Source: Alphaproteobacteria bacterium (GTDB taxonomy: Bacteria > Pseudomonadota > Alphaproteobacteria > UBA2966 > CAIVPW01). From it: a DNA stretch of 42,806 nucleotides. Below are positions 1 to 42,806 of the stretch, one piece after another; the first letter of the stretch is position 1; each line of letters starts with the position of its first letter. The stretch is taken from assembly GCA_018658465.1 (NCBI GenBank), contig JABHVE010000027.1, positions 1 to 42,806 of the forward strand. Reading direction: 5' to 3'. Made by a program: the position numbers and the translations under genes. The notes beneath the pieces were generated by a model, which was given only the letters and a program-made list of their open reading frames with translations, did not search any database and was not told the DNA's origin.

Positions 1-345
1 ACCGCGCATACCCTGGGCGCTTCGGTGATTGCTAGTTTTTCGGCCACCGGGTCCACGTCCCTGCGGGCGTCCCGGGAACGGCCAACGGTGCCGATCCTGG
101 GCCTAACACCGCGCTTGGAAACGGCCCGGCGTTTGGCCTTGGCTTGGGGGGTTCACAATGTGCTGACCGACGAGGCTGACCGCTTTGCTGTCATGGTGGA
201 TATGGCGGTCGAGATTGCATTGCGCGATGGCTTTGCCAAAATCGATGATCGGTTGGTGATTGTTGCCGGGATCCCGTTTGGCACGCCGGGGGCCACGAAT
301 GTTTTGCGAGTGGCCCAGGCCCAAGACCCCAACTCCAAACCCTAA
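1..345 (+). CDS. pyk: Pyruvate kinase, C-terminal part (5' end outside window)
   Basis: Frame 1 is open from base 1: TAHTLGASVIASFSATGSTSLRASRERPTVPILGLTP...VLTDEADRF...VIVAGIPFGTPGATNVLRVA, typical of the pyruvate kinase C-terminal domain. Confidence 0.9.
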   Translation, partial: TAHTLGASVIASFSATGSTSLRASRERPTVPILGLTPRLETARRLALAWGVHNVLTDEADRFAVMVDMAVEIALRDGFAKIDDRLVIVAGIPFGTPGATNVLRVAQAQDPNSKP

Positions 346-355
346 GCTCGGCGGG

Positions 356-2227
356 CTATTTCTTTTCTTCCGTGGCTTCGCGCCACAGGACTTCGGAAAC
401 CGGAATTTTTTCCGCGAACCCTTTGAATTCAATTTCGCCCAGGTCGTTAAATTTCAGACCTTTGCCGGCGCACAAATCCTTGACCAATTTCGAAACGGCA
501 ATCTGATCGGTTCCTGCAAAGCCGCACACTCGGGCCGCCAATTGCACAGGCGTGCCGAACAAATCATCGTCCTCTTGGATCGGTTCTCCGGCGTTAATGC
601 CGATGTTCAAATGCAGGGGCAATTCCGGGTTGGCGGCATTGTGTTTTGTTAATCCGCGCATCATGTCCGTGGCTGCCTCAACGCCCTGGGTCGCCTGGCC
701 GAACGCCGCCATGATGCCGTCGCCGGTGTGCTTGATTTCGCGCCCATCGAACTTGCGCAAGGCTTCGCGCACCACCCGGTTATGGGCGTTCACCAACTTT
801 TGGCTGACCGCGTCCCCGTGTTCCTGGGTGAACGCTGTGGAAGCCACAATGTCGGTAAACAACACGGTCACGGTGCCAGAGTTGGTGCTGGTTTCTTTGA
901 CGTTCCAATCATCCAGGGCGTTGACCAGGAAGATTCCGATGTCGGTTTCAACATCATCTTCCCAGAATTTTTCGTCCTCTGGTTCCAGTTCACCGGCGGC
1001 GGCTTTGGCCCGCATCACTTCATCGCGCATGGATGAGGCCATGGCCTCGCGCCCGGATCGGAACATGTCCAAATATCTGGGCTCTAACAAATAGCTGTCA
1101 TATTTGTCGGAAAATTGCCCGGCGCGATCCGCTGTTCGACCCATGCCTTCGACGCATGTTTTTATGACCTTCGGCATGTCGTCTTTGATGCCGTGGGTTT
1201 CAGAATAGGCTTCCGCCGCCCCGGCAAGGAACAGATCAGTACCAAATTGATTGAAAGCACTGAGCTTGCCGCCCTTGACCAGTTCTGCATTGTTGTCGGT
1301 GATGAATTCCATGGACAGACCCATGAACGACATCACTGATTTCTGCGCCTCCACCACTTCTTCGCTCAGTGGTTCCTCGGGCTCGGGCTCGGGTTCGGGC
1401 TCGGGCTGGGGTTCTGGCTCGTGGTCTGCCTCGGGACCTGCCTGACCAACGCTTTGCCCGGGCTGGTCCGTTGCCGCTTCATCGTTGCCCCCAGATTTGG
1501 CAGTTGGCTTGGGCTTTGAATAGGTCTCTGGCTTGTCTTGTGTCGGCGGGCGGCGACGCTGTGGTTGCGGCCGGCGTGGTGCGGATTTCGGCGGCGCGGT
1601 CGAAAACGCCTTCATCATCTCGCCCCAACCAACCATGTTGGGAAGGGCGATCATTAACACCACCAAGAAAATGATCGCAAAAACCTTCAATGGCAGGCCT
1701 TGATTTCCCAGGACACTGCCAAAAATGCCGTACCCACCGAATTGCCCCATGACAAACGAAATGCCGCCCGCCACGCCACCGGCGATAATTAAGGCACCGA
1801 TGATTTTGAACACCACAAACGTGGCAGCCGCCGACGACGGTGCTTCTGGAATGTCAGGAATGTCATTTTTTGGGGCGGCTTTGCCCTTTTTTCCGGGCGC
1901 GCTTTTTGGTCCATCATCAGATCCTGACGACGGAGGTTTTTCTTTGGGCTTTTCTTTTTCCTTGGGCACTTCAATTTTTTGAAGCTCTGGAACGCCCAAT
2001 CCCGCGACCGAATCGTTCTTTTTGTCAGAAAAGATCGCCAGTTCGTCGGTGCTGCCGTCGTCAGGGTTGAAGGTCTCTTTGACAACGGAAATCCCGTCCA
2101 GCTTGCCACCGCCGAACTGCCCTTTAGCGGTTTCAACCGCCTCGGCTTTTTGATCCGCGGTAAAAATGCTGCCACGGACCCAGCGCCCACCGGAGCAGGT
2201 GTAAACGGTATAGACGATTTCTTTCAC
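356..2227 (-). CDS. Class III adenylate/guanylate cyclase domain protein with two central TM segments and a Pro/Glu-rich linker
   Basis: C-terminal VTVLFTDIVASTAFTQEHGD...REIKHTGDGIMAAFG...LFGTPVQLAARVCGFA. Likely GTG start at 2227 (VKEIVYTVYTC); the ORF track extends to 2317. Confidence 0.85.
   Translation of the reverse strand: MKEIVYTVYTCSGGRWVRGSIFTADQKAEAVETAKGQFGGGKLDGISVVKETFNPDDGSTDELAIFSDKKNDSVAGLGVPELQKIEVPKEKEKPKEKPPSSGSDDGPKSAPGKKGKAAPKNDIPDIPEAPSSAAATFVVFKIIGALIIAGGVAGGISFVMGQFGGYGIFGSVLGNQGLPLKVFAIIFLVVLMIALPNMVGWGEMMKAFSTAPPKSAPRRPQPQRRRPPTQDKPETYSKPKPTAKSGGNDEAATDQPGQSVGQAGPEADHEPEPQPEPEPEPEPEEPLSEEVVEAQKSVMSFMGLSMEFITDNNAELVKGGKLSAFNQFGTDLFLAGAAEAYSETHGIKDDMPKVIKTCVEGMGRTADRAGQFSDKYDSYLLEPRYLDMFRSGREAMASSMRDEVMRAKAAAGELEPEDEKFWEDDVETDIGIFLVNALDDWNVKETSTNSGTVTVLFTDIVASTAFTQEHGDAVSQKLVNAHNRVVREALRKFDGREIKHTGDGIMAAFGQATQGVEAATDMMRGLTKHNAANPELPLHLNIGINAGEPIQEDDDLFGTPVQLAARVCGFAGTDQIAVSKLVKDLCAGKGLKFNDLGEIEFKGFAEKIPVSEVLWREATEEKK
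1377..1424 (-). repeat. Degenerate GGCTCG hexanucleotide repeat encoding (Pro-Glu)n in the cyclase linker
   Basis: ggctcgggctcgggttcgggctcgggctggggttctggctcg, corresponding to PEPEPQPEPEPEPEPEE. Confidence 0.7.
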
Positions 2228-2345
2228 GCGGATGATCCTTGTTGACGACTGGCCACGGAGACTACACGGCCAGCTAAGTTTACGCAGCCATGAATAACGG
2301 GGCAATCGCCATCCCACGAACGGTCTACAAGGGCCCCCAAACGAA

Positions 2346-2371
2346 ATGGCCCGGCATCATAGCCGGGCCAT
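2346..2371 (-). terminator. Rho-independent-like hairpin downstream of rpoH
   Basis: Perfect 10-bp stem ATGGCCCGGC / GCCGGGCCAT with 6-nt loop, followed on the minus strand by TTCGTTT. Confidence 0.65.
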
Positions 2372-2394
2372 CGTTAACAAAATTTGGGGATATG

Positions 2395-3282
2395 TTAGGC
2401 GTCTAAATGCTGCTCAACAGCCGCAGTTTTCATGGAAACCTGAAGCTTTTCAAAGGCCCGCACTTCGATCTGACGCACCCGTTCGCGGCTGATTCCATAC
2501 ACTTTCGACAAATCCTCCAACGTGGTTGGTTGATCCTGCAGTCGGCGTTCCCGCAAAATGTGCTGTTCGCGCTCGTTTAGGCCGCTCATGGCGTCTTCCA
2601 ACATGCCGCGGCGCATGGAAAGTTCCTCGGCATCACCGACGACCGTTTCCTGGTCGGGATGTTCGTCCACTAACCAATCCTGCCATTCGCCTTCGGAATC
2701 GTCGCGCACCGGCGCATTCAACGAATGGTCCGGGCCAGCCATGCGGCGGTTCATGTTGACGACTTCGGTCTCGGAAACGTTCAGTTTCCCGGCAATTGTT
2801 TTGACGGTGGTGTCCCGAAGATCCCCGTCATCAATGGCTTTCAGCTGGGATTTGATCTTGCGAAGATTGAAAAACAGCTTCTTTTGGGCCGCCGTGGTGC
2901 CGATTTTTACCAGAGACCACGAATGCAGGATGTATTCCTGGATTGCCGCGCGAATCCACCACATGGCGTAGGTGGACAACCGGAAACCCCGGCCTGGATC
3001 GAACCGCTTAACGGCCTGCATCATGCCGACATTGCCTTCGGCGATCAGGTCGGCCAGGGGCAACCCATAGCCGCGATAGCCCATGGCGATCTTGGCCACA
3101 AGGCGCAGATGGCTGGTGACCATTTGCTGGGCAGCATCCACGTCTTCCTTGTCTTGCCAGCGAGTCGCCAGCATGAATTCTTGTTCGCGCTCCAGCATGG
3201 GGAACTTGCGGATATCCCGCAGATACCGGGAAAGATTGTGCTCCGGCGAAAGATTGGGAACTAGCGCAGTGGAATTTGCCAT
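2395..3282 (-). CDS. rpoH: RNA polymerase sigma-32 (heat shock) factor RpoH
   Basis: NLSRYLRDIRKFPMLEREQEFMLATRW...MVTSHLRLVAKIAMGYRGYGLPLADLIAEGNVGMMQAVKRFDPGRGFRLSTYAMWWIRAAIQEYILHSWSLVKIGTTAAQKKLFFNLRK. Confidence 0.96.
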   Translation of the reverse strand: MANSTALVPNLSPEHNLSRYLRDIRKFPMLEREQEFMLATRWQDKEDVDAAQQMVTSHLRLVAKIAMGYRGYGLPLADLIAEGNVGMMQAVKRFDPGRGFRLSTYAMWWIRAAIQEYILHSWSLVKIGTTAAQKKLFFNLRKIKSQLKAIDDGDLRDTTVKTIAGKLNVSETEVVNMNRRMAGPDHSLNAPVRDDSEGEWQDWLVDEHPDQETVVGDAEELSMRRGMLEDAMSGLNEREQHILRERRLQDQPTTLEDLSKVYGISRERVRQIEVRAFEKLQVSMKTAAVEQHLDA

Positions 3283-3284
3283 AA

Positions 3285-3304
3285 AAAATTCGCCCGTAAG
3301 GGCG
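3285..3304 (-). promoter_or_regulatory. GC hairpin plus T6 tract lying directly between rluD stop and rpoH ATG
   Basis: Minus strand reads AGCGCCCTTACGGGCGAATTTTTTATGGCA: CGCCC-TTAC-GGGCG stem-loop, then TTTTTT, then the rpoH ATG. Confidence 0.6.
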
Positions 3305-3313
3305 CTCCCCAGC

Positions 3314-4315
3314 TTAAGAAGCGGTCGTATTGTGCCGCGTTGATCTTAACGTGGTGATTACTTTTTCAAATTCAACAGGCAAATCGCTATCAAACGACAT
3401 CACAGCTTTGGTACTGGGGTGGCGAAACCCCAGGGTCGCCGCGTGTAACAGTTGGCGATTGGCGTCCGAAATCGCCTGAGCCGTTTCCATGGGTAACGAT
3501 CGTAGCTTTCGCGCCGGAGCCCGGCCATACGTGGCATCCCCCACAATAGAATGACCGATGTGGGTCATATGCACCCTGATTTGGTGGGTGCGCCCGGTTG
3601 CCAACTTGCATTGGACCAACGAAACGGCATCGCCGAACTGTTCGATGACTTTGTAACGGGTCAGGGCTTCCCGGCCACCACGGTCAACAATGGCCATTTT
3701 TCGCCGATTTTTCGGTGATCGGCCGATATTGCCTTCGATTTTGCCGGCCATTGGGGCTGGGACCCCCCAAACCATGGCCAAATACGTCCGATTGATGCGC
3801 CGGGCGGCGAAATCAGCGGCTAACGCCTGGTGGGCGGCATCGGTTTTGGCGGCGATCATCAGCCCGGATGTGTCTTTGTCCAGACGGTGAACAATGCCCG
3901 GCCGTCGCACCCCGCCGATCCCCGACAGGCTGTCACCGCAATGGTGGATCAGGGCATTGACCAAGGTGTTGTCGGGATTGCCGGGGGCGGGATGCACCAC
4001 CAAGCCTGCGGGCTTGTTCACCACGATCACGGCGTCGTCTTCAAAGGCAATCACCAGGGGGATGTCTTGGCCCACCGGGACGGCCGAGATCGGCTCCGGT
4101 ATGTCCACAACGAAGGTCTGCCCCGGTTTGACCCTGTATGATGGGTCCGTTATCGTTTCGCCGTCCGCGCGAACGCGGCCGTCTCTGATCAGCGTTTTCA
4201 GCCGTTCTCGGGACAGGTCCGCAACCGCACCGGCTAGCCATTTGTCCAAACGCGTTCCTGCCTGATCGCCGGCGACGGGGCCGACGGTTCGGGGCGGGTT
4301 GGGGCTTTCATTCAT
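3314..4315 (-). CDS. rluD: RluA-family pseudouridine synthase (RluD-like)
   Basis: S4-like N-terminus (GTRLDKWLAGAVADLSRERLKTLIRDGRVRADG) and catalytic GIVHRLDKDTSGLMIAAKTDAAHQAL; start MNESPNPP at 4315. Confidence 0.93.
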   Translation of the reverse strand: MNESPNPPRTVGPVAGDQAGTRLDKWLAGAVADLSRERLKTLIRDGRVRADGETITDPSYRVKPGQTFVVDIPEPISAVPVGQDIPLVIAFEDDAVIVVNKPAGLVVHPAPGNPDNTLVNALIHHCGDSLSGIGGVRRPGIVHRLDKDTSGLMIAAKTDAAHQALAADFAARRINRTYLAMVWGVPAPMAGKIEGNIGRSPKNRRKMAIVDRGGREALTRYKVIEQFGDAVSLVQCKLATGRTHQIRVHMTHIGHSIVGDATYGRAPARKLRSLPMETAQAISDANRQLLHAATLGFRHPSTKAVMSFDSDLPVEFEKVITTLRSTRHNTTAS

Positions 4316-4331
4316 TGCAACTTGGGTTTCC

Positions 4332-4640
4332 ATGACCACTAAGACTATCCGCGCCATGCAAGTCCTGGTGATTTTTCTTGGGGTGGTCATTTTGATCATG
4401 ATGGGGGTCATTATCACGGTGATGGCCCAGCGCATTCGTGCCGCCTCCGGGCCCGCCGAAGACGCCCCCTGGCAGGTTCAGATCAGCGGCGAAGCCGTGT
4501 TGGATGTGGCCCTGGATGGCAACCGCGCTGTTGTCACTGTCAAACAATCCGATGGCAGCCGACGGATCGAAATCTACGATGTGCGTACCGGGGAATTGAT
4601 TGGCACCGTCATTGGTCCCGAAATTGGCGCGGCCCCGTGA
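4332..4640 (+). CDS. DUF6476-like small membrane protein
   Basis: MTTKTIRAMQVLVIFLGVVILIMMGVIITVMAQRI...; single N-terminal TM, located divergently next to rluD. Confidence 0.65.
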   Translation: MTTKTIRAMQVLVIFLGVVILIMMGVIITVMAQRIRAASGPAEDAPWQVQISGEAVLDVALDGNRAVVTVKQSDGSRRIEIYDVRTGELIGTVIGPEIGAAP

Positions 4641-5053
4641 TTGTTTTCAAACCCGCCGATTTGGCGGCCATCGAGAGCCAAGCCCAGGCGGCCGCTCCTA
4701 ACGAGGCGTGCGGGTTGCTGGAAGGTATCTCGGGTCGGGGAATGTTTGCTGTGACCGCGGTCCACCCCAGCGAAAACGTCGCCAGCGACAAGGCGGATCG
4801 TTTCGAAGTGGATCCGCGGCTGCTGTTGCGGCTGCAAAAGGAATTGCGCGACGGGCCGACGGGGGTGATCGGCATTTATCATTCCCACCCCCGAGGACGG
4901 CCCGAACCCTCGGACAGCGATCTGGCCATGGCATGGCAACCGGAATTGGTGTGGGTGATTACGGCACTGGAGCCCCAGCCCGAATCGGCAGCTTTTGTTT
5001 TGGTGGGCGGCGCGTTCGAGAAAATCGAATTGTCAGACTCGGTGCCGGTGTAA
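4637..5053 (+). CDS. M67 family metallopeptidase (JAMM/MPN+)
   Basis: EACGLLEG...IGIYHSHPRGRPEPSDSDLAMAW (JAMM motif); GTG start overlaps the previous stop (GTGA). Confidence 0.88.
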   Translation: MIVFKPADLAAIESQAQAAAPNEACGLLEGISGRGMFAVTAVHPSENVASDKADRFEVDPRLLLRLQKELRDGPTGVIGIYHSHPRGRPEPSDSDLAMAWQPELVWVITALEPQPESAAFVLVGGAFEKIELSDSVPV

Positions 5054-6094
5054 GTGGATTTCCGCAGCGACAATACCTCGGGTGTGGCGCCGCAAATCAT
5101 GGCGGCGATTGCCGACGCCAATTCGGGATCGGCGACACCCTATGGCGACGATGATGCCACGGATGGTCTGACCGCGCTGTTCGCCGAGGTATTCGAACAC
5201 GATGTGGCGATTTTCCCCCTGGGTACCGGAACGGCGGCCAACGCCTTGGCTCTGTCGGCAATCGCGCCACCCTATGGGGCGGTGTATTGCCATGCCCACG
5301 CCCATATCGTTGACGACGAATGCGGTGCGCCGGAATTGTTCACCGGGGGTGCGCGCTTGGTTGGGCTGGATGGCGACCACGGAAAAATCTCGCCAATCGA
5401 TTTGGCGGCGACCATTGAAGACGCCACGCCCCACGGCCCCCACAATATGCAGCCCGCAGCGGTGTCGTTGTCTCAAGCAACCGAAGCCGGAACTCTGTAT
5501 TCGGTCGAAGATATTATGGGGCTGGCCGGTGTGGCAAAGGCCGCAGGCATCGGCGTCCACATGGATGGCGCACGGTTCGCCAACGCGGTGGTGGGGTCGG
5601 GCGCGTCCCCCGCAGACCTAACGTGGCGGGCAGGCGTTGACGTGCTGTCATTTGGCGCCACCAAAAACGGTGCCATGGGGGCCGAGGCCGTGGTGTTTTT
5701 TGATGTTCGCCGGGCCGCAGATTTCGCCCGTCGCCGCAAGCGCGGCGGTCAACTGTTTTCAAAAATGCGGTTTATCTCCGCCCAATTGGCAGCGTACCTG
5801 ACCGACGATTTGTGGCTGGCAAATGCCACCCATGCCAATGACCAAGCAACCCACATGTCGGATGCCTTGGTTGCCATTAACGGCATCGACCTGATGCACC
5901 CGACCCAGGCGAACGAGGTTTTCGTGGCAGTGCCCGCCCCCATGGCCGACGGATTGGACTCCCAAGGGTTTCAATTTCACAGATGGTCATTGGGCAAAAA
6001 CAACGCGGTCGGTTTGCGTTTGGTGGCATCGTTTGAAACCACATCCGATCAAGTGGTTGCCTTGGTATCCGCCGCCCAAAAATTGGCAGTTTAG
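5054..6094 (+). CDS. Low-specificity L-threonine aldolase / beta-eliminating lyase family
   Basis: FRSDNTSGVAPQIMAAIADANSGSATPYGDDDATDGL...FPLGTGTAANALAL...VHMDGARFANAVV...LSFGATKNGAMGAEAVVFFD; GTG start. Confidence 0.9.
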   Translation: MDFRSDNTSGVAPQIMAAIADANSGSATPYGDDDATDGLTALFAEVFEHDVAIFPLGTGTAANALALSAIAPPYGAVYCHAHAHIVDDECGAPELFTGGARLVGLDGDHGKISPIDLAATIEDATPHGPHNMQPAAVSLSQATEAGTLYSVEDIMGLAGVAKAAGIGVHMDGARFANAVVGSGASPADLTWRAGVDVLSFGATKNGAMGAEAVVFFDVRRAADFARRRKRGGQLFSKMRFISAQLAAYLTDDLWLANATHANDQATHMSDALVAINGIDLMHPTQANEVFVAVPAPMADGLDSQGFQFHRWSLGKNNAVGLRLVASFETTSDQVVALVSAAQKLAV

Positions 6095-6097
6095 GTC

Positions 6098-6691
6098 GTG
6101 GTTTTCAGAGCCACCGGGGCGATGTTCTTTGCCCTGGTTCTTTGGGCCGGGCCGGCTCACGCCGGACCTATGGACGATGCCTTGGCGGCGTTCGAAGCTC
6201 AGGATTTCGAAGCCGCCGTTGCCTTGTGGACGCCGCTGGCCAATGGCGGAAATGGCACCGCGCAATATTTGTTGGCGTACATGCATCTGACCGGTCGCGG
6301 CGTGCCCCACGATTATTTGCGCGCCGAAACCTATTTCCGCTTGGCGTCGGAGCAGCGGGATACATCGGGGCAAACTTTGCTGGGCGCACTGTTTGAACAA
6401 GGCCGGGGGTTACCCCAAAATTTTTCCGAGGCGGTGTGGCTTTATGGCCTGTCGGCAAAATCCGGCGATGTAGTGGCCCAGGCCCGATTGGCGGCGCTGT
6501 ACGCCGCCGGCCAAGGGGTCGACGCCGATCCGGTCACGGCGTTCGCTTGGTACGCCGCCGCGGCATCCCAAGGGGACCAGGCCGCTGCCGCATCAAGGGA
6601 TGCATTGGCCCAACAATTGTCTTCAGATGATTTGGCCCGGGCCCGCAAATTGGCGGCGGATTTCCAAGCCCGTTATAGGGCGAACCCTTAA
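6098..6691 (+). CDS. SEL1-like repeat protein, secreted
   Basis: Signal-like N-terminus, then repeats AQYLLAYMHLTGRGVPHDYLRAETYFRLASEQ / GQTLLGALFEQGRGLPQNFSEAVWLYGLSAKSGD; GTG start. Confidence 0.85.
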   Translation: MVFRATGAMFFALVLWAGPAHAGPMDDALAAFEAQDFEAAVALWTPLANGGNGTAQYLLAYMHLTGRGVPHDYLRAETYFRLASEQRDTSGQTLLGALFEQGRGLPQNFSEAVWLYGLSAKSGDVVAQARLAALYAAGQGVDADPVTAFAWYAAAASQGDQAAAASRDALAQQLSSDDLARARKLAADFQARYRANP

Positions 6692-6740
6692 CCAACCGGG
6701 GTTGATCGAAGCGCTTGCTGGCGTTATCCCTTGTGCCTGG

Positions 6741-6816
6741 GTCCCCTTCGTCTAGCGGTCCAGGACATCGGCCTCTCACGCCGAAAACAGGGGTTCGACT
6801 CCCCTAGGGGACGCCA
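6741..6816 (+). tRNA. tRNA-Glu (anticodon CTC), CCA encoded
   Basis: GTCCCCT...AGGGGAC acceptor, anticodon stem CGGC-CTCTCAC-GCCG region, T-arm GGGGTTCGACTCCCC, G discriminator at 6813, CCA at 6814-6816. Confidence 0.95.
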
Positions 6817-6878
6817 ATTTCCAAGACATTTGATGCAATAACAGCGACTTAGCTGCGCGACGTATGTCCCTCCGCCGG

Positions 6879-6900
6879 ACTGCTACACAAAACTGCTACA
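6879..6900 (+). repeat. Short direct repeat ACTGCTACA-CAAA-ACTGCTACA between tRNA-Glu and integrase
   Basis: Two exact 9-mers at 6879-6887 and 6892-6900. Confidence 0.6.
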
Positions 6901-6912
6901 GCGGAGCGGAAA

Positions 6913-7670
6913 ATGGCACCACGAGACCCCTATCTTACCCGTCGAGGGAACACATTCTATTTTCGTCGGGCGTTTCCCGCGGCCGTCGTTGGTCGGGTGA
7001 CTCGCAAGGAGCTAAACCTCTCCCTGCGAACAGCCAGCCTGGCCACTGCGCGTAAACGTTGCCGAGTTGTGGCCAACGTGTTTGAGTCCGCCGTGAAACA
7101 GGCGGAACGAATGCCGGAACTTACACGCGACACAATTCACGGCTTGGTTCGGACCTACTTCCAGCGAGAGTGGGAACGAATGAATGAGCGCGTCTGGATG
7201 ATCTCCGACGATCCCGTCGCGGACCCTGCTGACGAGCTGAAAGGTGCGGAGGATTTTATCAAAGAGCTCCAGGGCAATTTCGGGTCCCATTCCATCGACA
7301 ATTCGACCCGCATTGATGCCTCCCAGCTGCTCCAAGAGAGTGGCTTCGGGAAAGTTGCGCCCGCCTCAGAGGGGTTTGAGGAGGTGGCGCTTGGGGTATT
7401 GAGGGCAAGGATCGAAGCCCTCCGAATATTTACAGCCAACCTTCAAGGCAAGACCAACGAATTGGCACCGAAGGACCCTCTGTTTGATGGCATTGTGGTG
7501 ACTGGAATGCCGGCGCTCCCGGACGACGAAGGTTCAGTGGATCGAACATTGGCCGGTATGGTTGCCGATTACTGCGACTTCAAAATCGGCGCGGATTGGG
7601 CTGAGCGGACCGCAAAGGAATATCGGCGCGGCCTAAACATGTTTGCGGATTTCGCTGGGTCGCCATCAAG
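6913..7670 (+). pseudogene. Tyrosine recombinase/phage-type integrase (DUF6538 N-terminus), truncated before the catalytic domain
   Basis: MAPRDPYLTRRGNTFYFRRAFPAAVVGRVTRKELNLSLRTASLATARKRC...WAERTAKEYRRGLNMFADFAG, then the frame enters antisense ABC ATPase sequence; no R-H-R-Y catalytic region follows. Confidence 0.85.
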
Positions 7671-8120
7671 GCCCGAGGTGACCTCGTCCAGCAGCAAAAC
7701 CCGGGGCTTGAGCACCAGCGCCCGAGCCAGGCCCAATCGCTGGCGCTCGCCGGTGGACAGACGGGAAATCGGCCAATCTGCGCACTCGGCCACCAGCCCC
7801 AGGCGCTGAACAAGTGGTATGGCGGTGCCCCAATCGGCGAAATGCTGCCAAACCTGGTTCGCCCACCAGCCGGGTTCGGTGGCAACATAGGTCACACGCT
7901 TGCGCCATTCCGGGGCGGGAATGGCTTCTCGGGGCTGGCCATCCAGCGCCACTTGGCCGGTATTTGGGTCCAAATCGGCGAGGGCCCGCAATAGTAACGA
8001 TTTGCCACCGCCCGAGGGTCCGGTCACGGCTAGGCACTCGCCGTCGGCAATTTCGAACGAAATCGGGCCCAGCGGGGTTTCCAAGCCGGTCATATTGCGG
8101 ACGCTGAGCACTGCTCCCAT
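7670..8120 (-). pseudogene. ABC transporter ATP-binding protein (FetA/YbbL-like), 3' end truncated
   Basis: VTGPSGGGKSLLLRALADLDP (Walker A), ISRLSTGERQRLGLARALVLKPRVLLLDEVTSGLD (signature and Walker B), then runs into integrase antisense sequence (GDPAKSANMF...). Confidence 0.8.
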
Positions 8121-8586
8121 CTGCCGAATATCCTCTGTTACGCTGGGTTCGGAAAGTACCCATACCGGCACTGAGCCAAGCGTCGTAAAGATTTGCGATA
8201 AAATGGCCTAGGATGCGTACAATCCGGGGCCCTCCAGTCGTGCCGCGAGGTTGGAATTCCTGGTTCGACCGATTCAGTTTCTGCAGGTCTTCCGGGTCCA
8301 GCTTTTCTGACAGCGCCGGCGGGGGCCCCTCCAGTCCACAAAACGTCACCGCCATCCGGCGGCGACGCTCGGCATCTGGTGCTGGCGTCTCCTCATGGGA
8401 TTCATCAGGCGCTCCATGCGAGGCAACACTTTTTGTCTGAGCGCCATCAATTCGTCGCTTTCATCTCCTGCCGACCTCGGTCAATTCGTTCGCAATCCGC
8501 CGACCGCAATTCGCACACTATGTGGTTTAGCCATCCGCGAGCCGATGGCGGCAGTATTTAGGCTAGGCGGGACCGTGCCTCACGGA

Positions 8587-9144
8587 TTATTTGTGTGTTT
8601 GACGGTTAAGCCACTCATCGGCGACGTCACCCATGGTCTTTTCAGTTCCGTCTTTGATCCACCGCATAAAAGGTCGATCAAACACAAACTGCTCGCCGCA
8701 CTGAGCCTTCAGAAATCGGCGGACATTTTGAGTATTCCGGTAATTCCGGTTCACTGATGTGGAACGCGTGATGGTGTCGCTGTGCCAATCGAACCCCTCT
8801 GGGGAGTGGAGTCCTGGGATCGCGACCGCCTGCAAGAGGCTGCGTAGTGCCGCTTGATCTACTTGATCGATCCGGCGAAACCGAAGGCAACTCTTACCCA
8901 TGTCAATCCCCGGAAAGGAGCCCTTGTGCTCGGCCAATACCGCTGGGCTGACGTACAAGCTCACGTAGTGCTTTTGAGCGGCCAGCGACGCAATTCCCGG
9001 GTAGCTGAGCATGCCGTATTCGATGTTTTCGGTTACGCCGCCCCCTGCCTCCAGAATTAGAGATCGGATCGCTTCGAGCAGCCCGCGCTGTTTGGTTGGC
9101 ACTTCTGCCAGGTACGCGGCGGGTGTGGAAACAAATCGTTGCAT
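8587..9144 (-). CDS. DUF1801 - DUF6434 fusion protein
   Basis: N-terminus TKQRGLLEAIRSLILEAGGGVTENIEYGMLSYPG...YVSLYV (DUF1801-like); C-terminus FDWHSDTITRSTSVNRNYRNTQNVRRFLKAQCGEQFVFDRPFMRWIKDGTEKTMGDVADEW (DUF6434-like). Confidence 0.75.
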   Translation of the reverse strand: MQRFVSTPAAYLAEVPTKQRGLLEAIRSLILEAGGGVTENIEYGMLSYPGIASLAAQKHYVSLYVSPAVLAEHKGSFPGIDMGKSCLRFRRIDQVDQAALRSLLQAVAIPGLHSPEGFDWHSDTITRSTSVNRNYRNTQNVRRFLKAQCGEQFVFDRPFMRWIKDGTEKTMGDVADEWLNRQTHK

Positions 9145-9198
9145 TTGGGTTCCCCCCTGGGAGCAGGACCATTCGTCGGAAACGCGCCAATTTCAATT

Positions 9199-9914
9199 TT
9201 ATGGCACCAAACCTGCGATGCGGTTCACCAGCGAATCCATGTCTATGCGGCCATCACGGTTAGTCTGCACGCTGGTCGTTGTCCCTGTCGTCACAAGGTG
9301 AGTGACATGGGTGCGGTAGCCTGGCCATAGGCCACCGTGGCCGAACGAGTTGCCAGTGTCATCAACGAAAATTCCAAAGCCATAGTGGGGACCGGGTGCC
9401 TCCGGATCGCGCCAGCCGGCAGCCAACATTTGGGCGAAGCTTTCGGACTGTATGACGCGGCCCTCGGCGAGCGCTGCGAAGAACTGAACCAACATCGTCG
9501 GGTTGGTGACGAGCCCACCCCCCGTCCACTCGGAGGACGGGTCGTACTTCATCCGACCGTCCTTTTTTAGGTTGCGTGCGCGAACGAAGCTGGGTCATCG
9601 AGCGACAGCGTCCCATCTTCCACAAGCAGCATGGTGAGTGCGGCAACGAAGGTCTTGCCCGTGCTTCCGCCGGGCATGCCGATAGTGTCGTTCAACGGAA
9701 TGTTGGCTTCTACGTCGGCCAGTCCTACCGCGGCGCGGACGATGCTGCCATCCGCTAGCCGGACGGCAGCCCGCAGTCCGGGCATCTTCAATTCCGCGCG
9801 GGCGTTTTCCAGTAACGTCCTGAGCTCCTCCTCGTCGAGGCCGAACGCCGGGTGTGTCCAAGCGAATACAACAGCGATCAGAAGACACATCCTGACGATC
9901 ATGTTGTGCACCAA
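9199..9914 (-). pseudogene. Serine hydrolase (class C beta-lactamase-like), internally deleted and frameshifted
   Basis: N-half 9567-9914 (GSTGKTF SxxK motif, ends ...SLDDPASFAHAT*) and C-half 9199-9552 (MKYDPSSEWTGGGLVTNPTMLVQFFAALAEGRVI...YGFGIFVDDTGNSFGHGGLWPGY) in different frames; the middle with the YxN region is absent. Confidence 0.8.
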
Positions 9915-10043
9915 TGCGTTGGCGGCCCATTTAGTGAAGCCAGTGCCATGGGAAAATCTCTTTATTTCTTAAACGACTAATTTCCCTAGATATTGCAGAC
10001 TAGACGCCTTAGCCCCGCAGGGTGGGCGACATAGGGAAACTGA

Positions 10044-10766
10044 ATGATGGCGGGCCTGTTTGCAAATCAATCTGAAACTCTTCGAGAACTTTTGGGGCTT
10101 AGTGCGCCCGCTATCGCCATAACCTTCAGTCAAAGTCGGCCTGAAACGGTGCCTGATTTTCCAGGGACAGCGCCTGCGGCTGTCGATGGAGGCCGAACTG
10201 GCAAAGTACCTGCCGGCTGTGTGTTTTGGGGAAAGGCCAATGGCGGGACGTTCACCACTCAACCGGCTGATCATGCAAACTGTAATGTGGGCAGCTACAC
10301 CCACGGTTTGAAAACCTTGGAAGAGGCGGCCCAAGGCTCGGATGTTGCCATGTTGCTGGACTCAGGGTGGGTAACGGCAGACGCCGTCCCCAGCATTCCT
10401 CAGGTCTCGGAGCGATTCTCCTACATAACCTATGGACCGCTGGCCGAGGCTACCGCCGCGCCCGACGTCGTGTTACTGCATCTGAATCCGAAACAGACCA
10501 TGTTGATGTCCGACGGCATCCCGGAAATGCGAATTGAGGGAAAGCCCCAATGCCACATCATTGCCGTTGCAAAGGAGCAAAATCAGGTCGTCGCTAGTGT
10601 CGGCTGCATGTTGAGCCGGGTGCGCACAGGAATGAGCAACAACGAAATGACTTGCGCGATACCGGGGCCGATTTTGGCCGAGGTGATTGCCCGTCTTTCC
10701 AGCGCTGTGCAGGTAGACAAAACGGTGGCGGCCTATGCAAGCCAGGATTCGATGAGGTTCAAGTAG
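10044..10766 (+). CDS. DUF169 family protein
   Basis: LRELLGLSAPAIAITF...PAGCVFWGKANGGTFTTQPADHANCNVGSYTHG...GCMLSRVRTGMSNNEMTCAIPG resembles DUF169. Confidence 0.75.
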   Translation: MMAGLFANQSETLRELLGLSAPAIAITFSQSRPETVPDFPGTAPAAVDGGRTGKVPAGCVFWGKANGGTFTTQPADHANCNVGSYTHGLKTLEEAAQGSDVAMLLDSGWVTADAVPSIPQVSERFSYITYGPLAEATAAPDVVLLHLNPKQTMLMSDGIPEMRIEGKPQCHIIAVAKEQNQVVASVGCMLSRVRTGMSNNEMTCAIPGPILAEVIARLSSAVQVDKTVAAYASQDSMRFK

Positions 10767-10933
10767 GAGCCGGGACGTCCCACTGGTCGGTGGGGGATGG
10801 CCTGGTATTCCTTAGGGACGTCATTCCAGGAGTGAACCCAGTGCCCCCGGTCTGGTCGCATGCGGGCGGCCTCTGGTCAGCGGCGGCCGGGGATTATGAA
10901 GACAACATCACCCTGACCGTCACCGCAAAATAG
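10767..10933 (+). pseudogene. 3' remnant of a gene resembling the downstream secreted protein
   Basis: Open frame ends ...AAGDYEDNITLTVTAK*, similar to ...PEGTYTETLIFTITAK* of the 11097-11639 ORF; no start or N-terminal region of its own. Confidence 0.45.
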
Positions 10934-11096
10934 CGGCGCTGGCGCTTACGGCGGCACGGACGTTATTCCAATCGCTGGGGGGGGGTAAGAGTGGGTCGCC
11001 ATTGAGGGCGCAATCGGCGATCAAACGTGTTGCCATTTAGCCGCACTGTGCGCATGTAATATAGATACGGCTCCAAGGATTCAGAGCATTAATTCA

Positions 11097-11639
11097 GTGG
11101 TTCATAAATTTCATATTGGGCATTTGATCACGTCGGTGGCGACAACGATCGCCGTGGCGGCTCTGGTGTTTTTGACGATTATGCCCCGCCCCAGCCTGGT
11201 CACCGATTTTTCCATCAATGGATCCGTCGCCCCGTTTTCCGAAGTGATCGTGACGCCGACGGCGGCCGCCACCGATCTGATCTTGACCGAGGGCCATACG
11301 GAAACCGCGTTGAAGGTCGCAGATGTGTTCCAGCGTTCAAATGTGTGGGAGGGATCCACCGTTACCGTGGCATCGGCGAACTTGCTTGCTGGCGGACGGT
11401 GCACCGTGACCACAGGCCCCTGCCTATACAGCGCCGCTGTTTCTACAGATTTCGGATTCGATTTGCTGATCGGTGCTGCTAGCCTGGCCTTTTCCGGCGG
11501 CTCAGCGACCTGGAGCGATTTGTCCGTTTTAAATTTGCCCGGGACAACGGCATCCGCCAACGTGGCGTATTCTGTTGTGTTCTTGTTGCCTGAGGGCACT
11601 TACACAGAGACCCTGATTTTCACCATTACAGCAAAGTAA
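11097..11639 (+). CDS. Secreted/anchored protein with beta-sandwich-like (DUF4402/SCPU-like) C-terminus
   Basis: N-terminal TM (SVATTIAVAALVFLTIM), Thr/Ser/Val-rich body, terminal GTYTETLIFTITAK; GTG start. Family assignment is weak. Confidence 0.5.
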   Translation: MVHKFHIGHLITSVATTIAVAALVFLTIMPRPSLVTDFSINGSVAPFSEVIVTPTAAATDLILTEGHTETALKVADVFQRSNVWEGSTVTVASANLLAGGRCTVTTGPCLYSAAVSTDFGFDLLIGAASLAFSGGSATWSDLSVLNLPGTTASANVAYSVVFLLPEGTYTETLIFTITAK

Positions 11640-11982
11640 CGGAGAGCCGACGATTTTTTCGCGGACCTGCCTGGCCACGGCAGGCGCAATCGTGGGTGCG
11701 GCGGACCGCAGAGACCCTGGCTGTGGGCGCGGGCGCGGTAGTTGCCGCGGCAGGTGTGATCAAAGGGTTTCCTGGGATCGCTCAAAACGCAGCCCTAAAA
11801 GTCACGCCTTGTTTCAGCCATTGGTCCCTCCCGGGTGAAAAGTTTGTACCATTTCGACCGCCTGCGGGCCGCCGCGATACTGAGGTTGAGAGAGCGAAGA
11901 TCATGAAACAAACAATGGGGGGCATTTCGGCCCGGCCAATGGAACCAATAGCGGCATTAAGACGCACGCCCCGCGGCGCTCG

Positions 11983-12075
11983 CCAGGACTCGAACCTGCG
12001 ACGATCAGGAAATCTTAGATCGTGGGCGCCCGCCCACCGGTTGACAGGTCGGGCTGACCACTGCCCCATGGGCGG
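11983..12075 (-). ncRNA. tRNA-like structured element / tRNA pseudogene
   Basis: Minus strand has T-arm-like GCAGGTTCGAGTCCTG, D-arm-like GGGC-AGTGGTCA-GCCC, perfect hairpin ACGATC-N11-GATCGT (12001-12023) and a 7-bp stem CCGCCCA/TGGGCGG (12069-12075 with 12030-12036). No complete cloverleaf. Confidence 0.4.
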
Positions 12076-13119
12076 ATGTCATTAGAGACACTAGGTTGGT
12101 CGGCGCATTTTCGGGCCCAAGTGGCCGACGATGAATGGTCCACCACAATCCCGGCCCGAGTGATGCGGGTGCGCCGTGGCGAGCTTGTCCTGCAAGGGGC
12201 AGAGATCGAAGTATCGATCCCCTCGTCATCCGTTCCAATGGAGTCCGACGACGAGGATGCCCGCAGCACGTTGGGTGACTGGGTGCTATTGGATAGCCAA
12301 ACCCATCAACCGGTGCGGCGCTTGGACCGATCAAGTTTGTTGAAGCGCAAAGCACCGGGCAAGGCCCGCGGGGTCCAGCTGATCGCGTCGAATGTTGATG
12401 TGATTTTCATCGTGTCGTCCTGCAATCAGGATTTCAATCTGGCGCGATTGGAGCGGTATTTGGTGTTGGCGGCCGAGGCAGGGGCGATGCCGGTGGTGGT
12501 GCTTACCAAAGCCGATCTGTGTGACGACATAGCACCTTATGTCTCCGAGGCTGCTTCGTTGGGCCCTGCCTTGATGGTGGAATGCATCGACGCCCGTGAT
12601 CCCAACAGCGCAAATGTTTTGATGCCGTGGTGTGGGCCGGGTCAAACGGTGGCGTTGCTTGGATCGTCGGGTACTGGGAAATCGACCTTGGCGAACACCT
12701 TGGCGGGCACCGACTATCAGCGCACCGCAGAGATCCGTGATGATGATTCCAAGGGCCGCCACACCACCTCTGAACGGGTTTTGTTACCGCTGGCCGGGGC
12801 CGGATGGTTGGCCGACACGCCGGGCATGCGCGAAATCCAATTGCTTGATGTTGCCGACGGAATTTCTGCCGCCTTCGCCGATGTGGAGGCCCTGGCCGAA
12901 GCCTGCAAATTTCGCAATTGCAGTCACGGGAACGAGCCGGGATGCGCCGTTGCCGCCGCTGTTGCCTCCGGGGATTTGACGGCGCGGCGGGTGGACAGTT
13001 TTCGCAAGCTTCATGCGGAGGAATCCCGCAACCGCGAAAGTTTGGCCCAGCGGCGCAGCCGCGAGCGTACATTTTCAAAGATGGTTCGCGACAAGGTCAA
13101 TGGCAAGCGCCAGGGGTAA
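12076..13119 (+). CDS. rsgA: Ribosome small-subunit-dependent GTPase A
   Basis: Circularly permuted GTPase: NVDVIFIVSSCNQDFNLARLERYL...VVVLTKADL...ALLGSSGTGKSTLANTLAG...DTPGMREIQL...CKFRNCSHGNEPGCAV. Confidence 0.93.
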   Translation: MSLETLGWSAHFRAQVADDEWSTTIPARVMRVRRGELVLQGAEIEVSIPSSSVPMESDDEDARSTLGDWVLLDSQTHQPVRRLDRSSLLKRKAPGKARGVQLIASNVDVIFIVSSCNQDFNLARLERYLVLAAEAGAMPVVVLTKADLCDDIAPYVSEAASLGPALMVECIDARDPNSANVLMPWCGPGQTVALLGSSGTGKSTLANTLAGTDYQRTAEIRDDDSKGRHTTSERVLLPLAGAGWLADTPGMREIQLLDVADGISAAFADVEALAEACKFRNCSHGNEPGCAVAAAVASGDLTARRVDSFRKLHAEESRNRESLAQRRSRERTFSKMVRDKVNGKRQG

Positions 13120-13166
13120 TGCCCTAGGTCGATGCCCAGCGAGCAGGCAAAGAATAGCGCGCCCGA

Positions 13167-16100
13167 TTATGCGTTTGCGGCTGCCGTGTGGGGACTGACG
13201 ATGGAGCGATAATCCGGGAACCGAATTGTCATGGTTGTTCCGGTGCCCCGGGCGCTGGCGACAATCAACATTCCCCCGTGGGCTTCCAATTGGGATTTCA
13301 CCAATGGCAGCCCCAGGCCTGTGCCTTCAAAGCTGCGGTTTAAAGCGCCGTCCACTTGGCCGAACGCGGTCATTGCTTTGGCAATGTCATTTTTGTCCAT
13401 GCCAATGCCAGTGTCGGAAACCCAAATTTCCACGCACCCATCGTGAATTACATGGGCTCCGACAGTTATTGTTCCGCCGGGTTCCGTGAATTTCACTGCG
13501 TTTGAAAGAAGGTTGATCAAAATTTGTTTCAGGATCCGGGCGTCGGCGCGCAGCCAGGGCAGGGCATCTGGAACCTGATTAAGCAAAGTCAGGCCCCCAC
13601 GATCCGCGCGCTCAGACAAAATTCTGATGGTTGATTCAACGGCCTGAGGGAGCTCGATATCGCTCTCTTTCAGATTGACCACGTCCGCCTCGATCTTGGA
13701 CAAATCCAGAATGTCGTTGATTACCCCAAGAAGATGTAGCGAGGATCCGTGGATGTCTTTGAAATATTCCAGCTGCCGCGTCGTCGGGTCTCCTGGAACC
13801 CCGGCCATTAGCAATTCTGTGAATCCGATAATAGCATTCATGGGGGTGCGTAATTCGTGGCTGGTATTTGCCAGAAATTCAGTTTTTGCGCGATTGGCCA
13901 GCTGAGCTTCGTTGGACGCATCCCGCAATCGATTTTCCCACTGAACGCGGTCACTGATATCGCGGATCATTACAGTGCCAAGCTTTTCACCATTGGAAAC
14001 GAAGCTTGAAATCGTTGCTTCGGCAGGAAATTTCGATCCATCTTTTCGCAGACCAGAAATTTCCCCAGGTACATTCATCAAACGCTGATTGTCGGTCGAC
14101 CCCAAGAATTTGGCGACGTGTTTACGGTGAGCGTCGCAGTGCAATTCGGGTATCAGGTCATCCAAATTAAGTTTGGTCGCCGAATCACTGGTGTATCCGA
14201 AAAGCTCAGCCGCCGCCTGGTTGAAAAGTTGGATGTCCTGATGCTCGTCAATCGTGATAATGGCCTCACCAGCTTGGCCGATGATGGAAGCCAATCGGCC
14301 GGTGGCGGCGTCGAGTTTACCTGCGACTTCAAAATGTTCCGAAATATCCCGGGCGATAATCACCATCCCCAAAATTTCACCGCTGGCTCCCACATAGGGG
14401 CTGTAGCTAACATCCAAATGCGCACGCCAGCCGCCAGGAAAGGTGATCCATTCTTGGTAGTGAACTTCGTCACCGGATAATAGCTTTTCAAAATTTGGTT
14501 TTATTTTTTCGTGGAGCAATTTATCGCCCAGTAGGGATTTCACCGGGAAGCCAACCACTTGGTCTTTGGTTTTTCCAAACGGTCGCAGGTACGCTTGATT
14601 GGCAGCCAAGTATTTATAATCCCGATCCATCAAGGCGATCATGTCCGACGAATTGGCGACGATAACCTCGTACCGGCGCAGTTCTTCTTCCGCCCATTTT
14701 CGTTTGGAAATGTCGGTGATGGAGCCAACCATGCGTAAAATGTTGCCCGCTTCGTCCCACACAGCTTGGCCGCGTTCATGGACCCAAATGTAATGCCCAT
14801 TGGCGTGGCGCACGCGAATGATGATGTCGAATGGTAGCAGGTCGGCGATATGCCCCTGGATCGCGTCCCGGAACGGCTGCACATCGTCGGGGTGGATCAG
14901 TGCGAAAAATGCTTCCCTGGTCGGGGGAAAGGTCTCGTTGGATAAGCCCAAAATTTCGTGCCACCTTGGGGACCGATAACTTTCCCCGGTGTTGTGGGTC
15001 CAATCCCAAAGCCCAGCATCGATACCGGCGACTGCCAGGGCAAATCGTTCTTCAGACGATCGCAGGGCTGTTTCGGCGACTTTGCGCTTGGTGATTTCAA
15101 TGACGGACCCGGCAAGGCTTAAGGGTTCGCCTTGTTCATCCCAAGCGGCCTGCCCGGTGATCTGGGCCCAAATGTAATGACCTTGCTTATGGAGGATGCG
15201 CACCTCCACATCGTGACGGGTGCGCTCTTTCAGATGCCGGTTCATGGATGTCTTGAGCCGGTCGCGGTCGTCTGGATGAACAATTCGAAAAAATCCCTCG
15301 GGCGTCGCTGGCAGGTCGCCTTCGTCGTATCCAATCAGGCTAAGAAACCTGGGGGATCGGTAAACGACCCCGGTCCCGATGTTCCATTCGAAAATGCCAG
15401 CATCCGAACCGGCGACAACCAAGGCGTATTGCGCCTCGCTTTCCGACAGCTCCCGATCTCTGTCCACCAGGTCCCGTGTGCGGGCCTCGACCTGGCGGCG
15501 TAAAGTCCAGGACCATGCCAGCACCAACACGGTAATTGCCAAAACGATCCCAACAACCAATCCAATGGCAAGGCGTGTCAAAAAGCTTTCCCGTGCCTGT
15601 GCTTCCCGGCGTTCGGGATCGAAAACGAAATCCAGATATTCAAATTCGCCGTCCGCCAATTCGGTTTCGGCCAGCACCCTAAACATCGCCGACCATCGTG
15701 CAGGATTTGAAAACCCAAGGGTCATTTCCGGCGGCAGCGAAAAGTCCGCGATTTCTTTCAGCATGGATCGGTTGAAGGCGCGAATATCCGCAATCGGAAT
15801 GGTCCTGGGCAGTTCAGAGGAAATCCGGTCGGTGATCTCTTCCCTATGGTCAAGGGCATACTCCCAACCTTGAAAGCTGGCTGCGATAAATCGTTGAACA
15901 AGCTCGGGATCGTTTTCTGCCAGACGGGAAGTCGTGAAAATGGCGTCCCCATAAAAGTCCACACCGTAGACAGTGGGCCCCAGGAACGTCGCCTCAACGC
16001 CCAGATCCGATAAAACCCATTTTGCCGCCGGCCAGACTGTGAAAAGCGCGTCAACCAATCCGTCCGCAAGCGATTGCGGGCCTTTGCCTGGGGCGACTTC

Positions 16101-16667
16101 CACCCAATTGATCGAGTTCGGATCGACACCTTCCGCCGCAAGCATGGCGTTAAGTTCGGCGTTGCTAACAGGGGAAATAGGGATTGCGACCCGAAGCCCC
16201 GATAAATCTGAAGGCGAAAAAATTCGAGCGTTTTCCGGCGCCAAAATTCCCAGTCCGCTGTGCTGGAACACGGGCGTTGCGATCAACAATGGCGCGCCGC
16301 CAGCGATCGCCACCACCACATCGGCACCACCGATCCCGAAATCGGCTTGGCCTTGAGTGACCTCCAAGACCGGCTGAGCTCGGCTGTCATCAGTGAAAGC
16401 CGATCTGATTTCAACATTCAGCCCGGCGTCGGCGTAAAACCCCTGCCACAAAGCGGCATAGTATCCAGCAAATTGAGCTTGATGATCCCAGCGCAACTGC
16501 AAGACCACTTTGTCCTGGGCGTAGGATGGAAAGGTAGAAAAACCGAGCATAACCAGTGCCAATGCGAGCATGGCCGTGCGGCGCACGATCCGTGCCCCAA
16601 GCCTTCGGTCCTGGAGTTTGGCGCGGGGCCCAAACCTGGGCAATCCCGCAGAACTCAACGTTTGCAC
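13167..16667 (-). CDS. Sensor histidine kinase with periplasmic NMT1/THI5-like binding domain, TM, multiple PAS/PAC domains, HisKA and HATPase
   Basis: VVLQLRWDHQAQFAGYYAALWQGFYADAGLNVEIRS (NMT1/THI5); repeated PAS/PAC (EITKRKVAETALRSSEERFALAVAGIDAG...); H-box ANTSHELRTPMNAIIGFTELL; ATPase VSDTGIGM...GTGLGLPLVKSQLEAHGG. Start may be 16568. Confidence 0.92.
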   Translation of the reverse strand: MQTLSSAGLPRFGPRAKLQDRRLGARIVRRTAMLALALVMLGFSTFPSYAQDKVVLQLRWDHQAQFAGYYAALWQGFYADAGLNVEIRSAFTDDSRAQPVLEVTQGQADFGIGGADVVVAIAGGAPLLIATPVFQHSGLGILAPENARIFSPSDLSGLRVAIPISPVSNAELNAMLAAEGVDPNSINWVEVAPGKGPQSLADGLVDALFTVWPAAKWVLSDLGVEATFLGPTVYGVDFYGDAIFTTSRLAENDPELVQRFIAASFQGWEYALDHREEITDRISSELPRTIPIADIRAFNRSMLKEIADFSLPPEMTLGFSNPARWSAMFRVLAETELADGEFEYLDFVFDPERREAQARESFLTRLAIGLVVGIVLAITVLVLAWSWTLRRQVEARTRDLVDRDRELSESEAQYALVVAGSDAGIFEWNIGTGVVYRSPRFLSLIGYDEGDLPATPEGFFRIVHPDDRDRLKTSMNRHLKERTRHDVEVRILHKQGHYIWAQITGQAAWDEQGEPLSLAGSVIEITKRKVAETALRSSEERFALAVAGIDAGLWDWTHNTGESYRSPRWHEILGLSNETFPPTREAFFALIHPDDVQPFRDAIQGHIADLLPFDIIIRVRHANGHYIWVHERGQAVWDEAGNILRMVGSITDISKRKWAEEELRRYEVIVANSSDMIALMDRDYKYLAANQAYLRPFGKTKDQVVGFPVKSLLGDKLLHEKIKPNFEKLLSGDEVHYQEWITFPGGWRAHLDVSYSPYVGASGEILGMVIIARDISEHFEVAGKLDAATGRLASIIGQAGEAIITIDEHQDIQLFNQAAAELFGYTSDSATKLNLDDLIPELHCDAHRKHVAKFLGSTDNQRLMNVPGEISGLRKDGSKFPAEATISSFVSNGEKLGTVMIRDISDRVQWENRLRDASNEAQLANRAKTEFLANTSHELRTPMNAIIGFTELLMAGVPGDPTTRQLEYFKDIHGSSLHLLGVINDILDLSKIEADVVNLKESDIELPQAVESTIRILSERADRGGLTLLNQVPDALPWLRADARILKQILINLLSNAVKFTEPGGTITVGAHVIHDGCVEIWVSDTGIGMDKNDIAKAMTAFGQVDGALNRSFEGTGLGLPLVKSQLEAHGGMLIVASARGTGTTMTIRFPDYRSIVSPHTAAANA

Positions 16668-16793
16668 AATGCTTGCCCTCCCCCCACGGAGACAAAGCGG
16701 ACTTCGACTCGGGTTAGAGTTTAGAAGGCCAATCTTAAAATCAGGTTACCTATAGGCCCACCTTTGAACGTTTGGCTGGGGTTTGACGATTGC

Positions 16794-17417
16794 TCAGGGA
16801 GCGCCACCCAATGATGCCAGCGGCATTCTGATCCCTAAGGAAACGAAATTGGATCCGGCGCTGACTCCGCCGAACAATCCGTAAATTCCAGATCGGTGAT
16901 TTAGGCGCAGGACGATGCGCGCGTCAGATCGCTGGGGGATGGCAAAGGTTCCCTCGATCACCAAAAAATTCAGAAGCTTTGATGTACGGGCATTGCGCTG
17001 GGCTTCGATCACCGGCGTTTTGCTGGCGAGAGAAAGACCATCGCCGATGGCCAACGTGGTTTGTATTTTGCCGTTCCAGGGAAAGTCGCGCCAGCGAAAC
17101 AGGATCGACGTATCCAATTCCCAATGGCCTTGGCGCCCTTGGTACTGCACCACCTGCATTTCCGATTCCCAAACAAAGGCGCGGGGTGATTTTGAAAGTG
17201 TGTGGCCAATCGCCACGGATGCCGAATAGGCGTCTCGCTCCAATCCTGCGGGCAGCATGTCCACCAGAAAATTATTGGTACCGATCCGGGCATAGACACC
17301 AATGCCAGTGGATGCCGTCACCCACCAGGATGGCTGGGCCAAAGCCTGGGCAGACAGCAGACTGAGAACTGCTGCGCCCAAGATTGATCCGATCCAGTTG
17401 TGGGGTGGTGATGCCAT
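16794..17417 (-). CDS. Outer-membrane beta-barrel protein, possibly lipid A deacylase/acyloxyacyl hydrolase-like
   Basis: Signal peptide (VLSLLSAQALAQ), amphipathic strands, C-terminal RIVLRLNHRSGIYGLFGGVSAGSNFVSLGIRMPL. Confidence 0.5.
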   Translation of the reverse strand: MASPPHNWIGSILGAAVLSLLSAQALAQPSWWVTASTGIGVYARIGTNNFLVDMLPAGLERDAYSASVAIGHTLSKSPRAFVWESEMQVVQYQGRQGHWELDTSILFRWRDFPWNGKIQTTLAIGDGLSLASKTPVIEAQRNARTSKLLNFLVIEGTFAIPQRSDARIVLRLNHRSGIYGLFGGVSAGSNFVSLGIRMPLASLGGAP

Positions 17418-17619
17418 TGTGCATCCAGAATACCAGCCGTTCCCTCTGAGCGGCCTATACAAACGCCGCGAAGGCCAACGATATGGTCGCCCTGATAGGG
17501 CAATTAGGCTGCCGGGGCAGGACGCCGTGGCCGAGGCCATGCTGCTCACACAGCCCCGCGTTGCCCGATGTCCCGTTTTTGGTTAGGGTCTTCAAAAGGG
17601 CGGGACAACGAGTTCAGAT

Positions 17620-19806
17620 ATGACGGTTTTATCAGCATGGATTGCGCCCTTGCGGCGTCTTGGCCTTTTCGCGCTTTGCGCGATTGGCGCGGGGCTTTTT
17701 GCAGCCCCGGTGGTCGCCGAAGAATTGGGCGAAGCCAATCTCGATAAAAACCTGTTGGAGCGCCTGACGCTCACACCCGGTGCCCTTCAACAAGCCTTTC
17801 CTGGCGCTGACGAAGTTGTGTTTGTCGATGGCCGCCCGCCGGTGGTCGAGGTTTGGATCGACGGGGCCGTGGTGGGGTATTTGTTTTCCACCCGGGATGC
17901 TGTGAACGCCACGGGATATTCCGGGGTCGCCTTTGATTTGGTGGCCGGAATGACCATGGAAGGCGACCTGGTCGGTGCTACCTTGCTGTACCACCACGAA
18001 GCCATCATTGGCCGCGGCGTCCCCCAAGAAAAACTGGACGAATATATCGCCAGCATCGCCGGGGCGAACCTCAGAACGTTCAGCTCCATTCGTCCCGATT
18101 ATCTTAGCCGTGCCAGCACCTCTGGTCGGCTCATGAAACGCGGCTTGTTGAATTCTGCCGAGATGGTGTTCCAAGGCCATGTTCTGGGTGTGCCGCCGGT
18201 GACCGAGCCGACCCTGGATCGCACCGGGTTCGCACCGTTTACCTTCGAAGAGCTACTGGCAAGCGGATCGATCTTGAACCAAGCCGTCACCAATGCGGAA
18301 ATGTTGGGAATTTTCGAAAAGGCAGGGGGCCGAGGCTCGCTTCCCGATCAGGCCTTCAAAGACGGCGAAGAGGGCGTGTTTTTCGAACTGTTCACCACCC
18401 TCATCACCCCGGCATCCATCGGTGCCAATCTTTTCGGCGACGCAAAATACCGCAGCTATATTGAAGACCAACCCGAAGGCGGACTGACCCTGTGGGTGGC
18501 CGGCGACGGAGCCTATTCGTTTGCCAGCAATTCCCATTTTCGATCCGCCAACGACTATTTGTTCGATCGTCTGAAGATCGTCCAGGGTGCCCTGGAAATT
18601 CGCCTGACCCGTGACATGCATCGCCGCTTGGCCGTCAGCCGTGGCCCGGCCATGAACCATCGCAACATCATGTTGTTCAAGATTGAAGCGGACCAGGGCC
18701 TTGATCCGTTGGCGCCGTTCGACATGGTGCTGATGGTTGCCGGCAAAGACAGCGATGGCGGTGCCATGGTGGTCGACGTTCCAATTACCTATCAACTGCC
18801 CGAACGGCACATGCTGTTGCCGCCGCCGGTGCCGCTGCCCATGTGGGTGGAAACCTGGTTGGAAAAACGGGTGGACATCGCCATCCTTGGGCTGCTTCTG
18901 ATTGTCGTGACCATCATTTTCTTGCTCCAAGACGTGTTGGCCCGCCACCGGCGTGTTTATGAATTTGTCCGGGTGGGGGTTCTGGCTTTCACCTTGGGGT
19001 GGCTTGGGTGGTACGCGGGGGCGCAGCTTTCGATCGTCAACATCCTGGCTTATATCCAGGCCCCCTTTGGTGGCAGTAGCATCCAGGCCTTTGTTCTTGA
19101 TCCGCTGATTTTTATTCTGTCCGTGTATGTGGCGTTCACGCTGTTTGTCTTGGGACGTGGCGTATTTTGTGGCTGGCTGTGCCCGTTTGGCGCGTTCCAG
19201 GAATTGTTGAACCGGATCGCCCGCTTTGTCCGCATTCCGCAAATATCCATTCCGCCAACGATGTTGCAACGCCTGTGGGTGGTGAAATATTTGGTCGCTA
19301 TTTTCTTGGTGGTTACGGTGTTTATTTCGGTAGAAGCCGCCGAAGGCTATGCGGAGATCGAGCCTTTCCGCACCGCCATCACCGTCAAGTTCGTGCGTGA
19401 TTGGCAGTTCGCGTTGTACGCCGCTGGGCTGCTAAGCATCGGCCTGTTTGTGGAACGTGCGTACTGCCGGGTGCTGTGTCCCTTGGGCGGAACCTTGGCG
19501 GTGTTGGGCCGGTTCCACATGTTCACATGGTTGAAACGGCGTCAGGCCTGCGGCACCCAATGCCGGATCTGCGAAGGCGAATGCCCCATCGGTGCCATCG
19601 AGCCCAGCGGCAAAATCAACATGAACGAATGCCTGCAATGCCTGGATTGCCAAGCCACCTATTACGATGATCACCAATGCCCACCGTTGATCCAGCGCCG
19701 CAAGCGCAAGGAGCAGCGCAAAGCAGGTGCGCCGAAACGGCCTGGCCAAGTCAGCGGTCCAGCCGTGGATGGTCCGTTGATACCCGGCGCCGCTCCGGCG
19801 GAATAA
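17620..19806 (+). CDS. nosR: NosR/NirI family protein (FMN-binding domain, polytopic membrane region, ferredoxin-type Cys motifs)
   Basis: GYSGVAFDLVAGMTMEGDLVGATLLYHHEAIIGRG (FMN-binding); RGVFCGWLCPFGAFQELLNR and CRVLCPLGG (CxxxCP motifs); CGTQCRICEGECPIGAIEPSGKINMNECLQCLDCQ (Fe-S). Confidence 0.85.
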   Translation: MTVLSAWIAPLRRLGLFALCAIGAGLFAAPVVAEELGEANLDKNLLERLTLTPGALQQAFPGADEVVFVDGRPPVVEVWIDGAVVGYLFSTRDAVNATGYSGVAFDLVAGMTMEGDLVGATLLYHHEAIIGRGVPQEKLDEYIASIAGANLRTFSSIRPDYLSRASTSGRLMKRGLLNSAEMVFQGHVLGVPPVTEPTLDRTGFAPFTFEELLASGSILNQAVTNAEMLGIFEKAGGRGSLPDQAFKDGEEGVFFELFTTLITPASIGANLFGDAKYRSYIEDQPEGGLTLWVAGDGAYSFASNSHFRSANDYLFDRLKIVQGALEIRLTRDMHRRLAVSRGPAMNHRNIMLFKIEADQGLDPLAPFDMVLMVAGKDSDGGAMVVDVPITYQLPERHMLLPPPVPLPMWVETWLEKRVDIAILGLLLIVVTIIFLLQDVLARHRRVYEFVRVGVLAFTLGWLGWYAGAQLSIVNILAYIQAPFGGSSIQAFVLDPLIFILSVYVAFTLFVLGRGVFCGWLCPFGAFQELLNRIARFVRIPQISIPPTMLQRLWVVKYLVAIFLVVTVFISVEAAEGYAEIEPFRTAITVKFVRDWQFALYAAGLLSIGLFVERAYCRVLCPLGGTLAVLGRFHMFTWLKRRQACGTQCRICEGECPIGAIEPSGKINMNECLQCLDCQATYYDDHQCPPLIQRRKRKEQRKAGAPKRPGQVSGPAVDGPLIPGAAPAE

Positions 19807-19824
19807 TCCCTAAATCAAGCAAAA

Positions 19825-19852
19825 AAAATGGCCCGCTGATGCGGGCCATTTT
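19825..19852. terminator. Bidirectional rho-independent terminator
   Basis: AAAATGGCCCGC-TGAT-GCGGGCCATTTT, perfect 12-bp stem with A/T tracts on both sides, between convergent genes. Confidence 0.85.
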
Positions 19853-19869
19853 GTTTAGGGTCACGGCCT

Positions 19870-20418
19870 CTAAAGCCGATCAAGATGATTGGCTAAAACC
19901 TTCAGATATTTTTTGTCACGATTGCTGACGAACTGAACCAGTTCGCCTTCGATGGCGGCCAAAATCTTGCGCCCCTTTTTTTTCCCAGACATGCGGCCGT
20001 GGGTGACGATGCCCTTGGCGACCATTGCCCCAAAGGCTGACTTTGCCCGCGCGCCCATGACCCGTTTGGCGGCTTCCGGGAACACCCCGGCCGGAACCCG
20101 GCTTTGCAGATCGTTGATGTCGGATTTCTCCAGGCCGCCGTTGCGGCCCAAAAATTCGCACAAAGCGGCGCTGAATGTGGCCGCTGATTCAAGATCTTTG
20201 GGGGACTTCAAATTCTTTTCTGCAGCATCCAAGGCACCCCCCAAAATAAATTGGGCTGCCGATTCGATCACATTGTATTCCATCGATTTGCCCGCGGCGG
20301 TGGCGGGCTTGATCTTGTAGTGCTCGATCGTTTTTTCAAACTCGACCGCGAATTTATCTTGGGACAATTGTGCCCTGATCGCGTCCTCTTGCTTCTTAAC
20401 GCCACCAAATCCAAACAT
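19870..20418 (-). CDS. Hypothetical protein, alpha-helical, cytoplasmic
   Basis: MFGFGGVKKQEDAIRAQLSQDKFAVEFEKTIEHYKIKPATAAGKSMEYNVIESAAQFILGG...; SD GGAG upstream; no family recognised. Confidence 0.7.
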   Translation of the reverse strand: MFGFGGVKKQEDAIRAQLSQDKFAVEFEKTIEHYKIKPATAAGKSMEYNVIESAAQFILGGALDAAEKNLKSPKDLESAATFSAALCEFLGRNGGLEKSDINDLQSRVPAGVFPEAAKRVMGARAKSAFGAMVAKGIVTHGRMSGKKKGRKILAAIEGELVQFVSNRDKKYLKVLANHLDRL

Positions 20419-20430
20419 ATACGCTCCTGG

Positions 20431-20473
20431 CCATACTTGATGATGGGCACCCTATAACGCCCATTAAGTATGG
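20431..20473 (-). promoter_or_regulatory. Imperfect 43-bp inverted repeat in the leader of the 19870-20418 gene
   Basis: CCATACTT-GATG-ATGGGC-ACCCTATAAC-GCCCAT-T-AAGTATGG; 8-bp and 6-bp stems, 12 bp from the start codon. Confidence 0.65.
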
Positions 20474-20694
20474 CTCAATCGTATCCGCTTGCGGGCCGGA
20501 GCGGAACTCTTATCGGTCACAAACCGTGATGATATTGGCGCAATTTGGGAAGGTTCAGGAATTTGTTTGGCACACAGTTGCTGGGCCACCCGCCTTTGCT
20601 CACAGACACTTGAAATCGAGGTGATTGCGATCCGGGGCCTCCCGTGCCATCGTATGGCATGGGTTTGGGAGCTTTTTTTTGGGAGTGGGGGCCG

Positions 20695-20976
20695 GTGAGT
20701 AAATCGCGCGTAAAGCTGGATCTTCGGGGCGAAATTTGTCCGTACCCGCTCCAGGAAACAAAAAGAGAAGTCAAAAAAATGCCCTGCGGCACCGAAGTGG
20801 AGGTCATGGTTGACTGTCCCCCCGCCGTCAAAAATCTTTCCAAGTGGGCCGAAAACGCTGGCCATTTGGTTTTAGAGGCCTTGGATTTGGGCCCCGCCGA
20901 ATGGATGGTCGTTTTGAAGACTTGCGGCGATCAGGCCACCGTGGCGGCAATCACCGACGGCGCCGCCACCGCCTGA
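20695..20976 (+). CDS. TusA-like sulfurtransferase family protein
   Basis: KLDLRGEICPYPLQETKREVKKMPCGTEVEVMVDCPPAVKNLSKWAENAGH (CPxP motif with LDLRGExCP); GTG start. Confidence 0.8.
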   Translation: MSKSRVKLDLRGEICPYPLQETKREVKKMPCGTEVEVMVDCPPAVKNLSKWAENAGHLVLEALDLGPAEWMVVLKTCGDQATVAAITDGAATA

Positions 20977-21018
20977 CGACATTCATAAAATTCTGATTTT
21001 CAAACGACCGGCGTTCTG

Positions 21019-21369
21019 TTGGGCGCACCGTTGATTTATCACGTTTGCACGGCAGAAGCCTGGGAAGCCGCTGTGGATTCCGGCACTTATCACGGGTCAG
21101 CCGATGACGCCCGCGATGGCTATCTGCATTTTTCTAGCGGTGATCAGGTGCGGGAAAGCGTCGCCAAACATCGCGCCGGGCAGGACGGCTTGGTGATGTT
21201 GGCGGTTGATCCCCAATTGCTGGGCGATGCGTTGAAGTGGGAAGTGTCGCGGGGTGGGGCGTTGTTTCCCCACCTGTATGGGCGGCTACCCTTAGAAGCC
21301 GTTACCCAAGTCACCCCACTGCCATTGGGCGACGACGGCGTGCACATGTTTCCGCCCGGAACACCCTAA
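21019..21369 (+). CDS. DUF952 family protein
   Basis: LIYHVCTAEAWEAAVDSGTYHGSADDARDGYLHFSSGDQV...LKWEVSRGGALFPHLYGRLPLEAV; TTG start. Confidence 0.85.
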   Translation: MGAPLIYHVCTAEAWEAAVDSGTYHGSADDARDGYLHFSSGDQVRESVAKHRAGQDGLVMLAVDPQLLGDALKWEVSRGGALFPHLYGRLPLEAVTQVTPLPLGDDGVHMFPPGTP

Positions 21370-21387
21370 CAACGAGCTGATCGCCCT

Positions 21388-21981
21388 TTACGGCAGTGTG
21401 GGTTGGCCCAACAATTCGCGGATTTTGGTGATGCCGCGGTCCCGTTCGTTGCCGGTCAGGCCGACCGAAATGCGATCGCTGGCCGTGGCGCCGGGCATGT
21501 TGCCTTGCAGGCCCGCCATGGTGAACCACACATAGGCTTCGACCAAATCCCGATCCACCCCCATGCCCAATTGGTGAAGCACCGCCAAATTGTATTGGGC
21601 CATGGCCATGCCTTGGCGGGCGGCGGTTTCGTAAAGTTCGGCGGCGCGGGCGTCGTCTTGTTCCACCCCCGCACCTTTTTGGTACATGACCCCCAAATTG
21701 AATTGGGCGCCCGCGAATCCTTGGTCGGCGGATTTGGTCAGCCACTCGGCGGCCTTGGCGGCGTCTTCGTCGACCCATTCACCGTTGCGGTACATGATGC
21801 CCAGGCCGTATTGGGCCCGTGGGTCTCCGTCCTCGGCTGGCGCCAACCATTCGTTGAAGGCCTTTTCGAAATCGCCTGCCGCATAGGCGTCCAGCGCCGC
21901 CTGGTACTCCGCCGACGCTGACGTCGCGCCAAAGCCCACTGCCAGTGCCAAGGCAATCATTGCAATTGGTCTAAATGTCAT
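21388..21981 (-). CDS. SEL1-like repeat protein, secreted
   Basis: Signal peptide MTFRPIAMIALALAVGFGATSASA and repeats ARAQYGLGIMYRNGEWVDEDAAKAAEWLTKSADQGFAGAQFNLGVMYQKGAGVEQDDARAAELY. Confidence 0.87.
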   Translation of the reverse strand: MTFRPIAMIALALAVGFGATSASAEYQAALDAYAAGDFEKAFNEWLAPAEDGDPRAQYGLGIMYRNGEWVDEDAAKAAEWLTKSADQGFAGAQFNLGVMYQKGAGVEQDDARAAELYETAARQGMAMAQYNLAVLHQLGMGVDRDLVEAYVWFTMAGLQGNMPGATASDRISVGLTGNERDRGITKIRELLGQPTLP

Positions 21982-22086
21982 GAGAAACCCTAGCATTGAT
22001 CCCAGCCACCGCCCAATGGCCAGGGTTTGTGCTATGTTTTTGTTTGAATTGCCGTGGCCACCTTTGGTCACCTTTTAAGTACGGAT

Positions 22087-22791
22087 ATGAAGTCACTTAG
22101 CCTCGTTGCCCAAAAGGGTGGTGCGGGAAAGACAACCCTGGCGGTACATCTTGCCGTTTACGCCGCCATGCGCGGTGAAAAGGTGGCCTTGATCGACACC
22201 GATCCCCAACGGTCCACTGCCGAATGGTGGCGAGCCAGGGGTATTGCCCGCCCGGCCATGGCCGAATGCAATGTATCCGCCTTGGCCAATGCCCTGAATG
22301 CGGCGCGCCAACGGGGCTTTACGTTGGTGATTGTGGATACCCAACCACGCGCCGACCGCGCGGCGTACTTGGTGGCGGAAACGGTGGATTTCAGCCTAAT
22401 CCCGTGCCGTCCCGGGCCGATGGATTTGCGCGCTTTGAATCGCACCGTGGACATCATTGATTTGCTCAGCGCCCCGGCGGGGATTGTCCTCAACGCCGTT
22501 CCGGCACCGCGCGGCGATCAAGAGGTCTCAATCACCCGCAAGGCTCGGGAAAGCATGCGGCACTTCAATTTGCCGGTCGCACCCGGTGCGATTACTCAGC
22601 GGGACACCCTGGCCCATCCCATGCCCGACGGCCGGGCGTATATCGAATTGTACCCAGACGGCAAACCATCTCAGGAAATTGGCCGGCTGTGGCGGTGGGT
22701 GTCGGCGCAACTGTCTGCGGATCACCACGACCGAGACGACGAATTGCACCCGGACCCCCCGGCCCAACCCGGAGGTCGGCCGGCGGTTTAG
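22087..22791 (+). CDS. ParA-family ATPase (orphan)
   Basis: MKSLSLVAQKGGAGKTTLAVHLAVYAAMRGEKVALIDTDPQRSTAEWWRAR (deviant Walker A KGGAGKT), VIVDTQPRADRAA. Confidence 0.88.
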   Translation: MKSLSLVAQKGGAGKTTLAVHLAVYAAMRGEKVALIDTDPQRSTAEWWRARGIARPAMAECNVSALANALNAARQRGFTLVIVDTQPRADRAAYLVAETVDFSLIPCRPGPMDLRALNRTVDIIDLLSAPAGIVLNAVPAPRGDQEVSITRKARESMRHFNLPVAPGAITQRDTLAHPMPDGRAYIELYPDGKPSQEIGRLWRWVSAQLSADHHDRDDELHPDPPAQPGGRPAV

Positions 22792-22804
22792 GCGTTGGCG
22801 GCGT

Positions 22805-23584
22805 TTATTGGGGGTGCCGTGCCAACCACGCGGTCACCCGGCCGGCATTCGATTCCAACGCTTCGGCGGTCAATGTGCCAGCCAAAATTTCGCGGGGCCT
22901 GGCGGCTTCTTCGGCTCCACGGGCCAGAGCAATGGAAAACCAAAAATGGGCTTCCCGGGAATCCGGCACGCCGCCCTGACCGGACTGGTACATCTCAGCC
23001 ACCCGCAGTTGGGACTGCAAATCATCTTGTTCAGCTGCGGCGCGGAACCAACCCACGGCCTTTTCCAGATTTTGGACCACGGTGGTTTCGGCATACCGCT
23101 CGGCCAAGTTAATTTGATCGGAAATGACGCCGTTGAGGGCTCCGGCCTCTAGCAGCGACATGGCTTCCGCCGAATGGCGCAAAGCTTCGACCCCGGTGCG
23201 TACCGGGCCGTCATCCATGACCATTTCTAACTGCCGGTACCAATGGACGGCGAGCTCGAAATCCTGCTCCAGCCATTCTCCCATGTAAAAGCCGTTGGCC
23301 AGGGAATACATGGCATCCGTATTGCCAAGATCCGCGGCATCGCTGAACAGTTTGAATGCCACCACGTAGCTTTCGGGGACCCCAAAGCCGTTCAAATACA
23401 GGTACCCCATACCGACCATGGCCCGGTCGTTGCCTTGCAAGGCCAGGGGTTCCAGATGGCCAAGGGCAGTTTGGTAATCGCCCCCCTGTAAGGCCGCCCA
23501 ACCCAGGTCAAAATCCTGGGCGGAACCCGGTGTGGACAGACCAAGTGCGGCGGCAGCAACAATGGAATAAATGAATGGCTTCAT
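22805..23584 (-). CDS. SEL1-like repeat protein, secreted
   Basis: MKPFIYSIVAAAALGLSTPGSAQDFDLGWAALQGGDYQTALGHLEPLALQGNDRAMVGMGYLYLNGFGVPESYVVAFKLFSDAADLGNTDAMYSLANGFYMGEWL. Confidence 0.85.
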   Translation of the reverse strand: MKPFIYSIVAAAALGLSTPGSAQDFDLGWAALQGGDYQTALGHLEPLALQGNDRAMVGMGYLYLNGFGVPESYVVAFKLFSDAADLGNTDAMYSLANGFYMGEWLEQDFELAVHWYRQLEMVMDDGPVRTGVEALRHSAEAMSLLEAGALNGVISDQINLAERYAETTVVQNLEKAVGWFRAAAEQDDLQSQLRVAEMYQSGQGGVPDSREAHFWFSIALARGAEEAARPREILAGTLTAEALESNAGRVTAWLARHPQ

Positions 23585-23640
23585 GATATCTCTCGATAAT
23601 GTACAGAGGATCGCGGCTCCAAAACCCGCCACGATCTGGA

Positions 23641-24822
23641 CTAGTTGAATAAGACAGCCCGGGCGGCTTCGGCAGATGCCCCGGCGGTAATCGGTGCGCC
23701 CATTCCCACCAGGGTGGTTTCCAAGGCGGCAAGGCACAGGGTCACATGGTTGGCGCTGGATGACGTGCCCATCAAACCGATGCGCCAGACTTTGCCTGCC
23801 AGCGCACCCAAGCCCGCGCCAATTTCCAAACCATAATTGGCCAACAATGTTTTGCGGACCAAGGCTTCGTCGACCCCGTCGGGGATCACCACGGCGTTCA
23901 GTTGGGGCAAGCGGTCGGCTTCGTCCACCAGCAATGACAGCCCCATCGCTTCCAGCCCCGCGCGCAGGGCCTGATGATTTTTGGCGTGGCGGGCCCAGGC
24001 CGCTTCGATGCCTTCTTCGTCCAGCATGACCAAGGATTCGTGCAGCCCGTACAGCGAATTAATGGGTGCGGTGTGGTGGTACGCCCGCGGCGCACCGTCG
24101 GCGGAATCCCAATAGGCCATGACCAAATTCAAATCCATAAACCAGCTTTGGACCTTGGTATTGCGTCCCCTGACCACTTCTTCGGCCCGGGCGCTGAAGC
24201 TGACCGGCGACAGACCTGGTGTGCACGACAGACATTTTTGCGACCCTGAATACACGGCATCGATGCCCCAGGCGTCCACTTCCACTGGAATGCCCCCCAA
24301 TGATGTCACCGCGTCAACGATGGTCAGGGCCCCATGTTCATTGGCCAATTTGCACAACGCTTCGGCATCGGCGCGCACGCCGGTGGATGTCTCGGCGTGG
24401 ACAAAGGCCAATGCCTTGGCCCCGGGGTTTGCCTTCAAGGCTTCTTCGACTTTGTTCACGTCGATGCGCTTGCCCCAATCGTCCATGACCATCACTGCCG
24501 TGGCGCCACAGCGTTCGACGTTTTCCTTCATGCGGCCGCCGAATGCGCCGTTTTGGCAAACGATCACGGTGTCGCCGGGTTCCACCAAGTTGACGAAACA
24601 GGTTTCCATGCCAACCGAACCAGGTCCCGACACTGGGATTGTCAGGCGATTTTTGGTGCGGAACGCTGACCGCATCAAATCCTTTAGTTCATCCATCATG
24701 GCCACAAACATCGGATCAAGATGGCCCAATGTGGGGCGGCCCATGGCTGCCAGCACCCGGGGGTGAACATCGCTGGGGCCGGGGCCCATTAGGGTACGAA
24801 GGGGCGGATTAAACGAAGGCAT
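23641..24822 (-). CDS. Class V aminotransferase (alanine/serine-glyoxylate aminotransferase-like)
   Basis: LMGPGPSDVHPRVLAAMGRPTLGHLDPMF...ETSTGVRADAEALCKLANEHGALTIVDAVTSLGGIPVEVDAWGIDAVYSGSQKCLSCTPGLSPVSFS (PLP-Lys in SGSQK). Confidence 0.92.
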   Translation of the reverse strand: MPSFNPPLRTLMGPGPSDVHPRVLAAMGRPTLGHLDPMFVAMMDELKDLMRSAFRTKNRLTIPVSGPGSVGMETCFVNLVEPGDTVIVCQNGAFGGRMKENVERCGATAVMVMDDWGKRIDVNKVEEALKANPGAKALAFVHAETSTGVRADAEALCKLANEHGALTIVDAVTSLGGIPVEVDAWGIDAVYSGSQKCLSCTPGLSPVSFSARAEEVVRGRNTKVQSWFMDLNLVMAYWDSADGAPRAYHHTAPINSLYGLHESLVMLDEEGIEAAWARHAKNHQALRAGLEAMGLSLLVDEADRLPQLNAVVIPDGVDEALVRKTLLANYGLEIGAGLGALAGKVWRIGLMGTSSSANHVTLCLAALETTLVGMGAPITAGASAEAARAVLFN

Positions 24823-24905
24823 GAACCAAACTTTCTTTTCTGTGGGTTAAGGGGTGTTGGGCGCGGGACGGTACCAAGTTATCGCCGCAGGGGCTAAGGG
24901 GTTGT

Positions 24906-25526
24906 TTAGCCGATGATCAGCAGCGGTGCCGTTTCTACCATGCCCCGCATCACCCATATATATGTGAGCGCGCCGTTCTCGGCTTCCACGACCCCTGTGG
25001 CATTGTGATCAATGACTCGGGCGTCGGTGGTCACGCGGAATTCTCCGCCCATGGAATAGCCGATGGCCTCTAATCTTGGCCGTTGGTTTTCTGGGACGAT
25101 TGACGCGCGTATGGTGATTTCCCCGGTCTTGCGCACATAGGCGATGCTAAGGAAGCGGTTGTCGGTGCGAATGAAGGTGACGCTGGTACGCTCGAAAATA
25201 TTGTCGGATTTTTCGAAATAGACCTGGAAAGCACCGTTCCCCAGATACTCCACGGTCTTGTAGCTGGAATCCCGACCCAGATCAGCAAACACGCCTTCCA
25301 ATCGCTCGTCGATTTCTTTTTGATCGGGGTCGCCGGTCATTAAGCCCGGCACCAAATTGGACGACAGCAGGACACCGTCATAGGTAAGGGTATAGTCGCC
25401 GGTGCGTTGGATCGTAATTTCGGCGACAAACCTGGTCGGCAAATAGCAACCTGTCAGGGCCACGATCAACGCCGCTGCCCCGGCCCATTTGACCCAACTC
25501 AGTAACCCAATATGCCTCAACTGCAC
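24906..25526 (-). CDS. Putative lipoprotein of unknown function
   Basis: Lipobox-like LIVALTGCYLPTRFVAEITIQRTGDYTLTYDGVLLSSNLVPGLM. Confidence 0.65.
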   Translation of the reverse strand: MQLRHIGLLSWVKWAGAAALIVALTGCYLPTRFVAEITIQRTGDYTLTYDGVLLSSNLVPGLMTGDPDQKEIDERLEGVFADLGRDSSYKTVEYLGNGAFQVYFEKSDNIFERTSVTFIRTDNRFLSIAYVRKTGEITIRASIVPENQRPRLEAIGYSMGGEFRVTTDARVIDHNATGVVEAENGALTYIWVMRGMVETAPLLIIG

Positions 25527-25624
25527 CTAGCGCTCCTCGCCCTCTTCGCCCAAATCAACTCCATCCAGCCAGTATACGGTGGCGGGGCTCGGCTTGCGAG
25601 GTTCTGGGGCGCGAGGAATTCACA

Positions 25625-26869
25625 ATGGTGACCCCCCGCTACAATTTGGCGGCAATTGCCCAGGTTTTTTCCAATCGCAACTACGCCATCTATGCCACCG
25701 GGAATTCCATTTCTCTGATTGGTTTATGGGTCCAACGGTTGGGGGTTGGCTGGCTGGCGTGGGATTTGACCCACTCGGGGTTTTGGCTGGGGGCCGTGGC
25801 CTTTGCCGACCTGTTCCCGGTGGTGGTGATCGGGTTGTTGGGCGGCGTTTTGGCTGATCGTTATGACCGCCGTAAAATTTTGCTGATCGGTCAATCATTG
25901 GCCTTGGTTCAGGCTACGGCTTTGTGGGCGCTGACTGCCTTCGGGTTGATTGGCATCGAGCTGTTATTCGGACTTAGCCTTTTCTTAGGCATCGTCGTCG
26001 CGTTTATCCAATCGGCGCGCTTGTCCTTGGTGCCATCCCTGGTGCGGCCCAGCGACATGGCCGGGGCCGTGGCAATTGGCGCGGTGATATTCAATCTTGC
26101 CCGGTTCATTGGCCCGGGATTGGCGGGCGTTCTTATTCATCTGTTCGGGGTTGCCACTGCATTCGCGTTTAACGCGGTGACCTTTTCGGCGTTGGTGATC
26201 GCCCTTGTTTTCATCCGATCCGCCCCCCATGCCGCCAAAAAGCCCGTCCGAGCCGGGCTGCTGAAGGAAGCATTGGGCGGCTTCACCTATGCGTTTTCCC
26301 ACCCGTCGATTGCGCCGCTTTTATGGTTATTGGTGGCGGTTTCGATTTTCACGCGCCCCGCCTTGGAATTGCTGCCGGGCTTTGCCGATGCGGTGTTCGG
26401 CCAAGGTGCTGGCGGCCTGGCCGTGCTCACGTCATCGGCCGGGTTGGGGGCATTGTTTGCTGGCATGTGGCTGGCCCAACGTGGATCAGCGGCGGGGTTT
26501 TCGACCATCGCCAGCGCCGCTGTTGTGGCGGCGGGGATTGGCGTCGTGGCCTTCACAATGACCAATCCCTTGTGGGCGGCGGCACCGGCATTGTTGGTGA
26601 CCGGGTTCGCCATCACCACAATGGGCATCACCAGTCAGACGCTGATCCAAGCCGGGATCGACGAGCACATGCGCGGCCGGGTGCTCAGCATTTGGGGACT
26701 AATTCTGCGCGGCATACCGGCGATTGGGGCGTTGGGTATGGGTTGGGTGTCGGACTTCACCGGCCTGAAGCCGCCCGTGGCCGTGGCATCGGTTTTGTGC
26801 GTGATCGCCGCCCTGTTCATTTGGCGCGGCTGGCGCGGGAAGATGGCTGTTTTAGAAAAAAGCGGGTAA
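25625..26869 (+). CDS. MFS transporter (EntS/MFS_3-like)
   Basis: NRNYAIYATGNSISLIGLWVQRLGVGWLAWDLTHSGFWLGAVAFADLFPVVVIGLLGGVLADRYDRRKILLIGQS, about 12 hydrophobic segments. Confidence 0.88.
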   Translation: MVTPRYNLAAIAQVFSNRNYAIYATGNSISLIGLWVQRLGVGWLAWDLTHSGFWLGAVAFADLFPVVVIGLLGGVLADRYDRRKILLIGQSLALVQATALWALTAFGLIGIELLFGLSLFLGIVVAFIQSARLSLVPSLVRPSDMAGAVAIGAVIFNLARFIGPGLAGVLIHLFGVATAFAFNAVTFSALVIALVFIRSAPHAAKKPVRAGLLKEALGGFTYAFSHPSIAPLLWLLVAVSIFTRPALELLPGFADAVFGQGAGGLAVLTSSAGLGALFAGMWLAQRGSAAGFSTIASAAVVAAGIGVVAFTMTNPLWAAAPALLVTGFAITTMGITSQTLIQAGIDEHMRGRVLSIWGLILRGIPAIGALGMGWVSDFTGLKPPVAVASVLCVIAALFIWRGWRGKMAVLEKSG

Positions 26870-26877
26870 GTGCGCGG

Positions 26878-29049
26878 TTATTGCAAACACTCCACCAAGA
26901 CGGTGTAGGCGCGGGCGCGGGCCGCCACGTCGGCGGTATCGATGGGTGTGATGGCGCCCGCAGTGCGATAATCGATGGCCAGGGAGTCCAAGAAAACTTG
27001 GGCGACTCAGCCCTGGATGGCGAAGTTCACGTTCTGAGGAATGTCGCCAATGGCCTCCGCCACAAGTATGGCGTCCAGCTTTGCCACGACCACACCAACC
27101 ACGTTTCCGGCTCCGTCCAACAGCGGCCCGCCACTGTTGCCGGGCTGAACTGGCGCGGTAATTTGCATGATCCGGCGGTCATCCCCTGGGCCCGCCAAGG
27201 CGCTGACCGCGCCGGTGGTGACAATGGCTTCGGTGCTGGTGACCAGTTCGGCACCAAACAACGGATAGCCGATGACCACCACGTCGTCGGCTGGGCGGAT
27301 GCCGCGGCCCGCTCGGAACGCCGCAGTGTCGGCGACCCGTAAATCAGGGGCCATCAGCAATGCCAAGTCGCTGTCTGGTTCCGCCGCCCGAACCTCGGCA
27401 TCCACCGTTTGTTGGGATCCAGTGCGCACCCGCACGGCAGAGCACCCGGCGATGACGTGATTGTTGGTAATAACGTGACCATCGTCGGTGATCACAAAGC
27501 CGGTGCCGGTGGCGACGATTTCCAAATTGGTTGAAACAAGTCCGCCCCGGGTTGGCCGTCTTGCCTCGGCAGCCCGTGCCACCAACAAGGCGACGCTTAG
27601 TTCATCGGAAACTTGGCCGGTGACCGGCAGGCCATAATCTTCCTCGAATTGGCGAATGGCCGCCTGGGTCTGGGCCCCGGCAATACCGTCTGCTGGTCCT
27701 GGGCTGTACCCCAAATCCGCCAAAGCGGCTTGGGTGCGGGAGACATCTTGGTTGGCGATGCCGGGATCGGCGACCGGAGGCACCAAATTCACGGTGGGAT
27801 CGGGGGGCGCCAAAGTTGGCTGAAATCCTCCTGCTTCAAATTGCAAAACCAGCTTTTTTGCTAAATCGATCTGCGCGGTGGACAAGGTGGCTTCAAGGTC
27901 TTCCAGGGCCTCGATGGCTGTTTCGTTTCCCCAATTTTGGGCCGCCAGGGCGAGCCACATATAGGCCTGGAGCGGGTCAGCCGATACCCCTTCCCCTTGC
28001 CGATAAATAAAGCCCAACGATACTTGGGCGAATTCGTGGCCTTGCATTCCGGCCTGGATCATCCACCACGCGCCCTGGGTCAAATCCTGGGCGACGCCGT
28101 CGCCGATGGAATAATCCACCGCCATATTGTATTGGGCTTCGGCATGGCCTTGTTCAGCCGCCTGACGGTACCAAAAAATCGCTTCGATCATGTCTGCCGA
28201 CACGCCATAGCCGTATTCGTAATCCACCGCCAATTCGTATTGTGCCTCGGCAATCCCTTGCTCGGCAGCCAATAAATAATACCGGGCACCTTCGGCGAAA
28301 TCTTGAGGCACCCCGCGGCCTTCGTCGAATATTTTCCCCATGGCCAACTGGGCGAGCCCGTTGCCTTGATCTGCCGACAGGCTGTACCAAAATGCCGCTT
28401 CCGAATCGCTTTGTTCGACGCCGATGCCCCGCGAATAATTAAACGCTAGTTCGAATTGGGCGCCATCGTGGCCTTGCTCAGCCGCATACAAATACCACTC
28501 GGCGGCGATCCCATAATCCTGTTCAACGCCGTAGCCGAAATCATAATTGATGCCCATTTCGTATTGGGCGCGGGGGTCGCCGGCATCAGCTGCAAGGCGC
28601 ATCCACTCTGCCGACACGAAATCGTCTGCGGGCACCCCGTCGCCGGATTGGAACATCAATGCCAAATAATATTGGGCATCGGGATCGCCTTGGGCTGCAG
28701 ACTGTTCGTACCAGTAGGCGGCCTCGGTGTAATCTTGTTCGACTCCCAAGCCGTCGAAATACAAACCCGCCAAAAAATATTGCGCCAGGGAATCTCCTTG
28801 GACTGCCGCAAGGGTATACAGCGCCGCCGCCAATTCAAAATCGGGCTCGCCGACTAAGCCGAAATCGTAAATGTAGGCCGCCATGGTTTGGGCTGCTGGA
28901 TCGCCCGCCTCCACGTGCTCGATCAATTCATCCAGCGCGGCGTCGTAGTTGCCAACCTCGAACTGCTTGATGGCAACGTCCATGTCGGCGGTGGCGGTGC
29001 CACCGATCAACACGCCCAAAAATATTCCAATGATTGCGATCCGTTTCAT
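26878..29049 (-). CDS. SEL1-repeat / peptidoglycan-binding / trypsin-like serine protease, interrupted by an in-frame TGA at 27007-27009
   Basis: Multiple SEL1 repeats, PG-binding (VSRTQAALADLGYSPGPADGIAGAQTQAAIRQFEEDYGLPVTG), protease ATGTGFVITDDGHVITNNHVIAGC...DLALLMA...QPGNSGGPLLDGAGNVVGVV. Frame continues past TGA: VAQVFLDSLAIDYRTAGAITPIDTADVAARARAYTVLVECLQ*. Confidence 0.85.
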
Positions 29050-29136
29050 GGGGCAATGGTACGCCAGGACGGGGCGAAATGCCGCCAATTTGTTGGTGCC
29101 GGGGCGGGTGGTGGATCGCGCAATCGCTGGTGTCGC

Positions 29137-29210
29137 GTTCATTTCATGAACATTTGTGCGTTCATGGCTTGAACACAGCTGCATTTCGGGCTAACGTTCA
29201 CGCCGCGAAC
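29137..29210. promoter_or_regulatory. Array of three 15-bp palindromic sites GTTC-N7-GAAC
   Basis: GTTCATTTCATGAAC (29137-29151), GTTCATGGCTTGAAC (29160-29174), GTTCACGCCGCGAAC (29196-29210) in the divergent intergenic region. Confidence 0.8.
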
Positions 29211-29268
29211 ACGAATAAATGGCCGACACCTTGGGATACAGGCATCGGCGGCTAGGAGATCCCGGTCC

Positions 29269-29961
29269 GTGGTAAGCCAAGACATCAGTCAGGATCAAAA
29301 AGCCGCCATTGGCTCTGGCCCGCTGGAATCAGACGAAGTTGATGGCGAAAGCGCCATTACTCTGGGTCTTTTGGACGCCGTGCACCAAAACAGCTCGGTT
29401 TCCCAGCGGTCCTTGGCGGCGGAGCTGGGAATCGCTCTGGGGCTCACCAACGCCTATTTGAAGCGCTGCGTGCGCAAAGGCCTGGTAAAGGTCCGGTCAG
29501 CCCCGGCTAATCGCTATGCCTATTATCTGACTCCCAAAGGCTTCGCCGAAAAAAGCCAACTCACCGCCCGCTATTTGTCCGGCTCGTTCAGTTTTTATCG
29601 GCGGGCACGGGATCAATGCGACGCCTTGCTGGCCACCAGTGCCGATGAAGGTTTCCGGCGCATCGCCCTGTATGGCGTTGGTGACTTGGCGGAAGTAGCC
29701 GTGTTGTGCGCCATGCGCCACCACCTGGAAGTCGTGGGTATTGCCGACGATCGGGCAAACATCAATAGCTTCTTGAACCTGGTGGTGGTGCGCGAACTGA
29801 AAGACTTGCCGACTATTGATGGGGCACTTTTGACCGATTCTGCGCGGCCTCAACACAGCTTTGAAAGTTTGGCCAAACAGATCGATCCGGCGCGCATTCT
29901 GGTTCCGGAATTGTTGCACGTGACCCGGGATTCCGATGGGCCGGGAAGGGCGGGATCGTGA
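29269..29961 (+). CDS. Winged-helix (MarR-type, EPS-associated) regulator with C-terminal Rossmann-like segment
   Basis: LDAVHQNSSVSQRSLAAELGIALGLTNAYLKRCVRKGLVKVRSAPANRYAYYLTPKGFAEKSQL; then RRIALYGVGDLAEVAVLCAMRHHLEVVGIADDRAN; GTG start with AGGAG SD. Confidence 0.82.
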   Translation: MVSQDISQDQKAAIGSGPLESDEVDGESAITLGLLDAVHQNSSVSQRSLAAELGIALGLTNAYLKRCVRKGLVKVRSAPANRYAYYLTPKGFAEKSQLTARYLSGSFSFYRRARDQCDALLATSADEGFRRIALYGVGDLAEVAVLCAMRHHLEVVGIADDRANINSFLNLVVVRELKDLPTIDGALLTDSARPQHSFESLAKQIDPARILVPELLHVTRDSDGPGRAGS

Positions 29962-30473
29962 ACCGCTGGTATTGCGCATACACCAAACCCGGTGCCGAGC
30001 TTTGGGCGCGGACGAATTTGTGGGAACGCGGGTTCGACGTGTACTTGCCTCTGTACCAAAAACGCCGCCGCCACGCCCGGCGCACGGACTATGTGGCGGC
30101 ACCCCTGTTCCCGCGCTATTTGTTCGTATCCGCTGATTTGGAAACCGGGGTATCCCGGGGCATTACCTTTGCGCCGGGGGTTTCCAGCCTGATCGCCTTT
30201 GGTGGCGATCCGGCGCCGGTCCCGGATCCAATCATCGCCGAAATTCGCGCCAACGAAGGCGAGGACGGAATGGTGGATATCGATCACGGACATGGCATTG
30301 CCTCGCGCTATCAGCCCGGCGACAAAGTGCGTATCGCCGAAGGCCCCATGGCCGACTCGGTGGGCATTTTTCACGCCCGCAGCGCCGACCAACGGGTATT
30401 CATTTTGCTAGATCTTTTGGGCCGTCAGGTTCAGGTCAAAGTCCACGCCAAGGCTTTGAGCCCCGAGGAATAA
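29958..30473 (+). CDS. NusG/RfaH-like transcription (anti)termination factor
   Basis: RWYCAYTKPGAELWARTNLWERGFDVYLPLYQKRRRHARR...APLFPRYLFVSADLE, C-terminal KOW-like QPGDKVRIAEGPMADSVGIFHARSADQRVFILLDLLGRQVQVKV. Confidence 0.9.
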   Translation: MNRWYCAYTKPGAELWARTNLWERGFDVYLPLYQKRRRHARRTDYVAAPLFPRYLFVSADLETGVSRGITFAPGVSSLIAFGGDPAPVPDPIIAEIRANEGEDGMVDIDHGHGIASRYQPGDKVRIAEGPMADSVGIFHARSADQRVFILLDLLGRQVQVKVHAKALSPEE

Positions 30474-30511
30474 ATGGGGCTCGCCGTGCCTACAAAAAAA
30501 GCGTTCCAACC

Positions 30512-32251
30512 ATGAATTCTTGGCGTCAACGTTTTGACCTTATCGCCCGATTAATCGGCGAGCGCCGCAGGTTGGCCGCCGTGATGTTCACGGTCACATT
30601 GCTGGCCGCATTGGCCGAAAGTTTCGGCCTGTTCCTGGTCTTGCCAATTTTGTCGGGGGTGTTGGGCCTGGCAAGTGAACCCGGGATGCTGACGAATATT
30701 TCCGGTCGCATCGAACAGTTGTTCCCCGGAGCCTTTCGCCTTGAAATGCTCCTGGCCTTGCTGGCGCTGGCGTTTTTGGCCAAGGGGGCATTGGCGGTCA
30801 CCGCCCGGGGCATGACCGACTATTTTGCCCTGCGCCTGCGTGATGACTGGGCATCGGCGATGTTCGATCATTATTTATCCGCCCGCCGCGCCGGGCTCGC
30901 TGGGCAAAAACTGGGGGCAATGGTTCACAATGTCGCCCAGGAATCCTATCGGGCGTCTCGCGGCGTCGCCCTGTTGTTCGACTTTCTGAACCGTTCCATC
31001 CTGGTCTTGGTGCTGACGGGGTTGCTGTTGCTCATCAGCTGGCAGGCAACAATTTTTGTCGCCCTGACCGGGGTGCTGGTGTTTTACGGCATCCGCAAAA
31101 GCACGTTTCGATACTCCGTAAAATTCGGCAAGCTGCGGCAAAAAATGTTCCAGAAGATCACAGCGATTTCTGCGGAATCCTTGGCGGCAATCAATGAAAT
31201 AAAGCTGTTTGGTGCCAACGCCCGCAAACGTGGCGAATTGGGGGAGCGTCTGGAGCGCCACACCCGGGCGGAAACGAAATTTCGGGTGGCCAAGGAAATC
31301 CCTGTCCAGGCCACAGAATTAATGCTGATCCTGCTGTTTGGCGCCGGCCTGGTGATTATGACAAGAGTGTTGGGGCTGGAGCCCGCGGCATCTGCCGGGC
31401 AGTTGGGGCTGTTCTTGTTGGTGGGCCAACGCATGCTCACCAACGTCAACAACATCATTTCCCAGCGCATGAAAATCGCCGCGATGCTACCGGCTGTGGC
31501 CTTGGTGAGCGATCTGGCCCACGCCGAGCCGGATCGCGAAGATACCCAAACCGGCACGCCCTATAAGCCCCTTGAAACCGACATCGAATTCCGCGATGTG
31601 GGGTTTGCCTATGATCCCGGCACGCAAATTTTGTCGGGCATCAACATGGTAATCCCCAAGGGCAAAACCACGGCGATTGTTGGCGCGTCGGGTGTGGGCA
31701 AATCGACCTTTGCCGACATGTTGTTGGGGTTCGTGTCGCCGACCCAGGGCGCCATCGTAACGGGGGACCAGGATTGGTCTGAATTCTCGTTGTCGTCCTT
31801 GCGCCAGGGAATTGGTTATGTGACCCAGTCGCCCATGATCTTCAACACCACAGTGCGGGACAACATCCGGTTTGGCGCCCCGGCTGCCACCGACAGCGAA
31901 ATCATCGAAGCCGCCAAAATCGCCCACGCCCATGAATTCATCACCGCCTTGGCCGATGGATATGACACCCAGATTGGCGATCGCGGCGAAAATTTATCGG
32001 GTGGCCAGCGCCAACGTCTTGCCGTCGCCCGGGTCATTTTGTGCCGCCCCAGCGTCTATGTGTTCGACGAAGCGACGAACGCCTTGGACCCGGAATCGGA
32101 ATCCCTTGTGCGCGCGGCCATCCGCGAGTTATCGGGGGATGCCACGGTCATTTTGATCGCCCATGGGGAATCGGTGCTGGGCCAGGCGGACGTCATTTAC
32201 CGATTGGAAAGCGACGGCGCCCATTCGGTCAGCAACAACGAGGCCGCCTGA
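30512..32251 (+). CDS. ABC exporter/flippase, fused permease-ATPase
   Basis: N-terminal TM domain; IVGASGVGKSTFADMLLGFVSPTQG, GENLSGGQRQRLAVARVILCRPSVYVFDEATNALDPESE. Confidence 0.92.
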   Translation: MNSWRQRFDLIARLIGERRRLAAVMFTVTLLAALAESFGLFLVLPILSGVLGLASEPGMLTNISGRIEQLFPGAFRLEMLLALLALAFLAKGALAVTARGMTDYFALRLRDDWASAMFDHYLSARRAGLAGQKLGAMVHNVAQESYRASRGVALLFDFLNRSILVLVLTGLLLLISWQATIFVALTGVLVFYGIRKSTFRYSVKFGKLRQKMFQKITAISAESLAAINEIKLFGANARKRGELGERLERHTRAETKFRVAKEIPVQATELMLILLFGAGLVIMTRVLGLEPAASAGQLGLFLLVGQRMLTNVNNIISQRMKIAAMLPAVALVSDLAHAEPDREDTQTGTPYKPLETDIEFRDVGFAYDPGTQILSGINMVIPKGKTTAIVGASGVGKSTFADMLLGFVSPTQGAIVTGDQDWSEFSLSSLRQGIGYVTQSPMIFNTTVRDNIRFGAPAATDSEIIEAAKIAHAHEFITALADGYDTQIGDRGENLSGGQRQRLAVARVILCRPSVYVFDEATNALDPESESLVRAAIRELSGDATVILIAHGESVLGQADVIYRLESDGAHSVSNNEAA

Positions 32252-32252
32252 A

Positions 32253-33335
32253 ATGCCTGACGCAATTCTTATCGGGGGACACGCGGTGGGGCCGGGTAAT
32301 CCGGCTTTTCTGATCGCCGAAGTCGCCCAATCCCACGATGGATCATTGGGGTTGGCCCACGCATTTGTCGACAGCGCGGCCAAGGCTGGTGCCGACGCTG
32401 TGAAATTCCAAACCCACATCGCCGCGGCTGAATCAACGTTGGATGAACCCTTTCGCACGGCCTTTAGCACCCAGGACGACACCCGGTACGATTACTGGAA
32501 GCGCATGGAATTCACGGCGGAACAATGGGCGGGGCTTGCGGCCCATGCCGCGCACAAAGATCTGGTGTTTTTGTCGTCGGCGTTTTCCATCGAGGCCATG
32601 GAGATATTGAAATCTTTGGGCATGCTGGCGTGGAAAATTGGCTCAGGCGAGCTTGCCTCACACCAAATGCTGACGGCCATCGCCCAGACGGCAGCGGCGT
32701 CAAACGCCCCCGTGTTGCTCAGCACCGGCATGACCACATTTGATGATATCGATGCCGCAGCGGCTTTGGTCCTGGCAGAAGGCGCTGCCATGGGGGGGTT
32801 TCAGTGCACCAGCCGGTACCCGGCGGCGTTGGAAGACGTGGGCCTGAACGTCATCGACCAATTACGTTCGCGGCTGAATTGTCCGGTGGGTCTGTCCGAT
32901 CACACCGGTACTGTGCACCCCAGCTTGGCGGCGATCGCCCGCGGTGCGGACATGATCGAAGTCCACATCGCTTTGGACAAAGCCATGTTTGGCCCCGATG
33001 TACCGGTGTCATTGACCCCCGACGACATCGCCTTGCTGCGTGCCGCCCGGGATGCGGTGGCGGTGATGGATGCCAACCCGGTGGACAATGATGCCATGGC
33101 TGCCGAATTGGCGCCCATGCGATCCCTGTTCAACAAAAGCGTGGCAACAGTGCGCGACTTGCCGTCCGGCACAATCTTGGCCCCAGACATGCTAACCGAA
33201 AAGAAACCGGGAACCGGAATCCCGGCCGCCGACCTGCCGATCTTGATTGGCCGGGTGTTGGCCCGCGACGTGTCTTCGCAGCACTTGCTCGCGGGCGAAG
33301 ATCTGGAACCCTCTATCGAGCCTGAATTGGGATGA
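32253..33335 (+). CDS. neuB: NeuB-family nonulosonate (sialic acid-type) synthase with SAF domain
   Basis: FLIAEVAQSHDGSLGLAHAFVDSAAKAGADAVKFQTHIAAAEST...WKIGSGELASHQML...VLLSTGMTTFDDI...C-terminal SAF RDLPSGTILAPDMLTEKKPGTGIPA. Confidence 0.92.
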   Translation: MPDAILIGGHAVGPGNPAFLIAEVAQSHDGSLGLAHAFVDSAAKAGADAVKFQTHIAAAESTLDEPFRTAFSTQDDTRYDYWKRMEFTAEQWAGLAAHAAHKDLVFLSSAFSIEAMEILKSLGMLAWKIGSGELASHQMLTAIAQTAAASNAPVLLSTGMTTFDDIDAAAALVLAEGAAMGGFQCTSRYPAALEDVGLNVIDQLRSRLNCPVGLSDHTGTVHPSLAAIARGADMIEVHIALDKAMFGPDVPVSLTPDDIALLRAARDAVAVMDANPVDNDAMAAELAPMRSLFNKSVATVRDLPSGTILAPDMLTEKKPGTGIPAADLPILIGRVLARDVSSQHLLAGEDLEPSIEPELG

Positions 33336-34489
33336 AAAATTCGATCCGTAAAATTTGTATCGTGGTCAACAGCCGGGCCAATTACGGGCGCATCAAATCG
33401 GTGATGCGGGCGGTGAACGACCATCCCAAATTGGAACTTCAATTGATTGTCGGGGCGTCGGCGTTGCTGTACCGGTTCGGCAATGTTGCGGACCTTATTC
33501 GCGCAGATGGGTTCGAGCCTTCTGCCACCGTGTACACCATCGTCGAAGGTGAAACGCCAACGACCATGGCCAAGTCCACCGGCATGGCGATCATGGAGCT
33601 GGCCACTCAGTTCGAAAACATGAAACCCGATATCGCCCTGACTGTGGCCGACCGGTTTGAAACCATGGCGACGGCGGTTGCCGCCAGCTATATGAACATT
33701 CCCCTGGCCCACACCCAGGGTGGCGAGGTCACAGGCAATATTGATGAAAGCGTTCGCCACGCGGTCACCAAGCTTTCCCACCTGCATTTTCCGGCCACCG
33801 CACAGGCCGCCGATTACTTGGTGCGTATGGGGGAAGAACCATCGACCGTGCATTACACCGGCTGCCCCGCCATTGATTTGGTGGCCGGTCTGGACCTGAC
33901 GTTGCCCCCAGATATTTTCACCCGGTACAAAGGTGTCGGTGCCGACCTAGACCCCGCCAAGCCATATTTGGTGGTGCTGCAACACCCCGTGACATCGGAA
34001 TACGGCAGCGGGTTCGACCAGATCAACGCGACCCTACAGGCGGTGGAAAGCATTGGCATGCAAACCGCCTGGTTGTGGCCCAATGTGGATGCCGGGTCCG
34101 ACGATATCTCCAAGGGATTGCGCATGTACCGGGAAGAAAAATCCCCGGATTGGCTGCACATGTATCGCAACTTTGGCGCCGAAGATTATGCGCGGCTGAT
34201 CAATGGTGCCCAATGCTTGGTGGGCAATTCGTCATCGGCATTGCGCGAAGGTGCCTATCTTGGGGTGCCTGCTGTGAACATCGGCAATCGTCAACAAGGC
34301 CGCGAACATGGTGCAAATGTTGTGCACATCGCCAACGATGCCGATGCGATCGTTGCCGCCATCACTGCCCAAATCGCCAAGGGTCGTCACCCAGGTTCCG
34401 AACTGTTCGGTGACGGAACCGCAGGCGGAAAAATTGCGGACATTTTGGCCAACGCCGAAATCACCATTCAAAAACGCTTGGCCTATTAA
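33332..34489 (+). CDS. neuC: Hydrolysing UDP-GlcNAc 2-epimerase (NeuC/LegG-like)
   Basis: KICIVVNSRANYGRIKSVMRAV...LTVADRFETMATAVAASYMNIPLAHTQGGEVTGNIDESVRHAVTKLSHLHFPAT...LVGNSSSALREGAYLGVPAVNIGNRQQGREHG. Confidence 0.92.
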   Translation: MKNSIRKICIVVNSRANYGRIKSVMRAVNDHPKLELQLIVGASALLYRFGNVADLIRADGFEPSATVYTIVEGETPTTMAKSTGMAIMELATQFENMKPDIALTVADRFETMATAVAASYMNIPLAHTQGGEVTGNIDESVRHAVTKLSHLHFPATAQAADYLVRMGEEPSTVHYTGCPAIDLVAGLDLTLPPDIFTRYKGVGADLDPAKPYLVVLQHPVTSEYGSGFDQINATLQAVESIGMQTAWLWPNVDAGSDDISKGLRMYREEKSPDWLHMYRNFGAEDYARLINGAQCLVGNSSSALREGAYLGVPAVNIGNRQQGREHGANVVHIANDADAIVAAITAQIAKGRHPGSELFGDGTAGGKIADILANAEITIQKRLAY

Positions 34490-35391
34490 TGGACGGGTTC
34501 GGCCCATGCGAGATTTGTGGCGGGGACAATTGGAGACCCGTGTACCAGGGCCCCGTGCGCGACGGCAAGTTCGGCAATCTGACAGCCCCCACAACAGTCG
34601 CCGAATGCGATGATTGCGGTGTCGTGCGCTTGGCCGAGGCATCGTGCCACGACGATGATTTTTACGCGGGGCCCGAATATTGGGCATCTGTAACTGGCGG
34701 TGACGGGTTCTCTAATTCCCACGAAATGATGGATGACGTTGGGCTTCATGGGCTTTGGGCCGATGATATCGGCGGAAAAACCGTGGCCGAAATCGGCACT
34801 GGTGGTGGCGGCTTTTTGGATCAGATCAAGGAATTGGAGGTCGCTCCCAAAACCGTCATTGCCATCGAGCCCGCCGACGCTCTGCGCCCCGATCTAGAAG
34901 CCAAGGGGTTCGAGACCTTCGCCTATACATCGGATGCCGCCGAGTCGTTTGCCGGGGCGGTTGATCTGGCCTGCACGTTTAATGTGATCGAACATGTGCC
35001 GGATCCTTCCAAGTTTCTGGCCGATGCCGCCGCATTGCTTGCACCGGACGGGCGGTTGCTTCTCAGCACCCCCAATCGTGACGATACCCTGATGGATTTG
35101 GCCCCTGATTATCCCCAATTTTTCTATCGCGTCGCCCACCGTTGGTATTTCGATGCGGACGCCTTGGCGGCTTGTGCCGCCCAGGCGGGCTTGAAAATTT
35201 CCCGTGTTCATTACGTGCAGCGTTATGGGTTGGCCAACGCCTTGGTATGGATCCGCGATGGCAAACCGTCGGCGCACGACTCGTTGCCGGGGCTGCGCGA
35301 CGCTCGTCTGGATCAAACCTGGCAAGATAATTTGGTGCGCCGAGGCGTGGCCGATCGCCTGTATGCGGTTTTGGAAAGGGTGCCCCAATGA
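34489..35391 (+). CDS. Class I SAM-dependent methyltransferase with N-terminal Cys-pair zinc motif
   Basis: CEICGGDNW...CDDCGVV; VAEIGTGGGGFLDQIKELE...CTFNVIEHVPDPSKFLADAAALLAPDGRLLLSTPN. Confidence 0.87.
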   Translation: MDGFGPCEICGGDNWRPVYQGPVRDGKFGNLTAPTTVAECDDCGVVRLAEASCHDDDFYAGPEYWASVTGGDGFSNSHEMMDDVGLHGLWADDIGGKTVAEIGTGGGGFLDQIKELEVAPKTVIAIEPADALRPDLEAKGFETFAYTSDAAESFAGAVDLACTFNVIEHVPDPSKFLADAAALLAPDGRLLLSTPNRDDTLMDLAPDYPQFFYRVAHRWYFDADALAACAAQAGLKISRVHYVQRYGLANALVWIRDGKPSAHDSLPGLRDARLDQTWQDNLVRRGVADRLYAVLERVPQ

Positions 35392-36329
35392 CCTTGAAAA
35401 TTGCCTATCTGGGGGCCCAATCCGGATACGAATCCCTGGTGGAAACCCTGGGTGGAGCGGCCGACGCGGTCCATGTGGAGGCCAACCCGGACGCCCTATC
35501 ACAAGCCCTGGAAACGGCTGACGGCTTGCTTGATGCCTCCATGGCGGTGCCCATCAGCGATGCCATGATCGACGCCGCGCCGAATTTAAAAATCATCAGT
35601 TGCGCCACAACTGGGTCCGATCACATTGCCCGTGAATCAGCCAATGCACGCGGCATTGCCATCCACACCCTGCGCGAAGACGCCGACCTGTTGGCCAATC
35701 TGACCCCGGCGGCGGAACTTTCTTGGGCCCTGTTGATGGCCGTCGCTCGCAATCTGCCAGCAGCCGTGGCCCACACCCGGGCCGGCAATTGGCAGCGCGA
35801 AGATTTTCCCGGGACAATGATCAACGGTCGGACGCTGGGGCTTGTTGGTGTTGGCCGCATCGGCGGTTGGATGGCCCGGTATGCCCAGGCATTTGGCATG
35901 TCGGTGGTTGGGTACGACCCCTACCAAGACACTCTGCCCGATGGGGTCGAACGGGTCACCCTGGCGGAAATGTTCGGCCAATGCGATTTCGTCTCGGTCC
36001 ACGTGCATCTGTCCGATGAAACCCGTGGGCTTATCAGCCGTGAATTATTAGAAGCCGCGAAGATCGGGCTGGTCCTGATCAACACCTCGCGCGGGGCCAT
36101 CGTTGACGAGGCGGCGCTGGTCCATGGGCTGGCGTCTGGGCGCATCAGTGGCGCGGGCCTTGATGTGCTGGATGGCGAGCCGGACACTGCAAACCATCCC
36201 CTGGTGCTTTATTCCCAAACCCACGACAACCTTTTGATTACCCCCCATTGCGGCGGCTTCAGCCCTGACGCCGTGCGCTTGGTGTGCGCCCGCGCTGGGC
36301 AAAAAATCATGGAGAAATTGGGCCTGTGA
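35388..36329 (+). CDS. D-2-hydroxyacid dehydrogenase (SerA-like)
   Basis: GRTLGLVGVGRIGGWMARYAQAFGMSVVGYDPY...VSVHVHLSDETRGLISRELLEAAKIGLVLINTSRGAIVDEAALVHGLASGRISGAGLDVLDGEP...LLITPHCGG. Confidence 0.92.
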   Translation: MTLKIAYLGAQSGYESLVETLGGAADAVHVEANPDALSQALETADGLLDASMAVPISDAMIDAAPNLKIISCATTGSDHIARESANARGIAIHTLREDADLLANLTPAAELSWALLMAVARNLPAAVAHTRAGNWQREDFPGTMINGRTLGLVGVGRIGGWMARYAQAFGMSVVGYDPYQDTLPDGVERVTLAEMFGQCDFVSVHVHLSDETRGLISRELLEAAKIGLVLINTSRGAIVDEAALVHGLASGRISGAGLDVLDGEPDTANHPLVLYSQTHDNLLITPHCGGFSPDAVRLVCARAGQKIMEKLGL

Positions 36330-37849
36330 GCGCCGTGTCCAATTTCGCTGCGGGCATTGGGGAGGCAAAAGTCCCCCGGGCTTTTGGCGTCCTGGGCAGC
36401 GGCTCAAGCCTGGAGCTTACCGACGCCATGGTGAACGGTGGTGTGGCGTTCCAGGGCGTTCACCACGAAGCCTCTGGCGCCATCATGGCCGGGATCACTG
36501 GGCGATTGTCGGGTATTCCCGGCATTGCCATGGCCATCAAGGGGCCGGGTTTCTCAAACATGGCCCCGGGGCTGTCGGCCTGCCTGATGGACGGCTTGCC
36601 GATGATCGCCGCAGTGGAAGCCTATCCCCCCGGCACCGATTGGGCCGTGCGCCACAAAGGATCTGACCATGGGGCCTTGGCACAGGCAGTTGCCAAAGGC
36701 CGCGTGCAGTTGTCCGAAAAAACCAGCTTTGGCGACGTGGCGGCCTGGGCCAAGGCTGAGACCCCCGGCCCCGTGGTGGTCGAGTTGACTGACGGCGACG
36801 GGGCGGTTCCAGACTCCCTACCAGCCGTTGATGATGTGACAGAGGTCATCGAGGCCATCGAAGCGAGTGGGCGACCCATGGTCATCGCCGGGTCAGGGGC
36901 TCTGCGCCAAGGCTGGGGGCGGGTTTTGAGCACCCTTTCGATCCCGGTGTTTTCCACCGCCAACGCCAAGGGTGTGATCGACGAAACATTGGCTCATGCG
37001 GCTGGAGTTTACACCGGGGTGGGCTTGGGCGAAACGCCGGAAGCCTTGTTGTTGGCAGAAACCGATTTGATCGTGGGGTTGGGGCTGCGGCCGACCGAGG
37101 TTCTGGCGACCAACCTGCCAAAGCCGTCTGTGAATATCGATACCCTGGCCTCGGCTGATGCCTTTGGCTTTGGCACATCCTCCGGCCCAGGGATCGTCGG
37201 CCAGGCGTTGTCGGCATTGGCAGAAAAAGAATGGGGCATGGCGCGCACCCAATTGGTGGTGGGGAAGCTGCGGGTCACCATGATGAACGGCGGCTTCCGC
37301 CCGGCGCAAATTTTCGAAGCGGTGGATCGCCGGTTCGATGGCCTCGTCCGTGGCGTTTTCGACGTGGGCTATTTCTGCACCATTGGTGAACATGCTTGGC
37401 GGGCGCGGCGCCCCGATTTGTGCCTGATGTCGGGGAATGGCCGTTACATGGGCACCGCAATCCCCATGGGCCTTGGCGCGGCCCTCCATGACGCCAACGT
37501 TCCCACGGTGATTTTTGTCGGCGACGGCGGCATCGGCGGTCCCGTGGCGGAATTGAAAATCGCGGTCCAGGCAAAATTGCCGGTGATGGTCGTGTTGTTG
37601 TCCGATGGCGGCTATGGGTCGGTGCGCACCCGCGCCATCCGCGACGGCCTGATCCAATCGCCGTTGCTGCTGGATCAACCGTCGTGGCTGGATGCAATTT
37701 CTGGTCTGGGTCTGCCCGGGGTTCGGGTGGAAAATATGGATGGGTTTAATGACGCCTTGGATCTTTGGCGGCCGGACAGCGGCCCGGTGTTCATCGAAGC
37801 CGGGTTCGATGCCGACGCATACCAAGCCATGACCGACGGCATTCGATAG
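36326..37849 (+). CDS. ThDP-dependent enzyme, acetolactate synthase-like
   Basis: HHEASGAIMAGITGRLSGIPGIAMAIKGPGFSNMAPGLSACLMD (PYR domain with catalytic Glu); MGTAIPMGLGAALHD...IFVGDGGIGGPVAELKIAVQAKLPVMVVLLSDGGYGSV (PP domain); GTG start in GTGA overlap. Confidence 0.87.
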   Translation: MSAVSNFAAGIGEAKVPRAFGVLGSGSSLELTDAMVNGGVAFQGVHHEASGAIMAGITGRLSGIPGIAMAIKGPGFSNMAPGLSACLMDGLPMIAAVEAYPPGTDWAVRHKGSDHGALAQAVAKGRVQLSEKTSFGDVAAWAKAETPGPVVVELTDGDGAVPDSLPAVDDVTEVIEAIEASGRPMVIAGSGALRQGWGRVLSTLSIPVFSTANAKGVIDETLAHAAGVYTGVGLGETPEALLLAETDLIVGLGLRPTEVLATNLPKPSVNIDTLASADAFGFGTSSGPGIVGQALSALAEKEWGMARTQLVVGKLRVTMMNGGFRPAQIFEAVDRRFDGLVRGVFDVGYFCTIGEHAWRARRPDLCLMSGNGRYMGTAIPMGLGAALHDANVPTVIFVGDGGIGGPVAELKIAVQAKLPVMVVLLSDGGYGSVRTRAIRDGLIQSPLLLDQPSWLDAISGLGLPGVRVENMDGFNDALDLWRPDSGPVFIEAGFDADAYQAMTDGIR

Positions 37850-37859
37850 GGAAAAGTTG

Positions 37860-38873
37860 ATGGCAAAGCACATCTTGATCGTGGGGTCGGGCAGCGTTGG
37901 CAAACGCCACGCGGCGAATTTGGCGGCCCTGGGCTGCACCATTTCGGCCATGGATCCCCACCCCAGGCGCATATCGGAAATGGCTGCGGAGACCGAAGTC
38001 GTTGGTGCCTTTGACAGCATCGCCGAGGCCCTGCATGTGGAAAAAACTTTTGATGGAGTGGTGATCGCCTCGCCGCCAAAATTCCATGTGGATCAGGCCA
38101 TCGAGGCATTACAGGCCGGAATTCCGGTGCTGTTGGAAAAGCCTGTATCGCCTGATCTGGAAGCCGCCGAACGCTTGGCCTCCGTGGTCAAATCCACCGG
38201 CGTGCCGTTGCTGTTGGGCTACACATGGCGATGGTGGCCGCCCCTGAACCAAGTGCGGTCGATGCTGGCGGACGATGCCATCGGAACTTTACGTCATGTG
38301 CGGTTCGTTATGTCCGCCCACTTGGCCGACTGGCACCCCTGGGAAAATGTCCAGGATTGGTTCATGGCTAGCCGCGATTTGGGTGGCGGGGCGCTGTTGG
38401 ACGAAAGCCATTGGGTCGATCTGGCTTTGTGGTTGTTCGGGAGCCCGAAATCCGTCATCGCCCGGATCGAAAAAATCAGCGATCTACAGGTCGAAACCGA
38501 CGACAACGTGGACATGATGCTGGTCTATGAAAACGGCCTGCGGGTCAGCATTCATTTGGATCTGTACGGGCGACCCCATCAAAAAACCATCCGCTTCAGC
38601 GGCGAAGGCGGCACGATTTTGTGGACCGATTCCCCCAACCGAGTGTCGATCAGCCATGACGCCACCCCCGGCGAAGACGGCTGGCAGGAAACCGATTACA
38701 CCTGCGAACGTAACGAAATGTTTGTTGAAGTGGCCAAAGAATTCTTAGGCGTGGTGGATGGTGCGGCTGTTAACTCTTGCACCATCTCCGACGGGGTCGG
38801 GGTGTTGGAGGTATTGGAAGCCGCGCGACGCAGCAGTACGGAAGACCGCACCGTCGAAATGTCGCCGGTCTAA
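37860..38873 (+). CDS. Gfo/Idh/MocA family oxidoreductase
   Basis: HILIVGSGSVGKRHAANLAALGC...VVIASPPKFHVDQAIEALQAGIPVLLEKPVSPDLEAAERLASVV...GGALLDESHWVDLALWLFG. Confidence 0.92.
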   Translation: MAKHILIVGSGSVGKRHAANLAALGCTISAMDPHPRRISEMAAETEVVGAFDSIAEALHVEKTFDGVVIASPPKFHVDQAIEALQAGIPVLLEKPVSPDLEAAERLASVVKSTGVPLLLGYTWRWWPPLNQVRSMLADDAIGTLRHVRFVMSAHLADWHPWENVQDWFMASRDLGGGALLDESHWVDLALWLFGSPKSVIARIEKISDLQVETDDNVDMMLVYENGLRVSIHLDLYGRPHQKTIRFSGEGGTILWTDSPNRVSISHDATPGEDGWQETDYTCERNEMFVEVAKEFLGVVDGAAVNSCTISDGVGVLEVLEAARRSSTEDRTVEMSPV

Positions 38874-38877
38874 TTCC

Positions 38878-39600
38878 ATGGCGTGGGAAGGAAAAAATGT
38901 TCTGGCGGTGGTCCCTGCCCGGGGTGGGTCCAAGGGCATCCCCCGCAAGAATTTGAAACCCGTCGGCGGCATCAGTTTGGTGGCACGGGCGGCGCAAATC
39001 ACCGGGGCCTTACCGTGGATCGACGAGGCCATCATTTCCACCGACGACGATGAAATCATGGCCGAGGCCGTGGCTCATGGCCTGGATGCACCGTTTGTGC
39101 GGCCGCCGGAATTATCCGCGGACGGCGCAACATCGGTGGATATGTGGTGCCATGCTTGGGCCACGGCCGAAGATCATTATCAGTGCGAATTCCATCTATC
39201 GGTGTTGTTGGAACCCACCAGCCCCTTGCGCACCCCAGATGATGTGACGCGCACGGTGCGAACGATGGTGGACGGGGGTCACAGGGCGGCGGCGACCGTC
39301 AGCCCGACGCCAGCCCACTACACTCCGCACAAAACCTTGACCGTGGAAGACGGCACCATTGGGTTCTACCTAGAGGGCGGCGCCGGGCATTCCCTGCGCC
39401 AAACCATTCCGGATTATTTTCACCGCAACGGCATTTGTTATTGCGTGACACGCCAAGCGTTGATGGAGGCGGGCGAAATCTTGGAACAAGACTGCGCCGC
39501 CGTGATCATCACCCGACCCGTGGTCAATATCGACGAGCCATTCGAATTGGAATTGGCGGAATTTTTGCTGGATCGTCAAAACTCTGCTGGGCAGCAATAA
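38878..39600 (+). CDS. neuA: Acylneuraminate cytidylyltransferase-like CMP-sugar synthetase
   Basis: VLAVVPARGGSKGIPRKNLKPVGGISLVARAAQIT...ISTDDDEIMAEA...LEPTSPLRTPDDVTRTVRTM. Confidence 0.92.
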   Translation: MAWEGKNVLAVVPARGGSKGIPRKNLKPVGGISLVARAAQITGALPWIDEAIISTDDDEIMAEAVAHGLDAPFVRPPELSADGATSVDMWCHAWATAEDHYQCEFHLSVLLEPTSPLRTPDDVTRTVRTMVDGGHRAAATVSPTPAHYTPHKTLTVEDGTIGFYLEGGAGHSLRQTIPDYFHRNGICYCVTRQALMEAGEILEQDCAAVIITRPVVNIDEPFELELAEFLLDRQNSAGQQ

Positions 39601-39602
39601 CG

Positions 39603-40448
39603 ATGGGTGATCTTTCCCCACCCGTTTTCGTTGGCGGAATGTTTAAATCCGGCACCAGCTTGTTGCGGGCCATGTTGGGCCAGCATTCGTCCATGTCTGC
39701 TGGCCTTGAAACCGCGTGGTTCGAATTGGATTGGCAAAACAATTTGGGCCGCGGTGGCGAAGCGTTAGAGGATTATGTGACGCGCACTGCTGAATTTTAC
39801 GGGGAAGACCGGGATGTGGCCCAGGCCATGGCGGCGGACAGCCCAGACGCCTTGGCCTTCATCGACCGGCTGTTGGGGGCCAAAGCCCGGCGCGATGGCA
39901 GCCGCCGTTGGGTGGAAAAAACGCCAGGCAATGTGCGCTTCGCCGATCAAATTTTTGCCCGCTGGCCCGACGCCCGCATGGTCCACATCATTCGCGACCC
40001 CCGGGATACCTTCGCCTCCCTGCGGCAGATTTCCAAATGGGACACTGTCGAAGAATTCGCCAGCCGTTGGTGCGACACCTTTGGTGCCTGGGAAAAATTC
40101 AAAACCGACGACGTGGTCATTTCAACGAACGCCCTGGAAATTCGTTACGAGTCCTTGGCAACGGATTCAGCCGCGACCATGGCCCAAATTTTGGATTTCT
40201 TGGATGAGCCATGGGAGGCCGCGGCAGGGGAACACCGGGGCGAAACCAAGGATTATTTGCGGGTGTTAAAGGCCACGGGCAAGGCGAGCTCCACACTGGC
40301 GCGCCTGGCGGAACCCATGTCAGTCAGCCGAATCGGAATTTGGCAAGACACATTGACCTCGAATGACCTGGCTGGGGCAGAGCAATACGTGGCGGATCGC
40401 GACCTGACTGATGTGTACCGGCAATGCTTTGCCGAGGCCGGATCATGA
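39603..40448 (+). CDS. Sulfotransferase family protein
   Basis: VFVGGMFKSGTSLLRAMLGQHSSM (5'-PSB-like), VEKTPGNVRFADQIFARWPDARMVHIIRDPRDTFASLRQ (3'-PB-like). Confidence 0.9.
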   Translation: MGDLSPPVFVGGMFKSGTSLLRAMLGQHSSMSAGLETAWFELDWQNNLGRGGEALEDYVTRTAEFYGEDRDVAQAMAADSPDALAFIDRLLGAKARRDGSRRWVEKTPGNVRFADQIFARWPDARMVHIIRDPRDTFASLRQISKWDTVEEFASRWCDTFGAWEKFKTDDVVISTNALEIRYESLATDSAATMAQILDFLDEPWEAAAGEHRGETKDYLRVLKATGKASSTLARLAEPMSVSRIGIWQDTLTSNDLAGAEQYVADRDLTDVYRQCFAEAGS

Positions 40449-41431
40449 ACCAGTTGCTGTTCGTCAACTACCATTACATCCGCAATGCCGGTCAGTACGC
40501 CGTGGGCGACGGAAACCAAGCGCGGTTCCCCGGAATACATCCACTTGGAACACAGGCGTTCGCCGACCAGATCGACTGGCTGGCCGATCACTTTCACATG
40601 GCCACACCGGCCGAAGCTGAAGCCCACATTTTGGGCGGCACCCAATTGCCGGGGCCCAGCGTTGTTGTGACCTTCGATGACGGATTGGTGGACCATGGCC
40701 CGGCCGCCAAGGTATTGGAGGCCGCCGAAATCCGCGGCATATTTTTTGTCACCTCGCGGCCGTTAAAGGACCGGGTGCCCTTGGTGGTGCACAAAGTCCA
40801 TTGGCTTCGGGCGACCACGCCCCCGGATGATTTCCGCAAAGAATTCAATGGCTTAGTGCCCGCCGAATGGGCCGAGCCACACCATGGAGCCCAAGACGCC
40901 GAGGCCGCCGCCAAGATTTATGTTTACGATTCCCCCGCAGACGCGATGCTGAAATACCGCATCAATTTTCGGCTGCCCCACGATGTGGTGGATGCGGTGA
41001 CGTCGGCAATGATGAAGTCCCGCGGGATCTCCGGTGGCGAATTTTGCCAGGGGACCTACTTGAATGCCGAAGGCGTTCGGGCCCTTCAAGACGCTGGGCA
41101 TTTGGTGGCGGCCCACGGCCACAGCCATACCCCGTTCAGCCGCTTGGAACCCCACGAATTGGCGACGGATATTCAAACCAACGTGGACTGTTTGACCGGG
41201 ATCTTGGGGGCGCCACCCCAATGGGTTTCCTATCCGTATGGGCGGGATTGGGCGGTGCCCGAAGACACATCAGCATTTTGCCGCCAATTCGGTTTTGAAA
41301 TTGCGCTGACCTTAAAGGCCGGGTGGAACGGTGCGGATGCCGATCCCACCCGTTTAAACCGCATCAATACCAACGAAGTGGAAGCGGTTGCGGGCCCACA
41401 GGCTGCCAACAAGGCTGCCACCAATGCCTAG
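40445..41431 (+). CDS. Polysaccharide deacetylase (NodB homology) family protein
   Basis: LFVNYHYIRNAG...VVVTFDDGLVDHGPAAKVLEAAEIRGIFFVTS...LVAAHGHSHTPFSRL...WVSYPYGRDWAV. Confidence 0.87.
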   Translation: MNQLLFVNYHYIRNAGQYAVGDGNQARFPGIHPLGTQAFADQIDWLADHFHMATPAEAEAHILGGTQLPGPSVVVTFDDGLVDHGPAAKVLEAAEIRGIFFVTSRPLKDRVPLVVHKVHWLRATTPPDDFRKEFNGLVPAEWAEPHHGAQDAEAAAKIYVYDSPADAMLKYRINFRLPHDVVDAVTSAMMKSRGISGGEFCQGTYLNAEGVRALQDAGHLVAAHGHSHTPFSRLEPHELATDIQTNVDCLTGILGAPPQWVSYPYGRDWAVPEDTSAFCRQFGFEIALTLKAGWNGADADPTRLNRINTNEVEAVAGPQAANKAATNA

Positions 41432-42017
41432 GCGGTTGCGGTTATCGTTGAAGCCCGCCAAGCAATTGTTATGGTTTTTCCTGTGGTGGGATATGCGCCT
41501 ATCCAGGGCCAAGGAAATTGGTATCGATGCCGGGTGCGGGCGCATGGAAAACAAGCATCTGTTCCGAACCGAGCGGTACGTGGGCATCGATGTGGATACC
41601 GAACGCCTGGCCGAAGCCCACCGGCAACATCCAGACGCCCAGGTCATCAACGGCCCCATTGAAGATGCCGGTGACGTGGTCGGCGATATGGTTCTGTGCG
41701 TTCAGGTCATGCACAACCGATTCTTCAAGGTTGAAAACACACTGGCCGCAGTCAGCGCCTTGGTGAAAATGGTGCGCCCCAATGGCGCGCTTATTTTCAA
41801 CTTTGGTCGCCCAAGTTTCCCGTATGAGGCCCAGGTTGATGCTCTGCTGGCCCCGGCGTTTACGTCGGTCAAAAAGCGCAAATACGGGGCTTTGTCGGCC
41901 AACCAGACGGTGTTCGCACCCCTGTTGGCTTTGGCGATGTTTGTAATCCCGGCTCTGCGCAAAGGTCGGGGATTTCACAAAACCTACTATGTCTGTCGGG
42001 GCCGGATCGGTGGCTAG
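41424..42017 (+). CDS. Class I SAM-dependent methyltransferase
   Basis: EIGIDAGCGRMENKHLFRTERYVGIDVDTERLAEAHRQHP...MVLCVQVMHNRFFKVENTLAAVSALVKMVRPNGALIFNFG. Confidence 0.78.
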   Translation: MPRRLRLSLKPAKQLLWFFLWWDMRLSRAKEIGIDAGCGRMENKHLFRTERYVGIDVDTERLAEAHRQHPDAQVINGPIEDAGDVVGDMVLCVQVMHNRFFKVENTLAAVSALVKMVRPNGALIFNFGRPSFPYEAQVDALLAPAFTSVKKRKYGALSANQTVFAPLLALAMFVIPALRKGRGFHKTYYVCRGRIGG

Positions 42018-42138
42018 ATGGTGCCCCTGAAAAATCCTAAAACCCTAGTCTGGCTGCGGTCTTTGGCCAAGGTAGCAGTAGAAATTTTCACCAAAAAGGT
42101 TTAGGTAGAATGACCATATTTACAAAGGAAGGTTTGCG

Positions 42139-42806
42139 ATGAGAACCGCAACGGATCTTGCGCGCTCTGCTCTGAAAGGCGCCACGGCGCCCCTGGCGAT
42201 GTTTTCGACGCCAAAGAAAGAAGCGCTCGATTATTGGGTCAATCATCGCTTCCCGCCGTCGTCGATTTATCAGATCAGCTTCCGTGCGGCAGACGGCTGC
42301 AATTTGCGCTGTAAAACGTGTCATTTCAGCCTGGATTATCGCAAGGGTCAAAAGACCCTTTTGATGGATCCGGAATTGGTGCGCGAGGTGGTGGATACCA
42401 CCAAGGGCCATGTGAATTTGATGAGCTTTTCCGCGTCGGGCGAACCGCTGATCAACCCAGAAATCGACAAGATGGTCGGCTACGCCAGTTCTGCGGGAAT
42501 CAGAACAAAGGTTGGGACCAACGTCATGCTGTTGACCCCGGACATGTCCAAACGCCTGTTGGACGCTGGGCTGTCGATTTTGAAAGTGTCCATCGACGGT
42601 GCCACCAAGGAAACCTATGAAACGGTCCGGGTCGGGGCGAGCTTCGAGAAGCTGCGCGATCACCTGGAAGAATTCCGGCGGCTGCGCGACAAGAGAGGTG
42701 CCAAGACCAAGATCGTCATCAACACGGTGATCACCAACGACAACCACTTCGAAGTGGAAATGGTGAAAGAGGTTTTTGCTCACATCGGCGACAAGTTCGC
42801 GGCCAA
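42139..42806 (+). CDS. Radical SAM protein (3' end outside window)
   Basis: My translation: MRTATDLARSALKG...SIYQISFRAADGCNLRCKTCHFSLDYRKGQ...LMSFSASGEPLINPEIDKMVGYASSAGIRTKVGTNVMLLTPDMSKRLLDAGLSILKVSIDGATKETYETVR; CxxxCxxC motif. Absent from the ORF track because it has no stop in the window. Confidence 0.9.
   Translation, partial: MRTATDLARSALKGATAPLAMFSTPKKEALDYWVNHRFPPSSIYQISFRAADGCNLRCKTCHFSLDYRKGQKTLLMDPELVREVVDTTKGHVNLMSFSASGEPLINPEIDKMVGYASSAGIRTKVGTNVMLLTPDMSKRLLDAGLSILKVSIDGATKETYETVRVGASFEKLRDHLEEFRRLRDKRGAKTKIVINTVITNDNHFEVEMVKEVFAHIGDKFAA

Follow-up and report, generated by a model that had tools for sequence, protein, structure and literature searches.

The stretch of DNA analysed here (the window, 42,806 nucleotides) carries three GTTC-N7-GAAC palindromes between a divergent protease gene and the head of a surface-glycan operon. 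All three, at 29137, 29160 and 29196, were present exactly as first read. The features of the region are listed below.

29137 to 29151, no strand assigned: operator site 1, GTTCATTTCATGAAC, exact match, 23 bp upstream of site 2 (start to start)
29160 to 29174, no strand assigned: operator site 2, GTTCATGGCTTGAAC, exact match, with the predicted -35 of the promoter scan inside its right half
29169 to 29174, + strand: predicted -35, TTGAAC, from the top-ranked hexamer pair of 29050-29268 on both strands
29192 to 29197, + strand: predicted -10, TAACGT, 17 bp past the -35, its last two bases shared with site 3
29196 to 29210, no strand assigned: operator site 3, GTTCACGCCGCGAAC, exact match, counterpart of the second operator (O2) of relatives of the same family, to which it is identical in sequence
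29254 to 29259, + strand: likely ribosome-binding site, AGGAGA, 9 bases 5' of the GTG, read from the sequence
29269 to 29961, + strand: regulator of 230 aa, winged helix-turn-helix (wHTH) followed by a Rossmann-like domain at the C-terminus, presumed to read the sites
29958 to 30473, + strand: RfaH/UpxY-like NusG paralogue (family matches), next gene of the operon and, in 79 of 80 relatives, likewise directly 3' of the regulator
30512 to 36329, + strand: rest of the glycan operon as examined, with ABC exporter, NeuB-like synthase, NeuC epimerase, methyltransferase and 2-hydroxyacid dehydrogenase

The first-pass annotation had regarded even a single match to GTTC-N7-GAAC as rare, which did not hold: the 42.8-kb window contained 4 matches where 0.86 were expected, which means that a lone motif is nothing unusual. 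Over the 2.05 Mb of the whole genome we counted 22 copies, and 34 of the reversed control. The fourth match of the window, at 34405, lay within the NeuC ORF. The genome scan that had been proposed together with that claim did reveal a promoter bias, with clustered sites before the regulator and the remaining 19 copies scattered, nearly all of them within long ORFs. The trio at 29137-29210 was the sole clustered group of such sites in this 95%-complete genome, and about 3e-6 triples in such a span are expected genome-wide by chance (2.8e-6, from the background rate), showing that the cluster is real. The clustering, and not the single motif, is the exceptional feature.

The winged helix of the regulator matched best the MarR_EPS family (TIGR04176), but its score of 66.6 bits (68.4 in the genome search) did not reach the curated cut-off of 88 bits. 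Among Pfam families, HTH_24 was above threshold (36.5 bits) and MarR_2 under it (23.5 bits, threshold 27), and the solved MarR chain 3bj6 was a weak sequence match (E 0.05). In the AlphaFold model the wHTH has a long helix and is followed by a confident Rossmann-like domain, which no Pfam family covered at threshold. The C-terminal half was modelled alone, because the uncertain orientation of the domains made the whole-chain fold search uninformative; its best fold matches were an uncharacterised clostridial protein and Gfo/Idh/MocA-type or diaminopimelate dehydrogenases, with WbaP, UDP-sugar dehydrogenases and Rex ranked lower. The gene that follows scored best with RfaH (119 bits, cut-off 144.5), then with UpxY (77 bits), and its NusG domain was above threshold; a specialised NusG paralogue was thus found encoded within the operon, which overall reads as one of the nonulosonic-acid glycan type.

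Conservation was analysed in 80 orthologous loci of Alphaproteobacteria obtained by a genome-contig search (47-61% identity over the alignment). These loci share ancestry, and they partly overlap a first set of relatives, in which the motif stood upstream of nearly every orthologue, so that the two sets are not mutually independent. The first-pass annotation had made its reading depend on conservation upstream of orthologous operons, and the 350 bp that precede the regulator did contain a site in all 80 loci and at least two sites in 77 of them. The sites were spaced by 23 bp in 51 pairs, 22 bp in 16 and 24 bp in 10, the commonest spacing being that of sites 1 and 2 of the window. Neither the reversed motif nor the LexA-type direct repeat GTTC-N7-GTTC occurred in any of the 80 upstream regions. 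Some distant homologues (L036, L038 and L169) were without an N7 site. The consensus of 167 distinct sites showed that positions that had not been selected for lengthen the palindrome to 17 bp, YGTTCAY-N3-RTGAACR, while the sequence at the centre and in the outer flanks is free to vary among relatives, indicating that the conserved sites are not mere undiverged DNA. In the DNA-binding part of the 80 regulator proteins, Q46 and R47, A56, G58, N61, R82 and Y85 were invariant.

Potential promoters in the intergenic region 29050-29268 were ranked with a simple sigma-70 matrix. The best was TTGAAC-N17-TAACGT, running through sites 2 and 3, from which a transcription start is predicted near 29204, within site 3; it scored well above CTAACG-N17-AATAAA at site 3, which had been our first guess and was discarded. 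A consensus tool that demands 4/6 bases per hexamer found no promoter in the window, because this threshold shuts out the -10 elements of this regulator family. Between site 3 and the start of the regulator, a terminator-like stem-loop of 10 pairs, 6 of them G-C, was noticed on the minus strand (29222-29249). In the relatives, the same matrix ranked the conserved TTGACG at the first operator (O1) first in 72 of 77 cases; the -35 element TTGAC was flush against a site in 76 of the 80 orthologous loci and was followed, exactly 18 bp after the hexamer, by TAnnnT in 64 of 73 distinct promoters. In most of them, O1 starts on the final base of the -35 and occupies the spacer, and O2, at the commonest spacing, shares its first two bases with the end of the -10. 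The window, whose genome alone represented its genus in the search, is without the canonical O1 position, which is lost there: GTCGC, not a -35, precedes site 1, which lies upstream, and site 2 bears the -35 in its right half. Site 3 overlaps the -10 just as O2 does in relatives of the same family.

TIGR04176 proteins across the phylum were mostly short and consisted of the wHTH only. A single GTTCA-N5-TGAAC stood within 150 bp upstream in 11 of 13 of these short members, near the start codon; as they have no Rossmann domain, reading of the DNA should not need it. A third architecture was found in one alphaproteobacterial family (f24; L172-L177 and L179), in which a MarR_EPS-type wHTH is in frame with a Sat/CysC-like protein, a part that reads as a bifunctional sulfate adenylyltransferase/APS kinase and was identified by eye, not by family search. 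Upstream of these fusions we found the 14-bp palindrome GTTCA-N4-TGAAC (half-sites with N6) in 7/7 cases and GTTCA-N5-TGAAC in 0/7. Some of these loci have two palindromes about 48 bp apart. The spacer is therefore N7 in the orthologues and in the short MarR_EPS members and N6 in the wHTH-Sat fusions, and, of the evidence from sequence alone, it is this match between spacer length and protein subfamily that speaks most strongly for the sites being read by these proteins themselves.

Taken together, these data make it very likely that the first gene of the surface-glycan operon encodes a winged-helix repressor that controls its own expression and has the palindromes as its operators, and what is readable as the same code stands before related regulators across Pseudomonadota. 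A repressor dimer would bind YGTTCAY-N3-RTGAACR, with tandem operators of 15-17 bp placed over the -35/spacer and over the -10/start. Since O1 covers the -35/spacer and O2 the -10, dimers on both would exclude RNA polymerase. In the version of the window, site 3 would act as O2, site 2 would lie over the -35 and site 1 would be an upstream helper site. Derepression would then lead to transcription of the regulator itself, of the RfaH-like antiterminator and of the glycan genes, and the antiterminator, by its relation to the RfaH and UpxY families, may carry the polymerase along the long operon. The releasing signal would bind the Rossmann-like C-terminal domain and may be a dinucleotide or a nucleotide-sugar, although the ligand is a guess.

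The preference for repression over activation is deduced from the geometry, and the regulator could instead bind these sites as an activator, between the -35 and the -10 as MerR does, or in a dual role. O1 sits in an 18-bp spacer, slightly above the optimum, as in MerR-type promoters, and WggR of S. meliloti, which is MarR-like, has both modes of action on the EPS-II genes (PMC10458429). However, in most relatives O2 lies over the -10 and start region, repression is the usual role of MarR-type proteins, and the one site of the short family members is near the start codon, so that we consider activation or a dual role improbable.

A blind search for the paired motif and a search with the regulator profile were carried out in the same 385 genomes of the class. 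The paired motif was present in 40 genomes (reversed control, 0) and the regulator profile matched 81; the pair was found in 39 of the 81 genomes bearing the regulator against 1 of the 304 without it (Fisher p 1.6e-29, phylogeny not corrected), and the other regulator-bearing genomes had single sites or other spacings. Thirty-nine of the 50 paired places were directly upstream of the regulator. Most of the other 11 adjoin glycan genes (a DegT-type aminotransferase with an epimerase or a sulfatase-like gene, a PseB-type dehydratase, an RmlD-type reductase, or an ABC exporter with a sulfotransferase), and those beside glycan genes are probable extra members of the regulon. At L043, L064 and L218 the pairs lie between or before DegT-type aminotransferase genes and a sulfatase-like or epimerase gene, with the regulator in the same genomes; here the probable extra regulon members would belong to a pathway of the nonulosonic-acid type. 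L221 is a contig end whose operator repeats the regulator-promoter sequence of the same genome. No recognisable glycan gene was seen among the neighbours of the L220 pair, and the pair at L059 (GTTCC type) was taken as chance, its genome (G036) having no orthologue.

These results also bear on whether some other protein, either a second palindrome-binding regulator or a LexA-like one, reads the sites instead of the neighbouring regulator. The alphaproteobacterial LexA box is the direct repeat GTTC-N7-GTTC and thus has the same half-site; the repeats at our sites are inverted rather than direct, which rules out the LexA box as their identity, and, as stated above, it was absent from the 80 upstream regions. 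Moreover, the paired sites follow the regulator gene over the 385 genomes and the length of the spacer tracks the protein subfamily, leaving another reader very improbable. That a common 8-base motif merely happened to cluster here, although in line with a single motif no commoner genome-wide than its reversed control, is refuted by the conservation in 80/80 loci and by the minute number of triples expected, and can be practically dismissed. The proposal of the first-pass annotation, a multi-site operator read by the 29269-29961 protein and giving autoregulation, was hence supported by conservation, by co-occurrence with the regulator across genomes and by the subfamily-dependent spacer, from which binding is inferred.

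Co-regulation of the divergent protease, also suggested there, found no such backing. The single product of this gene (27007-29049, minus strand) combines Sel1 repeats, a peptidoglycan-binding domain and a trypsin-like protease. The position of the gene next to the regulator is not conserved: any match to it was found in 3 of the 80 loci, and, among the loci listed, it was the divergent neighbour only in L070, of the same family. The scan of the minus strand of 29050-29268 gave no strong promoter over the sites, and we rejected the gene as a conserved target of the operators. L112 and L034 have an extra GTTC-N7-GAAC 260-310 bp upstream of the regulator, away from the promoter and possibly for the divergent gene.

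In kind the predicted system is ordinary and would behave like a classical MarR-type autorepressor. Rex, which recognises TTGTGA-N6-TCACAA, has an analogous architecture of winged helix and Rossmann-like domain, and Rex chains were among the weak Foldseek matches of both models. However, the window protein has a shorter Rossmann domain, a different operator and a glycan regulon, and no Rex family was among its Pfam/NCBIfam matches, the likeness being limited to weak fold matches. RfaH/UpxY/LoaP polysaccharide operons likewise encode an operon-specific NusG paralogue at their head, whereas here a DNA-binding autoregulator with its own operators precedes the paralogue in 79/80 loci. MarR_EPS (TIGR04176) is the best wHTH match, has an exopolysaccharide context by name and shares the upstream GTTCA-N5-TGAAC; the members found here are short, consist of the wHTH only and have a single site, while the window protein has the Rossmann-like domain in addition and two to three sites. 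The palindromes bound by MarR homodimers are of 16-20 bp (PMC10458429). According to the title of Yin et al. 2022 (doi 10.1007/s00253-022-11971-6), cited in the same paper, EpsR(Ac) of Acidithiobacillus caldus is a copper-sensing MarR-family repressor; it resembles our system in being a reported repressor and differs in that the copper sensing named in that title has no known counterpart in the window system. In PMC10599003, one A. caldus gene bears the MarR_EPS family name, and EpsR(Ac) is possibly a member. The first-pass annotation knew of no described operator of this kind, and our literature search by motif and family names likewise found none in the papers covered. The code, the range over which it occurs and the swaps of domain thus appear to be undescribed, with caution as to priority given EpsR(Ac).

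We tentatively propose, at slightly short of an even chance, that GTTCA-N5-TGAAC is the ancestral operator code of phylum-wide repressors of glycan operons, whose DNA-binding domain kept the code while the input part was swapped (none, Rossmann-like, or ATP sulfurylase-APS kinase) and one subfamily became 1 bp shorter; the Rossmann-type members would sense a nucleotide-sugar of the pathway or a redox cofactor. Any genome can be read for this code, which belongs to a family of surface-polysaccharide regulators that is widespread but has hardly been studied, and the predicted targets are autoregulated operons with an RfaH-like antiterminator together with separate nonulosonic-acid or exporter genes. 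The sites supply ready EMSA and reporter constructs. Finally, the recurrence of these half-sites before the wHTH-ATP sulfurylase fusions suggests a regulatory tie of sulfate activation to this regulator family, which is open to direct testing.
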